Below are positions 1-64,000 of a DNA stretch of 64,000 nucleotides, piece by piece. A program made the translations under genes and the position numbers. Each line of letters begins with the position of its first letter. Position 1 is the stretch's first letter. The notes under the pieces were generated by a model, which did no database searches, was not told the DNA's origin, and saw only the letters and a list, made by a program, of their open reading frames with translations. The stretch is from Gemella sp. zg-570 (GTDB taxonomy: Bacteria > Bacillota > Bacilli > Staphylococcales > Gemellaceae): positions 62,001-126,000 of the forward strand of contig NZ_CP076443.1 of the NCBI RefSeq assembly GCF_018866345.1, in the 5' to 3' direction.

Positions 1-648
1 AGTTATTGCTCCACCAACCACAACGCAGTGAGCACCTGCATCTAGGGCAGCTCTTAACTCTTTTGGTTCATGTATTTTTCCTTCAGCTATAATCGGTATA
101 TTAACATTTGCTTTAATACTAGCTAGAAAATCTGGGTCGAATTTTTTAGAATCAGCTGTGTAAGGAGTGTAGCCATTCATAGTTGTACCTACACAATCAA
201 CACCAGCTTTTTCTGCATTAATAGCTTCTTCCAAATTAGAAATATCAGCCATAAGAACTACGTCTGGATATTTTGTCTTGATTTCTTTTATAAATTCATT
301 AACAGTTTTTCCATCGCCACGTTGTCTAAGAGTACAATCTAGGGCTATTATATCAGAACCTGCTTCAACAAGAGCGTCTACTTCTTCCATAGTAGCAGTA
401 ATGTACGAGTCGTAGCCTGGATATGATTTTTTTATAATCCCTATAACAGGTAGCTTAACATAGTCTTTAATTTGAACAATATCTACTATTCCTTGGGCAC
501 GTATAGCTATGGCACCAGCTTCTTTTGCTGCTTGAGCCATAAGCATCATAACGCCACCTTCTTTTCTGTATAGGGGTTCTCCTTCTAATGCTTGGCAAGA
601 AACTATTAATCCACCTTTTAAGTAGTCGAATAATTGTTCTTTTTTCAT
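1..648 (-). CDS. nanE: N-acetylmannosamine-6-phosphate 2-epimerase, C-terminus beyond window edge
   Basis: This enzyme converts ManNAc-6-P to GlcNAc-6-P in cytoplasmic sialic acid/ManNAc catabolism. The visible 216 codons start [13 protein letters not shown] and show the TIM-barrel strands of the NanE family: [30 protein letters not shown] and [12 protein letters not shown], ending at HCVVVGGAI where the window stops. Family members are about 225-235 residues, so little is missing. The ATG at 648 is preceded by AAAGGAT, which overlaps the stop region of the upstream permease. It is therefore the last visible gene of the ABC transporter operon, and its presence suggests that the transporter imports sialic acid or a ManNAc-containing sugar. 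Confidence 0.93.
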
Positions 649-651
649 ATT

Positions 652-1482
652 TTATCCTTTCACCGCTCCTAATGTAACACCTTGAGTAAAGTAATTTTGG
701 AAACAAATAAATACTATAATCATAGGTAAAGAAGCTAGGGTAGCTCCTGCCATTAGTAGTCCGTAGTCATTTGAAAATTCTTGACCTTGTGCTAAGGCTG
801 CAAGCCCAAGAGGTAGGGTAGACATTTCTGGTGTGTTAGAGAAGATTAATTGTGAGAAGTAATCGTTCCAACTAGAAATGAATGTAAATATTGCTAAGGC
901 TCCAATACCAGGTTTGATAATTGGTAGGGCTATATTAGTAAATGTTCTTAATTCACCACAACCATCTATTCTTGCTGATTCAAGTAATTCTTTCGGTATT
1001 GATTGAGAGAATTGACGCATTAGGAATACCCCAAACGGCCAACCAACAGCTGGTAAAATTAGAGCATAGTATGTGTTCATCAGACCAAATTCAGTAATTA
1101 AGTTTAATAAAGGAATTAATATTACTTGTTTTGGTAGTGCCATAGCGGCAACAAAAATCATGAATATAATCTTAACTCCAGGAAATTCTTTTTTAGCTAA
1201 AGCGTATCCTGCTAGTGCAGAAGTAGCACATACTAGAAAAGTAGTTGCTATTGATACAAAAACTGAGTTAAAGAACCAACGTAGAGTTAGTGGTGTGAAA
1301 AGTTTTGTATAGTTATCAAGTATAGGCTGGCTAGGCCACCATTCTGGCGGAATAGATATTGCAACATCTTGAAGTTTAAATGAACCTGATGCTATCCAGT
1401 AGAATGGGAATATAAAGAATACTGTCAAGCCTAGTAATATAATCATTGATACTATTTTAAAAATACTTATTTTCTCTTTCAT
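652..1482 (-). CDS. carbohydrate ABC transporter permease, MalG type
   Basis: This is an inner permease subunit of a CUT1-type sugar importer, 276 residues with about six membrane segments. The first lies at about residues 12-32. The cytoplasmic EAA loop is visible as ELLESARIDGCGELRTF, followed by ALPIIKPG at about residues 165-190, and docks the ATPase. The ATG at 1482 has a strong ribosome binding site (AGGAGGG). It lies 11 bp after the MalF-type permease and 3 bp before nanE, so all are probably co-transcribed. The substrate is not shown by the permease itself; sialic acid or related amino sugars are inferred from nanE. Confidence 0.93.
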   Translation of the reverse strand: MKEKISIFKIVSMIILLGLTVFFIFPFYWIASGSFKLQDVAISIPPEWWPSQPILDNYTKLFTPLTLRWFFNSVFVSIATTFLVCATSALAGYALAKKEFPGVKIIFMIFVAAMALPKQVILIPLLNLITEFGLMNTYYALILPAVGWPFGVFLMRQFSQSIPKELLESARIDGCGELRTFTNIALPIIKPGIGALAIFTFISSWNDYFSQLIFSNTPEMSTLPLGLAALAQGQEFSNDYGLLMAGATLASLPMIIVFICFQNYFTQGVTLGAVKG

Positions 1483-1493
1483 TATTTTCCCTC

Positions 1494-2402
1494 CTAATCG
1501 TTATCTGTTGATAGGAATTTGAATTGTAAGATAGATATAATTCCTATGACAATAGCTAAAATAATACCCATTGCAGAAGCAATACCATGGTCACCATTTT
1601 TGATTGCTGCTTCATAAACTAGGTACATGATTGTACTTGTTCCGTAGTTTGGACCACCAGCTGTTAAAAGTTGGATGAGTGCGAAACATTGGAAAGAGTT
1701 TATCGTAGTAACAACCACTATATAAAGTGTTGTTGGCATAATAAGTGGCCAAGTTATTTTTCTAAAAACTTGCCATTTAGTAGCCCCATCAATTTCAGCT
1801 GCTTCTAATAATTCTTTCGGCACGTTACCCAATGCTGCAACATAAAGTATGATTGGTTGGCCCAAAGAAGTAGTTATCAATATAGTGATAATTGCATATA
1901 GGGCTGTATTTGGATTCCCTAGCCAGTCAACATTTTTACTTATAATACCTGCTGAGTTAAATAGGTAGTTTAAAATACCATATTGTGGGTGATAAATCCA
2001 TGCCCAAACTACCGTAACAGAAACTACAGAAGAGATAGCTGGTATATAGAATACACCACGGAAGAATGACCTTACAGTTGCGTGTTTATTATATATTGTT
2101 ACCGCAACAAAAATCGAAACTAATACTACGATAGGAACTGCCACTGCAGTTATTATGACAGTATTAACTAAAGATTTCATAAAAGGTTCGTGAATAGTAG
2201 CCCCATTACTACTAAAAAGTAAGTCTGCATATTGTTTAAATCCTACGAAAACAGGATTTCGTTTAGAGAAACTGAATAGTGATAACTCAAGCCCACGAAT
2301 CATAGGAACTAAAACGAATGTAATAAAGAAAATACAAACAGGTAGGATGAACAAGTATGCACTATAATCTATGCGTTTTTTATTTACTGTTGCTTTTTTC
2401 AT
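1494..2402 (-). CDS. carbohydrate ABC transporter permease, MalF type
   Basis: This is the partner permease of the same CUT1 importer, 302 residues. It has a first membrane segment at about residues 14-35 and further segments to the C-terminus. The EAA loop reads KELLEAAEIDGATKWQVF and then TWPLIMPT at about residues 198-228. The start at 2402 follows AAAGGAG. It sits between the ATPase gene (34 bp upstream) and the MalG-type gene (11 bp downstream) in one leftward operon. The length and the order F-G fit MsmF/MsmG and SatF/SatG-like pairs, but the sugar cannot be read from the sequence. Confidence 0.93.
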   Translation of the reverse strand: MKKATVNKKRIDYSAYLFILPVCIFFITFVLVPMIRGLELSLFSFSKRNPVFVGFKQYADLLFSSNGATIHEPFMKSLVNTVIITAVAVPIVVLVSIFVAVTIYNKHATVRSFFRGVFYIPAISSVVSVTVVWAWIYHPQYGILNYLFNSAGIISKNVDWLGNPNTALYAIITILITTSLGQPIILYVAALGNVPKELLEAAEIDGATKWQVFRKITWPLIMPTTLYIVVVTTINSFQCFALIQLLTAGGPNYGTSTIMYLVYEAAIKNGDHGIASAMGIILAIVIGIISILQFKFLSTDND

Positions 2403-2436
2403 GTTGTCTCCTTTAAATTTTTAAAATTAGTTTTAA

Positions 2437-3546
2437 TTACTTTTCTAAAAGAATAGACAATTCTGTATCTACATCGAAGAAATGAGCTCTATTCATGTCA
2501 AGAGCAAATTTTATTTCATCTCCCATTTTAATATTTTGTCTAGAATGGACTATTGCTTTTATATCTTCCCCGTTAATTTCAGTATGAACAATATATTCAG
2601 AACCCAACAATTCAGCAACTATTACTTTTGAAGTTATTGTTGCATGGCTGTAAGTTTCTAAAACTAGGGGGTCATTAGAAATATTTTCTGGTCTAATACC
2701 TAAAACAACTTCCTTTCCTTCATAACCTTTTTCTATTAACTTATTACGCATAGCTTCAGGTATTTCAATAGCAGTATTCCCCTTAGTTATAAAGTTACCT
2801 TCTGATATTTTACCGTGTAGGAAGTTCATTGTTGGGGCTCCGATAAATCCAGCAACGAAAAGATTTTCTGGTTCGTCATAGATTTCTTTTGGTTTACCTA
2901 TTTGTTGAATGATCCCTTTTTTCATAACAACAATTCTGTCTGCCATTGTCATAGCTTCTGTTTGGTCGTGAGTTACATAAATAGTAGTAGCTCCAAGCGA
3001 GTTGTGAATTTTAATTATTTCAGCACGCATGTTTGAACGTAGTTTAGCATCCAGATTTGATAGTGGTTCGTCCATTAAGAATACTTTTGGAGAACGAACG
3101 ATAGCACGTCCTAGAGCAACCCTTTGACGTTGACCACCTGATAGAGCCTTAGGTTTTCTGTCAAGTAACTCTTCAAGCCCTAAAATTTTAGCGGCTTCTT
3201 CAACCTTAGCTTTTATTTCATCTTTAGGAACTTTTCTAAGTTTCAAAGCGAAAGCCATATTTTCAAAAACTGTCATGTGAGGATAAAGAGCGTAAGATTG
3301 GAATACCATGGCTATATCACGGTCTTTTGGTTCCACATTATTTACCAATTTGTCCCCTATGTAGAATTCTCCTTCAGAAATATCTTCTAAACCTGCAATC
3401 ATACGTAGAGTAGTAGATTTACCACATCCAGAAGGGCCTACAAAAACTATAAATTCTTTGTCTGCTACTTCCAGATTAAAATCTGTAACAGCAACAAAGC
3501 CGTTGTCATATTTCTTATAAATATTTTTTAAAGAAAGATTTACCAT
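2437..3546 (-). CDS. sugar ABC transporter ATPase, MsmK/UgpC type
   Basis: This is the ATPase of the CUT1 importer, 369 residues. Walker A GPSGCGKST is at 37-45, the Q-loop VFQSYALYP at 81-89, the signature LSGGQRQR at 135-142, Walker B VFLMDEP at 155-161 and the switch histidine in THD at 192-194. The C-terminal part (about 240-369) is the TOBE/MalK-like regulatory domain. The start has a CGGAGG ribosome binding site. Many streptococci share one distant msmK ATPase among several sugar transporters; here the ATPase is encoded with its permeases. Transcription probably starts from its own promoter at 3594-3622, separate from the binding-protein gene. Confidence 0.93.
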   Translation of the reverse strand: MVNLSLKNIYKKYDNGFVAVTDFNLEVADKEFIVFVGPSGCGKSTTLRMIAGLEDISEGEFYIGDKLVNNVEPKDRDIAMVFQSYALYPHMTVFENMAFALKLRKVPKDEIKAKVEEAAKILGLEELLDRKPKALSGGQRQRVALGRAIVRSPKVFLMDEPLSNLDAKLRSNMRAEIIKIHNSLGATTIYVTHDQTEAMTMADRIVVMKKGIIQQIGKPKEIYDEPENLFVAGFIGAPTMNFLHGKISEGNFITKGNTAIEIPEAMRNKLIEKGYEGKEVVLGIRPENISNDPLVLETYSHATITSKVIVAELLGSEYIVHTEINGEDIKAIVHSRQNIKMGDEIKFALDMNRAHFFDVDTELSILLEK

Positions 3547-3577
3547 AAAAACCTCCGATAATTATAAAATAGATTAT

Positions 3578-3630
3578 TTAATGTGTTAAATTTATAATAC
3601 CATGTTATAGGCATTTTGTAAAGCGTTTTA
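3578..3630 (-). promoter_or_regulatory. promoter and operator of the ATPase-permease-nanE operon
   Basis: Read leftward there is a -35 TTTACA (3617-3622), a 17-bp spacer and a -10 TATTAT (3594-3599). Directly downstream, over the expected transcription start, is the inverted-repeat-like element TTAATGTGTTAAATTT (3578-3593, plus strand). An AACG sequence abuts the -35, so the -35 lies in a cre-like AAAACGCTTTACA, but it is one base off the cre spacing. The binding-protein gene has the same arrangement at 5365-5409, which argues for co-regulation by one repressor. Confidence 0.75.
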
Positions 3631-3976
3631 TTTGTGATTTTTAAAATTTTAAAAAGCCGTATTAAGGTTATGGTAGAGATTTATAAAAAGATATTATTTT
3701 TTGCATATAAAATATTAAGAAGTAATTTAATATGTTAAATTACTCCTTATTTTTTTATGTATTTTTTAGTTATTTATAAAATTTTTTATATTGCTTATAA
3801 GATAAAAATTTAATTAATATTAAATTCATTATAATTATGACTGATAAAAAATATTTTTATTTTAAAAATTTTAACGCTAATTATTTTATTTTTTATTTTT
3901 AAAATATTTGTAGATATTTAATTGTAATATAAAAATTCGCAGAAACTAAATTTAAAATAAATTAGTTTATAAAAAA

Positions 3977-4002
3977 ACAGAAACTCAAATTTGAGTTTCT
4001 GT
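3977..4002 (-). terminator. terminator of the sugar-binding protein gene
   Basis: This is a perfect palindrome with arms ACAGAAACTCAAA and TTTGAGTTTCTGT, followed leftward by a run of seven T on the minus strand. It lies 10 bp past the stop codon of the binding-protein gene. Confidence 0.9.
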
Positions 4003-4012
4003 TTAATTTAAA

Positions 4013-5320
4013 CTATTTTGCTTCTTCAATAGTTTTGTTAGCGTCATTAACGAACTTGTCTAATCCTGCTTTAGGAGTAGAAGTTCCGTTAAGTACACCT
4101 TGAACCATATTGAACCATAGCGGACGCATTTTAGCAAATCCAGGTATAGTGTTGTAGTATGGACCAAATTGTGGTGTTAGGCTTTCAGCAAATTTAAGTT
4201 CTTCTGAATCGTAAAGACCAGTTTCACCAACTTTGGCTGAGAAGTTACCAGAAGCTAATAGAGTACGTTTACCCCAATCCTTATCATTAACCATGAAGTC
4301 TACGAATTTTTTAGCTGCTTCTGCTCTGTTTGCATCTCCATTATCGAAGATAGCAGGACCAGCAACTAGGTATTCATAAGTAGCTTTTCCGCTGTTGTTA
4401 GGGAATGGTAAGAATTTAAAGTTAAATCCAGATGCATGCGATGATGATATCCCTGGTGAGAATAGGATAGTAGAAGCTGCTTGTCCAGATTTGAACGCTT
4501 CTAATGCGTCTTTAGCTTCAAGGGCAACACCTTGTCCTAAAAGACCTTCATCATAAGCTTTTTTAACCCACTCAAGCCCTTTAACACCTTTTTCATCGTT
4601 GATAGTGTATTTAGTTACATCTTTATCTGTAATCCAAGAACCGTAAAGGTTAGATACGAATGCACGTGGGCCTTGGTCGCCTGCTGCTGATTTAGTGTAG
4701 AATAAAGCAGGAGTTATACTTGGGTCTTTTTCCTTAACAGCTTTTAAGAATTTTTCGTATTCTTCAACTGTCCAGTTACGTCCTTCTTTTTTAAGCGGTA
4801 ATAAATCAGTAACACCTAATTTATCTGTAAGGTCAAGGTTAACACCCATTAAGAATGGAGCAACACCTTGTGGATATAGGTACACTTTGTCTTTATAGCT
4901 AGATGCATTTACTGCAGCTGGAGCTAATTTAGACTTGTCAATATTATCGAATGGCACTAATAAATCTTTTGCTGCCCAAGCAATTACACGCCCAGGAGCG
5001 TCATATATGACATCTGGAGCTGTTTTTGATTGGATAGCTGTTTCGATTTTAGCTGGTCCATCAGTAAACTCAATTTTTTGATAGTTTACTTTAATATTTG
5101 GATATTTAGCTTCAAAAGCTTTGATTAATGCTGCGTCATATTCCTCTGTTGTTTTAAATTCACTGTCTTTTGTGAATTGAGGGAAGTTCCAGTATGTAAT
5201 CTCAACTTTTGCATTAGGGTCAGCGGCTTTTTTATCATCTTTTTTTCCACCTACACACCCTGTAAGTAATACAGCTGAAGCAGCAGCTGCAGAAATAATT
5301 TTTAAAAATTTTTTACTCAT
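4013..5320 (-). CDS. sugar ABC transporter substrate-binding lipoprotein
   Basis: This is the extracellular solute-binding protein of the CUT1 importer, 435 residues from MSKKFLKI. The lipobox is LLTGC, with the lipidated cysteine at residue 22, followed by a lysine-rich linker and a family 1 binding fold (start of mature domain KVEITYWNFPQF). The reading frame is open further upstream, but the ATG at 5320 has the strong site AAAGGGGGC at the right distance, so I chose it. It is transcribed from its own promoter and terminated separately from the ATPase operon. That would allow a higher level of binding protein than of the membrane subunits. Confidence 0.93.
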   Translation of the reverse strand: MSKKFLKIISAAAASAVLLTGCVGGKKDDKKAADPNAKVEITYWNFPQFTKDSEFKTTEEYDAALIKAFEAKYPNIKVNYQKIEFTDGPAKIETAIQSKTAPDVIYDAPGRVIAWAAKDLLVPFDNIDKSKLAPAAVNASSYKDKVYLYPQGVAPFLMGVNLDLTDKLGVTDLLPLKKEGRNWTVEEYEKFLKAVKEKDPSITPALFYTKSAAGDQGPRAFVSNLYGSWITDKDVTKYTINDEKGVKGLEWVKKAYDEGLLGQGVALEAKDALEAFKSGQAASTILFSPGISSSHASGFNFKFLPFPNNSGKATYEYLVAGPAIFDNGDANRAEAAKKFVDFMVNDKDWGKRTLLASGNFSAKVGETGLYDSEELKFAESLTPQFGPYYNTIPGFAKMRPLWFNMVQGVLNGTSTPKAGLDKFVNDANKTIEEAK

Positions 5321-5364
5321 AAACTGAGCCCCCTTTAGATATATTAAGATAAAAATTATTGCAC

Positions 5365-5412
5365 TTAACGTGTTAAATTTATAATAGCACATTATTCAAA
5401 AAATGTAAAGCG
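5365..5412 (-). promoter_or_regulatory. promoter and operator of the sugar-binding protein gene
   Basis: Leftward -35 TTTACA (5404-5409), 17-bp spacer, -10 TATTAT (5381-5386), then the operator-like TTAACGTGTTAAATTT (5365-5380) covering the transcription start. This matches the element at the ATPase operon base for base except at two positions, including the AACGC in front of the -35. Confidence 0.78.
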
Positions 5413-5576
5413 TTTTTAATAATATTTTTTAATTGAATTACTAATTTTTAATTATTTATATTTTTTTATGAAAGCGTAGAAAAAAGTATTAGAAATTTCC
5501 TTTACAAATATATTCTAAAATGATAATATTATATTGATTATTTATAGGTGTTTACTATACATTCGGTGGTGATATA

Positions 5577-6284
5577 ATGAAAAAATATGAAAAAATTATT
5601 AATAATATAATTTTAAAAATAGAAAGTGGCATCTTCAAAGAGGGTGAACAAATATATACAGAAAAAGAAATAAAAGATATTTATAATGTTAGTAGTACAA
5701 CTGCGGTTAGGGTTTTAAATGACTTAGTAAGCAGCGGTTATATTTATAGGGTTCAGGGCAGGGGAAGTTTTGTTTGTAAAACCCTGGTAAATAAAAAAAT
5801 ATATTTTACAGAAAATAATAATTTTAAATATTATTTCAATCCAAAAAATATAGAAAAATCTAAGGTTCTTTCAGCAGAGATAATAGTTGATGAAGAAATA
5901 TGTACAAAATTTTTAAAAATTAAGCCTCAAAAATTACTAAAAGTAAATCGTGTAAAATATATTGATACTATTAATTGGGCCTATCAAGTAAACTATATAC
6001 CCATAAAATATCTTCCTAATATTGATACGGAAAATTTAGAAGATTTTAGTGAATTAGCAACTATGATTAGAAATAAATATCGTATAGATATTCATAAAGA
6101 AAAATTTAAAAAAACTATAAGTGTTACGGTAGGTCTTCCTAAAGAAGTAAAAGACTTGATTGCACCTGATAATGAACCGTGTTTTGAATTTGACAGACAA
6201 ACATTCTTACCAAACGGAAAAATTTTTGAATATGTAAAAATTTATATTAACTACAAATATTACAAAATAGAAATACATGATTAA
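5577..6284 (+). CDS. GntR-family transcriptional regulator with UTRA domain
   Basis: This 235-residue regulator has an N-terminal winged helix (about 1-68; EKEIKDIYNVSSTTAVRVL and GYIYRVQGRGSFV are typical GntR/HutC motifs). A UTRA-type effector domain follows (about 80-235), which usually binds a sugar phosphate or other small metabolite. The ATG follows GGTGGTG. It is transcribed divergently from the sugar-binding protein gene, so it is the obvious candidate to bind the shared operators at 3578, 3727 and 5365. The effector is unknown; ManNAc-6-P or GlcNAc-6-P would be a reasonable guess from nanE. The gene is unusually rich in AT, as expected for a regulator in this genome. Confidence 0.88.
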   Translation: MKKYEKIINNIILKIESGIFKEGEQIYTEKEIKDIYNVSSTTAVRVLNDLVSSGYIYRVQGRGSFVCKTLVNKKIYFTENNNFKYYFNPKNIEKSKVLSAEIIVDEEICTKFLKIKPQKLLKVNRVKYIDTINWAYQVNYIPIKYLPNIDTENLEDFSELATMIRNKYRIDIHKEKFKKTISVTVGLPKEVKDLIAPDNEPCFEFDRQTFLPNGKIFEYVKIYINYKYYKIEIHD

Positions 6285-6293
6285 ATTAATTAA

Positions 6294-6322
6294 GCAGAAA
6301 TAAATATTTATTTCTGTTTTTT
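6294..6322 (+). terminator. terminator of the GntR gene
   Basis: Hairpin GCAGAAATAAA / TTATTTCTGT with a 3-base loop, followed by a T run, 10 bp after the stop codon. Confidence 0.85.
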
Positions 6323-6387
6323 CTTTTCTATTAATAGTAAATTTAATATGTTATAATAAAAAAGTATTTTTGAGTGAGGTGGTTATT

Positions 6388-7023
6388 TTGATATTAGAAA
6401 AAGGTAGTCAGGTTAGCGGACTTGTTACAGAAGTTTATAACTATGGCATGTTTATAGAGTTAGAAAATGGAGAAAAAGCCTTGTTGCCTAAGGAATATAT
6501 GTATATTTCTAAAAAGAAGAAGCTAACAGAAATTTTTTCTGTGGGTTATAATATTTCTGCTAAAATACTTTCTAAGAAAAAAGGTTATTTTGTTCTGACC
6601 CAAAAAGAGATTAAGCAGGATGAAAAAACTGATAAAAAAAATAATAATATAATAGAAGAAAAAAATAAATCTATTAAAAAAACTACTCTGGCTAAAAGCA
6701 ATATTAAATCTCAAAAAAAACAGGATAAGACGGCAAAAGAAAAAGTTAAAAAAGAAGAAATAAAACAAGATAAAAATAGTCCTAGCCTAAAGGATTTAAA
6801 AAAATTAACAACAATAGGTAATATAAAAATATCCCTTCAAAAGAAAAATTCCATTACAAAATTAGCAGACGAAAAAAAATTAGAAAATAAAGAAGAAAAA
6901 GTTTTTTTACCTATTCCAGAAAATTTTGTTGAGGATATAGTAGCAAATTATGAAAAAAGACTTGAACAATTAGAAGAGGTAAAAAACAGGATAAAAGAAA
7001 GTGGGTGGCTAAATGAAACTTAA
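6388..7023 (+). CDS. S1-domain RNA-binding protein, YabR-like
   Basis: The N-terminal 65 residues form an S1/OB fold (EKGSQVSGLVTEVYNYGMFI, then ENGEKALLPKEYM), which is typical of YabR and other general RNA-binding proteins. After it comes a lysine-rich, low-complexity linker (about 70-150) and a charged helical tail. I chose the TTG at 6388 because GAGGTGG sits 7 bp upstream; an in-frame TTG at 6370 lies before that site. The stop overlaps the start of tilS by 11 bp, so the two are translationally coupled. In Bacillus, yabR also lies shortly upstream of tilS-hpt-ftsH, which supports the assignment. Confidence 0.82.
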   Translation: MILEKGSQVSGLVTEVYNYGMFIELENGEKALLPKEYMYISKKKKLTEIFSVGYNISAKILSKKKGYFVLTQKEIKQDEKTDKKNNNIIEEKNKSIKKTTLAKSNIKSQKKQDKTAKEKVKKEEIKQDKNSPSLKDLKKLTTIGNIKISLQKKNSITKLADEKKLENKEEKVFLPIPENFVEDIVANYEKRLEQLEEVKNRIKESGWLNET

Positions 7024-8335
7024 TATCTTATGGAATAAAAATGATAAGCTAGGCCTTGCCCTTTCTGGCGGAGTAGATTCAGTAGTTTTATTTCATCTGC
7101 TTATTGATAAATATAAGGATAGCTACAAGGAACTTGTGGTCTTTCATATAAATCACGGTCTGCGTACAGAATCTTATAAAGAAGCTACTTTTGTAGAAAG
7201 TCTAGCTCAAAAAAATAAGGTAAAATTTTATAAAAAAGAATTACACCTAAAAGAAAAATCAAAAGAACAGCATATTTCCGAAGAAATGCAAGCTCGCTCT
7301 TTACGTTATCAAGCCTTTGAAGAATTTGCTGGACTTGAGAATGTAAGTAAGCTAGTAACTGCCCACCACAGAAATGACTGTGTAGAAAATATTATATTAA
7401 GACTATTCTCAGGTAGAACCATAGATTACAGATTATCAATAGAAGAAGCTACTATTATAAATAATATTGAAATTTTAAGACCCATGCTAAATATATCCAA
7501 GCAAGATATAGAAAAATATGCAAGTCAACACAATATAAAATTTTATCAGGATATGACTAATTTTGATACAGACTATACAAGAAACTATGTTAGGCACAAG
7601 ATAGTTCCCCATCTAGCAGCTATTAACAAGGGTGCTGAAGAAAATTTATTAGAATTTGCTACTTATTACAATGATTTGAATGATTTGGTTAGGCTTAACA
7701 CCTTATCTAAATTCATACCCCACATCAATAAAATTAATGATAGCAAATACCAAATTAATCTAGCGGATTTTGATATTTTACATAATATTGAAAAATATTT
7801 TCTTATTAACTATATTATCAACGAAAAATTTAATAATTTTAATGTCAGCAGGCGGGCAATATTTACAGCCTTAAAAAATTTAGCTAGTAAAAAAGCTAAT
7901 ATTAGCCTAGATTTAAAAGAAAATATTAAATTAATCAAAGAATATCAAAGTATAAGTGTATGTAAAATAGAAAAAAAATGTTATAATAATAGGATAGAAA
8001 TTTTAGCTAATGACATCTACGATGGATTTAGCTGTGATTTTGGAGATTATAAAATAATTATAACAAGAGATAATAATAAGGCTGAACTTGGTTTTAACCA
8101 AAGTGATTTACCACTCTTGCTTGCACCTAAGCAGGATGGAGATACTATAAAAAGAGGGAATATACACAAAAAGATTGCTAGAATTTTTATAGATGAAAAA
8201 ATCCCGAAAAGTCTAAGGGATAGGTTGCCAGTTGTTAAAAATAAGGAGGGGCAGGCTCTGGGTGTTTTGGGTATTGGTAGTAAAATAAGTAAAAACAGCA
8301 AATACGATTATTATTTAAGATTGTTGAAAGGATAA
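7013..8335 (+). CDS. tilS: tRNA(Ile)-lysidine synthetase
   Basis: TilS modifies C34 of the CAU-anticodon tRNA(Ile) to lysidine, which allows AUA decoding and is essential in most bacteria. The 440-residue protein has the PP-loop LALSGGVDSVV at residues 15-25, VFHINHGLR, VTAHHRNDCVEN and RNYVRHKIVPHL, all family hallmarks. The C-terminal third carries the tRNA-binding domain. AUA is a frequent codon in this AT-rich genome, so this enzyme matters here. The start overlaps the S1-domain gene, and hpt follows after 3 bp. Confidence 0.96.
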   Translation: MKLNILWNKNDKLGLALSGGVDSVVLFHLLIDKYKDSYKELVVFHINHGLRTESYKEATFVESLAQKNKVKFYKKELHLKEKSKEQHISEEMQARSLRYQAFEEFAGLENVSKLVTAHHRNDCVENIILRLFSGRTIDYRLSIEEATIINNIEILRPMLNISKQDIEKYASQHNIKFYQDMTNFDTDYTRNYVRHKIVPHLAAINKGAEENLLEFATYYNDLNDLVRLNTLSKFIPHINKINDSKYQINLADFDILHNIEKYFLINYIINEKFNNFNVSRRAIFTALKNLASKKANISLDLKENIKLIKEYQSISVCKIEKKCYNNRIEILANDIYDGFSCDFGDYKIIITRDNNKAELGFNQSDLPLLLAPKQDGDTIKRGNIHKKIARIFIDEKIPKSLRDRLPVVKNKEGQALGVLGIGSKISKNSKYDYYLRLLKG

Positions 8336-8338
8336 ATA

Positions 8339-8914
8339 ATGAAAAATTTAAAAAGAGATATTGAAAAAGTATTATTTAGCCACGAAGAAATAGTTCTCGC
8401 TTCTAAAAGAATAGCAGAACAAATAATGGAAGATTATAAAAATTCTGAGCAAGAGCCTGTTTTATTGTGTGCATTAAAAGGTGCTATGCCCTTTATGTCT
8501 GAACTAATCAAGCATATAGATATACACATAGTTACAGATTTTATAGATGTAGCAAGTTATCATGGTGGAACATCTTCAACAGGGAGTATTATTTTGAGAA
8601 AAGACGTAACTATGGACTTAGAAAATAGAGATGTTATAATTGTTGAAGATATAGTAGATACTGGTAGAACTTTAAAACATCTTATGACATACTTAAAGGA
8701 AAGAAAAGTTAAGAGTATAGCTTGTGCTTCTTTAGTAGACAAACCAGAAGCAAGATTAGTAGAAGTTAATGCAGATTATATAGGAGTTGAGTCACCGAAT
8801 GAATTTTTAGTAGGTTTTGGTTTAGATTATGAAGAAAAATACCGCAACCTCCCCTACATAGGTGTCTTGAAACCAGAAATATATACTGTAAAAAATAAGA
8901 TAGAAGGAGATTAG
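8339..8914 (+). CDS. hpt: hypoxanthine-guanine phosphoribosyltransferase
   Basis: This purine salvage enzyme makes IMP or GMP from hypoxanthine or guanine plus PRPP. It has 191 residues with the PRPP-binding loop VIIVEDIVDTGRTL at about 99-112 and CALKGAMPFMSEL at about 44-56. It is encoded between tilS and ftsH, the conserved order in Firmicutes. The ATG follows AAAGGAT. The gene ends 7 bp before ftsH, whose ribosome binding site lies inside its last codons. Confidence 0.96.
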   Translation: MKNLKRDIEKVLFSHEEIVLASKRIAEQIMEDYKNSEQEPVLLCALKGAMPFMSELIKHIDIHIVTDFIDVASYHGGTSSTGSIILRKDVTMDLENRDVIIVEDIVDTGRTLKHLMTYLKERKVKSIACASLVDKPEARLVEVNADYIGVESPNEFLVGFGLDYEEKYRNLPYIGVLKPEIYTVKNKIEGD

Positions 8915-8921
8915 CTACTCT

Positions 8922-10943
8922 ATGAATAATAAAAAACAAAGACCAACATTAGCGATACTAGCCATGATAATTTTATCAATAGGTATATTCGCTTTTTGGC
9001 AAAAAGACCTGCCAGGGCCGATAGAGAATATTAATTATTCGCAATTAGTACAAAAATTAGATGAAAATAAATTAAAAGATGTTACTATCCAACAATCAGA
9101 AGAAGTATTTATAGTAAAAGGTAAATATACTGACAGTGATAAATCATTTACTTCAACAATATCAACTCAGGATAAATCAATATGGGAAGCTTTTTACAAT
9201 AAGGCTAAGGAAAAAAATATTGGTAATTTAGAAGTTAAGGCAGCAGACAAAACAAATGTGATAATAAGCATTTTGAGTAATGCCTTCCCAGTTTTATTGA
9301 TGGTAGGATTGTTATTCTTCTTTATGAGCCAAATGCAAGGAGGCGGAGGAGGAAAAATAATGAGTTTCCAAAAATCCAAAGCAAAAAAAATTGAGGGTGA
9401 TGAAGCTAAAGTTACCTTTGCAGACGTGGCAGGTTGTGATGAAGAAAAACAAGAACTGGCAGAAATGGTAGAATTTTTAAAAGACCACCGCAAGTTTACA
9501 AAAATGGGAGCTAAAATTCCCAAAGGGGTACTTTTAGAAGGACCTCCAGGGACAGGGAAAACTTTATTAGCTAGAGCAGTAGCAGGAGAGGCAAGGGCTC
9601 CATTTTTCTCAATCTCGGGTTCAGACTTTGTAGAAATGTTTGTTGGGGTTGGGGCTAGTCGTGTTCGTGATTTATTTAAAGAAGCTGTAAAAGCAGCACC
9701 GTGTATTATCTTTATCGACGAGATAGATGCAGTAGGACGTAAACGTGGTTCTGGTGTAGGTGGTGGAAATGATGAGCGTGAGCAAACTTTAAATCAACTA
9801 TTGGTCGAGATGGACGGTTTTGAAGGAGACAAGGGTATTATAGTAATAGCTGCTACTAACCGAGCAGATGTTTTAGATTCTGCCCTGCGTCGTCCTGGAC
9901 GATTTGATAGACAGATAAAAGTATCTACACCTGATGTAAAAGGGCGTGAGGCAATATTAAAAGTACATGCCAAAGGCAAACCTCTTGCTAAAGATGTAGA
10001 ATTACGCAGTATGGCAGAAAAAACTCCTGGTTTTTCTGGTGCCGACCTAGCCAACTTATTAAATGAAGCGGCACTTCTTGCAGCTCGTGAAAATAAAACT
10101 CAAATTGAAAAATCGCATTTAGACGAAGCTATGGATAGGGTAATTGGAGGACCAGCCAAACGTAGTAGAGTGTATACGGATAAAGAAAAACGTCTAGTAG
10201 CCTATCATGAAGCTGGGCATGCCATCGTAGGTATGGTTTTAGACAGTGCAGACAAGGTTCAAAAGGTAACAATTATTCCTCGTGGGGACGCAGGTGGTTA
10301 CAACTTGATGATACCAGAAGAAGAAAAATACTTTATGACAAAAACAGACCTTACGGATAAAATCTGTGGACTACTTGGAGGACGTGCAGCAGAAGAAATT
10401 TTCTTTAATGAAGTATCTACTGGAGCCCACAATGATTTTGAACGTGTAACTGCAATTGCAAGAGCCATGGTAACAGAATATGGTATGAGTGATAAGATAG
10501 GTCCTTTACAATTCCCTTATAATGACCCATATACAGGGCGACAATTATCAAGTATAGGCAACTACTCAGAAGAAATTTTAAGAGAAATAGACAATGAAGT
10601 AAGAAGAATAATTACAGAAAATTATTCAAAAGTATTAAATCTTATAGAAGAAAATAGAGGAAAACTTGAACTAATTGCTGAAACTCTGATGAAAGTAGAA
10701 ACTATTGACAGAAAAGAAATAGTTGCCCTATTTGAATTTGGAAAAATGCCAAATGAATTAGATGAAGAAACAGCTGAAAAATTAGACAAAATAGTAAATA
10801 AAAAATACTATGAAGAACAAGCTAAAAAAGAGGCTTTAGAAAAAGAAAAATCAGCTGAAGAACAAGTTTTACCATCTAAAGCAATTTCAGAAAATAAAGA
10901 AAATCTTGAAGAAGCAAAATCTGATACAGACAAAGAAAATTAA
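8922..10943 (+). CDS. ftsH: ATP-dependent membrane zinc metalloprotease FtsH
   Basis: This membrane-anchored AAA+ protease handles quality control of membrane and regulatory proteins. Membrane segments lie at about residues 8-26 and 113-136 and flank an extracytoplasmic domain. A glycine-rich linker (QGGGGG) and the AAA module follow, with Walker A GPPGTGKT at 207-214, Walker [10 protein letters not shown] at 261-269 and the second region of homology [20 protein letters not shown] at 311-330. The zinc site HEAGH is at 429-433. The C-terminal 60 residues are charged and repetitive in Lys/Glu. At 673 residues the length is normal. The ribosome binding site AAGGAG sits rather far (12 bp) from the ATG. 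Confidence 0.97.
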
Positions 10944-10950
10944 TAAAAAA

Positions 10951-10986
10951 TAAAAGGCTTAATAGTAATATTAAGTCTTTTATTGC
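10951..10986 (+). terminator. terminator of the tilS-hpt-ftsH operon
   Basis: Hairpin with arms AAAAGGCTTAAT and ATTAAGTCTTTT (one G-T pair), 8 bp after the ftsH stop codon. Confidence 0.82.
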
Positions 10987-11040
10987 TAATTATTTTTATC
11001 TGTGTTAGACTTTAGTTAGAAAAATTTTAGGAGATATAAA

Positions 11041-11130
11041 ATGAAATTTTTAAAAATTATTAGTGCAGTATTAAGTGCTGGCTTATTAATAAAAAAATTT
11101 GCAAAAAAGAATATAGCCAAGTCCGAATAA
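11041..11130 (+). CDS. possible 29-residue membrane peptide
   Basis: This short frame reads MKFLKIISAVLSAGLLIKKF and then AKKNIAKSE. It is one hydrophobic helix with a positively charged tail. It is preceded by TTTTAGGAG at an ideal distance from the ATG, and it stands alone downstream of the ftsH terminator. Size and layout recall small membrane peptides such as type I toxins or stress peptides, but I recognise no family. The following 11131-11328 is AT-rich without a visible gene. Confidence 0.4.
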   Translation: MKFLKIISAVLSAGLLIKKFAKKNIAKSE

Positions 11131-11328
11131 ATTTTTAATTATAAATTTGTCTAGTCGCAAATAACTTGATAAAAATTTATGATTTTTTAATTCTTATAAA
11201 ATTAAAATAGACTCAGAAAATAATGTAGCATAATTTATGCTGAAATATTTTTTTATCTATTTTTAGTCTATAAAATATTTAAAAAATAAGTGGTGTAAGA
11301 TGTTAATAAGTTATTTATATATTAAATT

Positions 11329-11580
11329 CTAAAATCTAACACCTATAAAGTAACCTAGTGCTGTGGCTAAAAGTATTAAGATAGCAGAACTTATTTTTCT
11401 AGTTTCTTTTACTTTGATAATTTCTATAATTTTTTGAATTATTAGAATAGCAAATGCTACTAGGATAATGTAATTTTTTGTATTTTCATTTTTTAGGAAA
11501 AAAGAACCGATTATAAGCCCCAAACTGACACAAGATGCTAGGGTGCTGATAACGATAAATAATAATTTTTTGTCCTCCAT
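11329..11580 (-). CDS. small hydrophobic membrane protein
   Basis: This 83-residue protein has three predicted membrane segments, at about residues 6-28, 36-52 and 62-80. They are linked by short charged stretches (KNENTKN, KVKETRK). The ATG follows a very good site (CGGAGG). I recognise no family. It follows the cdaR terminator on the same strand, so it probably has its own transcript. It could equally receive read-through from cdaA-cdaR. Confidence 0.7.
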   Translation of the reverse strand: MEDKKLLFIVISTLASCVSLGLIIGSFFLKNENTKNYIILVAFAILIIQKIIEIIKVKETRKISSAILILLATALGYFIGVRF

Positions 11581-11625
11581 GGTGCCTCCGAATATTTTGT
11601 TTTATTTGATTATAGCATAAGTAAA

Positions 11626-11656
11626 AAGAACTTGCAGAAAAAAACTGCAAGTTCTT
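11626..11656. terminator. bidirectional terminator after cdaR
   Basis: Arms AGAACTTGCAG and CTGCAAGTTCT around a short A-rich loop, with T runs on both sides. It lies directly after the cdaR stop on the minus strand. Confidence 0.88.
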
Positions 11657-11658
11657 TT

Positions 11659-12618
11659 TTATTTTTTCTTGACTTTTATAGTAACCTTAACAGTTGCGAC
11701 ATCAAAAGTATATAATGAGCTTGTGTTTGCATATATTTTAAGATTGCTTAGTTCCTTAGTTTCTTGTTTGATATCTGTTAGTTCAACATCTACAAAGGCT
11801 TCTTCGATGTTAGTGAGGATGTCCTTATTCTCAGCCCTTATTTTTGCTGAATTTGGTTCAACTGTTATGCTTACTAATTCATAGTCGCTAGGTAATTCTC
11901 CAATCTGGTTGATAGTTATGGGAATAGTTTTTTCTATGGCTTCTACATTAATAGAAATAGTAGTAGTAGTTTTTTCCATTTCTATATCTTCTATTTTATT
12001 GAAGTTTCTGTCATAAGCAACTAGTTTTGCTTCTTCTTTGATGTTAGAGCTGATTTTTGTTTTTTCTGTACTTTCTGCTCGAACTTCGTAAATGTTGTCT
12101 AAACTTTCTTCTGCTCCAGAAATTTTTATAGTTTGGTCAGTTACTGATACGGATTTTAAGCTGTAACCTAGGAGTAGTCTTTCGTTTTTAACTGTTGGTT
12201 TAACTTGATACTCTCTACTTATCTTGTTGCGGACAGAAACTGTGATAAATTCTGGATTACTAACTGCTTCAAGCCCATTATTTAATTCGACGATTTCAAC
12301 TTTTAGTTTTTGGTTATCACCCACATCTATTTTACTAAAATCTATGCGTGCTTTGAAACTTCTATCGACACTTTCTTTTTGCACCTTGGCAGTAGGTCCA
12401 GTAATTTTAACATCAACACTATCCGGTATTCCTAAGATGTAGTATTTATTCTTGTCATAATTTACTTCTATGGGTACTGATCTTATCCAAGTAGTTGTGT
12501 AGTTAGAACTTTTGCCCTGTTCAAAGAAATTAGATAATAAATTATCATTTACTGAAAAAAACATCAGTATAGCAATTAACAAGGATACAATTTTTAAAAA
12601 TAATTTGTCTTTATCCAT
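11659..12618 (-). CDS. cdaR: YbbR-domain regulator of diadenylate cyclase
   Basis: CdaR is a membrane-anchored extracytoplasmic protein that modulates the cyclic di-AMP synthase CdaA. The 319-residue protein has an N-terminal membrane helix (about residues 9-24, IVSLLIAILMFFSVND) followed by repeated YbbR domains. These can be seen as recurring beta-rich segments (for example YILGIPDSVDVKITGPTAKV and YSLKSVSVTDQTIKISG). Its start overlaps the end of cdaA by 8 bp. In most Firmicutes glmM follows cdaR. Here a terminator follows instead, so glmM must lie elsewhere. Confidence 0.93.
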   Translation of the reverse strand: MDKDKLFLKIVSLLIAILMFFSVNDNLLSNFFEQGKSSNYTTTWIRSVPIEVNYDKNKYYILGIPDSVDVKITGPTAKVQKESVDRSFKARIDFSKIDVGDNQKLKVEIVELNNGLEAVSNPEFITVSVRNKISREYQVKPTVKNERLLLGYSLKSVSVTDQTIKISGAEESLDNIYEVRAESTEKTKISSNIKEEAKLVAYDRNFNKIEDIEMEKTTTTISINVEAIEKTIPITINQIGELPSDYELVSITVEPNSAKIRAENKDILTNIEEAFVDVELTDIKQETKELSNLKIYANTSSLYTFDVATVKVTIKVKKK

Positions 12619-13432
12619 TAGTATCGCCTCTCAATGTAGTATTTGTTGTTAGCCAATTTTCATTTAGGAAATTTTTTAAATCTCCTGCATGAAGATTTTC
12701 TTTTAGTTTGCCGTTCATGGCAACAGAAATATGACCTGTTTCTTCCGACACGACCACGATAATAGCGTCTGTGTTTTCAGAAAGTCCTATGGCGGCACGG
12801 TGTCTAGTCCCTAAATTACTGGCAATATTTTTGTTATCGCTAAGGGGTAAAAAGCAACTAGCAGCCCTAATTTTTTCTTTTGTTAGGATAAGGGCACCGT
12901 CATGTAGGGGAGTGTTGGGTATAAAAATATTAATAATTAGTTCATTACTAATATTAGAATTTAATTCAATTCCACTCTCTGCATATTCATCAAGACCAGT
13001 ATTATTTTCTAAAACGATAAGAGCTCCGATACGTCTTCTTGCCATGTGTTTAGAAGTATCAGCAACAACATTAATAGTATTTGCCCTGTCCTTGTCAGCA
13101 AGGCTGCTATCCCTATTAAAAATTATATTGTATAGGTTAAAGCGACCTAGGTGTTCCAAGGTTCTTCTTATTTCTGGTTGGAAGATAATAATTATAGCAA
13201 GGACACCCCAATTTACCAGTTGGTCTATAATGTAACTCATTGTTTGGAAACCGATAAGATTAAAAGCTAGACGCAAAAAAACAATAATAATTATTCCTTT
13301 AACAAGCTGAATACCACGTGTCCCACTCAATAATTTCAAAGCGGTGTAAACCAAAAACCAAACGAGCAAAATATCAATTAAAGATATTATAATTTTCATA
13401 TAAGTAATTTCGCTGAAGTAGTTAGCTAACAT
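12611..13432 (-). CDS. cdaA: diadenylate cyclase CdaA
   Basis: CdaA makes the second messenger c-di-AMP from two ATP and controls potassium and osmolyte balance and the cell wall. It has three N-terminal membrane helices (about residues 10-85). The DAC domain follows with the catalytic motifs PLHDGALIL and GTRHRAAIG. A longer open frame begins at 13471, but the ATG at 13432 has AAGGAGG at 5 bp, inside that longer frame. I therefore take 13432, giving 273 residues, the usual length. It forms an operon with cdaR. Confidence 0.95.
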   Translation of the reverse strand: MLANYFSEITYMKIIISLIDILLVWFLVYTALKLLSGTRGIQLVKGIIIIVFLRLAFNLIGFQTMSYIIDQLVNWGVLAIIIIFQPEIRRTLEHLGRFNLYNIIFNRDSSLADKDRANTINVVADTSKHMARRRIGALIVLENNTGLDEYAESGIELNSNISNELIINIFIPNTPLHDGALILTKEKIRAASCFLPLSDNKNIASNLGTRHRAAIGLSENTDAIIVVVSEETGHISVAMNGKLKENLHAGDLKNFLNENWLTTNTTLRGDTNG

Positions 13433-13607
13433 ATTATCCTCCTTCCAATAATTTTTAATATAATTTTTCAATATTTTAATTATAGCATAGTTTTTTAATA
13501 TTTTTTAGAAAATATAGAAATTTTAAAAATAATTCGGAAAAAATAAAATTTTTAACGATATATTTAGTGTCAGAGGCCAAAGACAAAAAATAAAAAGGAG
13601 AAAAATT

Positions 13608-13802
13608 ATGACAACTACACAGAAAATATTAAAATTAAATTACACACTGGAAAAAGCGGCTAAACAGGTAAAAAAAGCTCATTCTTTCGAGATTTCACCG
13701 GAGATTTCTAAGGAAGAGGCAAAAGAGGTGGGCATATTAATGTCAACTATTATATCTGATAATATAGAAGACTATGCTATGCAAGTAACAGAAGCAATAT
13801 AA
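13608..13802 (+). CDS. small protein, DUF1659-like
   Basis: This 64-residue protein (MTTTQKILKLNYTLEKAAKQ...) has an excellent ribosome binding site (AAAGGAG). I assign it to a DUF1659-like group mainly because it precedes a DUF2922 protein and a YvrJ protein, a trio known from Firmicutes. Sequence resemblance alone is weak. Function is unknown. No TTGACA-type promoter is obvious upstream; a GATATATTT element lies at about 13557. Confidence 0.6.
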   Translation: MTTTQKILKLNYTLEKAAKQVKKAHSFEISPEISKEEAKEVGILMSTIISDNIEDYAMQVTEAI

Positions 13803-13819
13803 TAAAGGAGATATAAAAA

Positions 13820-14032
13820 ATGAATAAAACATTAGAACTTATTTTTACAACAGCAGACGATAAAAAATACAAGTTAATTATTAAAAATCCAAAAGAATCT
13901 TTAGATAAGGATACGGTTAGTCAAGTAGGTAGTAAAATTATCGCGACAAAGATATTCAATACTAGCAAAAGAGTTTTGGCAAGTTTTGATAAGGCAGTTT
14001 ATATCATTCGTCAAGAACAAGTGATAGAATAG
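13820..14032 (+). CDS. DUF2922 family protein
   Basis: This 70-residue protein begins MNKTLELIFTTADDKKYKL and contains NPKESLDKDTV. These match the short beta-rich DUF2922 family, whose members typically read as a hydrophobic strand pair followed by a 'KxPKxxLxxxxV' segment. Function is unknown. The start follows AAAGGAG, 17 bp after the preceding gene. Confidence 0.78.
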   Translation: MNKTLELIFTTADDKKYKLIIKNPKESLDKDTVSQVGSKIIATKIFNTSKRVLASFDKAVYIIRQEQVIE

Positions 14033-14037
14033 GAGCT

Positions 14038-14059
14038 TAGGCTGGGTTAGACCAGCCTA
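14038..14059 (+). other. hairpin between the DUF2922 and YvrJ genes
   Basis: Perfect arms TAGGCTGG and CCAGCCTA with a 6-base loop. It begins 5 bp after the DUF2922 stop and ends 10 bp before the YvrJ start. No T run follows, so it is more likely an mRNA stability or processing element than a terminator. It probably lowers or tunes translation of the weakly initiated YvrJ gene. Confidence 0.55.
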
Positions 14060-14069
14060 AATCATTGAT

Positions 14070-14240
14070 ATGGATATTATAAATATAATAAATTCTGTCG
14101 GTTTTCCAATATTTGTTTCAGTCTTTTTCTTATTAAAATTAGATAATAGCTTGAAGATAATAGCGGAAAAATTAGCAGAATTGAATAAGACAATAAATAA
14201 TTATACCGATATAAATAAAAAAATACCGCCACAAAATTGA
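14070..14240 (+). CDS. yvrJ: YvrJ-family small membrane protein
   Basis: This 56-residue protein reads MDIINIINSVGFPIFVSVFF and then LLKLDNSLKIIAEKL. The motif SVGFPI in the first membrane helix followed by an amphipathic charged helix is characteristic of the YvrJ family. Function is unknown. In Bacillus subtilis, yvrJ lies next to the SigO/RsoA sigma system. Here a sigma region 4-like gene lies less than 1 kb away. There is no clear Shine-Dalgarno, only the upstream hairpin. Confidence 0.75.
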   Translation: MDIINIINSVGFPIFVSVFFLLKLDNSLKIIAEKLAELNKTINNYTDINKKIPPQN

Positions 14241-14253
14241 TGGGCTGGTATTT

Positions 14254-14487
14254 TTAGTGGGCATAAATTTCTATTTCATTGACATCATATTTGGTAAAAT
14301 CTTCATTGATAATATGATTTAATTCTTGCTTATAAGTTTTTTCTAGCTGGGCTTGACTAAATTTAGAATTTAAAAATATTGTGTAAGAGCCATCTTCGTT
14401 TGGAGTAGCACAACCCTTTACCTTGCAAGAATGCAAATCACGAATTTCAACATTTATGCAAATATCATTTATATAAGTAGTGTACAT
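14254..14487 (-). CDS. ImmA/IrrE-like protein lacking the first zinc ligand
   Basis: This 77-residue protein resembles the short phage-type ImmA-like metallopeptidases that accompany XRE repressors, with a C-terminal pattern ELNHIINEDFTKYDVNEIE. The family motif HExxH would be HELNH here, but the sequence reads QELNH (residues about 54-58), so the first zinc-binding histidine is replaced. It is encoded 1 bp after the XRE gene in the same operon. It may be catalytically inactive, act by binding only, or be decaying. Confidence 0.7.
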   Translation of the reverse strand: MYTTYINDICINVEIRDLHSCKVKGCATPNEDGSYTIFLNSKFSQAQLEKTYKQELNHIINEDFTKYDVNEIEIYAH

Positions 14488-14488
14488 A

Positions 14489-14848
14489 TTATTCCCTCTC
14501 TTTTAGATTTAATAAAAGATTTGTTACTAGCTGCAAATCTTCAGGACTAGCATTTCTACTAGCATCAAAAAGTATGCGTAAGTTATCATTTTCAAAAATA
14601 TCCTCTGCAATTTCCCGAGTATTCTCATCAAAATAGTAGCCCTCATCACTATCCCAACCGTAGAGATAGGCTGGACTTGTTCCTAGTGCCTTGGCTAATA
14701 ATTCTATTTTTTCTTTGGGTATGTTGGTGATAATACCTTGTTCATACTTATATAGGGTTTGTCTTGATGAATCTATGAGTTTACCTAGTTCATCAAGAGT
14801 ATATTTTTTTTTAAGACGTAAATTTTTAATTTTGTCGCCGACTGTCAT
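14489..14848 (-). CDS. XRE-family repressor, phage type
   Basis: This 119-residue protein has an N-terminal helix-turn-helix (TVGDKIKNLRLKKKYTLDEL, then GKLIDSSRQTLYKYEQG). A segment LGTSPAYLYGWD follows, seen in phage CI-like and ICE repressors. The C-terminal half is short and acidic. I place the start at the ATG at 14848 because AAGGGG lies 8 bp upstream; a GTG at 14857 is also in frame. It forms an operon with the ImmA-like gene and is divergent from the sigma-like gene at 15046, the usual arrangement of a repressor and its target. Confidence 0.82.
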   Translation of the reverse strand: MTVGDKIKNLRLKKKYTLDELGKLIDSSRQTLYKYEQGIITNIPKEKIELLAKALGTSPAYLYGWDSDEGYYFDENTREIAEDIFENDNLRILFDASRNASPEDLQLVTNLLLNLKERE

Positions 14849-14916
14849 AACAATCACCCCTTAGACTAAGTATAATATTTTTTAACTTAAAAAGCAACAA
14901 AAACATTTTATAGAAC

Positions 14917-15032
14917 TTGACAAGATACACAATTAAATGTTATTATAATTTCGACAAGGAGTTTCAGAGCAAAATAAAAATTCTAGCAAGAAAAGAAAAT
15001 TTTTTTGCTTATTATGTAACTTTTAAAGTTAC
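14917..15032 (+). promoter_or_regulatory. promoter and palindrome in front of the sigma-like gene
   Basis: A TTGACA at 14917-14922 is followed after 17 bp by TTATTA, with TATAAT just downstream at 14944-14949. A perfect 17-bp palindrome, GTAACTTTTAAAGTTAC (15016-15032), ends 2 bp before the AAAGGAGG ribosome binding site. It could be an operator for the divergent XRE repressor or an RNA hairpin that controls access to the ribosome binding site. Confidence 0.6.
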
Positions 15033-15045
15033 AAAGGAGGATAGT

Positions 15046-15363
15046 ATGAATAAGAAGTATATAGAATATTTATTAAGGAATGCCTATAGATTAGAAAAAG
15101 ACTTGTTAAAAGAAGGGGAAAATAAGTTGGATATAAGAGAATATCTAAATAAGGAGGAACAAATAAAGTTGGTGAAAGATGTTTTGACTACCATAAATTT
15201 TTACAACAGCCTTGATATAGTTTATAAGGAGGCTATGCTCTTGCGTTATGTTAAAAATTATTTGATAAAAGAGGTTGCCGAGAAAACTCATTTTTCCCAG
15301 TCGCACCTAAAGGCAATTTTTAAGGAATGTAAGAGTGAGTTAGCTGAAAAAATTAGTGCGTAA
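15046..15363 (+). CDS. sigma region 4-like helix-turn-helix regulator
   Basis: This 105-residue protein starts at an ATG with a near-perfect AAAGGAGG site; the frame is open upstream but without a comparable site. The C-terminal 50 residues (EAMLLRYVKNYLIKEVAEKT, then HFSQSHLKAIFKECKSEL) look like the DNA-binding region 4 of sigma-70 proteins. Phage ArpU-type late regulators also share this fold. The N-terminal half is charged and helical. No region 2 is present, so it cannot be a full sigma factor. It could act like RsoA-type split sigma partners or as a phage-like activator. Confidence 0.65.
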   Translation: MNKKYIEYLLRNAYRLEKDLLKEGENKLDIREYLNKEEQIKLVKDVLTTINFYNSLDIVYKEAMLLRYVKNYLIKEVAEKTHFSQSHLKAIFKECKSELAEKISA

Positions 15364-15661
15364 ATAGGGAAGTGGGGGAGTATAGAAATTTAGATTTATT
15401 TAATAGGCAGATAAAATTTTATTTTTAGGTTTAAAGCAATTCTGCTTGCAAGGTCAAGATTAAAAATAGTTTGTAAAAAAGTAAGTTGTAATTAAGTAAC
15501 TGTCTTAACTTAGTAGATTAAAAACAAGTTATGTAATAATAATTACTAACTTGCTTTTTTATTTTTGAATTTTTTAGATATATTATAGAATTTCTTGCTA
15601 TAAAATTTTAGATATGTTATAGTTGTAGTTAAATAAAATACAATATAAGGAGCTGACTTGT
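15364..15661. other. intergenic region with terminator
   Basis: No gene is seen. A hairpin at 15524-15553 (arms CAAGTTATGTAAT and ATTACTAACTTG, with one bulge) followed by a T run at 15554-15560 ends the upstream plus-strand transcript. The promoter of the toxin-antitoxin pair must lie in 15580-15650, where TAGATATGTTATAG-type AT-rich elements occur twice. Confidence 0.7.
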
Positions 15662-15886
15662 ATGAGTGTCCCTATTTCTGTAAGATTTGATGAAAATGTA
15701 AATAAATTTTTAACACATGTTGTTAAAGAAAAAAATACAACAAAAACAGATTTTATAAGACAAGCTGTAATGGAAAAGTTAGAAGATTTGTACGATATAG
15801 AAATGGCTGATAAATCTTATAAAAAATGGCTGGAAGATGATAAAAAAACTTTTTCACATAAAGAAGCGATGAAAAGATATGGCTAA
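15662..15886 (+). CDS. RelB-type ribbon-helix-helix antitoxin
   Basis: This 74-residue protein has an N-terminal ribbon-helix-helix (MSVPISVRFDENVNKFL, then TKTDFIRQAV), which binds DNA and dimerises. Its flexible C-terminus (KKWLEDDKKTFSHKEAMKRY) would wrap the toxin. The start follows AAGGAG. It overlaps the toxin gene by 8 bp, the standard layout of type II modules. It should repress its own promoter. Confidence 0.9.
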   Translation: MSVPISVRFDENVNKFLTHVVKEKNTTKTDFIRQAVMEKLEDLYDIEMADKSYKKWLEDDKKTFSHKEAMKRYG

Positions 15887-16148
15887 ATATAAAGTTGAGT
15901 ACATGCAAAGTTTTTTCGATGATTTGGACAAACTAGATAGTGGACTAAGAAGGCAAATTATGAAATGGATAGATAAACATTTAAACGATGTTGATTTTCC
16001 TACTTCTCCTGGCAAACATTTAAAAGGTAACCTAGCTGATTATGTTAGATTTAGGGTGTCAAATTATCGTATAATTGCAATATTAGATGATAAAAAATTA
16101 ATAATAACAAATATTCATGTTGGACATAGGTCAGAAATATATAATTAA
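15879..16148 (+). CDS. RelE/ParE-family toxin
   Basis: This 89-residue protein has the RelE fold signatures KYKVEYMQSFFDDLDKLD, GKHLKGNLADYVRFRVSNYR and the C-terminal strand HVGHRSEIY. Family members cleave mRNA in the ribosome (RelE branch) or poison gyrase (ParE branch). The 'YRIIAILDDKKLIITNI' segment and the His/Arg/Tyr-rich C-terminus favour a RelE-like ribonuclease, but this cannot be settled from the sequence alone. It is translationally coupled to the antitoxin. Confidence 0.9.
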   Translation: MAKYKVEYMQSFFDDLDKLDSGLRRQIMKWIDKHLNDVDFPTSPGKHLKGNLADYVRFRVSNYRIIAILDDKKLIITNIHVGHRSEIYN

Positions 16149-16200
16149 AAATCAGATTTTTTAATAAAATATATTTTAGGAAATTATAGATATTATTAAA

Positions 16201-16249
16201 AAGGCGACTAGATAATCGTCTTTAAGGCGACTAGATAATCGTCTTTTTT
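16201..16249 (+). terminator. duplicated terminator hairpin
   Basis: The 23-bp sequence of a hairpin with arms AAGGCGA / TCGTCTT occurs twice in direct tandem (16201-16223 and 16224-16246) and ends in a T run. It follows the toxin gene by about 50 bp. Similar AAAGRCGAC...GTCGTCTTT hairpins occur at 20499, 30835, 32223 and 63536. From 16250 to 16400 I see only AT-rich sequence. Confidence 0.85.
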
Positions 16250-16400
16250 TTATAAAATTATCTTTAAAATTTTTAACTGCTAAAATAAAGATAAATTTTT
16301 TAAAAATTTTACTAACCTTGCTCTTAGCAAAATATAAAATTTATGCTTAAAAAAATTAAGAATATGCTTATATTTTCTATATCAAGTTTTTATCAAAATA

Positions 16401-16432
16401 AAAAAGACTACAAATTAATGTAGTCTTTTTTT
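16401..16432 (-). terminator. terminator of dps
   Basis: Hairpin AAAAAGACTACA / TGTAGTCTTTTT immediately after the dps stop codon, usable in both directions. Confidence 0.88.
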
Positions 16433-16433
16433 C

Positions 16434-16868
16434 TTATCTATCTAAGTAGGCTTTTAACATCCAAACATTTTTTTCTAGTTCAGTTTTCAAACCTAGTGCT
16501 AAGTCGGCAGTACCTTGGTCGTTAGCGTCTTCTGATACTTCGATAAGGGCTGAAGCGTCAGCAATCAGCAGTTCAAAATCTGCTAAAACAGCGGCTACCA
16601 TTTCTACCGTAGTTTCTTTTTCTGTTGCTTCTTTGATAGTTGCTATTTCCAAAGCTCCTTTTAATGTAGAAACTGGGCGACCACCTATGGCTAAAAATCT
16701 TTCTGCCACTTCGTCTAATGTTTCTGTTACATGGTCATAATATTTTTCAAATACTTCATGCAGTGTGTAAAAAGATGACCCCTTTACATACCAGTGGAAG
16801 CTATGTAATTTTGTATATAAAACTGTAAGATTTGCTACTAATTTATTTAATTGTTCATGTTGTGTCAT
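16434..16868 (-). CDS. dps: Dps-family ferritin-like DNA/iron protection protein
   Basis: This 144-residue protein forms a dodecameric shell that oxidises and stores iron and protects DNA from Fenton chemistry. The ferroxidase residues are visible in HSFHWYVKG (His and Trp near residue 23-31) and FYTLHEVFEKYYDHVTETLDE. The family ending NVWMLKAYL is also present. The start follows AGGAGG. It lies alone between two terminators, so it is probably expressed from its own promoter. Peroxide control by PerR would be expected, but I could not identify a PerR box. Confidence 0.94.
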   Translation of the reverse strand: MTQHEQLNKLVANLTVLYTKLHSFHWYVKGSSFYTLHEVFEKYYDHVTETLDEVAERFLAIGGRPVSTLKGALEIATIKEATEKETTVEMVAAVLADFELLIADASALIEVSEDANDQGTADLALGLKTELEKNVWMLKAYLDR

Positions 16869-17030
16869 TTCTTATTCCTCCTATAAAATAAGTATACTAT
16901 TATTTATAAAATAAAGCTAATAAAATAATTTGTAAAACTAAAACTTGTTTGAAATTTTAATTATTATTTTTAGTTTTCTTTTTTTATTTTTCCTGCTTTT
17001 TCTAGCATTTTTCTTATGTGTTTTGGCATT

Positions 17031-18047
17031 TTAACATTTTCTTTTCCTTTTTTGGCTATGAGTTTTTTTTACGAAGTCGGGCATTTTTAAATCGTCTTTT
17101 TCATCAGGGCTTGACATTTCGTTAAAAGTTCCCTCCTCACCGTTTAGAAAAATAAAGTCCTTATCTTTATGCAGGTCTATTGTTTCTACCAAAGCGTCTA
17201 TTAATCTTTCATCATAGTTGGGGCTTTTTGGTCTGTAATAGTTTATAGCTAATTCATCACAAATTTCCTTGCATTCTATATCATTGTCGAATAAAGTTTC
17301 TATGTGGTCGCTAATAAATGATATGGGAACAAAAATGTAGTTTTTCTTGTGTTCTTCTTGACTTCTTAGATATTCTAAAACGTCAGGTTTTATCCAAGGT
17401 ATACCAATATCCGATTCACTTTGCCAAGCATTAGTATAATTTTCTTTTTTCAAGTTAAGTCTTTGGGCAAGTATATTTATATTGTCTTTTATTTGCTCGA
17501 TATAGGGGTCGCCATAATCTAGGGCAATAGTCGGCACGCTGTGGGCTGTAAATATTACCTTATAATCATCAGAGTTAATAGCTGTAATTATTTTTTGAAT
17601 TTCAGCCACCCAATAAGTAGTTAGGGCTTCAGATTTATACCAGTCTTTGATAAGATTAAATTTAATTTTTTTACTCTCTAAAAATTTTTCATAACCCATA
17701 ATTGAATAGATAGAGTAATGTGGTTCTAAGATAAGGCAGATACATTTTTCTACGCCCTCATCTTCCATTTTTTTTATGGCGTCTGTAATGTAGGGAGCAG
17801 AAAATTTATTGGCAAAATAAATGTTATAAGTAGCACCAATTCTTTCTCTTAGTAGTCTAACAGTTTCCTGACTGATTTTTTGTAGGGGAGACTTGTTAAT
17901 TTTTTTGTAGTTTTCGTAAAGGTGTTGAATTTCTTCGTCTTTAGGTCTTTTGCCCCTGCGAATGTTGGTAAAAAATTTTGCAATTCCCTCAAAAGAATAA
18001 TCCTCTGGCGAGCCGTAAGTCATAACTAAAATAGCTGTTTTTTTCAT
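17031..18047 (-). CDS. hemH: ferrochelatase with probable frameshift near the 3' end
   Basis: The enzyme inserts iron into a porphyrin; in Gram-positive bacteria this is usually coproporphyrin III (CpfC). The 338-residue frame contains the conserved TAHSVPT (catalytic histidine, about residue 171) and [15 protein letters not shown] (metal-binding glutamate). The last 12 residues ([10 protein letters not shown]) look wrong. At a run of eight A (minus strand, around 17062-17070), removing one A opens a natural tail, [20 protein letters not shown] and onward, to a stop at 16970-16972. The gene is therefore probably longer than annotated. No other haem gene is in the window. Confidence 0.88.
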
Positions 18048-18218
18048 AGTAATTTCCTCTTTTATTTTATTTGTAATAATTATAGCATAATATATAGTTT
18101 AATATTTTATTAAAGTTTAATTTTATACTAAATTTTTTGGTAACAATCCTATATAATTTTAAAAAATATTATTTCAGTATATAATAATAGTAGAAAATTA
18201 ATTTTATTTGGAGTTCTT

Positions 18219-18473
18219 ATGGCAAAATTATTTATAGTCTTGATAAAGTTTTATAGAAAATTTATTTCCCCCTATACCAAACCCAGATGTAGATTTTCGC
18301 CAACTTGTTCAGCCTATTCTTTAGAAAGTTATCAGAGGTTTGGCTTTTTTTTAGGAACTTATCTCACCATAAAACGACTTTTAAAATGTCATCCACTTTA
18401 TAAGGGGAAATATTTTGATAATGTTCCCTTGTTCAAGGAAGATGTTTTTAAAAAATCAAAGAAAGGTAAATAA
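18219..18473 (+). CDS. yidD: membrane protein insertion efficiency factor
   Basis: YidD is a small, membrane-associated helper of the YidC/Sec insertion pathway. The 84-residue protein has the amphipathic N-terminus (LFIVLIKFYRKFISPY) and the family signature CRFSPTCSAYSLESYQRFG, plus KCHPLYKGKYFDNVP. The ATG is preceded only by a weak TTGGAG site. It is a stand-alone gene here, not next to rnpA or yidC. 18474-18590 shows no further gene. Confidence 0.95.
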   Translation: MAKLFIVLIKFYRKFISPYTKPRCRFSPTCSAYSLESYQRFGFFLGTYLTIKRLLKCHPLYKGKYFDNVPLFKEDVFKKSKKGK

Positions 18474-18592
18474 AATATGGTAAAATTTCAAGCCTAATTT
18501 CTAGTTTTAATTTATTATTTTATATAATTTTTAACTAGATAAGGTAAAAAATAAAATATTCTAAAAAATATTTTAATATTCAGAAAATATAG

Positions 18593-18654
18593 TTGACTTT
18601 TGCATATATTAATGATATATTACTATTAATTATTTCAAAGCACCCGGGTGCTTA
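18593..18654 (+). promoter_or_regulatory. strong promoter plus GC-rich palindrome in the 5' leader
   Basis: TTGACT (18593-18598), 17-bp spacer and TATATT (18616-18621) form a good housekeeping promoter. The leader then contains a perfect 16-bp palindrome AAGCACCCGGGTGCTT (18638-18653), very GC-rich for this genome. It lies 8 bp before the AAGGAGG ribosome binding site. It could be an operator at about +15 to +30 or a 5' stabilising hairpin. Confidence 0.8.
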
Positions 18655-18676
18655 TTATTTTTAAGGAGGATTTTTA

Positions 18677-20482
18677 ATGAAAAAAAGCAAATTTTTAAAA
18701 GTTTTTAGTTCTGCTATGGCTTTGTCATTAGTTCTTACTGCTTGTTCTTCTGGTACTTCTACTAAGAAATCTAGCGGAGCAAAACCTGCCGTAGAATTTA
18801 AAACTTCTGTAGACAATGGAGGAACAGCTGTTAATACGCCACTTAAAGTTGGTATTTTGTCAAATGCCCCTTTAATAGGCATGTATAATCCTGCATTTGC
18901 ATTAAATGCAACAGACCTTTATGTTACGGCTGCATTTACGGGAGATACTTTTAAATCTGATGATTTAAAACGTTTTAAACAAGACGACGATAGTGGAGCA
19001 GTAAAGTTACACCTAGATAAGGATGCGAAAACTGCAACATTGACAATTAACAAAGACCTAACTTGGTCTAATGGTCAACCCGTTACAGCCAAAGATATAG
19101 TTGCTACTTATGAATTAATGGGTAACAAAGACTATGTGGAAAATATTCGTTATGAAGATACATTTGATTTAATCGAAGGTATGAAAGACTACCACGAAGG
19201 GAAAGCTGATAAAATTTCTGGTATTACAGTAAAAGATGATAAAACAGTAGTTATCAAATATACTAAATTATCACCAGCTCTATTATGGGGTTCTGGCTTT
19301 ATTTCAAGTTTCTTAAATGCTGAACAAGTAGCTGAAGCATCAAAAGACTTCACTAAATTTGTTGAAGCAGAATTAAATACAAAACCACTATCTTATGGAC
19401 CTTATGTAATCGACCAAGTGGTTGCTGGAGAAAGTGTTTCACTTAAAGCTAACGAACACTACTTCAAAAAATCAGAAGTTAAAACTAAAAATATTGAATT
19501 TAAACGTGTAGTACCAGCCCAAGCTAGCCAGGTTATGAAGGCAGGAGAAGTAGACCTCATGGGAGACCTTACTGCAGATATCTGGTCTAATACAAAAGAC
19601 TTACAAAATGGAACAATCTTAGGGCAACCTGACTACTACATGTCTTATGTAGGATTTAAACTAGGTAAATTTGACAAAGAAAAAGGTGAAGTAGTAGTCA
19701 ACCCTGACGCTAAAGCAGCTGATGTTAGGGTGCGTGAAGCATTCGGTTACGCTGTTGATTGGGACCAAATCAATGCTAAACTCTACCAAGGTCTAAGATT
19801 TACACCTACTGGTTCAGGTTTATATCCACCGATTGTAAAATTCCTTTACAATCCAGAAAATCCTGGCTACAAACTAGACCAAGAAAGAGCTAAAAAACTT
19901 CTTGATGAGGCAGGTCTAAAAGATGTTGACGGTGATGGATTACGTGAAGACAAAAACGGTAAAAAATTAACATTTAACTTTGCTATCCGTGACGTAGGGC
20001 AAACATTCGACCAAGCCCTAGCAGATACATTCTTGAAATCTTGGAAAGATGTTGGTTTAGACGTTAAATTAGTAGACGGTAAACTAATGGCACCAAACGA
20101 ATGGTCACAACGTGTTCAAGCAGATGACCCAGAAATCGATCTCTTCCAAGGAGCATGGGGACTAGGAACAGACCCTAACCCAACGCAACTATTAGGAAAC
20201 AAATCTCCGCTTAACTTCCAACGTTATACTGACGATAATTTAAAAGCATCCCTAGAGAAAATTAATTCTCCTGAAATGTTTGATGATAATAAATTAAAAG
20301 AAGTTTACCAAAAATTCGATAAAGACTTTGCTGAGACAAGAGCATGGTTACCATTTAGCTGGAATACGGCTATGCTTTGGGTAAACAAACGTGTTAAATC
20401 ATTCGACTTAGTTAAAGCTGGGAAAGGTGAATTAGGATACGAAAACTTAGAATTAACAGCAGACAAAGGTGCTCAAGGATAA
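18677..20482 (+). CDS. peptide ABC transporter substrate-binding lipoprotein (OppA/AppA family)
   Basis: This 601-residue extracellular binding protein has a lipobox LVLTAC, a Ser/Thr-rich linker and the family 5 binding fold. Visible family segments include NKDLTWSNGQPVTAKDIVATYELM near residue 125, RVREAFGYAVDWDQINAKL near residue 350 and a C-terminal LPFSWNTAMLW. It has codon use rich in GCA/GGT/AAC, which suggests strong expression, and a strong promoter and terminator of its own. No permease or ATPase is adjacent. The oppDFBC operon at 58.7 kb lacks a binding protein, so they may work together. Confidence 0.93.
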   Translation: MKKSKFLKVFSSAMALSLVLTACSSGTSTKKSSGAKPAVEFKTSVDNGGTAVNTPLKVGILSNAPLIGMYNPAFALNATDLYVTAAFTGDTFKSDDLKRFKQDDDSGAVKLHLDKDAKTATLTINKDLTWSNGQPVTAKDIVATYELMGNKDYVENIRYEDTFDLIEGMKDYHEGKADKISGITVKDDKTVVIKYTKLSPALLWGSGFISSFLNAEQVAEASKDFTKFVEAELNTKPLSYGPYVIDQVVAGESVSLKANEHYFKKSEVKTKNIEFKRVVPAQASQVMKAGEVDLMGDLTADIWSNTKDLQNGTILGQPDYYMSYVGFKLGKFDKEKGEVVVNPDAKAADVRVREAFGYAVDWDQINAKLYQGLRFTPTGSGLYPPIVKFLYNPENPGYKLDQERAKKLLDEAGLKDVDGDGLREDKNGKKLTFNFAIRDVGQTFDQALADTFLKSWKDVGLDVKLVDGKLMAPNEWSQRVQADDPEIDLFQGAWGLGTDPNPTQLLGNKSPLNFQRYTDDNLKASLEKINSPEMFDDNKLKEVYQKFDKDFAETRAWLPFSWNTAMLWVNKRVKSFDLVKAGKGELGYENLELTADKGAQG

Positions 20483-20498
20483 TTAGACACTGTTAATA

Positions 20499-20534
20499 AA
20501 AAGGCGAATTGCTTTTGCAATTCGTCTTTTCTTT
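20499..20534 (+). terminator. terminator of the peptide-binding protein gene
   Basis: Hairpin AAGGCGAATTGC / GCAATTCGTCTT with a 4-base loop and T-rich tail. Its 3' half (GCAATTCGTCTTTTCTTTAC) has been copied four more times inside the repeat array that follows. Confidence 0.9.
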
Positions 20535-21640
20535 ACAGTGTCTTATGCTGAATTTTGCGTGTTAGCAAAATGAAGCGATAGACACAAAAAATATCTTATG
20601 CTGAATTTTGCGTGTTAGCAAAATGAAGCGATAGACACAAAAAATATCTTATGCTGAATTTTGCGGTTAAGCAAAATAAAGCGATAGACACAAAAAATAT
20701 CTTATGCTGAATTTTGCGGTTAAGCAAAATAAAGCGATAGACAGGAAATAATTTTAGGTACAGAATTTTGTATTTTATAAAAATTAAGTCTGCAATTCGT
20801 CTTTTCTTTACAGTGTCTTATGCTGAATTTTGCGTGTTAGCAAAATGAAGCGATAGACACAAAAAATATCTTATGCTGAATTTTGCGTGTTAGCAAAATG
20901 AAGCGATAGACACAAAAAATATCTTATGCTGAATTTTGCGTGTTAGCAAAATGAAGCGATAGACACAAAAAATATTTTATGCTGAATTTTGCGGTTGAGC
21001 AAAATAAAGCGATAGACACAAAAAATATTTTATGCTGAATTTTGCGGTTGAGCAAAATAAAGCGATAGACACAAAAAATATTTTATGCTGAATTTTGCGG
21101 TTGAGCAAAATAAAGCGATAGACACAAAAAATATTTTATGCTGAATTTTGCGGTTGAGCAAAATAAAGCGATAGACACAAAAAATATTTTGTGCTGAATT
21201 TTGCGGTTGAGCAAAATAAAGCGATAGACACAAAAAATATCTTATGCTGGATTTTGCGTGTTAGCAAAATAAAGCGATAGACGGAGGGTAATTTTAGGTG
21301 TAGAATTTTGTAGTTTATAAAATAAAGTCTGCAATTCGTCTTTTCTTTACAGTGTCTTATGCTGAATTTTGCGGTCGAGCAAAATAAAGCGATAGACGGA
21401 GGGTAATTTTAGGTGTAGAATTTTGTAGTTTATAAAATAAAGTCTGCAATTCGTCTTTTCTTTACAGTGTCTTATGCTGAATTTTGCGGTCGAGCAAAAT
21501 AAAGCGATAGACAGGAAATAATTTTAGGTACAGAATTTTGTAGTTTATAAAAATTAAGTCTGCAATTCGTCTTTTCTTTACAGTGTCTTATGCTGGATTT
21601 TGCGTGTGAGTAAAATGAAGTGCTAGACGGATGATAATTT
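20535..21640. repeat. 53-bp hairpin-forming tandem repeat array, about 16 units
   Basis: Units of 53 bp begin CTTATGCTGAATTTTGCG and end GATAGACACAAAAAATAT. Starts can be placed at 20542, 20595, 20648, 20701, 20817, 20870, 20923, 20976, 21029, 21082, 21135, 21188 and 21241, with three further divergent units to about 21640. Each unit holds the inverted repeat TTTTGC / GCAAAA; the loop between varies (GTGTTA, GGTTAA, GGTTGA, GGTCGA) while the stem stays constant. Some units are replaced by a longer composite with GCAATTCGTCTTTTCTTTAC, copied from the upstream terminator. No reading frame survives because 53 is not a multiple of 3. There are no unique spacers, so it is not a CRISPR. Confidence 0.95.
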
Positions 21641-21750
21641 TATGTGCTGAATTTTGTATATAAGAAAAATTAAGAAATAACCATTCGTATAATATTTTAA
21701 TTTTATAAAATACAGATATAAATTCTAAAAAATATAAAATAACAATTTAC

Positions 21751-21779
21751 TTGACAAAAAGAAATAAAAAATATAGAAT
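21751..21779 (+). promoter_or_regulatory. promoter of antitoxin RNA A
   Basis: TTGACA (21751-21756), 17-bp spacer, TAGAAT (21774-21779). An almost identical promoter block recurs at 22033-22061 in front of RNA B. Confidence 0.85.
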
Positions 21780-21785
21780 TAAATT

Positions 21786-21845
21786 AAGCAAAATTATTTA
21801 GAGTTAATATAATAAAAAGACAGGAATGGCGGTTCCTGTCTTTTC
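21786..21845 (+). ncRNA. antisense RNA of an Fst/par-type toxin-antitoxin locus (RNA II-like)
   Basis: Promoter and terminator define a short transcript of about 60 nt; the exact 5' end is inferred. Its 5' part (21790-21813) is a direct copy, on the same strand, of 21930-21953, which covers the start codon of the convergent toxin gene. The transcript can therefore pair over 24 nt with the toxin mRNA, with a single G-U pair exactly at the G of the AUG. Its 3' end is the hairpin AGACAGGAA / TTCCTGTCT (21819-21841), which also ends the toxin mRNA from the other side. This is the architecture of the pAD1 par locus. Confidence 0.72.
21815..21845. terminator. bidirectional terminator shared by toxin and antisense RNA
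   Basis: AAAAGACAGGAA / TTCCTGTCTTTT with an 8-base loop and T-rich flanks in both directions. It is placed between the convergent toxin gene and RNA A. Confidence 0.88.
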
Positions 21846-21863
21846 TTTTTCAAGGCTAGTTGC

Positions 21864-21950
21864 TTATTTATTTCTGTCTAACCATTTGCAAATATAATAA
21901 GCCGTTATACTTGCCATAACAGAAAAAATAAAATTATTTAGAGTTAACAT
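21864..21950 (-). CDS. Fst/Ldr-type membrane toxin peptide
   Basis: This 28-residue peptide, MLTLNNFIFSVMASITAYYI then CKWLDRNK, has one membrane helix and a short charged tail. The ending ICKWLDRNK and the layout match small Gram-positive type I toxins that insert into the membrane. The ribosome binding site is exceptionally strong (AGGAGGAGG). The 5' leader can form CCTA / TAGG pairing over it, as expected for translation control. The promoter has an extended -10, TGTTATAAT (minus strand, about 21997-22005). Expression should be repressed by RNA A. Confidence 0.75.
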   Translation of the reverse strand: MLTLNNFIFSVMASITAYYICKWLDRNK

Positions 21951-22032
21951 AATTCCACCTCCTCCTATTGCTAGGTATCGGTAAAGCAACACTAATATTA
22001 TAACATAAAATAAAAGTAAAATAATAATTTGC

Positions 22033-22127
22033 TTGACAAAAAGAAATAAACAATATAGAATTAAATTAAGCAAATTAGTTATTGTGAACACAATAAAGAA
22101 GACAGGAGGTCAATCCTGTCTTCTTTT
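22033..22127 (+). ncRNA. second copy of the antisense RNA gene (RNA B), without a visible toxin
   Basis: TTGACA (22033-22038), 17-bp spacer, TAGAAT (22056-22061) and terminator GAAGACAGGA / TCCTGTCTTC (22098-22122) bracket an RNA of about 60 nt starting near 22068. The promoter block is a near-identical duplicate of that of RNA A, 282 bp away. The internal recognition part differs: it holds the palindrome TTATTGTGAACACAATAA. I see no toxin frame converging on it, so it may be an orphan or act on a toxin gene elsewhere. Confidence 0.6.
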
Positions 22128-22441
22128 ACATTTTTTATGTAATGTTTTGTGGCTAAGCAAAGCGAAGCGATAAATACAAGAAAATTTTAATTTTATAATA
22201 GATGAAAAAGATAAAATATAAATTATTAAGTATAATAAAAATATAAGATATATTAATATAGAAATTTTAATAGGTATATTAGATTAGCAATTTTATAATT
22301 ACAGGTAAAAATTATAATATATTGACTATTAGTTTTCAAGAGGCATTATATATATTTATAAGTAAATATAATCTTCTTAACAGTTAATAAAAATAATATT
22401 TATTGTATAATAATATAAGATTAAAATTAAGGAAGAATGTT
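22128..22441. other. AT-rich intergenic region
   Basis: No gene is seen. A degenerate single unit of the upstream array (GGCTAAGCAAAGCGAAGCGATA) minus its flanks lies at about 22150-22172. The remainder is AT-rich leader sequence of addA. Confidence 0.5.
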
Positions 22442-25400
22442 ATGAGTATTTTTATCGAAAGAATAGACGATTTTACAAAAGAAAAAAAATATCCGCCAAC
22501 ACCAAGTCAGTGGCAAGCTATAGGTATGAATGGTTGTGATATTTTAGTTTCTGCTGCTGCTGGTAGTGGAAAAACGGAAGTTTTATCAGAAAGAATATCC
22601 CGCAAAATAGCTTGTGATAAATGGAATATAGATAGGTTATTAGTTTTAACATTTACGACTGCGGCAGCAAAAAATATGCTGATAAGAATAGAAAATAAAA
22701 TAGAAGAAAGATTATTAAAATCTGGTAGTAAGGAAGATTTACTCCATCTAAAAAATCAAAGATTATTAATGGGAGATGCTAAGGTTACAACAATAGATAG
22801 TTTTTGCCTAAATGTATTGAAAAAATTTTATTATTTAGTTGAAGAAAGCGTGGCAGGTAAAATAAGATATTTATCACCAAATTTCAAAGTTTTATCTAAC
22901 AATAAAATTTTATTAAAAGATACTGTTGATTACACAATAGAACAATTTGCCCATGAAGATAAAAATTTATTAGATGTTTTGTTTGAAGTATTTGACAGTA
23001 AAGAAAAAATTATGACTTTTTTGATAAATTTCTATACAAAAATGCTAACTATTCCCAACTATAAAGATTATATTAAAAATAATTTAGTAAAAAATTTAAA
23101 AGAAGATACTAGCTATCAAGACATATATACAAGATTAAAAAGTATTAATACAAATAATATTTTTGAAGAATTAGCAACTATCCAGCAAGCTGTGTCAAGT
23201 TTATTAGCAATAAAAAATAAAGAAAATAATTTAGATTTTGCAAATTTAAGTAAGGAAAGACAAGATTTTTTTAATAAGCAAATAAAAAATTTAGACCTAG
23301 ATGAAAGTTTTAATAATAAACAAGTTTTAAAAGAAGTTTTAACTAGTATCTTGCTTGATATAGAAAATAAAGATGTAGGAGCTGTGTATAATAAAATTTT
23401 GCAACTGTTAGATTTTTTAGAAGCAAAAGTAAAAATAGAATTATTATGCCTAGCCATCCCGAAAATATTATTAGCTATTGATGACAATTTTATTTTGGAA
23501 AAACGCACCCAAGGATTTTTAGATTTTTCCGACTTAAATCATCTAGCTATTAAGGCTTTGGAAAAAAATATTGATGGCAAAAAATATCCAACAGAAGCAA
23601 GTGAATATTATAAAAAATTATTTTTAGAAATATATGTAGATGAGTATCAAGATAATAACGACTTGCAGGAATATATTTTAAATCTTATTAGGGCAGAGGA
23701 TACTTATTTTTTCAGAGTGGGAGATGTTAAGCAGTCTATTTACGGTTTTAGGGGTTCAAATCCAGACTTATTTGAAGAAAAGTACCAGACCTTTACTAAA
23801 ATTTCTGATTTGATAAGTGATAATGATTTTGACTTTAATAGGGAATACAAATTCGATAAAGAACTCAAGGGAGTTTGCGTTGTCCTAAAGGAAAATTTTA
23901 GAAGTTATGACAATGTTTTAAAATCAAGTAATTTTATTTTCAATAGGTTAATGTATAAAAAAAATGCAGGAGTAAGCTACGACAAAGATAGTGCCTTGTA
24001 TTTTCCTAGCGTAAAAGAAAAAGAAGAACAAAGAATTGCTACCCATATTTTATGTGCTAGACCAAAACAAAAACTAAATAATGAAGTTATTATTCATAAT
24101 ATTGCTAGAGAAATTTCTCACGGTATCTCACAGGGGAATAATTATAGCGACTATGCAATTTTACTTCGTAGTGCCTTCAATATAAAAAAATACAAGGAAA
24201 TTTTAAATTCTTATGGCATACCAGTATATTTTAAAGAAAAAGAGGGGCTAACCGAGTCGCACAGTTTTAATCTTATTTTAAACTTGATAAGATTTTTAGA
24301 TAATCCGTCTTTTGATTATGCCTTGTCGGTCTTACTTCATTCATCTATTTTTAAATTTAGTAATGAGGACTTATTGAAATTATCCTTACTAGACGGAAAA
24401 AATCTTTATGAAAAATTAAAAATTTCTAAGGAAGAAAAAGCTAAATATGCCTTGAGTATGTTGCAGAGATGGTTGAACTTTAGTTTTAATTTCAAGCCTA
24501 TAGATGTAGTCTTGCAATTTGCAAAAGATATTGATTTTATGGAATATATGCGAACTAAGGATATGGACGATACAGAAATTGATTATTACGAAAATTGTTT
24601 AGATATTATAAGAGAAGCTAGTAATAATATTAATCTTAGCTACACTTTAAAAGTTTTAAATGATATTAGAGAAGCTGGCGAATATGATACAAAAAGAAAA
24701 TCTTCTAAAAATAGTGTAACAATTTCGACAATACACATTTCAAAAGGTTTGGAATACGAATATGTTTTTGTTGCAGAGTTAGAAAAAGAAATTAGTAAAA
24801 AAGATTATAGCGATAAAATTATTTTTTCAAGAGACTTAGGTTTGAGTATTGATGAAAAAATGTGGTATCCAGCTACTAACAATAAAAATTACTATTTAAA
24901 CAGTTTATTTATTAAGAAAAAGTCTTATGAAGAGGAAATTCGTAATTTATATGTGGCACTAACAAGGGCTGTAAAAGGTTTATACTTAACGACAACAGCA
25001 GAAATAAATCTAGGTGGGGAAGAAAGTTTAGAAATTAATGATAAGGAGCAGACACTTGCAAAATTTGAAAGTGTAAAAAGTTTTGCTGATATGCTAAATA
25101 TAGTGGCATCTTATTATGATATGGATAATTTAGCTGATGAAACAGAAGAGGATAGCTTGTTTAAAATTTTTGAAATTGATACAGTAGCAGAAAATGAAAT
25201 AACAAGTGAAGATGTAAATTTTGATTTTCTAAATGAAGAGGTAAGTTTAGAAATAGCAGATTTAAACTTAGCAAGTTCTAGTCAAATAAAAAATGACACC
25301 TATCCAGCCAAAACTTCCTACTCAGCCTTAAAACAAGCTAACAATAAAACAAAAATCTCTCAAAAAGAAAAAAATGAATATTTGCTTTTAAAAAATCTAA

Positions 25401-25987
25401 GCAAAAAAAATAAGGCTAGCCAAGCCATAATGAAGGGAAATATTATTCATAAACTTTTTGAAAGAATAGTAATAGATTTTAGAAATAATAACTTAATTTC
25501 TGATATAAATTCTTATCTTGCTAGTTTGCTAAAAAGTTCAGATGATTTTTTAAATATTAAAGAAAAAAGAATTTTGAACCTAGAAGAATATGAATTAATA
25601 AATAATGAAATAGATATTAATTTAATTTCTACTTTTATAAATAGTAGGGTTATGGATATGGTAAAAAAATCTGACAGACTTGCCACTGAAATTTCATTTA
25701 CCAGCCCAGCTCTAGCAAAAGAATTATTTAAAAATAGTAGTAGTGATATGAGTGTGATATTGCAAGGGGTGGTGGACTTGTTACTAATTGAAGATAGTAA
25801 TAATTATACGATTATAGATTATAAAACGGATTATGTTACAGAAAAAACAGGTTTGAAAATTTTAAAAGAACGTCATGGAGAACAATTAGAACTTTACGCC
25901 CAAGCGGTTAAAAAATATTACGGAGCAAATATAAGTGTCAGAAAATATATTTATTCATATATATTAGGTCAACTTATAGAAGTCTAG
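22442..25987 (+). CDS. addA: ATP-dependent helicase/nuclease subunit A
   Basis: AddA is the UvrD-like helicase plus nuclease subunit of the AddAB complex, which processes double-strand breaks for recombination. The 1181-residue protein has Walker A SAAAGSGKTEV at 37-47, the DExx box YVDEYQDNN, the GDVKQSIYGFRGS motif, ISTIHISKGLEYEYVFVAEL and LYVALTRAVKGL. The C-terminal RecB-type nuclease is seen in IIDYKTDY. I chose ATG 22442 (AAGGAAG upstream) over the open frame from 22403. addB normally precedes addA; here the preceding 2 kb is repeats and toxin-antitoxin, so addB is elsewhere or absent. Confidence 0.94.
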   Translation: MSIFIERIDDFTKEKKYPPTPSQWQAIGMNGCDILVSAAAGSGKTEVLSERISRKIACDKWNIDRLLVLTFTTAAAKNMLIRIENKIEERLLKSGSKEDLLHLKNQRLLMGDAKVTTIDSFCLNVLKKFYYLVEESVAGKIRYLSPNFKVLSNNKILLKDTVDYTIEQFAHEDKNLLDVLFEVFDSKEKIMTFLINFYTKMLTIPNYKDYIKNNLVKNLKEDTSYQDIYTRLKSINTNNIFEELATIQQAVSSLLAIKNKENNLDFANLSKERQDFFNKQIKNLDLDESFNNKQVLKEVLTSILLDIENKDVGAVYNKILQLLDFLEAKVKIELLCLAIPKILLAIDDNFILEKRTQGFLDFSDLNHLAIKALEKNIDGKKYPTEASEYYKKLFLEIYVDEYQDNNDLQEYILNLIRAEDTYFFRVGDVKQSIYGFRGSNPDLFEEKYQTFTKISDLISDNDFDFNREYKFDKELKGVCVVLKENFRSYDNVLKSSNFIFNRLMYKKNAGVSYDKDSALYFPSVKEKEEQRIATHILCARPKQKLNNEVIIHNIAREISHGISQGNNYSDYAILLRSAFNIKKYKEILNSYGIPVYFKEKEGLTESHSFNLILNLIRFLDNPSFDYALSVLLHSSIFKFSNEDLLKLSLLDGKNLYEKLKISKEEKAKYALSMLQRWLNFSFNFKPIDVVLQFAKDIDFMEYMRTKDMDDTEIDYYENCLDIIREASNNINLSYTLKVLNDIREAGEYDTKRKSSKNSVTISTIHISKGLEYEYVFVAELEKEISKKDYSDKIIFSRDLGLSIDEKMWYPATNNKNYYLNSLFIKKKSYEEEIRNLYVALTRAVKGLYLTTTAEINLGGEESLEINDKEQTLAKFESVKSFADMLNIVASYYDMDNLADETEEDSLFKIFEIDTVAENEITSEDVNFDFLNEEVSLEIADLNLASSSQIKNDTYPAKTSYSALKQANNKTKISQKEKNEYLLLKNLSKKNKASQAIMKGNIIHKLFERIVIDFRNNNLISDINSYLASLLKSSDDFLNIKEKRILNLEEYELINNEIDINLISTFINSRVMDMVKKSDRLATEISFTSPALAKELFKNSSSDMSVILQGVVDLLLIEDSNNYTIIDYKTDYVTEKTGLKILKERHGEQLELYAQAVKKYYGANISVRKYIYSYILGQLIEV

Positions 25988-26060
25988 TAAAATATTAAAA
26001 TTAGACAGAAAAAATTGATTATGCTATAATTCAAGGGGTAAAAATTTTTGGAGGCTAATA

Positions 26061-26705
26061 TTGGATACTATTAAATTTTTAATTGATTTTGTTTTGCACA
26101 TAGATAGACACTTGAGCGAATTGATGAACACATATGGCACTTGGTGGATGTATGCAATTATATTTTTAATTATTTTTATTGAAACTGGCGTGGTTTTTAT
26201 GCCGTTTTTACCGGGAGATTCTTTACTGTTTGCTAGTGGTGCCTTGTGGGCTACGACAGGGAATAATTTTTTCATGCTTTTATTCTTGTGTGTAGCTGCG
26301 GCGGTAATAGGAGATAATTGCAACTATTTTGTCGGTAGAAATTTTTCAGATTACCTAAAGAAAAAATCTTGGTTTAAAAAATTTGTAAGTGATAAAAATT
26401 TTGAAGATGCAGAAAAATTTGTTGCTAAACATGGCGGAAAATCAATTTTTCTAGCGAGATTTTTCCCAATTATTAGAACGATTGTGCCTTTCATAGTAGG
26501 TGCAGGAAAAATGGAATACAAAAAATTTAGAATAATAGATTTTTTCGGTGGTATAACTTGGTGTAGTTTATTTGTTACGGTGGGCTACCTATTTGGCAAC
26601 ATAACTTTTGTTAAAGAAAATTTTTCTTTGCTAATTATTGTAATAATATTAATAAGTTTAATACCTCTACTTGTTGGAGTGGTAAAAACAAAATTAAAAA
26701 AATAA
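26061..26705 (+). CDS. DedA-family membrane protein
   Basis: DedA proteins are polytopic membrane proteins implicated in undecaprenyl phosphate or other lipid flipping and membrane homeostasis. The 214-residue protein contains FIETGVVFMPFLPGDSLLF, GDNCNYFVGRNF and the arginine-rich FLARFFPIIRTIVPFIVG with GAGKMEYKKF. All are family motifs. Translation starts at a TTG with TTGGAGG 7 bp upstream; no ATG fits. The gene stands alone after addA and has its own terminator. Confidence 0.92.
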   Translation: MDTIKFLIDFVLHIDRHLSELMNTYGTWWMYAIIFLIIFIETGVVFMPFLPGDSLLFASGALWATTGNNFFMLLFLCVAAAVIGDNCNYFVGRNFSDYLKKKSWFKKFVSDKNFEDAEKFVAKHGGKSIFLARFFPIIRTIVPFIVGAGKMEYKKFRIIDFFGGITWCSLFVTVGYLFGNITFVKENFSLLIIVIILISLIPLLVGVVKTKLKK

Positions 26706-26711
26706 GCTTGC

Positions 26712-26746
26712 AAGCATTCAGAATTTTTTCTGGATGCTTATTTTTT
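26712..26746 (+). terminator. terminator of the DedA gene
   Basis: Arms AAGCATTCAG and CTGGATGCTT (one G-T pair), then a T run. Confidence 0.85.
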
Positions 26747-26870
26747 AAATTAAAATAATTTGTCAAATTTATATTTTATTAAAAATAAAAATTAAGAATT
26801 GCTAAATAATATTGAAAAAGGTTACAAGTAAATGTTATAATAGAAGAAATAAATATAAGGAGAATTAAAT

Positions 26871-27182
26871 ATGCCAAGAATAGTTGTTAAAGGAATGCAA
26901 AAAGCTGACTTAAAAGCTGTGAGTACAGAACTTTTAGAAAGAGTAGAAAAAATTATAGCTAGACCCAAGAATGCTTTTACGCTAGATTTATTAGAAAGCG
27001 TCGCTATCTATGACGGTCTGGAAATTTCTCGTGTCTATGTAGAAGTTTCTTGGAAGAGTAGACCTGTTGAAGTCTGCAAAGAAGTTGCAGAGTCTATCAA
27101 TAATATTATAAAAAAAGCTGGTTACGAAAAAGTATTTGTTTACTTCAAAGATTTAGACTTAGAAAAAGAGTTTGAATTTTAA
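26871..27182 (+). CDS. DUF1904 family protein
   Basis: This 103-residue protein has a tautomerase-like small fold (MPRIVVKGMQKADLKAVSTE). The segment VYVEVSWKSRPVEVCKEVAE matches the DUF1904 family found across Firmicutes. No function is established. Pro2 after Met is present, as in tautomerases, but activity cannot be claimed. Start after AAGGAG; it is monocistronic. Confidence 0.8.
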   Translation: MPRIVVKGMQKADLKAVSTELLERVEKIIARPKNAFTLDLLESVAIYDGLEISRVYVEVSWKSRPVEVCKEVAESINNIIKKAGYEKVFVYFKDLDLEKEFEF

Positions 27183-27193
27183 AATCTTAATTT

Positions 27194-27222
27194 AAAAATC
27201 TTGTCTTGTACAAGATTTTTTT
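27194..27222 (+). terminator. terminator of the DUF1904 gene
   Basis: AAAAATCTTGT / ACAAGATTTTT hairpin with 5-base loop and T run, about 12 bp after the stop. Confidence 0.88.
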
Positions 27223-27360
27223 ATTTTGCAGTAAATTTTATTTTGCAGTAAATTTTATTTTGCAGTAAATTTTATTTTGCAGTAAATTTTATTTTGCAGT
27301 AAATTTTATTTTGCAGTAAATTTTATTTTGCAGTAAATTTTATTTTGCAGTGAATTTTTA
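27223..27360. repeat. 17-bp tandem repeat, eight copies
   Basis: The unit TTTTGCAGTAAATTTTA repeats eight times head to tail. The copies are nearly perfect until the last one, which reads GCAGTGAA. It begins at the end of the DUF1904 terminator and ends about 125 bp before the next gene. Copy number of such an array is likely to vary between strains and could alter promoter geometry upstream of the ABC operon. Confidence 0.95.
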
Positions 27361-27485
27361 TTTTATAGAAAATTAATAATTTTTTTATTTTTTCCTGTAA
27401 AAGTCTAAAATAATGAAATTTCATAGCAATATTTTTTTTATTATGTTATAATGAATATGGATTTTTAAGAAAGGAAGAAAGAAAT

Positions 27486-28703
27486 ATGAAAAATAATTTT
27501 AATGATAATGACCTTCTTGATAATGATTTAAAAGTAAGAGCAGAAAAAAATAACAAAGCATCATATCAAGAGCTATTAGAAAAAATAAAGACTAAAGTCG
27601 AAGCAGAAGCTACAAAAGCTGTAATGGAAAAAAATGATTTTGAAGAAACACAAATTATTAACAGAGAAGAATTAAATAGGGCCTTAGGTCGAGCTAATGC
27701 AAAAGAAGAAGAGGTTATAAAATTTAATAATGAATTTGTGGCTAATGAAAGTGGTAATTTTTTAGAAAATAATGAAACTCCTGACCAAAGACCAAAACCA
27801 GTGGTGGAAGTTTTGGGCATAAAAAAACGTATCGGTATAAAAACAATAGTTGAAGATATAACATTTGATATGTATCCAGGAGAAATTATTGGTTTACTTG
27901 GCCCTAACGGAAGTGGAAAAACAACTATTATGCGTATGATGGTTGGGCTGACAAAAATTTCTAAGGGAGACATTTATTGTTTTGAAAAACCACTCGGTAT
28001 AGGAAAAACTAAGATGCTAGCAGAAGTTGGTTCGATGATAGAATCACCAGAATTTTATAACTACATGACAGGCTACGCCAACTTAAAACAAATCGCCCGA
28101 ATTTCGGGCAAGTCAATTTCAAAATCTCGCATTAAAGAATTATTAGAATTTGTCGGTTTAACAAAAGTTGCTCGCAAAAAAGTAAAAACATATTCTCTAG
28201 GTATGCGTCAACGTTTAGGTCTAGCCCAAGCCCTACTACACGACCCGAAAGTTTTAATTTTAGATGAACCGGTAAACGGACTTGACCCACAAGGTGTTCA
28301 AGAATTTCGTAATAAATTACGAGATATAGCTTCGACGGGAGTTTCTATTATCATCTCATCTCACCTGCTAGATGAAATCGAAAAAGTTTCTGACAGAATT
28401 ATAGTTTTAGAAAAAGGACGCATCATTGCAGACGACACACTAGAAAATATCTGTGGAGAAGAGGTAGAAAAAACTCTTATCACAACTTACGATGATGACA
28501 GGGCAGAAATCTTAGTTAGAGATGTAGATCTTGCTTATGAACGTAGCGAAGAAGGATTCGTATTTGAAAATATTTCTAAAGAAGACAAGGCTAGAGTAAT
28601 TTCATACTTGGTTGGAAATTATGTAGAAATTGATACCATTAAAGTAGTTAGAAAAACTTTAGAAGAAAGATTTTTAGAAATAACAGGAAAAGGAGGACGA
28701 TAA
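27486..28703 (+). CDS. ABC-2 type transporter ATPase with long N-terminal extension
   Basis: This is the ATPase of an ABC exporter, 405 residues. The ABC domain begins only near residue 107 (VVEVLGIKKRIGIKTIVEDI). Walker A is GLLGPNGSGKTTIM at about 136-149, the signature YSLGMRQRLGLAQALL is near 239, and Walker B VLILDEPVNGLDPQG is near 258. The first 105 residues are charged, helical and without similarity that I recognise; most relatives lack them. The permease follows after 1 bp. The start follows AAAGGAAG. It may be a bacitracin/lantibiotic-type (BcrA-like) self-protection pump, but the substrate is unknown. Confidence 0.88.
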   Translation: MKNNFNDNDLLDNDLKVRAEKNNKASYQELLEKIKTKVEAEATKAVMEKNDFEETQIINREELNRALGRANAKEEEVIKFNNEFVANESGNFLENNETPDQRPKPVVEVLGIKKRIGIKTIVEDITFDMYPGEIIGLLGPNGSGKTTIMRMMVGLTKISKGDIYCFEKPLGIGKTKMLAEVGSMIESPEFYNYMTGYANLKQIARISGKSISKSRIKELLEFVGLTKVARKKVKTYSLGMRQRLGLAQALLHDPKVLILDEPVNGLDPQGVQEFRNKLRDIASTGVSIIISSHLLDEIEKVSDRIIVLEKGRIIADDTLENICGEEVEKTLITTYDDDRAEILVRDVDLAYERSEEGFVFENISKEDKARVISYLVGNYVEIDTIKVVRKTLEERFLEITGKGGR

Positions 28704-28704
28704 T

Positions 28705-29526
28705 ATGAAATTATTTATTAATGAGTTTGCAAAAGATTATAAAAAAATTTCTACATACTTATATTTCTTAATTTCTTTTGCAATTTTGTTTATTGTTAAT
28801 TTTGCAAAAACTAGAGGCGACATTAGCCAAGTTCAAGGGTATCATCTTATTGTAGAACTTTTAAATGTTGTAACAAGTATAAGTTATATTTTTATTTTGA
28901 TAATGTTTGCTAATAATCTATCCCAAGAATATTCTCGTGGGACAATAAAATTCTTATATTCAAAACCAAAATCACGCTCTAGTATCTTAACGACCAAAAT
29001 ATTCTTAGCCATTTTTAATTATTTCTTATTTACACTTGTACTGGTTGCTTTTGATTTTATTTTAAAATATTTTGTCTTTTACAAGGGGAAAATAAATTTA
29101 CATACAGTCTTTACAGAAAAATTAGGTGAAGAAAACTTTAATAGAATAGTTTGGCAGCATCTAGGAATTATATTTTTAGCATCTCTAGTTACAGTACTAT
29201 TCTATATTTCTTTGGTTTTATTAATATGTGTACTATTTAAAACGCAAATTTTATCTCTAGTGGTTGTTTTGGTTATGGTTTTAGCTGGAGGGGCTATAAG
29301 TGGCTTATCTACATTAATTATACCAAAATTTGAATACATAAAATATATCTTTACTAATATTCAATCTCTTCCTAGTTATTATATAAGTTTTAACGGAAGA
29401 ACTATTATTGAAGAAGCATTTAAACTTAATGGTAGAAGTTTATTATTAATGGCATTAGCTTATACAGTATTTTTCACTCTAGTTTCATATATAGTGAATG
29501 CAAGAAGAGACATTACTTTAAGCTAA
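28705..29526 (+). CDS. ABC-2 type transporter permease
   Basis: This is the membrane partner of the preceding ATPase, 273 residues with six predicted segments: about 17-33, 50-75, 104-128, 155-178, 183-205 and 245-267. The stretch NLSQEYSRGTIKFLYSKPKSR between segments 2 and 3 is typical of ABC-2 permeases. ATG with AAAGGAGG upstream. It shares the operon with the ATPase and probably with the AraC-type regulator downstream. Confidence 0.88.
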   Translation: MKLFINEFAKDYKKISTYLYFLISFAILFIVNFAKTRGDISQVQGYHLIVELLNVVTSISYIFILIMFANNLSQEYSRGTIKFLYSKPKSRSSILTTKIFLAIFNYFLFTLVLVAFDFILKYFVFYKGKINLHTVFTEKLGEENFNRIVWQHLGIIFLASLVTVLFYISLVLLICVLFKTQILSLVVVLVMVLAGGAISGLSTLIIPKFEYIKYIFTNIQSLPSYYISFNGRTIIEEAFKLNGRSLLLMALAYTVFFTLVSYIVNARRDITLS

Positions 29527-29548
29527 AATACTACAAAGGAGTCTTATA

Positions 29549-30730
29549 TTGAAAACTACTTATAAAAAAATAAATAGAATAAAAGATATACTAGGAATAA
29601 ATGGTAATACTTTAGTAGCTAGCTATAATAATTTCGATAATGATATTAGTAAGATTTCTCTTGATAATAAAGATTTAGATACACAGATAATTAGATTTTT
29701 AAAGAAAAGTAAAGATGAAATAATAAGTGATTTAAAAAATAATAAATTTGTTAAGGTTAAAAGTTGTATGGGAATTTATACAATGTTTTTAGCCAGTGAG
29801 GAAAATGCAGAGGAATTTTTTATACTGTCTCCTTACTTAGAAAGTTATATTTCTGTTGAAGACTATCAGGAAATGTTAGCCAAACAAAATATTATTATAA
29901 CTGACGAAATTATTTCTATCTTGTTTTCTGTTGGCGTAATAACTAAGAAAAAATTTAATTATCTACTAGAATTAATATCTGAGCAAGAAGATATAGATTA
30001 CTTAAATGCTGTGGCAATTTATACGGATAATAGCGTAAAAAATTCTAAGAAAGTAACAAATAAAAAATACCATATTAGGGAATTACTGAATAATCGCGGA
30101 AAATTTAGCAAAGATATTTACGAGGCTGTCTATAATGGCGATGTAACGAAAATTGCTATGATTTACGACTTGAAGATTAAAGAAATTGGTCAAGCAGCAT
30201 TTGAATTGGGGTTTAGTAGAACTAAAGAACAAAGATATTTTTTAAATGACGTTTTGTATTCTGCCCTGTCGCAAAGTGAAGCAAATTCACTTGATGTAGA
30301 TGTTATGTGGATCAAGGTTAAAAACAAATTAGATAATGATGATTTCTCAGAAAATATTGTAAGAGGATATAGTATTTTAGTTGATAAGGAAAAATATAAG
30401 GACAAGCAACCGGTTGTCCGAAATTGCATAGCCTACATTAATGAACATATTCGTGAAAAAATAAACTTAGATAATATCAGTAGTGAATTAGATGTAAATA
30501 AGAGTTATCTATCATCAGTCTTTAATAGAGAAATGGGTTATAGTATAGTTGACTACATTCACGAAAAAAGAATTTCTAATGCCCAGTACCTATTAAAAAA
30601 TACAGATTTTTCAATATCAGAAATTGCAGATTATATAGGATATTTTGATACAAGTTATTTTATAAGAATATTCAAATCACTTGTAAAATCTACGCCACTA
30701 AAATATAGGGAAAATTCCAGATATTTATAA
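29549..30730 (+). CDS. AraC-family transcriptional regulator
   Basis: This 393-residue protein ends in a typical double helix-turn-helix AraC domain (about residues 292-393; INLDNISSELDVNKSYLSSV and then FSISEIADYIGYFDTSYFIR). The N-terminal 290 residues have no family that I recognise. They are rich in Asn/Asp/Lys and could sense a ligand or be a degenerate receiver-like domain. Translation starts at TTG with AAAGGAG 7 bp upstream. The gene follows the ABC pair by 22 bp and probably controls it. Confidence 0.85.
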   Translation: MKTTYKKINRIKDILGINGNTLVASYNNFDNDISKISLDNKDLDTQIIRFLKKSKDEIISDLKNNKFVKVKSCMGIYTMFLASEENAEEFFILSPYLESYISVEDYQEMLAKQNIIITDEIISILFSVGVITKKKFNYLLELISEQEDIDYLNAVAIYTDNSVKNSKKVTNKKYHIRELLNNRGKFSKDIYEAVYNGDVTKIAMIYDLKIKEIGQAAFELGFSRTKEQRYFLNDVLYSALSQSEANSLDVDVMWIKVKNKLDNDDFSENIVRGYSILVDKEKYKDKQPVVRNCIAYINEHIREKINLDNISSELDVNKSYLSSVFNREMGYSIVDYIHEKRISNAQYLLKNTDFSISEIADYIGYFDTSYFIRIFKSLVKSTPLKYRENSRYL

Positions 30731-30760
30731 TAAATTTAGTGAAATAGATAAATAAATATT

Positions 30761-30798
30761 AAAAAATGCTATACTTTTTAAATAGTATAGCATTTTTT
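30761..30798 (+). terminator. terminator of the ABC/AraC operon
   Basis: AAAAATGCTATACT / ATAGTATAGCATTTTT with a T run, about 30 bp after the AraC stop. Confidence 0.87.
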
Positions 30799-30834
30799 AT
30801 GAAATTTTTTAGTAGGGAAAAAATAATTTTAATA

Positions 30835-30864
30835 AAAAGGCGACTATTTAGTCATCTTTTTTCT
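30835..30864 (-). terminator. terminator of the leader-protein island, left end
   Basis: Hairpin AAGGCGACTA / TAGTCATCTT (G-T pairs), a member of the GACGAC terminator group. It lies 24 bp past the stop of the small membrane gene on the minus strand. Confidence 0.75.
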
Positions 30865-30887
30865 GTTTATAGTCTACATACAGTTTT

Positions 30888-31142
30888 TTAATGATAAAAT
30901 TTAATGTTATGCTTAAAAAATATAAGCCCAAAATAGTTAATAAGATTTCCACTAAATATTTTTACTATAATAATTGAAAATATTATTGCCAATAATGTTA
31001 GTTTTATATTAGTAGTAGTTTTTATTTTTTTTGAATAATATTTTGAATAAAGTAATGATTTTAGTGTTATATAAAATATAATAAATAAAATTATAAAATT
31101 AAATATTCTATTGTTCTCTCCAATGACTGTATTTATAAGCAT
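30888..31142 (-). CDS. small membrane protein, possible immunity protein
   Basis: This 84-residue protein begins MLINTVIGENNRIFNF and has two membrane segments (about 13-32 and 46-62). AGGAG lies 9 bp before the ATG. Its start lies inside the last codons of a remnant reading frame (31108-31203). That is the same coupled layout seen for the 59- and 53-residue membrane proteins of this island. I recognise no family. An immunity role is inference from the arrangement only. Confidence 0.6.
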   Translation of the reverse strand: MLINTVIGENNRIFNFIILFIIFYITLKSLLYSKYYSKKIKTTTNIKLTLLAIIFSIIIVKIFSGNLINYFGLIFFKHNIKFYH

Positions 31143-31203
31143 AATGATATTCTCCTGTGTGGTAACCTTGATATACTGTAGGTATCCAGTCTACTTTACA
31201 AGT
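31108..31203 (-). pseudogene. C-terminal remnant of a secreted-peptide gene
   Basis: One minus-strand frame reads VDWIPTVYQGYHTGEYHYAY then KYSHWREQ before a stop. It is a strongly protein-like, aromatic-rich tail that overlaps the start of the downstream membrane gene. Upstream the frame is closed by three stops (TAA, TAG, TAA) and has no start codon. I read it as the 3' end of a decayed third precursor gene of the island. It could also be chance. Confidence 0.35.
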
Positions 31204-31265
31204 TTAGATAGTCTAAGCAGTTTAAGTAATACTACTTATGGTGAAGTAAATATTAATCAATTTTT

Positions 31266-31445
31266 TTATTTTTTCCTTTTTTTAATTATACTAAAAATTA
31301 CAGGAGTAACTAAAATATTTATGATTAATAAGCTATGAGCTATTAAATTAGCATATTTATATGATGAGCTAAAGAAATAAATTGTAACTAAAATACATAT
31401 AATAATATTAAATAAAAATATCTTTTTTTCTGTATTATTTAACAT
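31266..31445 (-). CDS. small membrane protein coupled to a secreted precursor
   Basis: This 59-residue protein, from MLNNTEKKIFLFNIIICILV, has two membrane helices and a lysine-rich end (IIKKRKK). The ATG at 31445 overlaps the stop of the upstream precursor gene in ATGTTAA, so translation is coupled. No separate ribosome binding site is needed. An immunity function is inferred from position and size. Confidence 0.65.
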   Translation of the reverse strand: MLNNTEKKIFLFNIIICILVTIYFFSSSYKYANLIAHSLLIINILVTPVIFSIIKKRKK

Positions 31446-32002
31446 GCCCAATTACCCGCTGCACCAATGATAGTTCCTACCGTTGCTCCAGTTATACCTA
31501 CCACCCAGCCTGCCGGACCAGCTCCAGCTAATATTCCAGCCCAAGTATATAAAGCAGTAGAAGCAACACTTAAACCAAACATAGCGTTAGAGCAAGCATT
31601 TCGAAATGTATAGATATTATTTATCATATTATTTTTAGATGTATTTCTAATTTCTTTTATAGTATTAGTCAAAGCTCCATCACCATTTTCTTTTATAAAA
31701 TGATCGTTTAAATTAGATATATATTGACTTATAATTATATCGTTTAATGGGCTATTTATTTCTTTAAGTCTTTGGTTAAGAGATGGATCATTAGTAAATT
31801 GAAATCTATATATACCTCTTTTCTTTTGTAACTTAATATAATCTTTAATTATTAACGCTTCCTCTATATCTTTATTAGATATTTTAATTTGTTGTTCCTC
31901 AGCCTTAGCCAGATTATCATAATTACTAACTAAAGCAGAGATTGGTGTGATAATTAAGCTAGATGCTAACACTGCACTAGCAAATTTTAATTTTCTACTC
32001 AT
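31439..32002 (-). CDS. secreted bacteriocin-like precursor with conserved leader
   Basis: This 187-residue protein has an N-terminal signal peptide (MSRKLKFASAVLASSLIITP) followed by the conserved ISALVSNYDNLAKAEE, where cleavage after AKA is likely. The middle part (about 36-140) is polar. The C-terminal 45 residues are hydrophobic and glycine/alanine-rich (WAGILAGAGPAGWVVGITGA and TVGTIIGAAGNWAC) with GxxxG patterns and a terminal cysteine, like pore-forming bacteriocins. The ATG follows AAGGGAGG. The leader is shared with the genes at 32417-33147 and 63782. No processing or export genes are seen next to it. Function is inferred. Confidence 0.72.
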   Translation of the reverse strand: MSRKLKFASAVLASSLIITPISALVSNYDNLAKAEEQQIKISNKDIEEALIIKDYIKLQKKRGIYRFQFTNDPSLNQRLKEINSPLNDIIISQYISNLNDHFIKENGDGALTNTIKEIRNTSKNNMINNIYTFRNACSNAMFGLSVASTALYTWAGILAGAGPAGWVVGITGATVGTIIGAAGNWAC

Positions 32003-32071
32003 TTTAATTGTCCTCCCTTGTTGATAAAATTTTAATTTTGAAATATTGTGATCACTTCTATTTACATTTTT

Positions 32072-32100
32072 ATTATAACATATAAAAAGACAAAAAACAA
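32072..32100 (-). promoter_or_regulatory. promoter of the leftward secreted precursor
   Basis: Leftward TTGTTT (32095-32100), 17-bp spacer, TATAAT (32072-32077). The same promoter occurs at 63684-63712. Upstream of it both copies share TTGCGTTTGCAA (a TTGC / GCAA inverted repeat), a candidate regulator site. Confidence 0.75.
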
Positions 32101-32222
32101 GTATTATATTTAAAAAATATATGGTACAATAAGGAGTGTTGCGTTTGCAAAATAGTATAATTATAAAAAATAATTTTATTATTTTTTCTGTTTAGTAGTA
32201 AAATTTGAATTTGAAAAATAAA

Positions 32223-32248
32223 AAAAGACGACTATTTGTTGTCTTTTT
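32223..32248 (-). terminator. terminator of the 53-residue membrane protein gene
   Basis: AAAGACGAC / TTGTCTTT-type hairpin followed by a T run on the minus strand, about 15 bp past the stop. Confidence 0.78.
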
Positions 32249-32262
32249 ATTTATTTTTTATT

Positions 32263-32424
32263 TTAGTGTATAATTTTAATATATATATATATAATAGCTA
32301 CAATTATTATATGAAAAATCACTGTTATTAAATTTAATTCTTTTTTTAATATTATATAATATAATATTTCAATCGTTATTGATATTATACTTATTGAGAT
32401 ATAGTGTTTTAAAAAGTTACCCAT
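32263..32424 (-). CDS. small membrane protein coupled to a secreted precursor
   Basis: This 53-residue frame (MGNFLKHYISISIISITIEI...) is almost entirely hydrophobic, with two likely helices and isolated Lys/Glu. Its ATG overlaps the stop codon of the precursor gene in ATGGGTAA. That is the same coupling device used at 31445. The gene is short but the arrangement makes it believable. An immunity-type role is inferred. Confidence 0.58.
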   Translation of the reverse strand: MGNFLKHYISISIISITIEILYYIILKKELNLITVIFHIIIVAIIYIYIKIIH

Positions 32425-33147
32425 TATTTATGCAGTCCCAAGTTAATTTTCCATTTTTAAATAAAGTACAACCATATTCTTTACTTCCATAAGTTTCTAC
32501 TAATTTACCGAAAACAAAACTGCAAGCCCATCCCATTAAGGGACCAACAGCTGCTCCCCATCCTCCAGTTATTCCAGCTCCAATAACTCCACCAGCAACT
32601 GAAGCAGATATACAAGCAATTTTACTACTAAATAAACAAGCCCAACTAAAAGCTACTTCTTTTCCTGTAGACCTTTTATTTAATTTAAAATTTTTTTCTT
32701 TATTGTTATTATCTACTGAAATAGAGAATGAATTATCAAAATCTACACCATTCCAAGAATATAATTTAAAAGTTTTATCTTTATTTTTTTCTTCTGTTTG
32801 AGTTGAAACAAATTTTATTTCAGGTGTTTCATCTGTATAAAGATTGTAATAAGTGTTATCTTCCTCGCTAAAATAATTTATTATCGCTACTATTTTTTCA
32901 TCATCTACTATTTGGTATGCTGATAAAAATTTCATATTATTTAAATTTAGATATTTTTCTATATCTTTGAAATTTTTTAATTGTTGATAGTTATTAAATT
33001 CTTTTATTTTAGTATTTTCTACTTTAGCAGGGCAAATTGGGTTATCAGCCTTAGCCACATTATCATAATTACTAACTAAAGCAGAAATAGGTGTAACTAA
33101 TAGACTTGAAGCTAAGATTGCCGATAAAAATTTTTCTGTTTCCTCAT
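32417..33147 (-). pseudogene. secreted bacteriocin-like precursor, frameshifted in the signal peptide
   Basis: The ATG at 33147 has a perfect AAAGGAGG site, but the frame (MRKQKNFYRQS) ends after 11 codons. One extra A in the A5/T5 run near 33127-33135 would give MRKQKKFLSAILASSLLVTP, then ISALVSNYDNVAKADN, the same leader as the sister genes. The remaining frame is intact for 213 residues from AKADNPIC. Its C-terminus is glycine-rich with several cysteines (ISASVAGGVIGAGITGGWGA, then GPLMGWAC, YGCTLF, WDCINNG). Either the gene is off by phase variation or decay, or one base is missing in the assembly. Confidence 0.72.
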
Positions 33148-33500
33148 TTTTATTGCCTCCTTTATTTTTTATTTAATATATTTATTTGCAAGAAAATATA
33201 TTTTAAAATTATTTTTTACTACTAAGATATATCTTGCACCTCAATCGTAGCATATAAAACAAGGAAAAAAAAGACTGAAAAACACGGCTATATTAATGAA
33301 AAACAAGCATCTGTTTAATTAAGATAAAAATATAAATAATACAGGAAAATTAACATCAGATTATAAAGTTTTCATGACTATTAAATTAAAGCAAAATTAT
33401 ATAGTAGACTTTTAAAATTAAACTGTATTAATTAAAAAATTTTTTGATTTATATTTATAATTTAAAAAATTTTTATAAACAAATAAATATAAATGTTTTA
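33148..33500. other. AT-rich intergenic region
   Basis: This stretch separates the leader-protein island from rpsU. It holds the presumed leftward promoter of the frameshifted precursor gene (a TGCTACGAT extended -10-like element near 33245) and nothing else I can name. Confidence 0.4.
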
Positions 33501-33529
33501 TTGACATACAGGTTAAAATAATATACAAT
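33501..33529 (+). promoter_or_regulatory. promoter of rpsU
   Basis: TTGACA (33501-33506), 17-bp spacer, TACAAT (33524-33529), about 100 bp before the rpsU start. Confidence 0.82.
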
Positions 33530-33630
33530 ATTTAGGTGAATTATAAATTTTAATTCGTAGCTTATGTATTTATAACATAGGAAATTAACAATCAACTTAG
33601 ACTTTTTAAATTCGGAGGGAGGGAAGTCCA

Positions 33631-33804
33631 ATGTCAAAAACTGTAGTTCGTAAAAACGAAACACTAGAGGACGCTTTACGTCGTTTCAAGCGTGCTGTTT
33701 CTAAAAACGGTACAATTCAAGAAGTTCGTAAACGTGAGTTTTACGAAAAACCAAGTGTTCGCCGTAAGAAAAAATCAGAAGCGGCTAGAAAACGTAAATT
33801 CTAG
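33631..33804 (+). CDS. rpsU: 30S ribosomal protein S21
   Basis: This 57-residue protein, [20 protein letters not shown] and onward to SEAARKRKF, is a standard bS21, which binds the small subunit near the platform and helps initiation. The start follows a very purine-rich GGAGGGAGGG site. It lies between its own promoter and terminator, and is not next to yqeY as it is in Bacillus. Confidence 0.97.
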
Positions 33805-33863
33805 TTATAAAACGCAAAATTTATTTTAGAAACTAAAATCTAAAGATTTCCCTCTTTTAGATT

Positions 33864-33898
33864 TAATAACCTTAGGAAATTTTCCTAGGGTTATTTTT
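33864..33898 (+). terminator. terminator of rpsU
   Basis: AATAACCTTAGGAAA / TTTCCTAGGGTTATT hairpin followed by a T-rich tail, about 60 bp after rpsU. Confidence 0.88.
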
Positions 33899-33940
33899 AT
33901 TTTCTTCTTAAAATTTTTATTTAATAAAATATAATTAAAA

Positions 33941-33956
33941 ATATTTTGTTCGTATT
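33941..33956 (+). promoter_or_regulatory. possible PurR box upstream of purH
   Basis: ATTTTGTTCGTATTT resembles the inverse of the Gram-positive PurBox core CGAAC in an AT-rich setting, about 140 bp before purH. Only a single half is seen, so the call is weak. Confidence 0.35.
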
Positions 33957-34091
33957 TTTAATAAAAAATAAATATTATTTTCTAAATGTATGTATTTATG
34001 TTATAATAACCTTGTATAAAATATACAAAATATAATTTATAAACTTAAAAACAAACTTTTAAAATTTATATTTACTAGGAGAAAATTTATC

Positions 34092-35603
34092 ATGACAAAA
34101 AGACGTGCTTTACTTAGTGTATCGGATAAGAAAGGATTAATTGATTTTGCTAGAGGTTTAGTTGAGCAAAATTTTGAACTTGTTTCTACTGGCGGAACTT
34201 TTACCGTTCTTAAAGAAGCTGGGATTGAGGTAAAACAAGTATCAGATATTACAGGATTTCCAGAAATTATGGACGGGCGTGTAAAAACTTTGCACCCAGC
34301 AGTACATGGAGGTATCCTAGCTAATCGTAGTTTAAATCACCACTTAGACGCTATTAAAGAACATAATATTAAACCTATTGATTTAGTCTGTGTTAATCTT
34401 TATCCCTTTAAAGAAACTATTGCAAAAGCAGATTGTACAGAAGAGTTAGCTATTGAAAATATTGATATCGGCGGGGCAACCATGTTACGTTCAGCTGCGA
34501 AAAATTTTAAAGATGTTATTATTGCTGTTGACCCTGATGATTATTCGGTAATTTTAGAAAAAATTGCTAGTAAAAGTGATGATTATGACTATCGCAAATC
34601 TTTGGCTGTGAAAGTTTTTGACCACACTGCAAGTTATGATAGACAAATTGTAAATTATTTTGTTGATGATAATATTGAATTAAGCTACACAAATAAAAAA
34701 ACTTTACGCTACGGAGAAAATCCTCAGCAAAAAGCATATTTTTATAGCGACAAAAAGCCTGCTGCTAATACAATAGCAGGAGCTAAGCAGTTGCAAGGAA
34801 AAGAATTATCATATAATAATATTCGTGATGCAGATGCGGCCTTAGAGGTTGTAAAAGAATTTTCACATCCAGCAGTTGTAGCCGTTAAACACATGAATCC
34901 TTGTGGTGTTGGAGTTGGAGAAAATATTTATGAAGCCTACACTAATGCTTACAAGGCTGACCCAGTTTCTATTTTTGGTGGAATTGTTGCCCTTAACGAA
35001 GAAGTAAGCAAGGAAATAGCAGAAGAGATGGTAAAAATATTCTTAGAGGTAATTATTGCTCCTAGCTATTCTAAAGAAGCCTTAGAAGTTTTACAAGTTA
35101 AACCTAATTTACGACTTTTAGTGTGTGAAACTACAAAAACACAGGCTGATACCTTGCAATATGTTTCTGTTTCTGGGGGTTTACTAGCCCAAACAGTAGA
35201 TAGTTTAGGCCTAGCAGATGCAGAATTTAAGGTTGTAACAAAGAAAAAACCTAGTCTTGAAGAGGAAAAAGCATTTGAACTAGCTTGGAAAGTAGTAAAA
35301 CATGTAAAATCTAATGCCATTGTTTTGGCAACGAGTAAATCTACAATAGGTATCGGTACCGGTCAGATGAATAGGGTTGGTTCTGCAAAAATTGCCTTAG
35401 AAAAATTAGACGGGCAGGCTAATGTTGTTCTTGCTTCGGACGGATTTTTCCCTATGGGAGATACGGTAGAACTAGCAGCTAAATTTGGCATAGGTGCAAT
35501 TATTCAACCTGGTGGTTCTATTAAGGACCAAGATTCAATAGATGTAGCAAATAAAGAAAATATTGCTATGGTTACAACGGGCATAAGACATTTTAAACAT
35601 TAA
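34092..35603 (+). CDS. purH: bifunctional AICAR transformylase / IMP cyclohydrolase
   Basis: PurH performs the last two steps of IMP synthesis. The 503-residue protein has the N-terminal cyclohydrolase domain ([20 protein letters not shown], then [30 protein letters not shown]). The C-terminal transformylase domain has the motifs [14 protein letters not shown] and [13 protein letters not shown]. Family length is about 510. ATG after AGGAG. purD follows in the same direction. The other pur genes are not in the window, so this is a two-gene piece of the pathway. Confidence 0.97.
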
Positions 35604-35675
35604 TATAGGAATTTATTATTAATTATTTAAAAATTATTATTTTAAAAATAAATTTTTTCCAAAAGGAGTTTGTGT

Positions 35676-36914
35676 ATGAAAGTATTGGTCATAGGACGTG
35701 GTGGACGTGAACACGCACTTTGTAGAAAAATAAAAAAAAGTAAAAAAGTTGCTGAGGTATTTGTTGCACCTGGTAATGACGGCATGAGAAATGATGCAAC
35801 ATTAATAGATATTACAGAATTAGATTTTGAAAAATTAAAAGATTTTGTAAAAAAAGAAAAAATTGATTGGCTTATAGTTGGTCCAGAAGAACCTTTGGTT
35901 AAGGGAATTTATGATGAATTAAGTCCGCTAGTTAAAGTTTTTGGTCCTGATAAGTACACGGCACAAATGGAAGGGTCTAAGTCTTTTGCTAAGGAAGTTA
36001 TGACAAGATTTAATGTACCCACAGCCGCCTATGAAGAATTTACAAATTTATCTTCTGCCTTAGACTATGCAAAAAATTCTAAGTATCCTCTAGTAATAAA
36101 AAAAGACGGTTTGGCAGCTGGTAAGGGTGTGGTAATAGCTAATAACTTTGATGAAGCAGAGGAATGTTTAAAAAATTTTTATGGTGAAGAGATTTCTTGC
36201 AAGATTGTTATAGAAGAATTTTTAGATGGAGAAGAATTTTCTTTGATGGCATTTGTTAATGGAGAGATAGTTATTCCTTTTGATGAGATTGCCCAAGACC
36301 ACAAAAGAGCCTATGATTTTGACAAGGGGGCTAATACTGGAGGTATGGGAGCATATAGTCCCGTTCCTCAAATTAGCAAGCAGGCTCGCAAGCAGGCTAT
36401 TGATGAAGTCTTACTTCCTGTGTGTAGGGGTCTTGCTAGTGAGGGAACTTCTTATCATGGTTTCTTGTATGCAGGACTAATTGCTAGCCAAGACGGTGTT
36501 AAAGTAATTGAATTTAATGCAAGATTGGGCGATCCAGAAGCACAAGTTTTACTTGAAAAAATGGATAGCGATATTATGGAAGTTATTGAAAAAATTTATA
36601 ACAATGAAGAAGTAAAATTAAAATGGTCAGACGATGCAGTGTGTGGCGTAGTTTTGGCAGCAGAAGGGTATCCAGCGTCTTATCTTAAAGGAATTGAACT
36701 AGAGAATTTTACTTTAAAGGATACTTGCTATGTAGCTGCCTTAGAAGAAAAAAATGGGACTTGGTTTTCAAATGGTGGCCGTGTTTTATTAGTTTGCGGA
36801 CGTGGTAAAGACATAAAAGAAGCCAAAGCAAATGCTTATAAGGAAATTGATAGCCTATCCTTAAGTCCAAAATTATTTTTTAGAAAGGATATAGGAGATA
36901 AGGCGATAAAATAA
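35676..36914 (+). CDS. purD: phosphoribosylamine-glycine ligase
   Basis: PurD makes GAR from phosphoribosylamine, glycine and ATP. The 412-residue ATP-grasp protein starts MKVLVIGRGGREHALC and shows VVGPEEPLV-type and IKKDGLAAGKGVVIA motifs. GANTGGMGAYSP and EFNARLGDPEAQVL are also present. I chose ATG 35676 with AAAAGGAG 7 bp upstream over a TTG 6 bp earlier. It follows purH by 72 bp and probably shares its transcript. Confidence 0.96.
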   Translation: MKVLVIGRGGREHALCRKIKKSKKVAEVFVAPGNDGMRNDATLIDITELDFEKLKDFVKKEKIDWLIVGPEEPLVKGIYDELSPLVKVFGPDKYTAQMEGSKSFAKEVMTRFNVPTAAYEEFTNLSSALDYAKNSKYPLVIKKDGLAAGKGVVIANNFDEAEECLKNFYGEEISCKIVIEEFLDGEEFSLMAFVNGEIVIPFDEIAQDHKRAYDFDKGANTGGMGAYSPVPQISKQARKQAIDEVLLPVCRGLASEGTSYHGFLYAGLIASQDGVKVIEFNARLGDPEAQVLLEKMDSDIMEVIEKIYNNEEVKLKWSDDAVCGVVLAAEGYPASYLKGIELENFTLKDTCYVAALEEKNGTWFSNGGRVLLVCGRGKDIKEAKANAYKEIDSLSLSPKLFFRKDIGDKAIK

Positions 36915-37537
36915 ATTTTGATTTGTAAGTATAGCAAAAATAAATAGCTATTTAGTGTCGGAATTTTTTAATATAAATTTTAATTTTAACCTAATTGAAT
37001 ATGAATTTTAATTGCTGCTAGAAGTTTTAAAACTTTTAAAATTGAAAATATAACTCAAGATATTCACTACATATCTTGAGTTTTTATTTTGTAATTTTCT
37101 ATTTTATTTTTTAATTTTATAAACTTAGATATATTTTTAATTTTAAAGTTTATAAATATAATTTTTATACTATTAATATAGCAATAAAATATCCTAATTA
37201 TTTATAATATTGTTAAAAATAAATAAGACGCAAGTTATATAAAAAACAAAAAGATAAGTTTTATTGAGGTAGGTAATACGGGGACTGCTATTCTTGCTGG
37301 AATTATAAAAAAAAGATTTGGTTAAATTTCATTGAGTGAATTTGATATAAATGTGAAAAAATTATAAAGTTTAGCTTTTATAAGTGCTGTAATAGAGGGT
37401 AATAAATGCTACTAAAAAGAGAACAGACTTGAGTGAAAATTAATTTTTACTTTTTATCTAAAAAATAAAAAATAACATAATAAATTTATATTCTGTTTTT
37501 TATTGAATTTGTTTTTTATATTAAATATTACTAAAAA
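36915..37537. other. intergenic region with terminator and a possible gene remnant
   Basis: A terminator (AACTCAAGATAT / ATATCTTGAGTT, T run) at 37052-37086 ends the purHD transcript. Near 37240-37325 one plus-strand frame reads KNKKISFIEVGNTGTAILAG and then IIKKRFG before a stop. It is protein-like but has no start codon or upstream extension, so it may be the tail of a lost gene. Nothing else is recognisable. Confidence 0.5.
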
Positions 37538-37567
37538 ATAGTGCAGATTTTTTATCTGCACTATTTT
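37538..37567 (-). terminator. terminator of ldh
   Basis: AATAGTGCAGA / TCTGCACTATT hairpin with T runs on both sides, 11 bp past the ldh stop. Confidence 0.9.
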
Positions 37568-37577
37568 TATTTTTAAA

Positions 37578-38534
37578 TTATGCTTCTAATGCTGCGTATG
37601 CATCGTTAAGAGTTTTCTTAAGAACATCAGCAGAATGTTTCATTTTAGCTAATTCATCTTCTGTAAGTTTTAATTCTACTACTTCACGAACACCTTCACG
37701 ACCGATAATAGCAGGTGTACCGATATATAGACCTTCTACTCCGTAGTGACCATCGCAGTATCCAGATACAGCAAGTTCAGTATTTTCGTCACGTAAGATA
37801 GCTTTTACTATTGTCAATAATGAAATACCGATTGCATAGTATGTAGCACGTTTACGGTTGATAACTTCGTAAGCGGCACGCATAACTCTTTCTTCAATAT
37901 TTTCAAAATCAGCTAGAGTAAATTTATTAGTTGATTCTAAGAATTGATTGAATTGTTTTCCGTAAACATAAACGTTAGACCAAGCGGCGAATTGAGTATC
38001 ACCGTGTTCACCTAAGATGTAACCACGAACACTGTTAGGAGCTATATCTAATACTTCACCTAGCATGTAGCGGAATCTTGAAGTGTCAAGTGTTGTTCCA
38101 GAACCAACGATTTTGTTTTTAGGGAATCCTGTGAATTTTTGTAATGCGTTAGTTAATACGTCAACAGGGTTAGAAGCTATAACGATAACCCCGTCAAATC
38201 CAGAAGCTACGATTTGCTCAGACATGTCTTTAACTACCTTCATATTTTTGTCAACAAGGTCAAGTCTAGTTTCACCTGGTTTTTGAGGTAGTCCACCACA
38301 GATTACAATAACATCTGCATCTGCACATTGTTCATATCCACCTGATGTAACTTTAATAGGTGGAACTAAAGCTCCAGCATGGTTTAAGTCCATTGCTTCA
38401 CCTTCTGCTTTTTCTGCGAAGAAATCAATTAAACCTAACTCTTCGCATAAACCACTTGAATATAATTGATATGCAAAACTCATACCTACCATACCAGCAC
38501 CTATTAAAACGACTTTTCTGTTTTTAGCTTTCAT
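37578..38534 (-). CDS. ldh: L-lactate dehydrogenase
   Basis: LDH regenerates NAD+ from pyruvate in fermentative metabolism. The 318-residue protein has the NAD-binding IGAGMVGMSF at 11-20, ICGGLPQKPGETRLDLV, the substrate Arg segment TTLDTSRFRYMLG and the catalytic histidine in LGEHGDTQF. I take ATG 38534 because GGAGGAG lies 6 bp upstream; a longer frame (38549) starts within that site. High-use codons indicate strong expression. A cre-like site lies upstream, and ccpA is the divergent neighbour. Confidence 0.96.
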   Translation of the reverse strand: MKAKNRKVVLIGAGMVGMSFAYQLYSSGLCEELGLIDFFAEKAEGEAMDLNHAGALVPPIKVTSGGYEQCADADVIVICGGLPQKPGETRLDLVDKNMKVVKDMSEQIVASGFDGVIVIASNPVDVLTNALQKFTGFPKNKIVGSGTTLDTSRFRYMLGEVLDIAPNSVRGYILGEHGDTQFAAWSNVYVYGKQFNQFLESTNKFTLADFENIEERVMRAAYEVINRKRATYYAIGISLLTIVKAILRDENTELAVSGYCDGHYGVEGLYIGTPAIIGREGVREVVELKLTEDELAKMKHSADVLKKTLNDAYAALEA

Positions 38535-38948
38535 AGAAAACTCCTCCATTATTATAATTATAAATTTTTATTTTTTGAAAATTAATGAAATTATTAATTT
38601 CCTTATGAATTAATTATAGCACATTATTTTTAAAAAAGAAAGCGAAATCAAAAAAAAGATAAAAATTTTTTAAAATAAAATAATGAGTTTAAATTTTATG
38701 CTTTTTACTTATTTTTTCTATTTAAAAAATGAAGCTAATTTAATTTTACTTTATATAATTTATATAAGAAAATTTGGTAATATTCGAAATATATTTTACT
38801 TGAGATAAAAAAATGGTTTATAATAAATTTTTATTTCTTAATACTAGACTTTATAAGTTTTATTTGTTAGAATTATTATATTGATGAAAAGGTTTCAATT
38901 TTACAAATTAAATATTAAATAAAACAAGATTGAGGAGTGATTATATAT
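38535..38948. promoter_or_regulatory. ldh-ccpA control region with a cre-like site
   Basis: The ldh promoter has an extended -10 (TGCTATAAT, leftward, about 38611-38619). AGAAAGCGAAATCA at 38637-38650 fits the catabolite-responsive element in 12 of 14 positions. It lies just upstream of the ldh promoter, a place where CcpA usually activates. A GAAATTA / TAATTTC inverted repeat at 38587-38601 lies in the ldh leader and could bind a redox repressor, but it does not match the Rex consensus well. Confidence 0.6.
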
Positions 38949-39995
38949 ATGGGAGTATCAACGATTTATGACGTTGCCAAGGAGGCTAAGGTTTCTATGG
39001 CTACTGTATCTAGGGTTGTTAATAATAATCCTAATGTTAAAGAAGCGACAAGAGAGAGGGTAAAAGAAGTAATTAAAAGACTTAAATATACTCCGAATGC
39101 AGTTGCAAGAGGTTTGGCTAGTAAAAAAACTACAACTATTGGGATAATTTTACCAGATATTTCAGACTTGTCTTCTTCTGAAACGGTTAGTGGAATTGAA
39201 TCAGTAGCCAATATGTATAAATATAATGTTATTTTAGCTAATTCTACTAGTAGCAAAGAAATAGAACGTGATATTTTAAATTCTTTTATGAGTAAGCAGG
39301 TTGATGGAATTTTATATGTGGGAGATTCTATGCCTGAAAGCACTAAGTCTTATTTAGAAGATTTGGACGTACATTTAGTTTTATCTGGGAATATAAGTAC
39401 AGATAATAAATTTTATTCTGTGAATATTGATTATGAAAAGGCTAGTTATGATCTAACAAAAGAATTTTTAGAAAAAGGTCGTAAAAAAATTTCCTTGATA
39501 ATTAGTTCCTACAATTCTCAAAAAGCTCAGCGTATTATTAGTGGTTATAAAAAAGCTCTTTCTGAATTTGCTATGGAGTTTGATTCTAGTCTAATTATTG
39601 AGGGTTATAAAACTTATAAAGATAGTGAAAAACAAGTTTTTGTACGTTTGAAAGATTTAGGGGCAGAAGTAGCAATCACCATGTTTGATGAAGCGGCTTT
39701 AGCAATCTTGCATCAAGCACAAGATTTTAAAGTTGCAGTTCCTAAAGAGTTAGAAATAGTTTCTTTTGAAAATACTAAGTTGGTAGATATGACAAGACCA
39801 AAAATATCAACAGTATTCTGTCCGATATTCGATATTGGAGCAGTATCTATGAGAATTTTAACAAAAATTATTGATATTGAAAAAGCTAAGAAAAAAGATA
39901 AGGAATTTGACGAGGGAGACTTAGAAGAAATTAAGGCTAATAATAATCAACTATTCCTACCACATAGAATTATCCACAGACAAACAACAAAATAA
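38949..39995 (+). CDS. ccpA: catabolite control protein A
   Basis: CcpA is the LacI-family master regulator of carbon catabolite control, acting with HPr-Ser-P. The 348-residue protein starts MGVSTIYDVAKEAKVSMATV and continues SRVVNNNPNVKEATRERVKE. The hinge YTPNAVARGLASKKTTTIGI is nearly identical to B. subtilis CcpA. The start is the ATG at 38949 (GAGGAG, somewhat long spacing); a GTG at 38937 overlaps the ribosome binding site. The effector domain is normal in length. It is divergent from ldh. Confidence 0.92.
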   Translation: MGVSTIYDVAKEAKVSMATVSRVVNNNPNVKEATRERVKEVIKRLKYTPNAVARGLASKKTTTIGIILPDISDLSSSETVSGIESVANMYKYNVILANSTSSKEIERDILNSFMSKQVDGILYVGDSMPESTKSYLEDLDVHLVLSGNISTDNKFYSVNIDYEKASYDLTKEFLEKGRKKISLIISSYNSQKAQRIISGYKKALSEFAMEFDSSLIIEGYKTYKDSEKQVFVRLKDLGAEVAITMFDEAALAILHQAQDFKVAVPKELEIVSFENTKLVDMTRPKISTVFCPIFDIGAVSMRILTKIIDIEKAKKKDKEFDEGDLEEIKANNNQLFLPHRIIHRQTTK

Positions 39996-40003
39996 TAAAT
40001 TAT

Positions 40004-40036
40004 CTAAGCCCCAGCAGAATTTTTGCTAGGGCTTGT
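40004..40036 (+). terminator. terminator of ccpA
   Basis: CTAAGCCC...GGGCTTG hairpin (AAGCCC / GGGCTT with inner GCA / TGC) 9 bp after the ccpA stop. Confidence 0.78.
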
Positions 40037-40130
40037 CTTATTTTAATAAAAATAAATTTAATAATCTAATAAGTAAAATAAAAAATTTTTTGAAATTACA
40101 ATAAAATTTGAAAAATAAGAGTATAATAAA

Positions 40131-40160
40131 AAACAAGGAAGTTAAATTCCTTGTTTTTTA
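40131..40160. terminator. bidirectional terminator between ccpA and the MATE gene
   Basis: AAACAAGGAA / TTCCTTGTTT with T runs on both strands; probably serves the leftward MATE gene. Confidence 0.82.
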
Positions 40161-40275
40161 TTAACCTAAAACTCCGTATAATTAATTTATATATTTTATT
40201 TAAATAAAAAGCTAACAAGACCTTAAACTATTTTTCTAAAGTATTGCTAGTTTTTAGAAATTTATGAATATATAC

Positions 40276-41610
40276 CTACTTAATAATAGCTAGTTTTTTA
40301 TTCTTTAGGTAGTAGTAAGTAAATATCAGGGAAAGACCAGTAACTAGCCAAGTAGCTAAGTCAGCAAGACATATTGCTAAATAACCGTAAGTTCCTGTGA
40401 ATAAAAAAACGACGATTACTCGCATAAGTAGTTCTATTATACCTGCAAACATGGCAGTTATAGCAAAACCGTAACCTTGTAAAACATTTCTATATAGTAT
40501 TAGGAGTGCTAAAATAGGATAGCCCCAAACTACCGTATGAAAATAAGTAGTCGTAGCTTTTATTAGTTCTGGATTTTTTTCTTCTGTAAATAAGTTTGCG
40601 ACCTGTTCACCAAAAGTTATTATTAAAAATGCAGCAAATATACTTATAGCAACAGAAATTAGGGCTGTGTAATTTACCCCTTTTGTAATTCTTGTGAATT
40701 TTTTTGCTCCGAAGTTTTGGCTGGTGTAGGTAGCCAAGGCACTACCCAAAGCCACATAAATATAGAGTACTATATTTTGAATACGAATTGCAACGCTAAA
40801 TCCTGCTATGTGTTCTGTTGAAAAACCATTTAAAAAACTTTGAACTACAATTACACCAATTCCTGTAAAAGAAAACTGCATACCCATTGGTATACCCTGT
40901 AAAAGTAAATTTTTTAATAATTTTTTTTCGATAATTTTTTCTTCTTTTTTAATTCTTAATTGAGGGTATTTTATTATTATAAAGATGTAACAAGTTATGG
41001 CAGCTATTGTTTGACTAATAATAGTTGCAAAAGCAGAACCAACGATACCGTATTTTAAAATTGCTACAAAGATATAAACCAAGCTGGCGTTACTAACAAC
41101 AGAAATTCCTAAAAATATAAGGGGTGCAAAACTATTTCCTATACTTCTTAATATTCCAGCAAATAAATTATAAAATAAATTGGCGATACATCCCAAATAT
41201 AAAACAAGTAAAAAATTGTGAGTCATATCAAATAAATTTTCGGGAGTATTCATAAGTTTTAAAAAGTAGCCGTTAGTAAGTGATAAAATCATACTAAAAC
41301 TCAAACCGACAATAATACATAAAATAATAGAATTATAGGCATATTTTCTAAATTTTACAAAATTTCCTGCACCGAAACTTTTAGCCATATTAATACTGAA
41401 ACCCTGGGTAATACCGATAATAGAACCTATAACAACAAAGCTGACAGTAGAAGCAATACCTATAGAAGCAAGAGCCTCTTTTCCGACATACTGACCTAAG
41501 ATTATCGAGTCAATAATTAGGTAGAGATTTTGCATAAGTCCACCAATAAAAATAAACAAAGCAAAGTTTAATATTTGTGGCAAAATTTTGCCTTTTGACA
41601 TATCATTCAT
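40276..41610 (-). CDS. MATE-family efflux transporter
   Basis: This cation-coupled multidrug or metabolite exporter has 444 residues and twelve predicted membrane segments arranged as two homologous halves. Family-typical stretches include SIILGQYVGKEALASIGIAS and the second-half repeat FLNGFSTEHIAGFSVAIRIQ. It starts at ATG 41610 with GGAGG 6 bp upstream. It resembles the NorM/DinF branch, but the substrate is unknown. It stands alone. Confidence 0.9.
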   Translation of the reverse strand: MNDMSKGKILPQILNFALFIFIGGLMQNLYLIIDSIILGQYVGKEALASIGIASTVSFVVIGSIIGITQGFSINMAKSFGAGNFVKFRKYAYNSIILCIIVGLSFSMILSLTNGYFLKLMNTPENLFDMTHNFLLVLYLGCIANLFYNLFAGILRSIGNSFAPLIFLGISVVSNASLVYIFVAILKYGIVGSAFATIISQTIAAITCYIFIIIKYPQLRIKKEEKIIEKKLLKNLLLQGIPMGMQFSFTGIGVIVVQSFLNGFSTEHIAGFSVAIRIQNIVLYIYVALGSALATYTSQNFGAKKFTRITKGVNYTALISVAISIFAAFLIITFGEQVANLFTEEKNPELIKATTTYFHTVVWGYPILALLILYRNVLQGYGFAITAMFAGIIELLMRVIVVFLFTGTYGYLAICLADLATWLVTGLSLIFTYYYLKNKKLAIIK

Positions 41611-41832
41611 AAGCTACCTCCAATAAAAAGCACTCAATAATTTTATACCTAATAACAAATAAAATCAATAGTAAAATAGGATAATAAGAATTTTATTAAA
41701 TAATTATTTAATTTAAAACTCTTTCAAAGTGAAATTATTACATTTGTCATATTTTTTTATTATATCCTGTACTGAAAAATAATTTTATTTTTTATTACAA
41801 TGTTTATAAGGGATAAAGCAAGGAGGGAAATT

Positions 41833-42708
41833 ATGTTATTATCTGTTAAAAATTTAAGTAAAAAAATTGGAGATAAGGAGATACTAAAAAATATTTCTTT
41901 TGATGTGAAGGCTGGTGAGTGCCTTGCCCTGATAGGACCTAACGGAGCAGGAAAAACAAGCCTGTTCAAACATTTATTGGGTCAAATGCAGGCTTCAAGT
42001 GGGAGTATCAGAATAAGCAATAAAGAAGTTTCGGATATAAGTTTAAAAGAAGAAATTGCTATTTTGGGGCAAGAAAATTCTGTGCCGAAAAAGTTAAAAG
42101 TAAGAGAATTAATTGAGTTTTGTCAGACCATTTATAAAAATCATCTTTCTTTAGCTGAAATAGATGCCATTTTAAATTTTTCTTCGGAACAAAAAAATCA
42201 GTTGGTTAGTAAATTATCCGGAGGTCAAAAGAGATTTTTATTTTTTATTTTGAGTTTGATAGGCAAGCCTAAAATTTTATTTTTAGATGAACCAACTTCT
42301 GCCATGGACACTGAAACTCGAATACGTTTTTGGGGAATAGTTAATGACCTAAAATCAAAGGGTATGACAATTATTTATTCTTCTCATTACATAGAAGAAG
42401 TTGAACACACAGCAGAGCGTATTTTGGTATTAAATAAGGGAAGTTTAATAAAAGATACAAGCCCCTACGCTTTGAAATCTGAAGACTTAGAAAAAGAATT
42501 TACTATTCCTAGCAAATATCTACCGCTTATAAAAGAAATAGAATTTATTAAAAACTTAGAAATTAAAAAAGATAATCTTGTTTTTAATACAAAAAATGCA
42601 GATGAGATTTGGAATATTTTAAAAAATTCTTGTAGTCTGAATGAAATAGAAATACAAAATCGAACTTTACTAACGGCAATATTTGAAAATACAAAGGAGG
42701 AAAAATAA
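41833..42708 (+). CDS. ABC transporter ATPase of an ABC/two-component operon
   Basis: This 291-residue ATPase has Walker A LIGPNGAGKTSLF at about 32-44, signature VSKLSGGQKRFL, Walker B ILFLDEPTSAMD and the switch SSHYIEEVEH. The last 80 residues are a C-terminal accessory domain. I chose ATG 41833 (AAGGAGGG upstream) over an open frame from 41800. It heads a four-gene operon: ATPase, permease, sensor kinase and response regulator. That is the layout of YvfRSTU-like systems, where the kinase usually controls the exporter. Confidence 0.88.
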   Translation: MLLSVKNLSKKIGDKEILKNISFDVKAGECLALIGPNGAGKTSLFKHLLGQMQASSGSIRISNKEVSDISLKEEIAILGQENSVPKKLKVRELIEFCQTIYKNHLSLAEIDAILNFSSEQKNQLVSKLSGGQKRFLFFILSLIGKPKILFLDEPTSAMDTETRIRFWGIVNDLKSKGMTIIYSSHYIEEVEHTAERILVLNKGSLIKDTSPYALKSEDLEKEFTIPSKYLPLIKEIEFIKNLEIKKDNLVFNTKNADEIWNILKNSCSLNEIEIQNRTLLTAIFENTKEEK

Positions 42709-42709
42709 G

Positions 42710-43450
42710 ATGACTAGTTTTTCAGCTTTATTAAAAACAGAGTGGCTTTTATTTAAAAGAAATTTATCATTATTTATTATGGGAATTGGTCTGCCTGTCA
42801 TGATATTTCTACTTATGTCGTCTATCTTGACAAAATCTTATCCAGCAGAGATTATTCCCAATGTAATAAAATATATTATGATAGCAATGTGTATCTATTC
42901 TAGTATTTCTTTTTCTATAATATCTTTTCCTATGATGGTTGTTGAAGATAGGAATACAAAATGGTTTGATTTTTTAAGTATGAAACCTATTAAGATTTGG
43001 CAGTATTATCTGGTTAAAATTTTAAGAATAGTGGCTAATTTTGTTATTGCTATAATCTTTGTTTTTTCTATCGGTTACCTTGTTAAGGGGGTAAAACTTT
43101 CTGCTAGTGAATGGTTGATTTCTTTTCTAATTATTCTATTTGGTTCAATTTGTATGATGGGAATTGGTTTTTTATTAACACTGGTAAGAACTTCTGAACA
43201 GGTTGCAGCTTTTAGTAATATAATACTTATATTTTTATCCATGATTAGTGGCTTGTGGTGGCCGATAGATACTTTTCCAGAATTTTTACAAAAAATAGCA
43301 AAATTAACACCGACTTATCATATCAATAATATGGCAAATGAATTTTTAAATAAAAAAGCCTTTGCTAGTAACTCATTTTTCGTCTTAATAGCCTATTTTT
43401 TCGTCTTAGTTTTTATTACCCTACTACTAAGAAAAAGATATAGGGCTTAG
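42710..43450 (+). CDS. ABC-2 type permease
   Basis: This 246-residue integral membrane protein has six predicted segments (about 20-42, 60-84, 103-126, 135-158, 167-187 and 220-242). RNTKWFDFLSMKPIKIWQYY is the typical cytoplasmic loop. The start at 42710 follows AAAGGAGG, which lies inside the end of the ATPase gene. It is the partner of the preceding ATPase. Confidence 0.87.
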   Translation: MTSFSALLKTEWLLFKRNLSLFIMGIGLPVMIFLLMSSILTKSYPAEIIPNVIKYIMIAMCIYSSISFSIISFPMMVVEDRNTKWFDFLSMKPIKIWQYYLVKILRIVANFVIAIIFVFSIGYLVKGVKLSASEWLISFLIILFGSICMMGIGFLLTLVRTSEQVAAFSNIILIFLSMISGLWWPIDTFPEFLQKIAKLTPTYHINNMANEFLNKKAFASNSFFVLIAYFFVLVFITLLLRKRYRA

Positions 43451-43499
43451 TAAGTTTATTGTGGTATAATTTAGGAAAGAATTTTTTAAAGAGGTACTT

Positions 43500-44606
43500 A
43501 TGAATTTATTTTCTGTCTCAAAAGAAAAATACAGTTTAATGTTTTATATTTCTTTATTTTGGCTAATTTTTCCTTTTTACTACACCTATACAGGTGATTA
43601 CCCTGCTTATATGTTTTACTTAACAGTTATAATGGGATTTTGCTATATCGCTTCACTCTATCTAGAAAATAAATTTATTTCTTATCTTATGTGGAGTTAT
43701 ATGTGCCTTTATTCTTTGGCTAGTGCTTTAATTTTTTCAGTATTTAATAGTATGATGTTTATTTATCATAGTTCTCTGATAAATTATAAGTATAAGGATA
43801 CCAATATAAAATCTTTTAGACACCTTAGTTTTTTTCTCTGTATAGCCATAATTTATATAAATTACAGCTTATTAAGTAATGCAAAATTTTATGAGCGTTT
43901 TGTTGGTCTTGTCCTAGTTACGCTGTGTTTAATTATGCACCTATCCGCTAGACTTAATATTTTAACGGCTGAGAAGGAATATGAAAAATTAAAACACAAT
44001 GAATATATTAATAATCTTCTTGCAGAAAATGAAAGAAATCGTATAGGTCGTGATTTGCATGATACACTGGGTCATGTTTTTGCAACTTTGAGCCTAAAAT
44101 CAGATCTAGCCATAAAATTTTTGGAAAGAGAAAAATACCTAGAAGCTAAACAAGAAATAGCAGAATTTAATAGCATAACAAAGGATACTTCAAAACAAAT
44201 TCGTCAGATAATAAATAATCTAAATTATAGAACTTTAGAAGAAGAACTTTATCTAACCAAAGAAATTTTAGACTTGGCAAATATAAGATTTGAAATTCAT
44301 GAAAATTTTGCTAAGGGCAACCTATCTCCGATAGAACAGTCAACACTTGCTATGGTACTAAGAGAATGTATCAATAATATTTTAAAACATAGCGAAGCAA
44401 CTTTTTGTAAAATAACTTTTCAAGAAGATGTAAAAGAATTAGCCTTTTATATAGAAGATAATGGTAAGGGTTTTGGGAATTTGACTGGTAAAGAATTAAA
44501 AAGTATTAAGGAAAGAATAATACTAGTAGACGGTAAGGTCGCAATAGAAAATATAAAAAATCCGACACAGATAAAAATAACTATTCCAAAAGGAGTAACA
44601 AAATGA
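43500..44606 (+). CDS. sensor histidine kinase, DesK/NarX type
   Basis: This 368-residue kinase has an N-terminal bundle of five to six membrane helices (about 10-160). The HisKA_3 motif [18 protein letters not shown] carries the phosphorylated histidine at about residue 188. The HATPase fold has [14 protein letters not shown] and EDNGKGF segments. It overlaps the response regulator gene by 4 bp (ATGA). This kinase group senses membrane state or cell-envelope compounds through its helices. Confidence 0.9.
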
Positions 44607-45202
44607 AAATATTACTAGCAGAAGACCAAAGTATGTTAAGAGATGCCCTAGCCAAACTTTTGCTTTTAGAAGATGATGTAAAAAATGTTATTCAAGCAAG
44701 TAATGGTGTAGAAGCCCAAGACTTATTAAGCCAAGATAATTTTGATGTTGCAATACTAGATGTAGAAATACCGGTCAAGACAGGTTTAGACGTCTTAGAA
44801 TATATCAAAGAAAATAATATGGCTACCAAGGTAATTATCGTTACAACCTTTAAAAGAAGAGGTTATTTCCAAAGGGCAATAAAAAATAATGTTGACGCCT
44901 ATGTTTTAAAAGATAGGTCAATAGAAGAATTGATGACTACTATCAGGAGAGTTTTGCAGGGAAAAAAAGAATATTCACCAGAACTTATGGAAAATATTGT
45001 TTTGTCTGATAATATTTTATCAGCCCAAGAAATAAAAATATTATTGCTTATTGAAAGTGGTTTGAGCAATAAAGAAATTGCTAAAAAAATGTATCTGTCA
45101 GAGGGAACGGTAAGAAACTATATTTCTAATATTCTAAATAAACTTGATGCAAGTAATAGGCTAGCAGCTCTTAATGTGGCTAAAGATAGAGGATTTTTAT
45201 AA
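44603..45202 (+). CDS. response regulator, LuxR/NarL type
   Basis: This 199-residue regulator has a receiver domain ([18 protein letters not shown]; phosphorylated Asp in [10 protein letters not shown] near residue 53; Lys in AYVLKDRS). The LuxR-type helix-turn-helix reads [20 protein letters not shown] and then [19 protein letters not shown]. It is cotranscribed with the kinase. A piece of its own 3' end is duplicated just downstream (45276-45413). Confidence 0.92.
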
Positions 45203-45275
45203 ACTTTAGAATGGCGAAAATTTTAAAATTATTTTAAATATAAGTTATCTTTATAAAAACTTTAGAAAAAATGCA

Positions 45276-45413
45276 AGAGTAAGAAATTATTTCTAATATT
45301 CTAAATAAACTTGACGCAAGTAATAGACTAGCAGCTCTTAATGTGGCTAAAAACAGAGGGTTTTTATAATTTTTAAAACGGCGAAAACTTTAAAAATTAT
45401 TTTACATATAAGC
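45276..45413 (+). pseudogene. duplicated 3' fragment of the response regulator gene
   Basis: The stretch from GTAAGAAATTATTTCTAATA to about 45413 is a diverged second copy of 45110-45243. It includes the codons for [18 protein letters not shown], the stop and about 50 bp of downstream sequence. It has no start codon and one short deletion. It is a tandem partial duplication, not a functional gene. Confidence 0.85.
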
Positions 45414-45816
45414 CAAGGTCTAGCTAATATTTTATAAATATAAAGATATATAATAAAAGGCAAAAAATTCTACAAGGTGCAGAGTTTAGCAAAAACACTT
45501 TACAAGTTTCAACATAAATATTATTTCATTCACTTAAAAATTTAAGATATAATTTACTTTATAAAAAACTACCGATTTTATAAAAATCTATAAAACAAGG
45601 ACTGAACTTTATCTTTTTATAATCAATACTTTAAGAATTGTATAACTTGTAGTTATTTTTAAAATCCCTATTTTTACTAAGATATAGTTTTATAAAATAT
45701 TTATCTAAAAAATTATTTTAGTACCCTACAAATAATTTCTTGTTAGAGAGCAAATATTTTATAGGACTATATTTTTTTGCTATAATTAGTATGAAATTTA
45801 TTTTGAGGAGATTTTA
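45414..45816. other. AT-rich intergenic region
   Basis: No gene, strong hairpin or RNA motif is recognisable in this stretch before exonuclease III. A possible TATAATTAG -10 element for the next gene lies near 45780. Confidence 0.4.
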
Positions 45817-46653
45817 ATGAAACTTATATCGTGGAATATTGATTCTTTAAATGCGGCACTTACTAGTGATTCTGCTCGTGCTTTGTTATCAAGAGATGTT
45901 ATTAATACTTTAGTAAAAGAAGATGCAGATATAATTGCAATTCAAGAAACAAAATTATCAGCAACTGGGCCCAGCAAAAAACATTTAGAAATTTTAGCTG
46001 ACTACTTCCCAGCTTATGAAGTAGTTTGGCGTTCATCGGTAGAACCTTCCCGCAAGGGTTATGCAGGAACAATGTTTTTATACAAAAATACCCTGCCCCA
46101 ACCAATCCTAACTTATCCAAAAATAAATGCACCGACAACTATGGATAGTGAGGGTCGTATCATAACTTTAGAATTTGCAGAATTTTTTGTTACGCAAGTT
46201 TACACACCAAATGCTGGCGATGGTTTAAAAAGATTAGCCGAAAGACAAGAATGGGATATTAAATATGCCGAATACTTGGCAGAATTAGACAAGCAAAAAC
46301 CAGTTTTAGCAACAGGAGATTATAATGTTGCCCACAAAGAAATTGACCTAGCCAATCCAGCTAGCAACAGAACATCACCGGGCTTTACAGATGAAGAAAG
46401 AGACGGCTTTAGCAAGTTGTTAGCCCGAGGTTTTACAGACACATTCAGATATGTTCATGGCGACATCAAAGACGTTTATTCTTGGTGGGGACAAAGGGTA
46501 AAAACTAGCAAGATAAACAATACTGGCTGGAGAATAGACTACTGGCTAGTTAGTAATAGACTAGCCGATAAAGTTAGAGTATCAGAAATGATTGACTCTG
46601 GTGCAAGACAAGACCACACACCTATAAAATTAGAAATAGATTTAAATTTTTAA
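45817..46653 (+). CDS. exoA: exodeoxyribonuclease III / AP endonuclease
   Basis: This 278-residue enzyme of base-excision repair has the endonuclease/exonuclease/phosphatase fold. MKLISWNIDSLNAA at the N-terminus, IIAIQETKLS (metal-binding Glu), VYTPNAGDGLKRLAERQEWD, TGDYNVAHKEIDLANP and the ending DSGARQDHTPIKLEID (catalytic Asp-His) are all visible. Start after TGAGGAG. It stands alone. Confidence 0.95.
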   Translation: MKLISWNIDSLNAALTSDSARALLSRDVINTLVKEDADIIAIQETKLSATGPSKKHLEILADYFPAYEVVWRSSVEPSRKGYAGTMFLYKNTLPQPILTYPKINAPTTMDSEGRIITLEFAEFFVTQVYTPNAGDGLKRLAERQEWDIKYAEYLAELDKQKPVLATGDYNVAHKEIDLANPASNRTSPGFTDEERDGFSKLLARGFTDTFRYVHGDIKDVYSWWGQRVKTSKINNTGWRIDYWLVSNRLADKVRVSEMIDSGARQDHTPIKLEIDLNF

Positions 46654-46731
46654 AATTATAATTTCTTTATTTTATTTTTAATATGTGCTATTATGAAAGA
46701 GGTATAATAAAACAAGAAAGAGGTGTTTTAA

Positions 46732-47232
46732 ATGCAAAAATTTTCAAGAAAATGGGAAAAAATTTGTGCTTGGATAGCTAATATTATCATGATTTTATTT
46801 TCAACCTTGCTTGCTTTCGTAGTTTTTAGTGGCGAACTTAGTGATTTAGTTAATAGTCAAGAATTCAAAGGAGCTTTTGAAGAAGGTTTAAGAAGTTCTA
46901 ATAGAGCATCTACAAATTATGATTTAAATTTTTTATTGTCGAGCATAACTACATTTTTAAAAATTTATACAATAATCATTGTAGTAATAACAGTTCTTGC
47001 TATAATTTTTAGTTTCTTAATGAAGAAAAGAATATTGGCAGGAGTGCTATTTTTAATATTAGCTATACTGACATTTTTAGTAACAGTTGCTTGGCTATTC
47101 CCAGTATATATATTATACCTAGTTGTAGCTATAAGGTTATTTATTAGAAAACCAAATGATGATTTCAATAATTTCTCAAATAATAGTGAAGATAATAAAA
47201 ATATTGAAGTTGATAAAATAGAATATATTTAA
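46732..47232 (+). CDS. DUF4064-like membrane protein
   Basis: This 166-residue protein has four predicted membrane helices (about 12-33, 71-95, 99-117 and 119-139) and a polar C-terminal tail. The N-terminal pattern SRKWEKICAWIANIIMI and four-helix layout fit the DUF4064 family of Firmicutes. No function is established. ATG with AAAGAGG upstream. Confidence 0.7.
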   Translation: MQKFSRKWEKICAWIANIIMILFSTLLAFVVFSGELSDLVNSQEFKGAFEEGLRSSNRASTNYDLNFLLSSITTFLKIYTIIIVVITVLAIIFSFLMKKRILAGVLFLILAILTFLVTVAWLFPVYILYLVVAIRLFIRKPNDDFNNFSNNSEDNKNIEVDKIEYI

Positions 47233-47260
47233 AAAAATCCCGTCTAGGCGGGATTTTTTT
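47233..47260 (+). terminator. terminator of the DUF4064-like gene
   Basis: AAAAAATCCCG / CGGGATTTTTT hairpin directly after the stop codon. Confidence 0.92.
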
Positions 47261-47645
47261 ATCCTAAAATACAAAATTACAAATAATTATTTCATAAATT
47301 AAAAAAATTTTTTTCAGTAAAAAATTAAACTCGAGTCTTTAAAATTAAAACTCGGATTTTTATTTTTAAAAACAAGTAAAAAACCTTATTTTTATACTTA
47401 AAATTATAAGTATAGGAGTGGAGATTATTTTCTTGATATATTAATAATATATGCAGGTTTTAAAATGAAATTATTATTAATAGTAGCTATATTAAGCATA
47501 AGGATAAATATATTTCAAATTATTTTTAAGAAACTAAATGCAAATTTTAAAATAAAATCATTGCAAGAACTAACAAAAAATTTAGTTTTTACAATGATTT
47601 TTTATTTTGAATTAAATTTATTTTTTCAAATGCTAAATTAAAAAT
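47261..47645. other. intergenic region with terminator of the TetR gene
   Basis: A long imperfect hairpin at 47554-47601 (AAAATCATTG / CAATGATTTT enclosing AACTAA / TTAGTT) probably ends the leftward TetR transcript. The remainder is AT-rich. A 58-codon plus-strand frame at 47465 lacks a ribosome binding site and runs through the hairpin, so I do not count it. Confidence 0.55.
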
Positions 47646-48203
47646 TTAGTCTGCAACAACTTTCAACTGCCCCAAGATAGTAAATAATTTTTCTTGGGCT
47701 TCTTCCAAAGTGAAGCTAGTTTTTAGCAACCAGTAGCTAACAAAGGCAGTAATTCCTCCCGAAAAAATATGAATGTAGGAAGTATCAATTTGCATTGAAG
47801 TTCCATCAACTCCTTGCATATTAGCAGAAATCAACATTTCATTAAAAGCGGCATAAAAGGCTGCTGGCTGACTGGTTAATAGTTGATAAATTACAAAACG
47901 ATGTTCTTCAACTGCCCTCAGAATATTATCTAAAAATAATCTGTTTTCAGCTTCTGTAATACTAGCTAAGTCTTTGACAAGTGGTTTACAGGCCTGCTCG
48001 ATTGAAAAAAGAATTTCTTTTAGCATACTGTCGTAAAGATGTTCTCTAGTTTCGTAATGTTGATAAAAGGCATTTCTTGACACTTGGGCTAGGCTGCATA
48101 TTTCCTTAACAGAAATTTTAGTTATTTCTTTTGTTTGTAGTAATTCTAAAAATGCTTTTTGCAAGGCTAATTCAGTTTTTTTAAAACGTAAATCTTCTTT
48201 CAA
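47646..48203 (-). CDS. TetR-family transcriptional regulator
   Basis: This 185-residue protein has an N-terminal helix-turn-helix (TKISVKEICSLAQVSRNAFY, then QHYETREHLYDSML) and a helical ligand domain with an IYQLLTSQPAAFYAAF stretch. I place the start at TTG 48203, with AAAGGAG 10 bp upstream; the frame is open for another 39 codons, but that part is not domain-like. It is divergent from the flavin monooxygenase gene and is its likely repressor. Confidence 0.85.
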   Translation of the reverse strand: MKEDLRFKKTELALQKAFLELLQTKEITKISVKEICSLAQVSRNAFYQHYETREHLYDSMLKEILFSIEQACKPLVKDLASITEAENRLFLDNILRAVEEHRFVIYQLLTSQPAAFYAAFNEMLISANMQGVDGTSMQIDTSYIHIFSGGITAFVSYWLLKTSFTLEEAQEKLFTILGQLKVVAD

Positions 48204-48486
48204 AATGACACTTCTCCTTTTTTTGTCCTGTAAGTTACAAATTGTTCGAAACTGTAAATTGACGAAGTCAAATGACAGATGTAATATATAAAATATAACA
48301 GAAAGAAACTTAGAAAGCAAATAGCAACTTGTTCAAGTAAAATTTTAAATTTAAAAATTTTATTGTTAAGTATTTTTTATTTGCTTAATCAAGACTAAAT
48401 ATATTTTTGTAGTTTGATTATTAATAAAAAATATTTCTGTTAGTATAAATAAAATTATATTTGAAATCGAAAGGTTGGTATATTAT

Positions 48487-49812
48487 ATGAAAAAACAAAT
48501 GAAAATTGTATTACAAATGGTGTCAGGTTATGGTGGAGAATTTAAAACATGGCGTTTACCAGAAGCTAAGGCAGATGCCTACACTGATATGGATTTATAT
48601 GTTGAAATGGCACAATTAGCAGAAAAAGGAAAAATTCATGCTCTATTTATGGCAGATACTCCTGCCCTTGTTAATGATTTGACTAATGACAGTCCAATGC
48701 ACTCGATGGACCCCCTAATAGCCATGACTTCTGTTGCTCGTGCGACAAAAAATATTGGTCTTGTTGGAACATTTTCAACAACATTTAATGAGCCTTATAA
48801 TCTTGCTCGTCATCTCAAAGCACTAGATGTTGTTAGTCATGGTCGTGTTGGTTGGAATGCAGTAACAACTTCAACACCAGCAACAGCTGCAAACTTTGGA
48901 GCTCGTTTAAAATCTAGTCATGAACGCTATGGTAGAGCAAACGAAATGATTGAAGCTGTGCAAGGTCTTTGGGGTTCATGGGGCAAAGATGCTTATGTTC
49001 ACGATAAAGAATCTGGTACTTTTGCTGACACTAGAAAAATTCGCGCCCTTAACTATAAAGGAGAGTATGTTCAAACACAAGGTCCACTACCTATTCCACC
49101 GTCAGATCAAGGGCAACCACCTATTTTCCAAGCAGGACCAAGCCCAGAAGGTATTAAACTAGCAGGACGTTTTGCATCTGGAGTTTATGCAAATCCATTT
49201 AGTATTGAAGAAGCTCGTGAATATAGAAATATGTTAAGAGAAAGTGCAGTTGCTCATGGACGTTTAGCTGATGAGATAAATGTTTTCACAGGATTTATGT
49301 TTACTATTGCAGACAGTAAGGAAGAAGCACTTGCCCGTCGTAGAAAAGTATTAGAATTTGATAAACAAGAATTAGCTCATCGTTTAGCCTATCTTGGAGC
49401 CATGGTCGGATTAAATTTCCAAAGTATTGACCCTTATCAACCAGTTCCTGAAAGTTGGTTAAAATCAGCCTATGCCAATCCACACGACCCACGTTCTTAC
49501 CGTGCCTTAGAAGTTTTAAAAGAAGGCTATTCACCAGTTGACACCCTAGCCCATGGAGTTATTAACTATCACCCGGTAGTTGTAGGAACAGCAAAAGATG
49601 TAGCCGACTTCTTACAAGAATGGTTCGAGTCAGGAGCAACAGACGGATTTTCAATAGTTCCAGATTTAGCCCATGACGGAGTTCGTGATTTCGTAGAAAA
49701 AGTTGTACCTATTCTTCAAGAACGTGGAATTTTCCACAAAGACTATGAAGGTTCAACTCTGCGTGAAAATCTAGGTCTACCTTATCAATACGGCACTAGA
49801 GAAGAAAAATAA
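48487..49812 (+). CDS. FMN-dependent monooxygenase, NtaA/SnaA/DszA family
   Basis: This 441-residue luciferase-like (LLM class) enzyme uses FMNH2 from a partner reductase to oxidise a small substrate. Family segments include DPLIAMTSVARATKNIGLVG, SHGRVGWNAVTTSTPATAAN, ERYGRANEMIEAVQGLWGSW, PPIFQAGPSPEG and SGATDGFSIVPDLAHDG. The ATG at 48487 is some 12 bp from AAAGG. Codon use is more GC-rich at third positions than in its neighbours, which may reflect transfer or high expression. No flavin reductase is adjacent. Substrate unknown. Confidence 0.88.
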   Translation: MKKQMKIVLQMVSGYGGEFKTWRLPEAKADAYTDMDLYVEMAQLAEKGKIHALFMADTPALVNDLTNDSPMHSMDPLIAMTSVARATKNIGLVGTFSTTFNEPYNLARHLKALDVVSHGRVGWNAVTTSTPATAANFGARLKSSHERYGRANEMIEAVQGLWGSWGKDAYVHDKESGTFADTRKIRALNYKGEYVQTQGPLPIPPSDQGQPPIFQAGPSPEGIKLAGRFASGVYANPFSIEEAREYRNMLRESAVAHGRLADEINVFTGFMFTIADSKEEALARRRKVLEFDKQELAHRLAYLGAMVGLNFQSIDPYQPVPESWLKSAYANPHDPRSYRALEVLKEGYSPVDTLAHGVINYHPVVVGTAKDVADFLQEWFESGATDGFSIVPDLAHDGVRDFVEKVVPILQERGIFHKDYEGSTLRENLGLPYQYGTREEK

Positions 49813-49821
49813 ATAAATATG

Positions 49822-49866
49822 AGTAGTGAAGAATTTTCTTACAAGTTAAGTCTTCACTACTTTTTA
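49822..49866 (+). terminator. terminator of the monooxygenase gene
   Basis: AGTAGTGAAGA / TCTTCACTACT hairpin with 17-base loop and T run. Confidence 0.85.
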
Positions 49867-50076
49867 TTTTTCAAATTTTATTTTAATAATTAATTTATTT
49901 AAAAATCTCAATAAAATAAAAAATATTTTTACCAATCAAATTTAAAAAAATTATAATAATTTTTAATCAAGATATTAAAAAATAATTTTATACTTAGATA
50001 AATCACCCCAAAAATATTAAAAATTAAATTTCACTTTACTTATAAATAAATTACAAAATTTTAAATTAATAATTAG

Positions 50077-50385
50077 AAATTTATTTCCCAAGCTATCAAA
50101 TAAATTTACAGCCATAAAATTTTACCCTAAAAGTTTTAATATTAACTTAGAACTTATTTTTGCAGATGTAATTAAAGAAAATTTTTGAATTTCTCCTCTT
50201 AATAAATTAGAAAAATTTAGAAATTTATTTCCCAATCTATCAAATAAATTCACAGCCATAAAACTTTACCCTAAAAGTTTCAATATTAACTTAGAACTTA
50301 TTTTTGCAGGAAGAATTAAAGAAAATTTTTGAATTTACCCTCTTAATAAATTAGAAAAATTTAGAATTTTATTTTCCAAGCTAAC
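50077..50385. repeat. 144-bp direct tandem repeat
   Basis: Two full copies (50077-50220 and 50221-50364) plus the start of a third are about 90 % alike by eye. The period is a multiple of three. On the minus strand one 45-codon frame spans the junction (50259 to 50122, MAVNLFDRLGNKFLNFSNLL...), ending LILKLLG. The other copies of that frame are closed by stops, so coding is doubtful. 49867-50076 is featureless and AT-rich. Confidence 0.9.
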
Positions 50386-50387
50386 AT

Positions 50388-50428
50388 AAAAATCCCAAAG
50401 AATAAAATTTTTTAGCCTCTGGGATTTA
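50388..50428 (-). terminator. terminator of ribU
   Basis: AAATCCCA / TGGGATTT-type hairpin (with inner mismatches) followed by T-rich sequence on the minus strand, about 20 bp past the ribU stop. Confidence 0.75.
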
Positions 50429-50445
50429 TTTTTTAAATAATTTTA

Positions 50446-51009
50446 TTAATTTTTAAATTTGCCAACTAAACTACTAGGTAATTTGCTCGTAATACTTTTT
50501 GTTATAAAAAATAGGATTATTAAGAACAAGCCTTTAATTATATTAAAAGGAATAATACCGTAGGCTACGATAGTTTTAACATTAGTTACTATGTCTGATA
50601 AGTTTATTATGTAACCGTACAGGGGTAATAAAATAAAATAATTCATTAAAGACATTACTAATGTTATAGCTACAGTTCCTACTATTCCACCTATAATAGT
50701 TTGTACATTTCCTTTTTTATAAAAATATACTAAGCAAGTTAAGAATACAAACTCAACTATTATATTGGCTATACTTCCTGTTGGTTCGTGTGAAATTAAG
50801 GAGAAGTGCAGGAAATTTTTTAGTAATGATATTACTAAAGTTTGTTTGTAACCTAATATAGATAAACCTACAAATATAGGAATAAATGATAAATCTAAAG
50901 TTAAAAATGGTGGCAAAAAAGGCACAGCCATTTTCACTAAAGATAGAATAAGAGAAACTACTGCAAGAAGTGCAGTTAAAATAAGTGTATGTGTATTTTT
51001 TTTATACAT
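50446..51009 (-). CDS. ribU: riboflavin ECF transporter substrate-binding subunit
   Basis: RibU is the membrane S component that captures riboflavin and works with the shared EcfAA'T module. The 187-residue protein has six predicted membrane segments. The signatures VPFLPPFLTLDLSFIPIFVG and SLLKNFLHFSLISHEPTGSIANI match the family. I chose ATG 51009 with AGAGG 5 bp upstream. Expression is controlled by the FMN riboswitch and attenuator directly upstream, which confirms the substrate. No riboflavin biosynthesis genes are nearby. Confidence 0.95.
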   Translation of the reverse strand: MYKKNTHTLILTALLAVVSLILSLVKMAVPFLPPFLTLDLSFIPIFVGLSILGYKQTLVISLLKNFLHFSLISHEPTGSIANIIVEFVFLTCLVYFYKKGNVQTIIGGIVGTVAITLVMSLMNYFILLPLYGYIINLSDIVTNVKTIVAYGIIPFNIIKGLFLIILFFITKSITSKLPSSLVGKFKN

Positions 51010-51047
51010 ATTAACCTCTTTCCTATCTTCTAAAGGCAAAAAAATAA

Positions 51048-51067
51048 CGTATTCAAAATTGAATACG
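51048..51067 (-). terminator. riboswitch-controlled terminator in the ribU leader
   Basis: A perfect inverted repeat CGTATTCAAAATTGAATACG followed on the minus strand by TTATTTTTTT. It lies between the FMN aptamer and ribU, so FMN binding probably triggers premature termination. Confidence 0.85.
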
Positions 51068-51116
51068 AGGCATAATGGTACAACAAATAAACTTTCTACA
51101 AAGTTACCTATGACCT

Positions 51117-51220
51117 ATCTTCTACCATCCAGACTATACTGTCGGTTTTGGAATTGCACCAAATCAGCTTACGCTCGCAGACTTTACTGCCGATCGGGAA
51201 TTTCACCCTGCCCCGAAGAT
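51117..51220 (-). promoter_or_regulatory. FMN riboswitch (RFN element)
   Basis: Read on the minus strand the aptamer begins ATCTTCGGGGCAGGGTGAAA and ends GACAGTATAGTCTGGATGGT followed by AGAAGAT. It closes the P1 helix ATCTTC / GAAGAT and contains the conserved CAATTCC and GATTTGG-type internal loops. All conserved blocks of the FMN aptamer are present. Confidence 0.97.
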
Positions 51221-51413
51221 AATATTAAATTTTATAGCTAAATTATAGCTAAAAAAATATTCTTTGTAAAGTAATAAGTTGTATAAATAAGCAATTAATA
51301 TTTAAAAAATGGATGCTAAATTTACAATTATTCTATAGTAATTTGTAATTGTAGAAAAAACTTTTAAAAAATGGTATATTAAAGCTAACCTTATACATAA
51401 AGGAGGATAATAA

Positions 51414-52118
51414 ATGAGTACTTATAAAATTCTGGTTGTAGATGATGAAAAACCCATTGCTAAAATATTAGAATTTAATTTAAAAAAAGAGGGTTATGAA
51501 GTTGTCATGGCTCATGACGGAGAGCGTGCAGTTGATTTAGCCTTTAGCGAAAATCCAGATTTAATTTTACTTGACTTGATGCTACCAAAAAAAGATGGTA
51601 TGGAAGTGTGTAGAGAAGTTCGTAATAAAATGAATGTTCCTATCATTATGTTAACAGCAAAAAATAGTGAAATAGATAAGGTCTTAGGTCTTGAGTTTGG
51701 GGCTGATGATTATGTAACAAAACCATTTTCAACTAGAGAACTGATGGCAAGAGTAAAAGTTAATTTAAGAAGAACTGCCAAAGCTAACGAGGAAAAAGCT
51801 GAAGAAGAAACTGATGAATTAAGAATTAAAGATATAGTTATTTATCCAGAAGCATATATAATTAAAAAACACGGAGAAAATATTGATTTAACTCGCAGAG
51901 AATTTGAATTGTTTTATTACCTATTCCAACACAAAGGACAAGTTTTAACAAGAGAAAATTTATTGCAGACAGTTTGGGGTTATGACTATTTTGGAGATGT
52001 CAGAACCGTGGACGTTACAGTAAGACGTTTACGTGAAAAGATAGAAGATGATTCAGCAAATCCAATTTATATTGCTACTCGTAGGGGGGTAGGATATTTT
52101 ATGGGAGTAGATGAATAA
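51414..52118 (+). CDS. walR: cell-wall response regulator WalR
   Basis: WalR (YycF/VicR) is the essential OmpR-type regulator of cell-wall hydrolases. The 234-residue protein has the receiver (VVDDEKPI, phosphorylation site in [13 protein letters not shown] near residue 54, TKPF) and the winged-helix domain ([31 protein letters not shown]). ATG after AAAGGAGG. Its stop overlaps the walK start by one base. Confidence 0.97.
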
Positions 52119-53983
52119 TGGCATTGGAATTAAAACGTAAAAAAAGATTTTTTTCATCAATTCGTTTTAAATTCGTAATAGTCTATGTTTTAGTTAATAT
52201 TATATCCTTACAACTTGTTGGAGTTTATTTTACAACGCAACTGAAATCAAAAAATATTGCTACCTTTCAAAATACAATAGTAGAGCAAGAGAAAAAGTTA
52301 AATTATAACATTTTAGAAGAAATGGTAAAAATACCGACAAGTGCCGACAAGTTAGCCATAGAAACCAACATAAAAAAAATAGCTACCGAGTTCACAACTA
52401 CAAAATTATCACTGCTAAATATAGTTGATAATGAAATGACCATAGTTGCATCGTCAACAACAGACGGAAGTAAAAATTATTCAGGCAAACGTTCTGTTGA
52501 CCCTATCGTTAGGCAGGTAATCAAGACAGGAGAAAGTGCCAGCAAAGAACAGACTGATGACAGTGGCAAAGTCTACTGGGTTTATGTAACACCGGTAAAA
52601 AGTGATGACCAAATTTTAGGAGCTATCTACATAGTTACAGATATTGGTAGTGTCTATGATGAAATTGCCGATATGTCTAACCTCTTGCTTATAGCAACTG
52701 TATTTTCTATTTCGGTGGTAACTTTTATAGGATTTTTTGCTTCAAAAACTATAACAAACTCTATCGAAAAAATGAGTTCTCAGGTAGATAATATGGCAGA
52801 GGGAGAATACGGAAATATTATTGGCATAAATACAAATGATGAAATTGGAGATTTAGCCATAGCCTTCAACCAAATTTCAAAAAAAATTAAGGAAGAACAG
52901 GGCATTACAGAAGCCGAAAGAAGAAAGTTATCAACTATTATAAGTAGTATGATGGACGGAATTATTTCAACCGATAGTAGCGGAAAAATAATTTTGATAA
53001 ATCAAAGTGCCAAAGAAATGCTAGCCTATGATGAAGATTATATATTCATAGGTAAGGATGTTTTAAAGATATTAAATATTACAGAATACCAAACAATTTC
53101 AGAAATATTAGAAGCAGAAGACAGTCTTTTAATATCTATAAATGAAAATGATGAAGAGTTACTTTATAGAATAGAATTTACTCAGGTTATAGCAGAAGAC
53201 CCAAATGAATTTTATTCTTTATCAAAAGTAGACGGTTATATCATAGTCTTGTACGATGTAACCGAAAAAGAAAGACAAGAAAAAGAACGTAGAGAATTTG
53301 TATCAACCCTATCTCACGAACTTAGAACACCACTAACAACTATGAATAGTTACATAGAAGCCTTAGAAGAAGGAGTAATTCACGACAAGGAATTAGCCCC
53401 AGCCTTTATAGACACTATTCATAAAGAAACTGTCAGAATGATTCGTATGGTAAATGAACTAATGCAACTCGGCAAGATGGATATAAAAGAGGAACATTAC
53501 GACAAGGAACTTATGGATATAAATAAATTGGTAGAAAAAATAGTTGAACGTTTTAAAATGACCCACACCGATAAAAATTTTATTTTACATACACCAGAAG
53601 AACCCGTATTTGTTGATGGTGATTATGACAAACTTACCCAAGTATTCGACAACATAATAAACAATGCTGTCAAATATTCACCAAACGGAAAAAATATTGT
53701 TGTGCGTGTTAGACAAAACTACAATCAAAATAGGGTCAGTATATCCATAAAAGACGAGGGAATGGGTATACCACTAAGCCATATCGACAAAATATTTACC
53801 CGCTTTTACAGGGTGGATAAAAGTCGCCAGCGTAGCATGGGGGGAACAGGTCTAGGTCTATCTCTAGCAAAATCTATTATAGATGCCCACAGGGGAAAAA
53901 TTTGGGCACAAAGTAGAGAGGGTTACGGAACTATTGTTTTTGTTATGCTACCTTCTGAAAATATGGCAGAAGAATGGTTATAG
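52118..53983 (+). CDS. walK: cell-wall sensor histidine kinase WalK
   Basis: This 621-residue sensor kinase partners WalR. It has two membrane helices (about 14-36 and 188-210) flanking an extracytoplasmic PAS-like (Cache) domain, then HAMP, PAS (about 265-370), HisKA with SHELRTPLTTM near residue 396, and HATPase with NIINNAVKYSP, DEGMGI and GGTGLGLSLAK. The two-helix plus extracytoplasmic domain form is the Bacillales/Staphylococcus type, not the one-helix VicK of streptococci. Confidence 0.97.
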   Translation: MALELKRKKRFFSSIRFKFVIVYVLVNIISLQLVGVYFTTQLKSKNIATFQNTIVEQEKKLNYNILEEMVKIPTSADKLAIETNIKKIATEFTTTKLSLLNIVDNEMTIVASSTTDGSKNYSGKRSVDPIVRQVIKTGESASKEQTDDSGKVYWVYVTPVKSDDQILGAIYIVTDIGSVYDEIADMSNLLLIATVFSISVVTFIGFFASKTITNSIEKMSSQVDNMAEGEYGNIIGINTNDEIGDLAIAFNQISKKIKEEQGITEAERRKLSTIISSMMDGIISTDSSGKIILINQSAKEMLAYDEDYIFIGKDVLKILNITEYQTISEILEAEDSLLISINENDEELLYRIEFTQVIAEDPNEFYSLSKVDGYIIVLYDVTEKERQEKERREFVSTLSHELRTPLTTMNSYIEALEEGVIHDKELAPAFIDTIHKETVRMIRMVNELMQLGKMDIKEEHYDKELMDINKLVEKIVERFKMTHTDKNFILHTPEEPVFVDGDYDKLTQVFDNIINNAVKYSPNGKNIVVRVRQNYNQNRVSISIKDEGMGIPLSHIDKIFTRFYRVDKSRQRSMGGTGLGLSLAKSIIDAHRGKIWAQSREGYGTIVFVMLPSENMAEEWL

Positions 53984-53992
53984 AGGTGAAAT

Positions 53993-55327
53993 ATGTTGAG
54001 AATTAAAAAAGAACGCATAAAAACATTTATTCTTCTAATTTTAATAAGTAGTAGCTTATTTTTAACCTATATAATAGTTGGCTACAAAACAAACTATGAA
54101 ATACTAGGTGGTATCATAGAAGGTAAACAAGAAAATCAAAACATAACAAAAATACAACAAAATTCTCTGAACCTACTAAGTCCCTACATAATAATAAAAA
54201 ACAATGTAAATGCTATGGAGGAACAAGCACTACCAAATACCATTACAAAAGTTTCTAATGTAGAAGCCATTAAAAATAAAAATAATATTTCTCAGATAAT
54301 AAAAGAATTGTCAGACTTAGATGTAGAAGTTTCAAGAATTAGTAATAATTCTATTAATGACATAATAACTCAAAGTAAAAACTACTTTATCATGAAATAT
54401 AAAAACGATATTGACACTCTGTCCTCACAGGTACTTTATTCAGATGTAGATAAGCAGGCAATCAATTTAGATATTGATACAATTTTGCTATCAGATTCTA
54501 AAGACAACATCCTTTATTTTTACAAAAATGGAACAGAAAACTATATGCAGGTAGTTTTTAAGGAAAATATTTATAAAAGAATAGATGATTTATTTGTTAA
54601 AAATTCAAAAACATATAACAAGTATGTAATAGCTGGGTCTAGAGATTTTTATGTAAAAAAAGTTGCTGACTATACCATAGATGAATATAATACCTACAAG
54701 GTTGATATCAAAGATGTTTTTAATGATATTTTTAGTGCTAAAGGAAATGTCAAAATTAGCACATTAGCTTCCGAAACAAAAGAAATTACAGACGGTTATT
54801 CTATTCTTAGACAAAATGCAGACAGCATGATTTACATAAATCCATCTAACATGATAAATAATGCCAGAATTTTAAAAAGTAGTGAGATACAGTCAGAAGC
54901 AACAAGTTTTTTAATTTCTAGTTACTTGCCAAATTCCTACTATTCAACTCTTGGAATTGACGGAGATACAATAAGCTATCAAGAAGTATATAAAGAAGGT
55001 TTTGCATTTTCTGATGATTTAACAAGTGATATTAAAGTAAAAGTTACTAAGGAAGGAGTAGCTCAATTAACTATTCCTAGAGTTCATAAAGAAGCCCTAG
55101 TTTCTTCTAGCAAGTTGCCACTATATCACTTAGAAAATATAGCTGTAGTATTAAATTATATATATGCGAAGTTAGATATAGAAAAATTTATGGATATGGA
55201 ATTAGCTTATAAAAAAACATATAAGAAGGATAGAATTATATACAGTCCAGCTTGGTATATAAATTATGACGGTAAATATTATAAATTTTCAGACTTAAAA
55301 GAAAAAAGGGTTAAAGGTGAATTATAA
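53993..55327 (+). CDS. walH: WalK regulator WalH
   Basis: WalH (YycH) is anchored by one N-terminal helix (about 11-29) and has a large extracytoplasmic domain. With WalI it modulates WalK. The 444-residue length and place between walK and walI identify it; sequence identity of this family is generally low. ATG after GAGGTG. The stop overlaps the walI ATG (TAATG). Confidence 0.9.
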   Translation: MLRIKKERIKTFILLILISSSLFLTYIIVGYKTNYEILGGIIEGKQENQNITKIQQNSLNLLSPYIIIKNNVNAMEEQALPNTITKVSNVEAIKNKNNISQIIKELSDLDVEVSRISNNSINDIITQSKNYFIMKYKNDIDTLSSQVLYSDVDKQAINLDIDTILLSDSKDNILYFYKNGTENYMQVVFKENIYKRIDDLFVKNSKTYNKYVIAGSRDFYVKKVADYTIDEYNTYKVDIKDVFNDIFSAKGNVKISTLASETKEITDGYSILRQNADSMIYINPSNMINNARILKSSEIQSEATSFLISSYLPNSYYSTLGIDGDTISYQEVYKEGFAFSDDLTSDIKVKVTKEGVAQLTIPRVHKEALVSSSKLPLYHLENIAVVLNYIYAKLDIEKFMDMELAYKKTYKKDRIIYSPAWYINYDGKYYKFSDLKEKRVKGEL

Positions 55328-56127
55328 TGGATTGGGGAAAAATAAAAACATTATTTATATATTTATTTCTAGTCTTTAATTTAATCTTAATTTCGATCTA
55401 CGGATACTTAGTATATAAGAACAGGGTTGTAAATTATCATGAAATAGAGGCTATTGTTGCCTCTATGAAAAATGATAATATTACTGTCAAAGAGGTAGAT
55501 AACACCAAAGAAAATTTAGGTTATCTATCAGCAGTTATTAAAAGAGTTGCTGAACCAGATTTAAGTTCTAAAGTTGGTTCTTACTCTTATTCATTTGAAA
55601 GTAAAGACGGACTAGAAAAGTTAAATATTAAATTAGAAAAACCTTTGACAAATATTAATTCTCCAAATTATAAGGAAGTACTTAGCAGTTTTGTTAATGC
55701 AGACCTAACAAAAAATAAAACCTATGTTTTTGATGCTTATTTACCTAAAGAGCGTGTGGTGAATTTCCGTCAAACCTATGAAGGTGTGGTTATAAATTCT
55801 AATAAAAATGCCCTGATTCAGTTTGAAGTTGAAGATGACGGGAATATTTATAGACTTAGCCAAACAGCCTTTACAGATTTTAAAAAAGAAAATACGACAA
55901 ATATAGCTTCTTATTCGCAGGTAATAAATAAGTTATACCACGAAAATCTTATCCCAAGGGATAGTGAAGTTAAGGCTACTATAGGGTATTATACCTATAT
56001 TTCAAATGTAGAAAATCAAGTTTTAATACCGTCGTGGAAAGTAACCATAAGCGTAAAAAATAAAAATATCGAAAAAATATATTATGTTGATGCTATTAAT
56101 ATCAAGATATTAGATAAGAATGAATAA
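55327..56127 (+). CDS. walI: WalK regulator WalI
   Basis: WalI (YycI), 266 residues, has an N-terminal membrane helix (about 9-28) and an extracytoplasmic domain ending with WKVTISVKNKNIEKIYYVDA. That is the usual form, and it interacts with WalH and WalK. It is the last gene of the contiguous wal operon here; walJ is separated by an inverted regulator gene. A weak hairpin (ACAGC / GTTGT, T run) at about 56212-56240 may terminate it. Confidence 0.9.
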   Translation: MDWGKIKTLFIYLFLVFNLILISIYGYLVYKNRVVNYHEIEAIVASMKNDNITVKEVDNTKENLGYLSAVIKRVAEPDLSSKVGSYSYSFESKDGLEKLNIKLEKPLTNINSPNYKEVLSSFVNADLTKNKTYVFDAYLPKERVVNFRQTYEGVVINSNKNALIQFEVEDDGNIYRLSQTAFTDFKKENTTNIASYSQVINKLYHENLIPRDSEVKATIGYYTYISNVENQVLIPSWKVTISVKNKNIEKIYYVDAINIKILDKNE

Positions 56128-56287
56128 ATATTTTTACAAAAAATATACTTGGTTAGAAGATAAGAAAATTTTTAATGTAAAAAATATAATAAAATATTTA
56201 TATAAATAAAAAAAGACAGCCGTAAAGTTGTATTTTTTATTATTTAAACTTTTTAAATTTTTTATCAATGAGCTTTACAAAGATAAT

Positions 56288-56322
56288 AAAAACTCTCAGA
56301 AATAATTTCTGAGAGTTTTTTA
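56288..56322 (-). terminator. terminator of the ArsR-type regulator gene
   Basis: AAAACTCTCAGAAAT / ATTTCTGAGAGTTTT, a near-perfect palindrome with T runs both ways, overlapping the stop codon region. Confidence 0.9.
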
Positions 56323-57423
56323 GTGTTCGCTGTTACCTTTTAAACTTAGCAACTCTTGTATTTGATTTAAAGAATATTCTAGCTGGTCTCGTTTTACATA
56401 TAAAGAGCTGTATTCTCTTGTATCAATAATGCCAGCCTCTTTTAATATATTTGTTTGATAAGTTATTGCGGGGGGTGATACCTGGAAAAATTTACTTAGT
56501 TTTTTATTAGTATTTAAACCAAAACTAATCATTCTTAAAATATCTAATCTTGTATCATCAGATAGAGCCTTTAAAACTTTTTTACTAATTACTTCAGCTT
56601 TTTTCATTTTTTTAGCATAAAAAATTGAATCAAGACCTATGCAATAGATGGGTTTATTGTGGGTGTTGTTAAAAGTTGTATCACCTTCATTAGGTTTAGT
56701 AATAATGTTGATACGGTTAGCTCCAAACATCAGGGGAGCTACCTCTATTTCATTGCCACATCTTTCTGCTTCTTCTAAGGAAATTCTTTTTATATCCTTA
56801 TATTCTCTTTGCAGGGCTGATAATTTTTCACTTCCTAAAAAGTTGATACTAGCCTTATAAATTTCTGCCTTATCCATAGCTAAAACTTTTTCTAATTTTT
56901 TACTGAACAAGTCTTCAGCTTTTGTGAAATAATTTAAGTAAATTGGATATATAGTTTCAAAAACTTTAAGGGTGTTAGCTATAAATTGGCTAGGATTTTC
57001 ATATATTTGCAATAGATAGTATTTTACTTGACCACTTTCTTGTAGATTTTTTATAGCTTTTACAGTTTCAGCGTCATTACAAGCTGTTGAACCTATTAAC
57101 ATTTTTAATGTAAATTTTATTTCTTCATCAGTCAATGTTTTTATGGTAGCTAAAAATTCAGCTACATTTTCTATATTTTGTTTTTTGTATAGACTTCTAT
57201 AAGTCATTTGTAACATGGGATAAAAAGGTGAACAGAATACATTATTAAAATCTAAAATGTGGGAACTAATTTCATTATATAGAGCCTTATATAGTGTGTA
57301 AAATTCAATAGTATCTATTTTATTTTGTTTTTCTTCTAAGCTAAACATATATTCTGGATTTAAACATTCAAGCCCGATTATGAAATCTAGCAACTGTCTT
57401 TTTTCTTTTGATGAAAATTTCAT
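56320..57423 (-). CDS. ArsR-type winged-helix regulator with large N-terminal domain
   Basis: This 367-residue protein has a C-terminal ArsR-like winged helix (about 285-350; KVLKALSDDTRLDILRMISF, then FQVSPPAITYQTNILKEAGI). The N-terminal 280 residues are helical with no cysteine metal site and match no family that I recognise. Such long ArsR-type proteins of unknown ligand occur in Firmicutes. It is inserted in reverse orientation between walI and walJ, which are contiguous in most relatives. Confidence 0.8.
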   Translation of the reverse strand: MKFSSKEKRQLLDFIIGLECLNPEYMFSLEEKQNKIDTIEFYTLYKALYNEISSHILDFNNVFCSPFYPMLQMTYRSLYKKQNIENVAEFLATIKTLTDEEIKFTLKMLIGSTACNDAETVKAIKNLQESGQVKYYLLQIYENPSQFIANTLKVFETIYPIYLNYFTKAEDLFSKKLEKVLAMDKAEIYKASINFLGSEKLSALQREYKDIKRISLEEAERCGNEIEVAPLMFGANRINIITKPNEGDTTFNNTHNKPIYCIGLDSIFYAKKMKKAEVISKKVLKALSDDTRLDILRMISFGLNTNKKLSKFFQVSPPAITYQTNILKEAGIIDTREYSSLYVKRDQLEYSLNQIQELLSLKGNSEH

Positions 57424-57638
57424 GATTTTATTCCTTATTTAATATTATTATAAGTATAATTTTACATTAAAAATTTATTTAATTCAATTTTTTAATTTTA
57501 ATATAAGTAGGAAAAATAAATATTTTAATTTTTGAATTTATGTCAGTTTATATAATATTATGTTAGTTAAAAAATATTTTTATGGTATAATATGTAAATA
57601 TAAATTTTAGAGGAAAATAAATAAGAGGAGATGTTTTT

Positions 57639-58421
57639 TTGAAAATATCTATATTGGCAAGTGGTAGTACGGGCAATAGTATTTATATAGAAAAAAATAA
57701 TTTTCGCTGTCTTATAGACGCAGGTACGACCGGAAAAAGAATAACAGAAAACTTAAAAAAAATAGGTAGAGATATTAAGGATATAAATCATCTGTTCGTA
57801 ACTCATGAGCATGTAGACCATATTAAGAGTGTTGGAGTTTTAGCAAGAAAATATAATATACCGATTTATGCCAACAAATTGACTTGGGAAAATATGAATA
57901 TCGGTCAGATAGATACAGACTTAAAATTTCATTTTGAAAAAGATGAAACAAAAGATTTTGATGGAATTAGTATAAGTAGTTTTGGAGTAAGCCACGACGC
58001 AGCAAATCCACAATTTTACACCTTTGAAAGTGGCGGTAAAAAAGTTAGCATTCTTACAGATACTGGTTATATATCCGATAAAATGATAGAGCAAATTAAA
58101 AATTCTAATAGCCTAGTATATGAGAGTAACCACGAAGAAAATATTTTACTAAGTTGTTCATATCCCTGGAAAACAAAACAGAGAATATTATCTGACAGGG
58201 GACATTTGTCAAATACAGACGCGGCAAATTACCTAACAAAAATAATAGGAGATAAGACAAAAAATATCTATCTTGCCCACCTAAGTTTAGAAAATAATAC
58301 TAAAGAATTGGCCTATATGACGGCAAGAGGAGTTCTATCTAACTATGGTTTTGACTGTGAAAATGATATAAATATTAAAGATACAGACCCGGAAGAACCG
58401 ACCGACTTAATTTATATCTAA
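57639..58421 (+). CDS. walJ: metallo-beta-lactamase fold exonuclease WalJ
   Basis: WalJ (YycJ) is a 5'-3' DNA exonuclease-type MBL protein linked to mismatch repair and to the wal locus. The 260-residue protein has LASGSTGNSIYIE, the metal motif THEHVDHIK (HxHxDH), FGVSHDAANPQFY, SNHEENILLSC and RGHLSNTDAA. Translation starts at TTG 57639 with AAGAGGAG 9 bp upstream; the ATG at 57631 is out of frame. It is cut off from walRKHI by the ArsR-type gene. Confidence 0.93.
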   Translation: MKISILASGSTGNSIYIEKNNFRCLIDAGTTGKRITENLKKIGRDIKDINHLFVTHEHVDHIKSVGVLARKYNIPIYANKLTWENMNIGQIDTDLKFHFEKDETKDFDGISISSFGVSHDAANPQFYTFESGGKKVSILTDTGYISDKMIEQIKNSNSLVYESNHEENILLSCSYPWKTKQRILSDRGHLSNTDAANYLTKIIGDKTKNIYLAHLSLENNTKELAYMTARGVLSNYGFDCENDINIKDTDPEEPTDLIYI

Positions 58422-58669
58422 TTTACTAAAATAAAATTTTAAGAAATTCATTAGAAGTCTATAAATAATAATTAAACATATATTTAAAGGAAACAGGAAA
58501 TTTAAAACATATTCAATTAAATAATCAGAAAATTACATAATTTTCAGTAAAATATAAACAATTTACTATTGCAATTTGCTATAAAATCTTATAATATATA
58601 TACTATGTTAAAAAATAATAACTACAAATCAGACTATTGATTTGTGAAACTCAGGGGAGGGGTAAATAG
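58422..58669 (+). promoter_or_regulatory. leader of the opp operon
   Basis: A TATAAT element lies near 58592. The leader holds a hairpin ACAAATCA / TGATTTGT (58624-58645) just before the AGGGGAGGGG ribosome binding site, possibly a 5' stabiliser or control element. No other feature is visible. Confidence 0.5.
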
Positions 58670-59665
58670 GTGAAAAAATTATTAGAAATTAAAAATTTAG
58701 AAACAGCATTTAGAATAAAAGATGATTATTTTAATGCAGTAGATGATGTAAGTTTAGACTTATATAGTAATGAAGTGTTGGCAATAGTTGGAGAGAGTGG
58801 TTGCGGTAAATCTACTTTGGCTACAACAGTTATGGGGCTACACAATGAAAACCTAACCCGCTCTACTGGAGAAATTATTTATAATAATAAAAATTTATTA
58901 GACCTATCTGAAGAAGAATTAAATAAGATAAGAACTAAAGAAATAGGAATGATTTTTCAAGACCCCCTATCATCTTTAAATCCACTACAAAGAATTGGGA
59001 AACAGATAGAAGAAGCTCTTGTATATCATACAGAAATGAAAAAAGAAGAACGTGAAAAACGTGTTATCGAATTATTAACACAAGTTGGAATACCAAATCC
59101 AGAGCGTTGTGCAAGACAGTATCCTCATGAACTTTCAGGTGGTATGCGTCAACGTGTTATGATAGCTATGGCCTTATCATGCAAACCGCAAATTATTATT
59201 GCCGACGAACCTACAACGGCGCTTGATGTTACAATTCAAGCACAAATTTTAGACTTGTTAAAAGAATTGCAAAGTGAAATTCATGCAGGAGTTATTTTAA
59301 TTACACACGACCTTGGAGTAGTTGCCGAGATGGCTGACAGGGTTGCTGTATTTTATGCAGGACAAGTTGTGGAGTTAGGAAATGCAGAACAAATTTTTAA
59401 AAATTCTAAACATCCATACACAAGAAGTTTATTAAGAAGTATTCCCCAACTTGACGGAGAAGAAAATGATGCCCTTTATGCCATTGAAGGTATGGTGCCA
59501 TCAATTAAAAATCTTGATAGACAAGGTTGTCGTTTTGCAGCTCGTGTGCCATGGTTAAAAGCAGAAGACCACGAAGAAAATCCAAAATTACATGAAGTAG
59601 AAGAGGGACATTTTGTTCGCTGTACTTGCCACGAAAAATTTACATTTCAGGGGGAGGATAAATAA
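58670..59665 (+). CDS. oppD: peptide ABC transporter ATPase OppD
   Basis: This 331-residue ATPase has Walker A VGESGCGKST at about 43-52, signature LSGGMRQRVMIAMAL near 160, Walker B IIIADEPTTALDVT and the C-terminal oligopeptide-transporter domain with cysteines (GCRFAARVPW, CTCHEKF). Translation starts at a GTG with AGGGGAGGGG upstream. It overlaps oppF by one base. The order D-F-B-C resembles App/Opp loci of Bacilli; no binding protein is in the operon. Confidence 0.93.
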   Translation: MKKLLEIKNLETAFRIKDDYFNAVDDVSLDLYSNEVLAIVGESGCGKSTLATTVMGLHNENLTRSTGEIIYNNKNLLDLSEEELNKIRTKEIGMIFQDPLSSLNPLQRIGKQIEEALVYHTEMKKEEREKRVIELLTQVGIPNPERCARQYPHELSGGMRQRVMIAMALSCKPQIIIADEPTTALDVTIQAQILDLLKELQSEIHAGVILITHDLGVVAEMADRVAVFYAGQVVELGNAEQIFKNSKHPYTRSLLRSIPQLDGEENDALYAIEGMVPSIKNLDRQGCRFAARVPWLKAEDHEENPKLHEVEEGHFVRCTCHEKFTFQGEDK

Positions 59666-60597
59666 TGATAAAAATTGAAAATTTAAAAGTTCACTATCCA
59701 ATCCGTGGTGGATTTTTCAATACAATTCAAAGTTACGTTCACGCAGTAGACGGAGTAGATATAGAAATAGGTGCGGGGAAAACATACGGACTAATCGGAG
59801 AATCTGGCTCTGGAAAAACTACTGTTGGAAAAGTTGTACTTGGTTTAGAAGAAGCAACGAATGGAACTATAACTTATAAAGACGAAGACGTAACTAAAAA
59901 AGCCAACAGAAAAAAATTAAACTATAATAAAGATGTGCAAATGATTTTTCAAGATGCCATGTCTAGTTTAAATCCTAGAAAAAGAATTATTGATATTATT
60001 TCTGAACCTATTAATAACTTTGATAACCTATCTGAAGAAGATACGAAAAAACGTATTTTAGAATTATTATCAATAGTCGGTATGGGTGAAGATGTCTTGT
60101 ATAAATATCCATTTGAATTTTCAGGAGGACAAAGACAACGTATTGGTGTCGCTCGTGCAATAGCTTGTAATCCACGTCTTATAGTTGCTGATGAACCAGT
60201 TTCTGCCCTTGACCTTTCTGTGCAGGCACAAGTTCTAAACTTTATGAAAAAAATTCAAAGAGATTTTAATATTTCCTACCTATTTATTTCTCATGATTTA
60301 GGTGTTGTTAAACACATGTGTGATTATATTTATATCATGTATCGCGGAAGAATAGTTGAAAGAGGAACTCGTGATGATATTTACAACAATCCTCAACACA
60401 TTTATACTAAACGTTTAATTGCTGCTATTCCAAGTACAAACTTAGACAAGGCAAAAGAAATTATTAAAATTCGTGAAGAAGTAGAAAAAGAGTATCAAAA
60501 ACATCAAAATGATTATTTTGATAAGGACGGCAAAGTCTATGCTCTGAAAAAATTAACAGATACGCACTATGTAGCTATGAAAGGAGGGGAAAAATAA
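59665..60597 (+). CDS. oppF: peptide ABC transporter ATPase OppF
   Basis: This 310-residue second ATPase has Walker A LIGESGSGKTTVGK near residue 43, signature FSGGQRQRIGVARAI, Walker B LIVADEPVSALDLS and SHDLGVVKH. The C-terminus is shorter than that of OppD. The start overlaps the oppD stop (TAATG), which implies coupled translation at a 1:1 ratio. Confidence 0.93.
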   Translation: MIKIENLKVHYPIRGGFFNTIQSYVHAVDGVDIEIGAGKTYGLIGESGSGKTTVGKVVLGLEEATNGTITYKDEDVTKKANRKKLNYNKDVQMIFQDAMSSLNPRKRIIDIISEPINNFDNLSEEDTKKRILELLSIVGMGEDVLYKYPFEFSGGQRQRIGVARAIACNPRLIVADEPVSALDLSVQAQVLNFMKKIQRDFNISYLFISHDLGVVKHMCDYIYIMYRGRIVERGTRDDIYNNPQHIYTKRLIAAIPSTNLDKAKEIIKIREEVEKEYQKHQNDYFDKDGKVYALKKLTDTHYVAMKGGEK

Positions 60598-60598
60598 T

Positions 60599-61564
60599 AT
60601 GTGGAAAGTAATATTAAAGCGTGTTATCGTCATGATTCCTCAGTTATTTATTCTTAGTTTATTAGTGTTTGGTATGGCAAAATTAATGCCGGGCGACCCA
60701 TTTTCAGGTCTTGCAGAAAATCCAAAAATTTCACAAGAACAAATCGAGCATATTCGTATGGCAAAAGGATTTTATGACCCATGGTATGAGCAGTACTGGC
60801 ACTGGTTAAAAGATTTCTTTAAGGGTGATTTTGGTCTGAGTTATGTTACTGGTAAATCGGTAAATACCCTAGTTGGAGAAAGAATTTTTAATACCCTAAA
60901 TCTTTCAATCCTAACAGCCATATTAACTTATGCAATAGCTATACCCCTAGGTATGTATGCAGGTAGATATAACAATTCAAAAGGAGATAAAGCTATCAAC
61001 TTATATAATTTTGTAGCCTTGTCAGTTCCTAACTTTGTTCTTTATCTAGTTATGATTTTATTATTTGGTTTTCAATTAGGTTGGTTCCCAACAAGCGGTT
61101 CTGTTGATTTAGGTCTTCAACCAGGAACATTATCATATTTCATAAATAAATTACACCACTTAATCTTGCCAGCAACAACTATGGCATTACTAGGTACGGT
61201 TGGTACTATTCAATACTTGCGTAATGAAGTTATTGAAGCCAAACAAAGTGATTATGTTAAGACTGCCCGTTCAAAAGGTGTACCTATTAAGAGAGTATAC
61301 TCAGGTCATATCTTTAGAAACTCTTTATTGCCGATAGCAGCTTTCTTTGGATTTACTATTACAGGATTATTTGCTGGTGGTATTTTTGTAGAAACAATTT
61401 TTGGTTATCCAGGTATGGGAGAATTATTCTTCAAGTCGGTAACAGATAGAGATTATAGTGTTGTTACAACATTAATGCTATTTTCAGGATTTTTAACACT
61501 GGTTGGTAGTGCTTTGTCAGATATTATCATGGCAATAGTAGACCCACGTATTAAGTTGGATTAG
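60599..61564 (+). CDS. oppB: peptide ABC transporter permease OppB
   Basis: This 321-residue permease has six membrane segments, the first at about 9-29. The loop PGDPFSGLAENPKISQEQIE is typical of DppB/OppB proteins. The EAA motif region reads RNEVIEAKQSDYVKTARSKG. AAAGGAGG lies before the ATG. It pairs with OppC. Confidence 0.94.
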   Translation: MWKVILKRVIVMIPQLFILSLLVFGMAKLMPGDPFSGLAENPKISQEQIEHIRMAKGFYDPWYEQYWHWLKDFFKGDFGLSYVTGKSVNTLVGERIFNTLNLSILTAILTYAIAIPLGMYAGRYNNSKGDKAINLYNFVALSVPNFVLYLVMILLFGFQLGWFPTSGSVDLGLQPGTLSYFINKLHHLILPATTMALLGTVGTIQYLRNEVIEAKQSDYVKTARSKGVPIKRVYSGHIFRNSLLPIAAFFGFTITGLFAGGIFVETIFGYPGMGELFFKSVTDRDYSVVTTLMLFSGFLTLVGSALSDIIMAIVDPRIKLD

Positions 61565-61577
61565 GAGGATTATTAAA

Positions 61578-62483
61578 ATGACAGAAATTAAAAAAAATGA
61601 AGCTGTAACTAAATATCCTTCGGCATTTTCAGTTGTAGCACGTGAATTTAAAAAAGATAAGATTGCATTAGTATCATTAATTACTTTGAGTGCGATAATA
61701 TTATTTGTTATTGGATTTAATATCTATATTCGTTTGACAGATTTATATGCCAGCTATCATGAAGTAAATATTTTAGATAGATTTTTATTACCGGGTGAAG
61801 ATGGTTTCTTACTAGGTACAGATGCTGGAGGACATTCGGTGTTCGGCTGGTTAATGATGGGAATAGGAAATTCTCTTTTAATATCAGTTCTAGTAACTAC
61901 TTTAACTGTTGGTTTTGGAACACTAGTAGGACTTACAATTTCTTACTATGGAGGAGCAGTAGATAATATTGCAATGCGTATTATTGACTTTTTAGTTATT
62001 CTTCCCTACCTAATGATTATCATAGTTTTCGTTAGTGTTTATAGGGGATATGGCGTGATAAGTTTTATCCTTATGCTTGCTATATTATCTTGGATGGGTT
62101 CTGCCCGTCTAGTACGTTCTAAGACTCTATCTGAATCAAGACGTGATTACGTTCTTGCTTCTAAAACTATGGGGACAAGTGATTTTAAAATTATGTTTAA
62201 AGGGATATTACCTAATATCGCCTCTATCATAATAGTAGAAGCAACCCTATTGCTAGTATCTAATATGGGTACAGAAGTAGCCCTAACATTTTTAGGTTTC
62301 GGTTTACCAGCGGGAACACCATCAATAGGAACTTTATTATCTTACGCTCGTGATGCTGATATTCTAGTTCATAGAATGTATATCTGGTTGCCAGCAGCCC
62401 TATCAATTTTAGTTTTAGCCTTATGCATAAACTATATTGGTCAAGCCCTACGTCGTGCCTTAGATGCAAGACAAAGATTATAA
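61578..62483 (+). CDS. oppC: peptide ABC transporter permease OppC
   Basis: This 301-residue partner permease has an N-terminal OppC segment (SVVAREFKKDKIALVSLITL), membrane segments to the C-terminus, and the EAA loop SESRRDYVLASKTMGTSDFK. GLPAGTPSIGTLLSYARD is typical of the DppC/OppC end. It is the last gene of the operon and is followed by a terminator. Confidence 0.94.
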   Translation: MTEIKKNEAVTKYPSAFSVVAREFKKDKIALVSLITLSAIILFVIGFNIYIRLTDLYASYHEVNILDRFLLPGEDGFLLGTDAGGHSVFGWLMMGIGNSLLISVLVTTLTVGFGTLVGLTISYYGGAVDNIAMRIIDFLVILPYLMIIIVFVSVYRGYGVISFILMLAILSWMGSARLVRSKTLSESRRDYVLASKTMGTSDFKIMFKGILPNIASIIIVEATLLLVSNMGTEVALTFLGFGLPAGTPSIGTLLSYARDADILVHRMYIWLPAALSILVLALCINYIGQALRRALDARQRL

Positions 62484-62516
62484 AAAAGAAGATTAGTTTT
62501 ACTAATCTTCTTTTTT
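62482..62516 (+). terminator. terminator of the opp operon
   Basis: AAAAGAAGATTAGT / ACTAATCTTCTTTT with T run, directly after oppC. Confidence 0.93.
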
Positions 62517-62560
62517 AGTGAGTAAATGTTTTTTAGATAAATTTTTAATGATATCTATAT

Positions 62561-62752
62561 TTACTCAATTTCTTCCCTAGTTGTTTTTTCTTTTTTATGC
62601 TCTTTAAATATACTTCTAAACATTACTATAGCTGTGGTAATAGAAGAAATAGCAATTATTATTCCTAAAAATTCACTTTCAATAAAGTATTTATTTATAA
62701 AATAAATTAAAATATTAGTATATACAAGTATCTGATATTTGTCTGTAAACAT
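62561..62752 (-). CDS. small membrane protein
   Basis: This 63-residue protein has two predicted membrane helices (about 7-20 and 27-46) and a charged C-terminus (FKEHKKEKTTREEIE). The ATG has GGAGGAG 5 bp upstream, which makes it a believable gene. No family is recognised. It lies next to the leader-protein region at the right end and may belong to it. Confidence 0.6.
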   Translation of the reverse strand: MFTDKYQILVYTNILIYFINKYFIESEFLGIIIAISSITTAIVMFRSIFKEHKKEKTTREEIE

Positions 62753-62997
62753 TTTATCTCCTCCGCCTGCTTATATAAAATTTATTTTTTATCCCTTAAT
62801 TATCTTATTATAACATATATTTTTTATAATTATAAGTCTATTTTTAATTTTATTTTATGCTAGTATGATAAAAAAGATTAGTATTTATAAAATTAGTAGA
62901 CTTAGAAATAAAAAATTAAATTTTTATATTATTTGTCAAAAAATATTAGTTAAAGTATTTAATTAATATGCAGAATATATTTATAAGGATTGATAAT

Positions 62998-63368
62998 ATG
63001 AACTTGAAAAAATTATTTAAAATATCCCATATAGTTGATAATTTAAAAAATAAGAAAAAAATAAAAAATTATATAAGGATAACTTTATAAAATTTAATAT
63101 ACTTGTAAATACATTGCTAATAATTCTCATAAGTAATGATATCAGGAATAATCTTCAAGGTAAAACAATATTTACGATTATAGTCTTGTTATTAGTATCT
63201 TTATTTTTCAATAATTACATTTATGATTATAGAATTAATAATATAATAAAAATTTTAAGTTTGATAATGTTAATTTCATTATTCTTTTATTACAATGATT
63301 ACCATAAGTGCTATATGGCTACGATAATTTTGATTATAGCAATTAATGTATTGCAAGATTTATTGTGA
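62998..63368 (+). pseudogene. small membrane protein gene, probably frameshifted
   Basis: An ATG at 62998 with AAGGAT upstream opens 30 codons (MNLKKLFKISHIVDNLKNKK...) to a stop at 63090. An overlapping frame, open from 63054, encodes three hydrophobic segments (TLLIILISNDIRNN, TIFTIIVLLLVSLFF, MLISLFFYY) and runs to 63368. That second frame has only a TTG at 63114 without a good ribosome binding site. A one-base slip in the A-rich run at about 63054-63068 would join both into one protein of about 120 residues. It could be another immunity-like protein. Confidence 0.45.
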
Positions 63369-63535
63369 TATAGTAAATTTTTGCTTTTAGGAGACGTGGC
63401 TATGATTAAAAATTTAATGTTTTTTATTTTTATTAAAAAAATATATTTATAAGAGAATTATCAGATATATATATTATCCTGTTCTTTTTCTGATAATATT
63501 AATGATAAAATTCAAAAAATTTGGATTAGTATACG

Positions 63536-63563
63536 AAAAAGACGACTAAGTAGTCGTCTTTTT
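63536..63563. terminator. GACGAC-type hairpin at the edge of the shared block
   Basis: AAAAAGACGACTA / TAGTCGTCTTTTT, perfect arms with a 2-base loop. Confidence 0.85.
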
Positions 63564-63886
63564 AAATTTTCAAATTCAAATTTTACTACTAAACAGAAAA
63601 AATAATTTTATTATTTTTTATAATTATACTATTTTGCAAACGCAACACTCCTTATTGTACCATATATTTTTTAAATATAATACTTGTTTTTTGATTTTTT
63701 ATATGTTATAATAAGAATGCAAATAGAAGAGATCACACTATTTAAAATATTAAAATTTTATTAATAAGGGGGACGATTAAAATGAATAAAAAAGTCAAAA
63801 TTGCTAGTGCTATTTTAGCATCCAGCCTGCTTATCACACCAATCTCTGCTTTAGTTAGTAATTATGATAATGTGGCTAAGGCTGAG
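63537..63886 (+). repeat. right copy of the ~350-bp inverted repeat
   Basis: It matches the reverse complement of 31897-32248 through the hairpin, the block with TTTGCAAACGCAACACTCC, the promoter, the leader with GATCAC, and the signal-peptide codons down to GCTAAGGCTGAG. Confidence 0.88.
63684..63712 (+). promoter_or_regulatory. promoter of the right-hand secreted precursor
   Basis: TTGTTT (63684-63689), 17-bp spacer, TATAAT (63707-63712), equal to the promoter at 32072-32100. Confidence 0.78.
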
Positions 63887-64000
63887 AATAGTAAACAAAA
63901 AAAGAAAGAGGTAGTGAGTAGAAAATTTTTATCTTCAGAAGAACATAAAAAAATAGTAGCTAAATTATATGAAGATAAACTTATCGATGACAATAAAAAG
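63782..64000 (+). CDS. secreted precursor with conserved leader, cut by window edge
   Basis: The first 73 codons begin MNKKVKIASAILASSLLITP followed by ISALVSNYDNVAKAEN. This is the same signal peptide as in the genes at 31439-32002 and 32417-33147. After the leader it is lysine/glutamate-rich (SKQKKKEVVSRKF...) and unlike the others, so the mature parts vary while the leader is kept. The ATG follows AAGGGGG. The C-terminal part that would show a glycine-rich domain lies outside the window. Confidence 0.75.
   Translation, partial: MNKKVKIASAILASSLLITPISALVSNYDNVAKAENSKQKKKEVVSRKFLSSEEHKKIVAKLYEDKLIDDNKK

Follow-up and report, generated by a model that had tools for sequence, protein, structure and literature searches.

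The DUF1659-DUF2922-YvrJ triad of Gemella sp. zg-570 is a conserved chromosomal set and not a companion of the XRE/ImmA/region-4 group that lies beside it. With about even confidence, the comparison of sequences leads us to read the three genes as the central part of a release or lysis system that is encoded on the chromosomes of Bacilli and depends on a holin, and the neighboring group as a phage-type switch for a lysin. Gene order, conservation, lysin neighbors, and operator-like sites were obtained by comparison, and from these we infer holin action, lysin export, repressor binding and derepression, and any role of DUF1659 and DUF2922.

The window, meaning the whole stretch of DNA analyzed, comprises 64 kb of a 1.56-Mb single-contig genome, and its gene calls were the longest ORFs. 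The ORF list and profile searches located the triad and the regulators where the original prediction had placed them (Table 1). Three small genes (DUF1659-like, DUF2922, and YvrJ) occupy 13608-14240 of the plus strand. The mini-ImmA/XRE pair is convergent with YvrJ, with 13 bp between them, and the region-4-like gene is divergent from the XRE gene and is followed at some distance by a RelB/ParE pair. Read by eye, the ORFs of the window are core genes, and no integrase, packaging, or structural genes were found nearby that would mark a prophage. The original statement that no other phage gene is present therefore holds for the window but not for two relatives, in which an endolysin gene lies directly behind the region-4 gene. 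A TIGR02937 match at 44603-45202 (~200 aa) was rejected as a sigma factor, as it reads as a LuxR-type response regulator.

Table 1. Genes and regulatory sites at the triad locus, in window positions.
Feature	Position	Strand	Evidence
Private triad promoter: GGAAAA (13536-13541), ~14-nt spacer, CGATATATTTAG (from 13556)	13536..13569	+	Alignment of 14 Gemellaceae
Conserved leader element TGTCAGAGGCCAAAGACA	13568..13585	+	Exactly once in 14/15 Gemellaceae genomes
DUF1659-like protein, 64 aa	13608..13802	+	Operon-position HMM; model bbab, pLDDT 69.5
DUF2922 protein, 70 aa	13820..14032	+	PF11148 E 1.5e-19; model bbab, pLDDT 84.9
YvrJ-family holin-like protein, 56 aa, one predicted membrane segment	14070..14240	+	PF12841 E 2.6e-7; phrog_4898 'holin' E 8.5e-8; hydropathy maximum 2.22
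Mini-ImmA-like protein, 77 aa, QELNH replaces first zinc histidine	14254..14487	-	phrog_20886 E 7.3e-19; alignment with GL1, S13M_Sa_16
XRE repressor, CapH-like, 119 aa	14489..14848	-	HTH_3 E 1.4e-13; PADLOC capH E 2.2e-11
Operator-like site O1, in XRE promoter region	14883..14897	+	TAACTTAAAAAGCAA, 1 mismatch
Operator-like site O2, overlaps -35 box of region-4 gene	14913..14927	+	GAACTTGACAAGATA, 1 mismatch; conserved in relatives
Promoter of region-4 gene (TTGACA-18-TATTAT)	14917..14946	+	11/12 match, best in region
Operator-like site O3, core of palindrome TGTAACTTTTAAAGTTACA	15017..15031	+	Exact match; related sites in relatives
Stand-alone sigma region-4-like protein, 105 aa	15046..15363	+	Profile searches; homologues in G010, G012, G013, 43-47% identity
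RelB-family antitoxin, neighbor, separate promoter likely	15662..15886	+	NF046040 E 9.1e-20
ParE/RelE-family toxin, neighbor	15879..16148	+	PF05016 E 4.1e-10

DUF2922 was present in all 15 Gemellaceae genomes, in 156 of 157 genomes of the order, and in 237 of 398 genomes sampled from the class (92 of 146 genera), and the triad occurred in 15 of 15 Gemellaceae. XRE and region-4 genes stood beside it in 4 and ImmA in 3 of these 15 genomes. By the refuting condition set in the original prediction, the proposed tie of the triad to XRE, ImmA, and region 4 thus fails at the level of the family, while within the genus alone they co-occur in 4 of 6 genomes. A further 114 loci were collected (14 from Gemellaceae, 20 from elsewhere in the order, and 80 from the class), making 115 with the window. 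By HMM, all three genes were found at 71 of the 115 loci, DUF1659 and DUF2922 without YvrJ at 38, DUF2922 and YvrJ at 1, and DUF2922 alone at 5. YvrJ was absent by HMM from 43 loci, including all of the about five Staphylococcus-type loci sampled, and in three of the six loci without a DUF1659 call (L018, L150, and L177) a DUF1659-like frame was seen by eye. It is these 71 complete triads, together with regulators beside the triad in only 4 of 15 family members, that separate the triad from the regulators.

The arrangement of the triad varied in several ways. Three genomes (G386, G265, and G285) carried four or five DUF2922 copies as opposed to the usual single copy, two of those in G386 lying 3.5 kb apart on one small contig. 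In many Staphylococcales-like genomes (L074-L084), sbcD-sbcC follow immediately after the triad, which is itself divergent from DUF2621, a synteny that extends across the order. In the Staphylococcus-type loci L085, L086, L088, L091, and L092, a short tyrosine-recombinase-like gene is divergent from DUF1659-DUF2922, and YvrJ is missing.

The DUF2922 protein of the window scored 70.1 bits against PF11148, with a cut-off of 25.5. The first triad gene gave no match to Pfam DUF1659 (PF07872) at E<=1. An HMM was built from 91 non-Gemellaceae genes at the DUF1659 position, a family which we take to be Pfam's DUF1659, and recovered all 14 Gemellaceae versions supplied (window copy E 0.0026; profile-profile E 6e-7). 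As all 14 copies were recognized, the label “DUF1659-like” stands despite the absent Pfam match. Both proteins were modelled as small bbab folds, for which no structural matches were obtained at E<=0.001, and a reading of the two as clear paralogues was dropped on a weak profile comparison (probability 24%).

YvrJ scored 30.5 bits against PF12841, just above the cut-off of 29.5, and has the form of a short membrane protein expected of a holin, with one hydrophobic segment reaching its hydropathy maximum at residue 6. Adjacency to an endolysin, a further mark of a holin, was observed in 10 of 15 Gemellaceae and in viral loci, while the window locus has no lysin. A scan of IMG/VR found 25 viral YvrJ loci. 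Among the 20 inspected by eye, a lysin-like gene lay directly behind YvrJ in 12 and none in 8, and several of these pairs were followed by what by eye is a phi29-type packaging ATPase. Pfam searches of nine of the 12 lysin-like genes returned seven peptidoglycan hydrolases (three GH25, three phage lysozymes, and one NlpC/Amidase_5) and two proteins with CW_7 only. No INPHARED phage matched the YvrJ of the window or a Bacillus DUF2922, and a phage origin of the triad by way of that collection was set aside.

A CHAP(-SH3) lysin was the first gene after YvrJ in those 10 Gemellaceae, and the first downstream gene was GH25 in 5 and M15 in 1 of 100 non-Gemellaceae loci; these lysin types are unrelated to each other. 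In L171, the first downstream gene was called glucosaminidase-like on inspection by eye instead of by Pfam, and its product appears to have a signal peptide. Lysins were the first downstream gene in 17 of 115 loci and the upstream gene in 0 of 113, while genes for full-length sigma-70 factors stood directly upstream of DUF1659 in 11 of 113 loci and downstream in 0 of 115, zeros that are partly built in, since the downstream genes supplied the lysin queries and the upstream genes the sigma profile. Pfam neighbor tallies, independent of those queries, cover the 25 most frequent of 77 and of 64 families; by Pfam region 2, the upstream neighbor was a sigma-70 gene in 8 of 113 loci. The first downstream gene was not a lysin in 98 of 115 loci, with sbcD-type Metallophos (13) and SCO1 (10) among the families listed. 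Without the Gemellaceae lysins, 7 downstream compare with 0 upstream (Fisher p 0.014), and as 10 of the 17 downstream lysins come from that one family, Fisher values overstate independence. Within a single family the link to lysins is strong; outside it, lysin neighbors are scattered. The predicted link between sigma factor and triad appears elsewhere in the Bacilli, in the 11 upstream cases; the region-4 gene itself accompanies the triad in 4 of the 15 Gemellaceae.

None of the 16 Pfam-supported lysins and two amidases has a signal-peptide-like stretch: the maximum 17-residue hydropathy in their first 45 residues was 0.24-1.34, compared with 2.22 for the YvrJ segment. One CHAP gene (G007) appears frame-broken. 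In L150 and L185, sigma, DUF1659, DUF2922, and GH25 genes form one directon. The host genome has a CHAP lysin of 241 aa (L388:578-1303) of the type seen in the family, behind rpoD and ~930 kb from the window locus; this solitary CHAP-SH3-type gene follows dnaG-rpoD and has tiny HTH genes in its vicinity, and the 9-kb stretch around it yielded no triad gene.

The small size, conservation, and co-expression of DUF1659 and DUF2922, which are likewise signal-less, also suit a system in which YvrJ exports without lysis in the manner of UviA/UviB/Bcn5 or TcdR/TcdE, the two proteins being the released cargo and the lysin only opening the wall. The sigma genes upstream of 11 of 113 triads fit this reading, as does the joint occurrence of sigma factor, single-pass holin, and amidase, as in the Bcn5 loci of an excerpt from PMC9527704. 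A near-universal single-copy gene set would, however, be unusual for a bacteriocin, and we consider export without lysis unlikely.

Upstream of the triad, Gemellaceae share the pattern GGAA(A)-N-CGATATATA, followed by the leader TGTCNNNGGCCNAAGACA. The exact -10 string CGATATATWTARTG occurs once per genome and always at the triad in the 8 of 15 Gemellaceae with an exact match. In the 14 genomes carrying one exact copy of the leader, it always precedes the triad (reversed control 0), and G013 has a shorter variant. No Rfam match was found for the leader at E<=1, and a known RNA leader was set aside. The promoter of the 20 other members of the order is TTGTCCAT-N14-17-CGATATATAgaG (motif score 27.6 vs 12.4 shuffled), and a related pattern was found in many of 75 class loci (13.8 vs 9.1). 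The triad promoter bears no XRE operator-like sites, so XRE was rejected as acting on the triad; LexA/SOS control was likewise rejected, since the fetched regions contain LexA-type boxes in other places and none at the triad promoter.

RpoD is the sole Pfam region-2 protein in 14 of 15 Gemellaceae genomes. Gemellaceae also carry a divergent sigma gene of 171-172 aa below the Pfam region-2 threshold (L342:1065-1580, L338:2317-2835, L344:2060-2578), which we label ComX-like, the profiles assigning it only to the sigma-70 family. That of the host genome is L342:1065-1580, and in G002 the gene lies ~7 kb from the triad.

In B. subtilis, SigO-RsoA transcribes yvrJ, according to part of PMC8103513, and sigma genes are linked to the triad in other genera, from which the region-4-like protein might be taken as a dedicated activator of the triad promoter, as the original prediction proposed. 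This is very improbable, and the promoter itself speaks against it, being conserved in Gemellaceae without a region-4 gene beside the triad (10 of 11 aligned). As that promoter also lacks operator-like sites, it is probably not read by the region-4 protein as a sigma factor; the protein has no region 2, and RpoD stands as the only Pfam region-2 protein in nearly all of these genomes.

Placement of the triad in a competence-type (ComX/SigH-like) regulon, for fratricide or DNA release, is suggested by ComX-like sigma factors adjoining the DUF1659-DUF2922 pair in L124, L150, and L185, by the similar gene in the host genome, and by comGA in 15 of 15 Gemellaceae. To this may be added the triad -10 CGATATA, which we take to resemble a competence box. 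In the upstream stretches parsed (about half of 15), however, no CGATATA stands before the comGA of Gemella, which led us to reject a competence promoter for the triad, and the triad promoter differs from the Listeria/Bacillus SigH consensus given in a section of PMC4754846; the competence reading is accordingly quite improbable. At some loci of other Staphylococcales, comGA has a look-alike of CGATATA, C(T/C)ATATATAGGG, close to its start. A conserved hairpin (TAGGCTA...TAGCCTA with a T run), possibly a conditional terminator, was observed just 5' of comGA in the Gemella loci L223, L227, L229, and L230.

The description of the region-4-like protein as region 4-only and sigma-like is clear for the homologue in GL1 (Sigma70_r4 E 3e-9), whereas the protein of the window gives a weak match that stays below the cut-off (Sigma70_r4_2 E 0.0028). 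With region 4 only, where a sigma-70 factor has regions 2 and 4, it is not claimed as a sigma factor. The ORF start at TTG 14917 was discarded as too early; the Shine-Dalgarno sequence and the homologues place the start at ATG 15046, behind AAAGGAGG. The gap between the XRE and region-4 genes holds three TAACTTNNNAAGNTA-like sites, one of them over the -35 box of the best promoter of the region, and related operator-like sites occur in GL1, S13M_Sa_16, and G013. No other such cluster of three occurs in the 64 kb, and simulation of 60 windows produced none. Across whole genomes, matches to the operator pattern are not much more frequent than those to its reversed control (e.g., 7 vs 4 in G000), so that only the clustering is unusual.

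The ImmA of the window has QELNH in place of HExxH, where relatives have HE(I/M)xH (HEIKH, HEMSH), and is probably inactive. The region-4 gene of both GL1 and S13M_Sa_16 shares 17 bp with an Amidase_2+CW_7 endolysin gene and is therefore probably co-transcribed with it. G013 has the same HTH (67% identity over 66 residues) fused to an S24 domain, and no ImmA call was made at that locus; with ImmA in the others, two different proteolytic exits appear to serve one switch. The genes flanking the G013 switch encode a PBECR4 nuclease-like protein and a PemK/MazF-like toxin (L249:3405-3935, 5403-5750), with no lysin. The amidase endolysin of GL1 and S13M_Sa_16 is absent from the 64 kb of the window. 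With this lysin gone, the zinc histidine lost, and a CHAP lysin elsewhere, the lysin arm of Gemella sp. zg-570 looks degraded. An independent regulated module of unknown purpose had been suggested for the locus: the region-4 gene does belong to a regulated module, but the product of that module in two relatives is an endolysin.

The locus could also consist of two unrelated neighbors, an ancient housekeeping triad, perhaps related to the envelope or to DNA, and a mobile-element remnant (XRE/ImmA/region-4 with an endolysin or toxins) in a hot spot. The triad occurs in 156 of 157 genomes of the order as against the switch in 4 of 15 of the family, and the triad promoter is free of XRE operators. 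The cargo behind the region-4 gene also varies (amidase, PemK toxin, ParE/RelB, and the PBECR4 nuclease nearby in G013). On the other hand, the same switch occupies the same spot in four genomes, and its inserted arm brings a lysin beside a holin-family gene to which other members of the family already add a lysin of another kind. An unsystematic look noticed no integrase or attachment-site repeats. Chance neighborhood is in our estimate rather unlikely.

Under the preferred reading of a holin-dependent release system, the triad would be transcribed from its own conserved promoter, and YvrJ, a small single-pass holin-like protein, would let a signal-less endolysin out of the cytoplasm, perhaps along with the co-expressed DUF1659 and DUF2922 proteins. 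The XRE repressor would bind the three operators and silence the region-4-like gene, which in two relatives is probably co-transcribed with the amidase endolysin gene, and ImmA-type or S24-type proteolysis would lift the repression. In Gemella sp. zg-570, the switch would persist with its lysin missing and its ImmA probably inactive, the CHAP lysin remaining elsewhere. Extended tentatively to the Bacilli as a whole, a usually single-copy chromosomal cassette may run holin-dependent release, with DUF1659 and DUF2922 as cargo or timing partners, YvrJ as the pore, and an interchangeable endolysin (CHAP, GH25, M15, Amidase_2) in cis or trans. Control would rest with its own sigma factor in some lineages and with one private promoter in Gemellaceae, while Gemella relatives would place the lysin under a miniature lysogeny switch.

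DUF1659, DUF2922, and YvrJ count among the small genes that many Bacilli retain and that are unstudied. When the text of 5.39 million open papers was searched for the three names, none of the papers returned dealt with the function of the genes, judged by titles and abstract openings. Should the triad prove to be a holin-type release system, a testable function would be gained for a gene family present in many species, along with a candidate route for the release of DNA, vesicles, or enzymes without a prophage.

Among known systems, phage holin-endolysin pairs of the phi29 type (PHROG 4898) also have a YvrJ-family protein whose gene immediately precedes one for GH25, lysozyme, or amidase. The triad differs in being chromosomal and near-universal in the order, with DUF1659 and DUF2922 preceding YvrJ and no virion or packaging genes. 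SigO-RsoA-YvrJ of Bacillus subtilis, as far as portions of PMC8103513 describe it, likewise links YvrJ to a split sigma factor, but RsoA and oxalate genes were not seen at the Gemella locus. In 14 control genomes, DUF2922 matched in Thermotoga maritima only, so that B. subtilis would have no DUF2922 if it is among the controls, per the PF00437 control list. CapH/CapP and ImmR/ImmA resemble the Gemella pair in the small XRE protein next to a small ImmA-like protein, and CapP cleaves CapH on ssDNA (excerpt of PMC10904395). The Gemella pair differs in facing a region-4 gene, with a lysin in relatives; no CBASS or ICE genes were seen in the window, and the ImmA of the window is without the first zinc histidine. 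UviA/UviB/Bcn5 and TcdR/TcdE of clostridia share a sigma factor, a small holin-like protein, an amidase, and signal-less cargo (parts of PMC9527704; PMC3369941). The triad, in contrast, comes without a toxin or known bacteriocin, and has a region-4-only protein instead of a full sigma factor, as well as XRE/ImmA control. Parts analogous to those of the UviA/UviB type occur in GL1 and S13M_Sa_16, and to judge by the extract of PMC9527704 the triad system may work like UviA/UviB and TcdR/TcdE, a likeness offered as analogy and not as membership.
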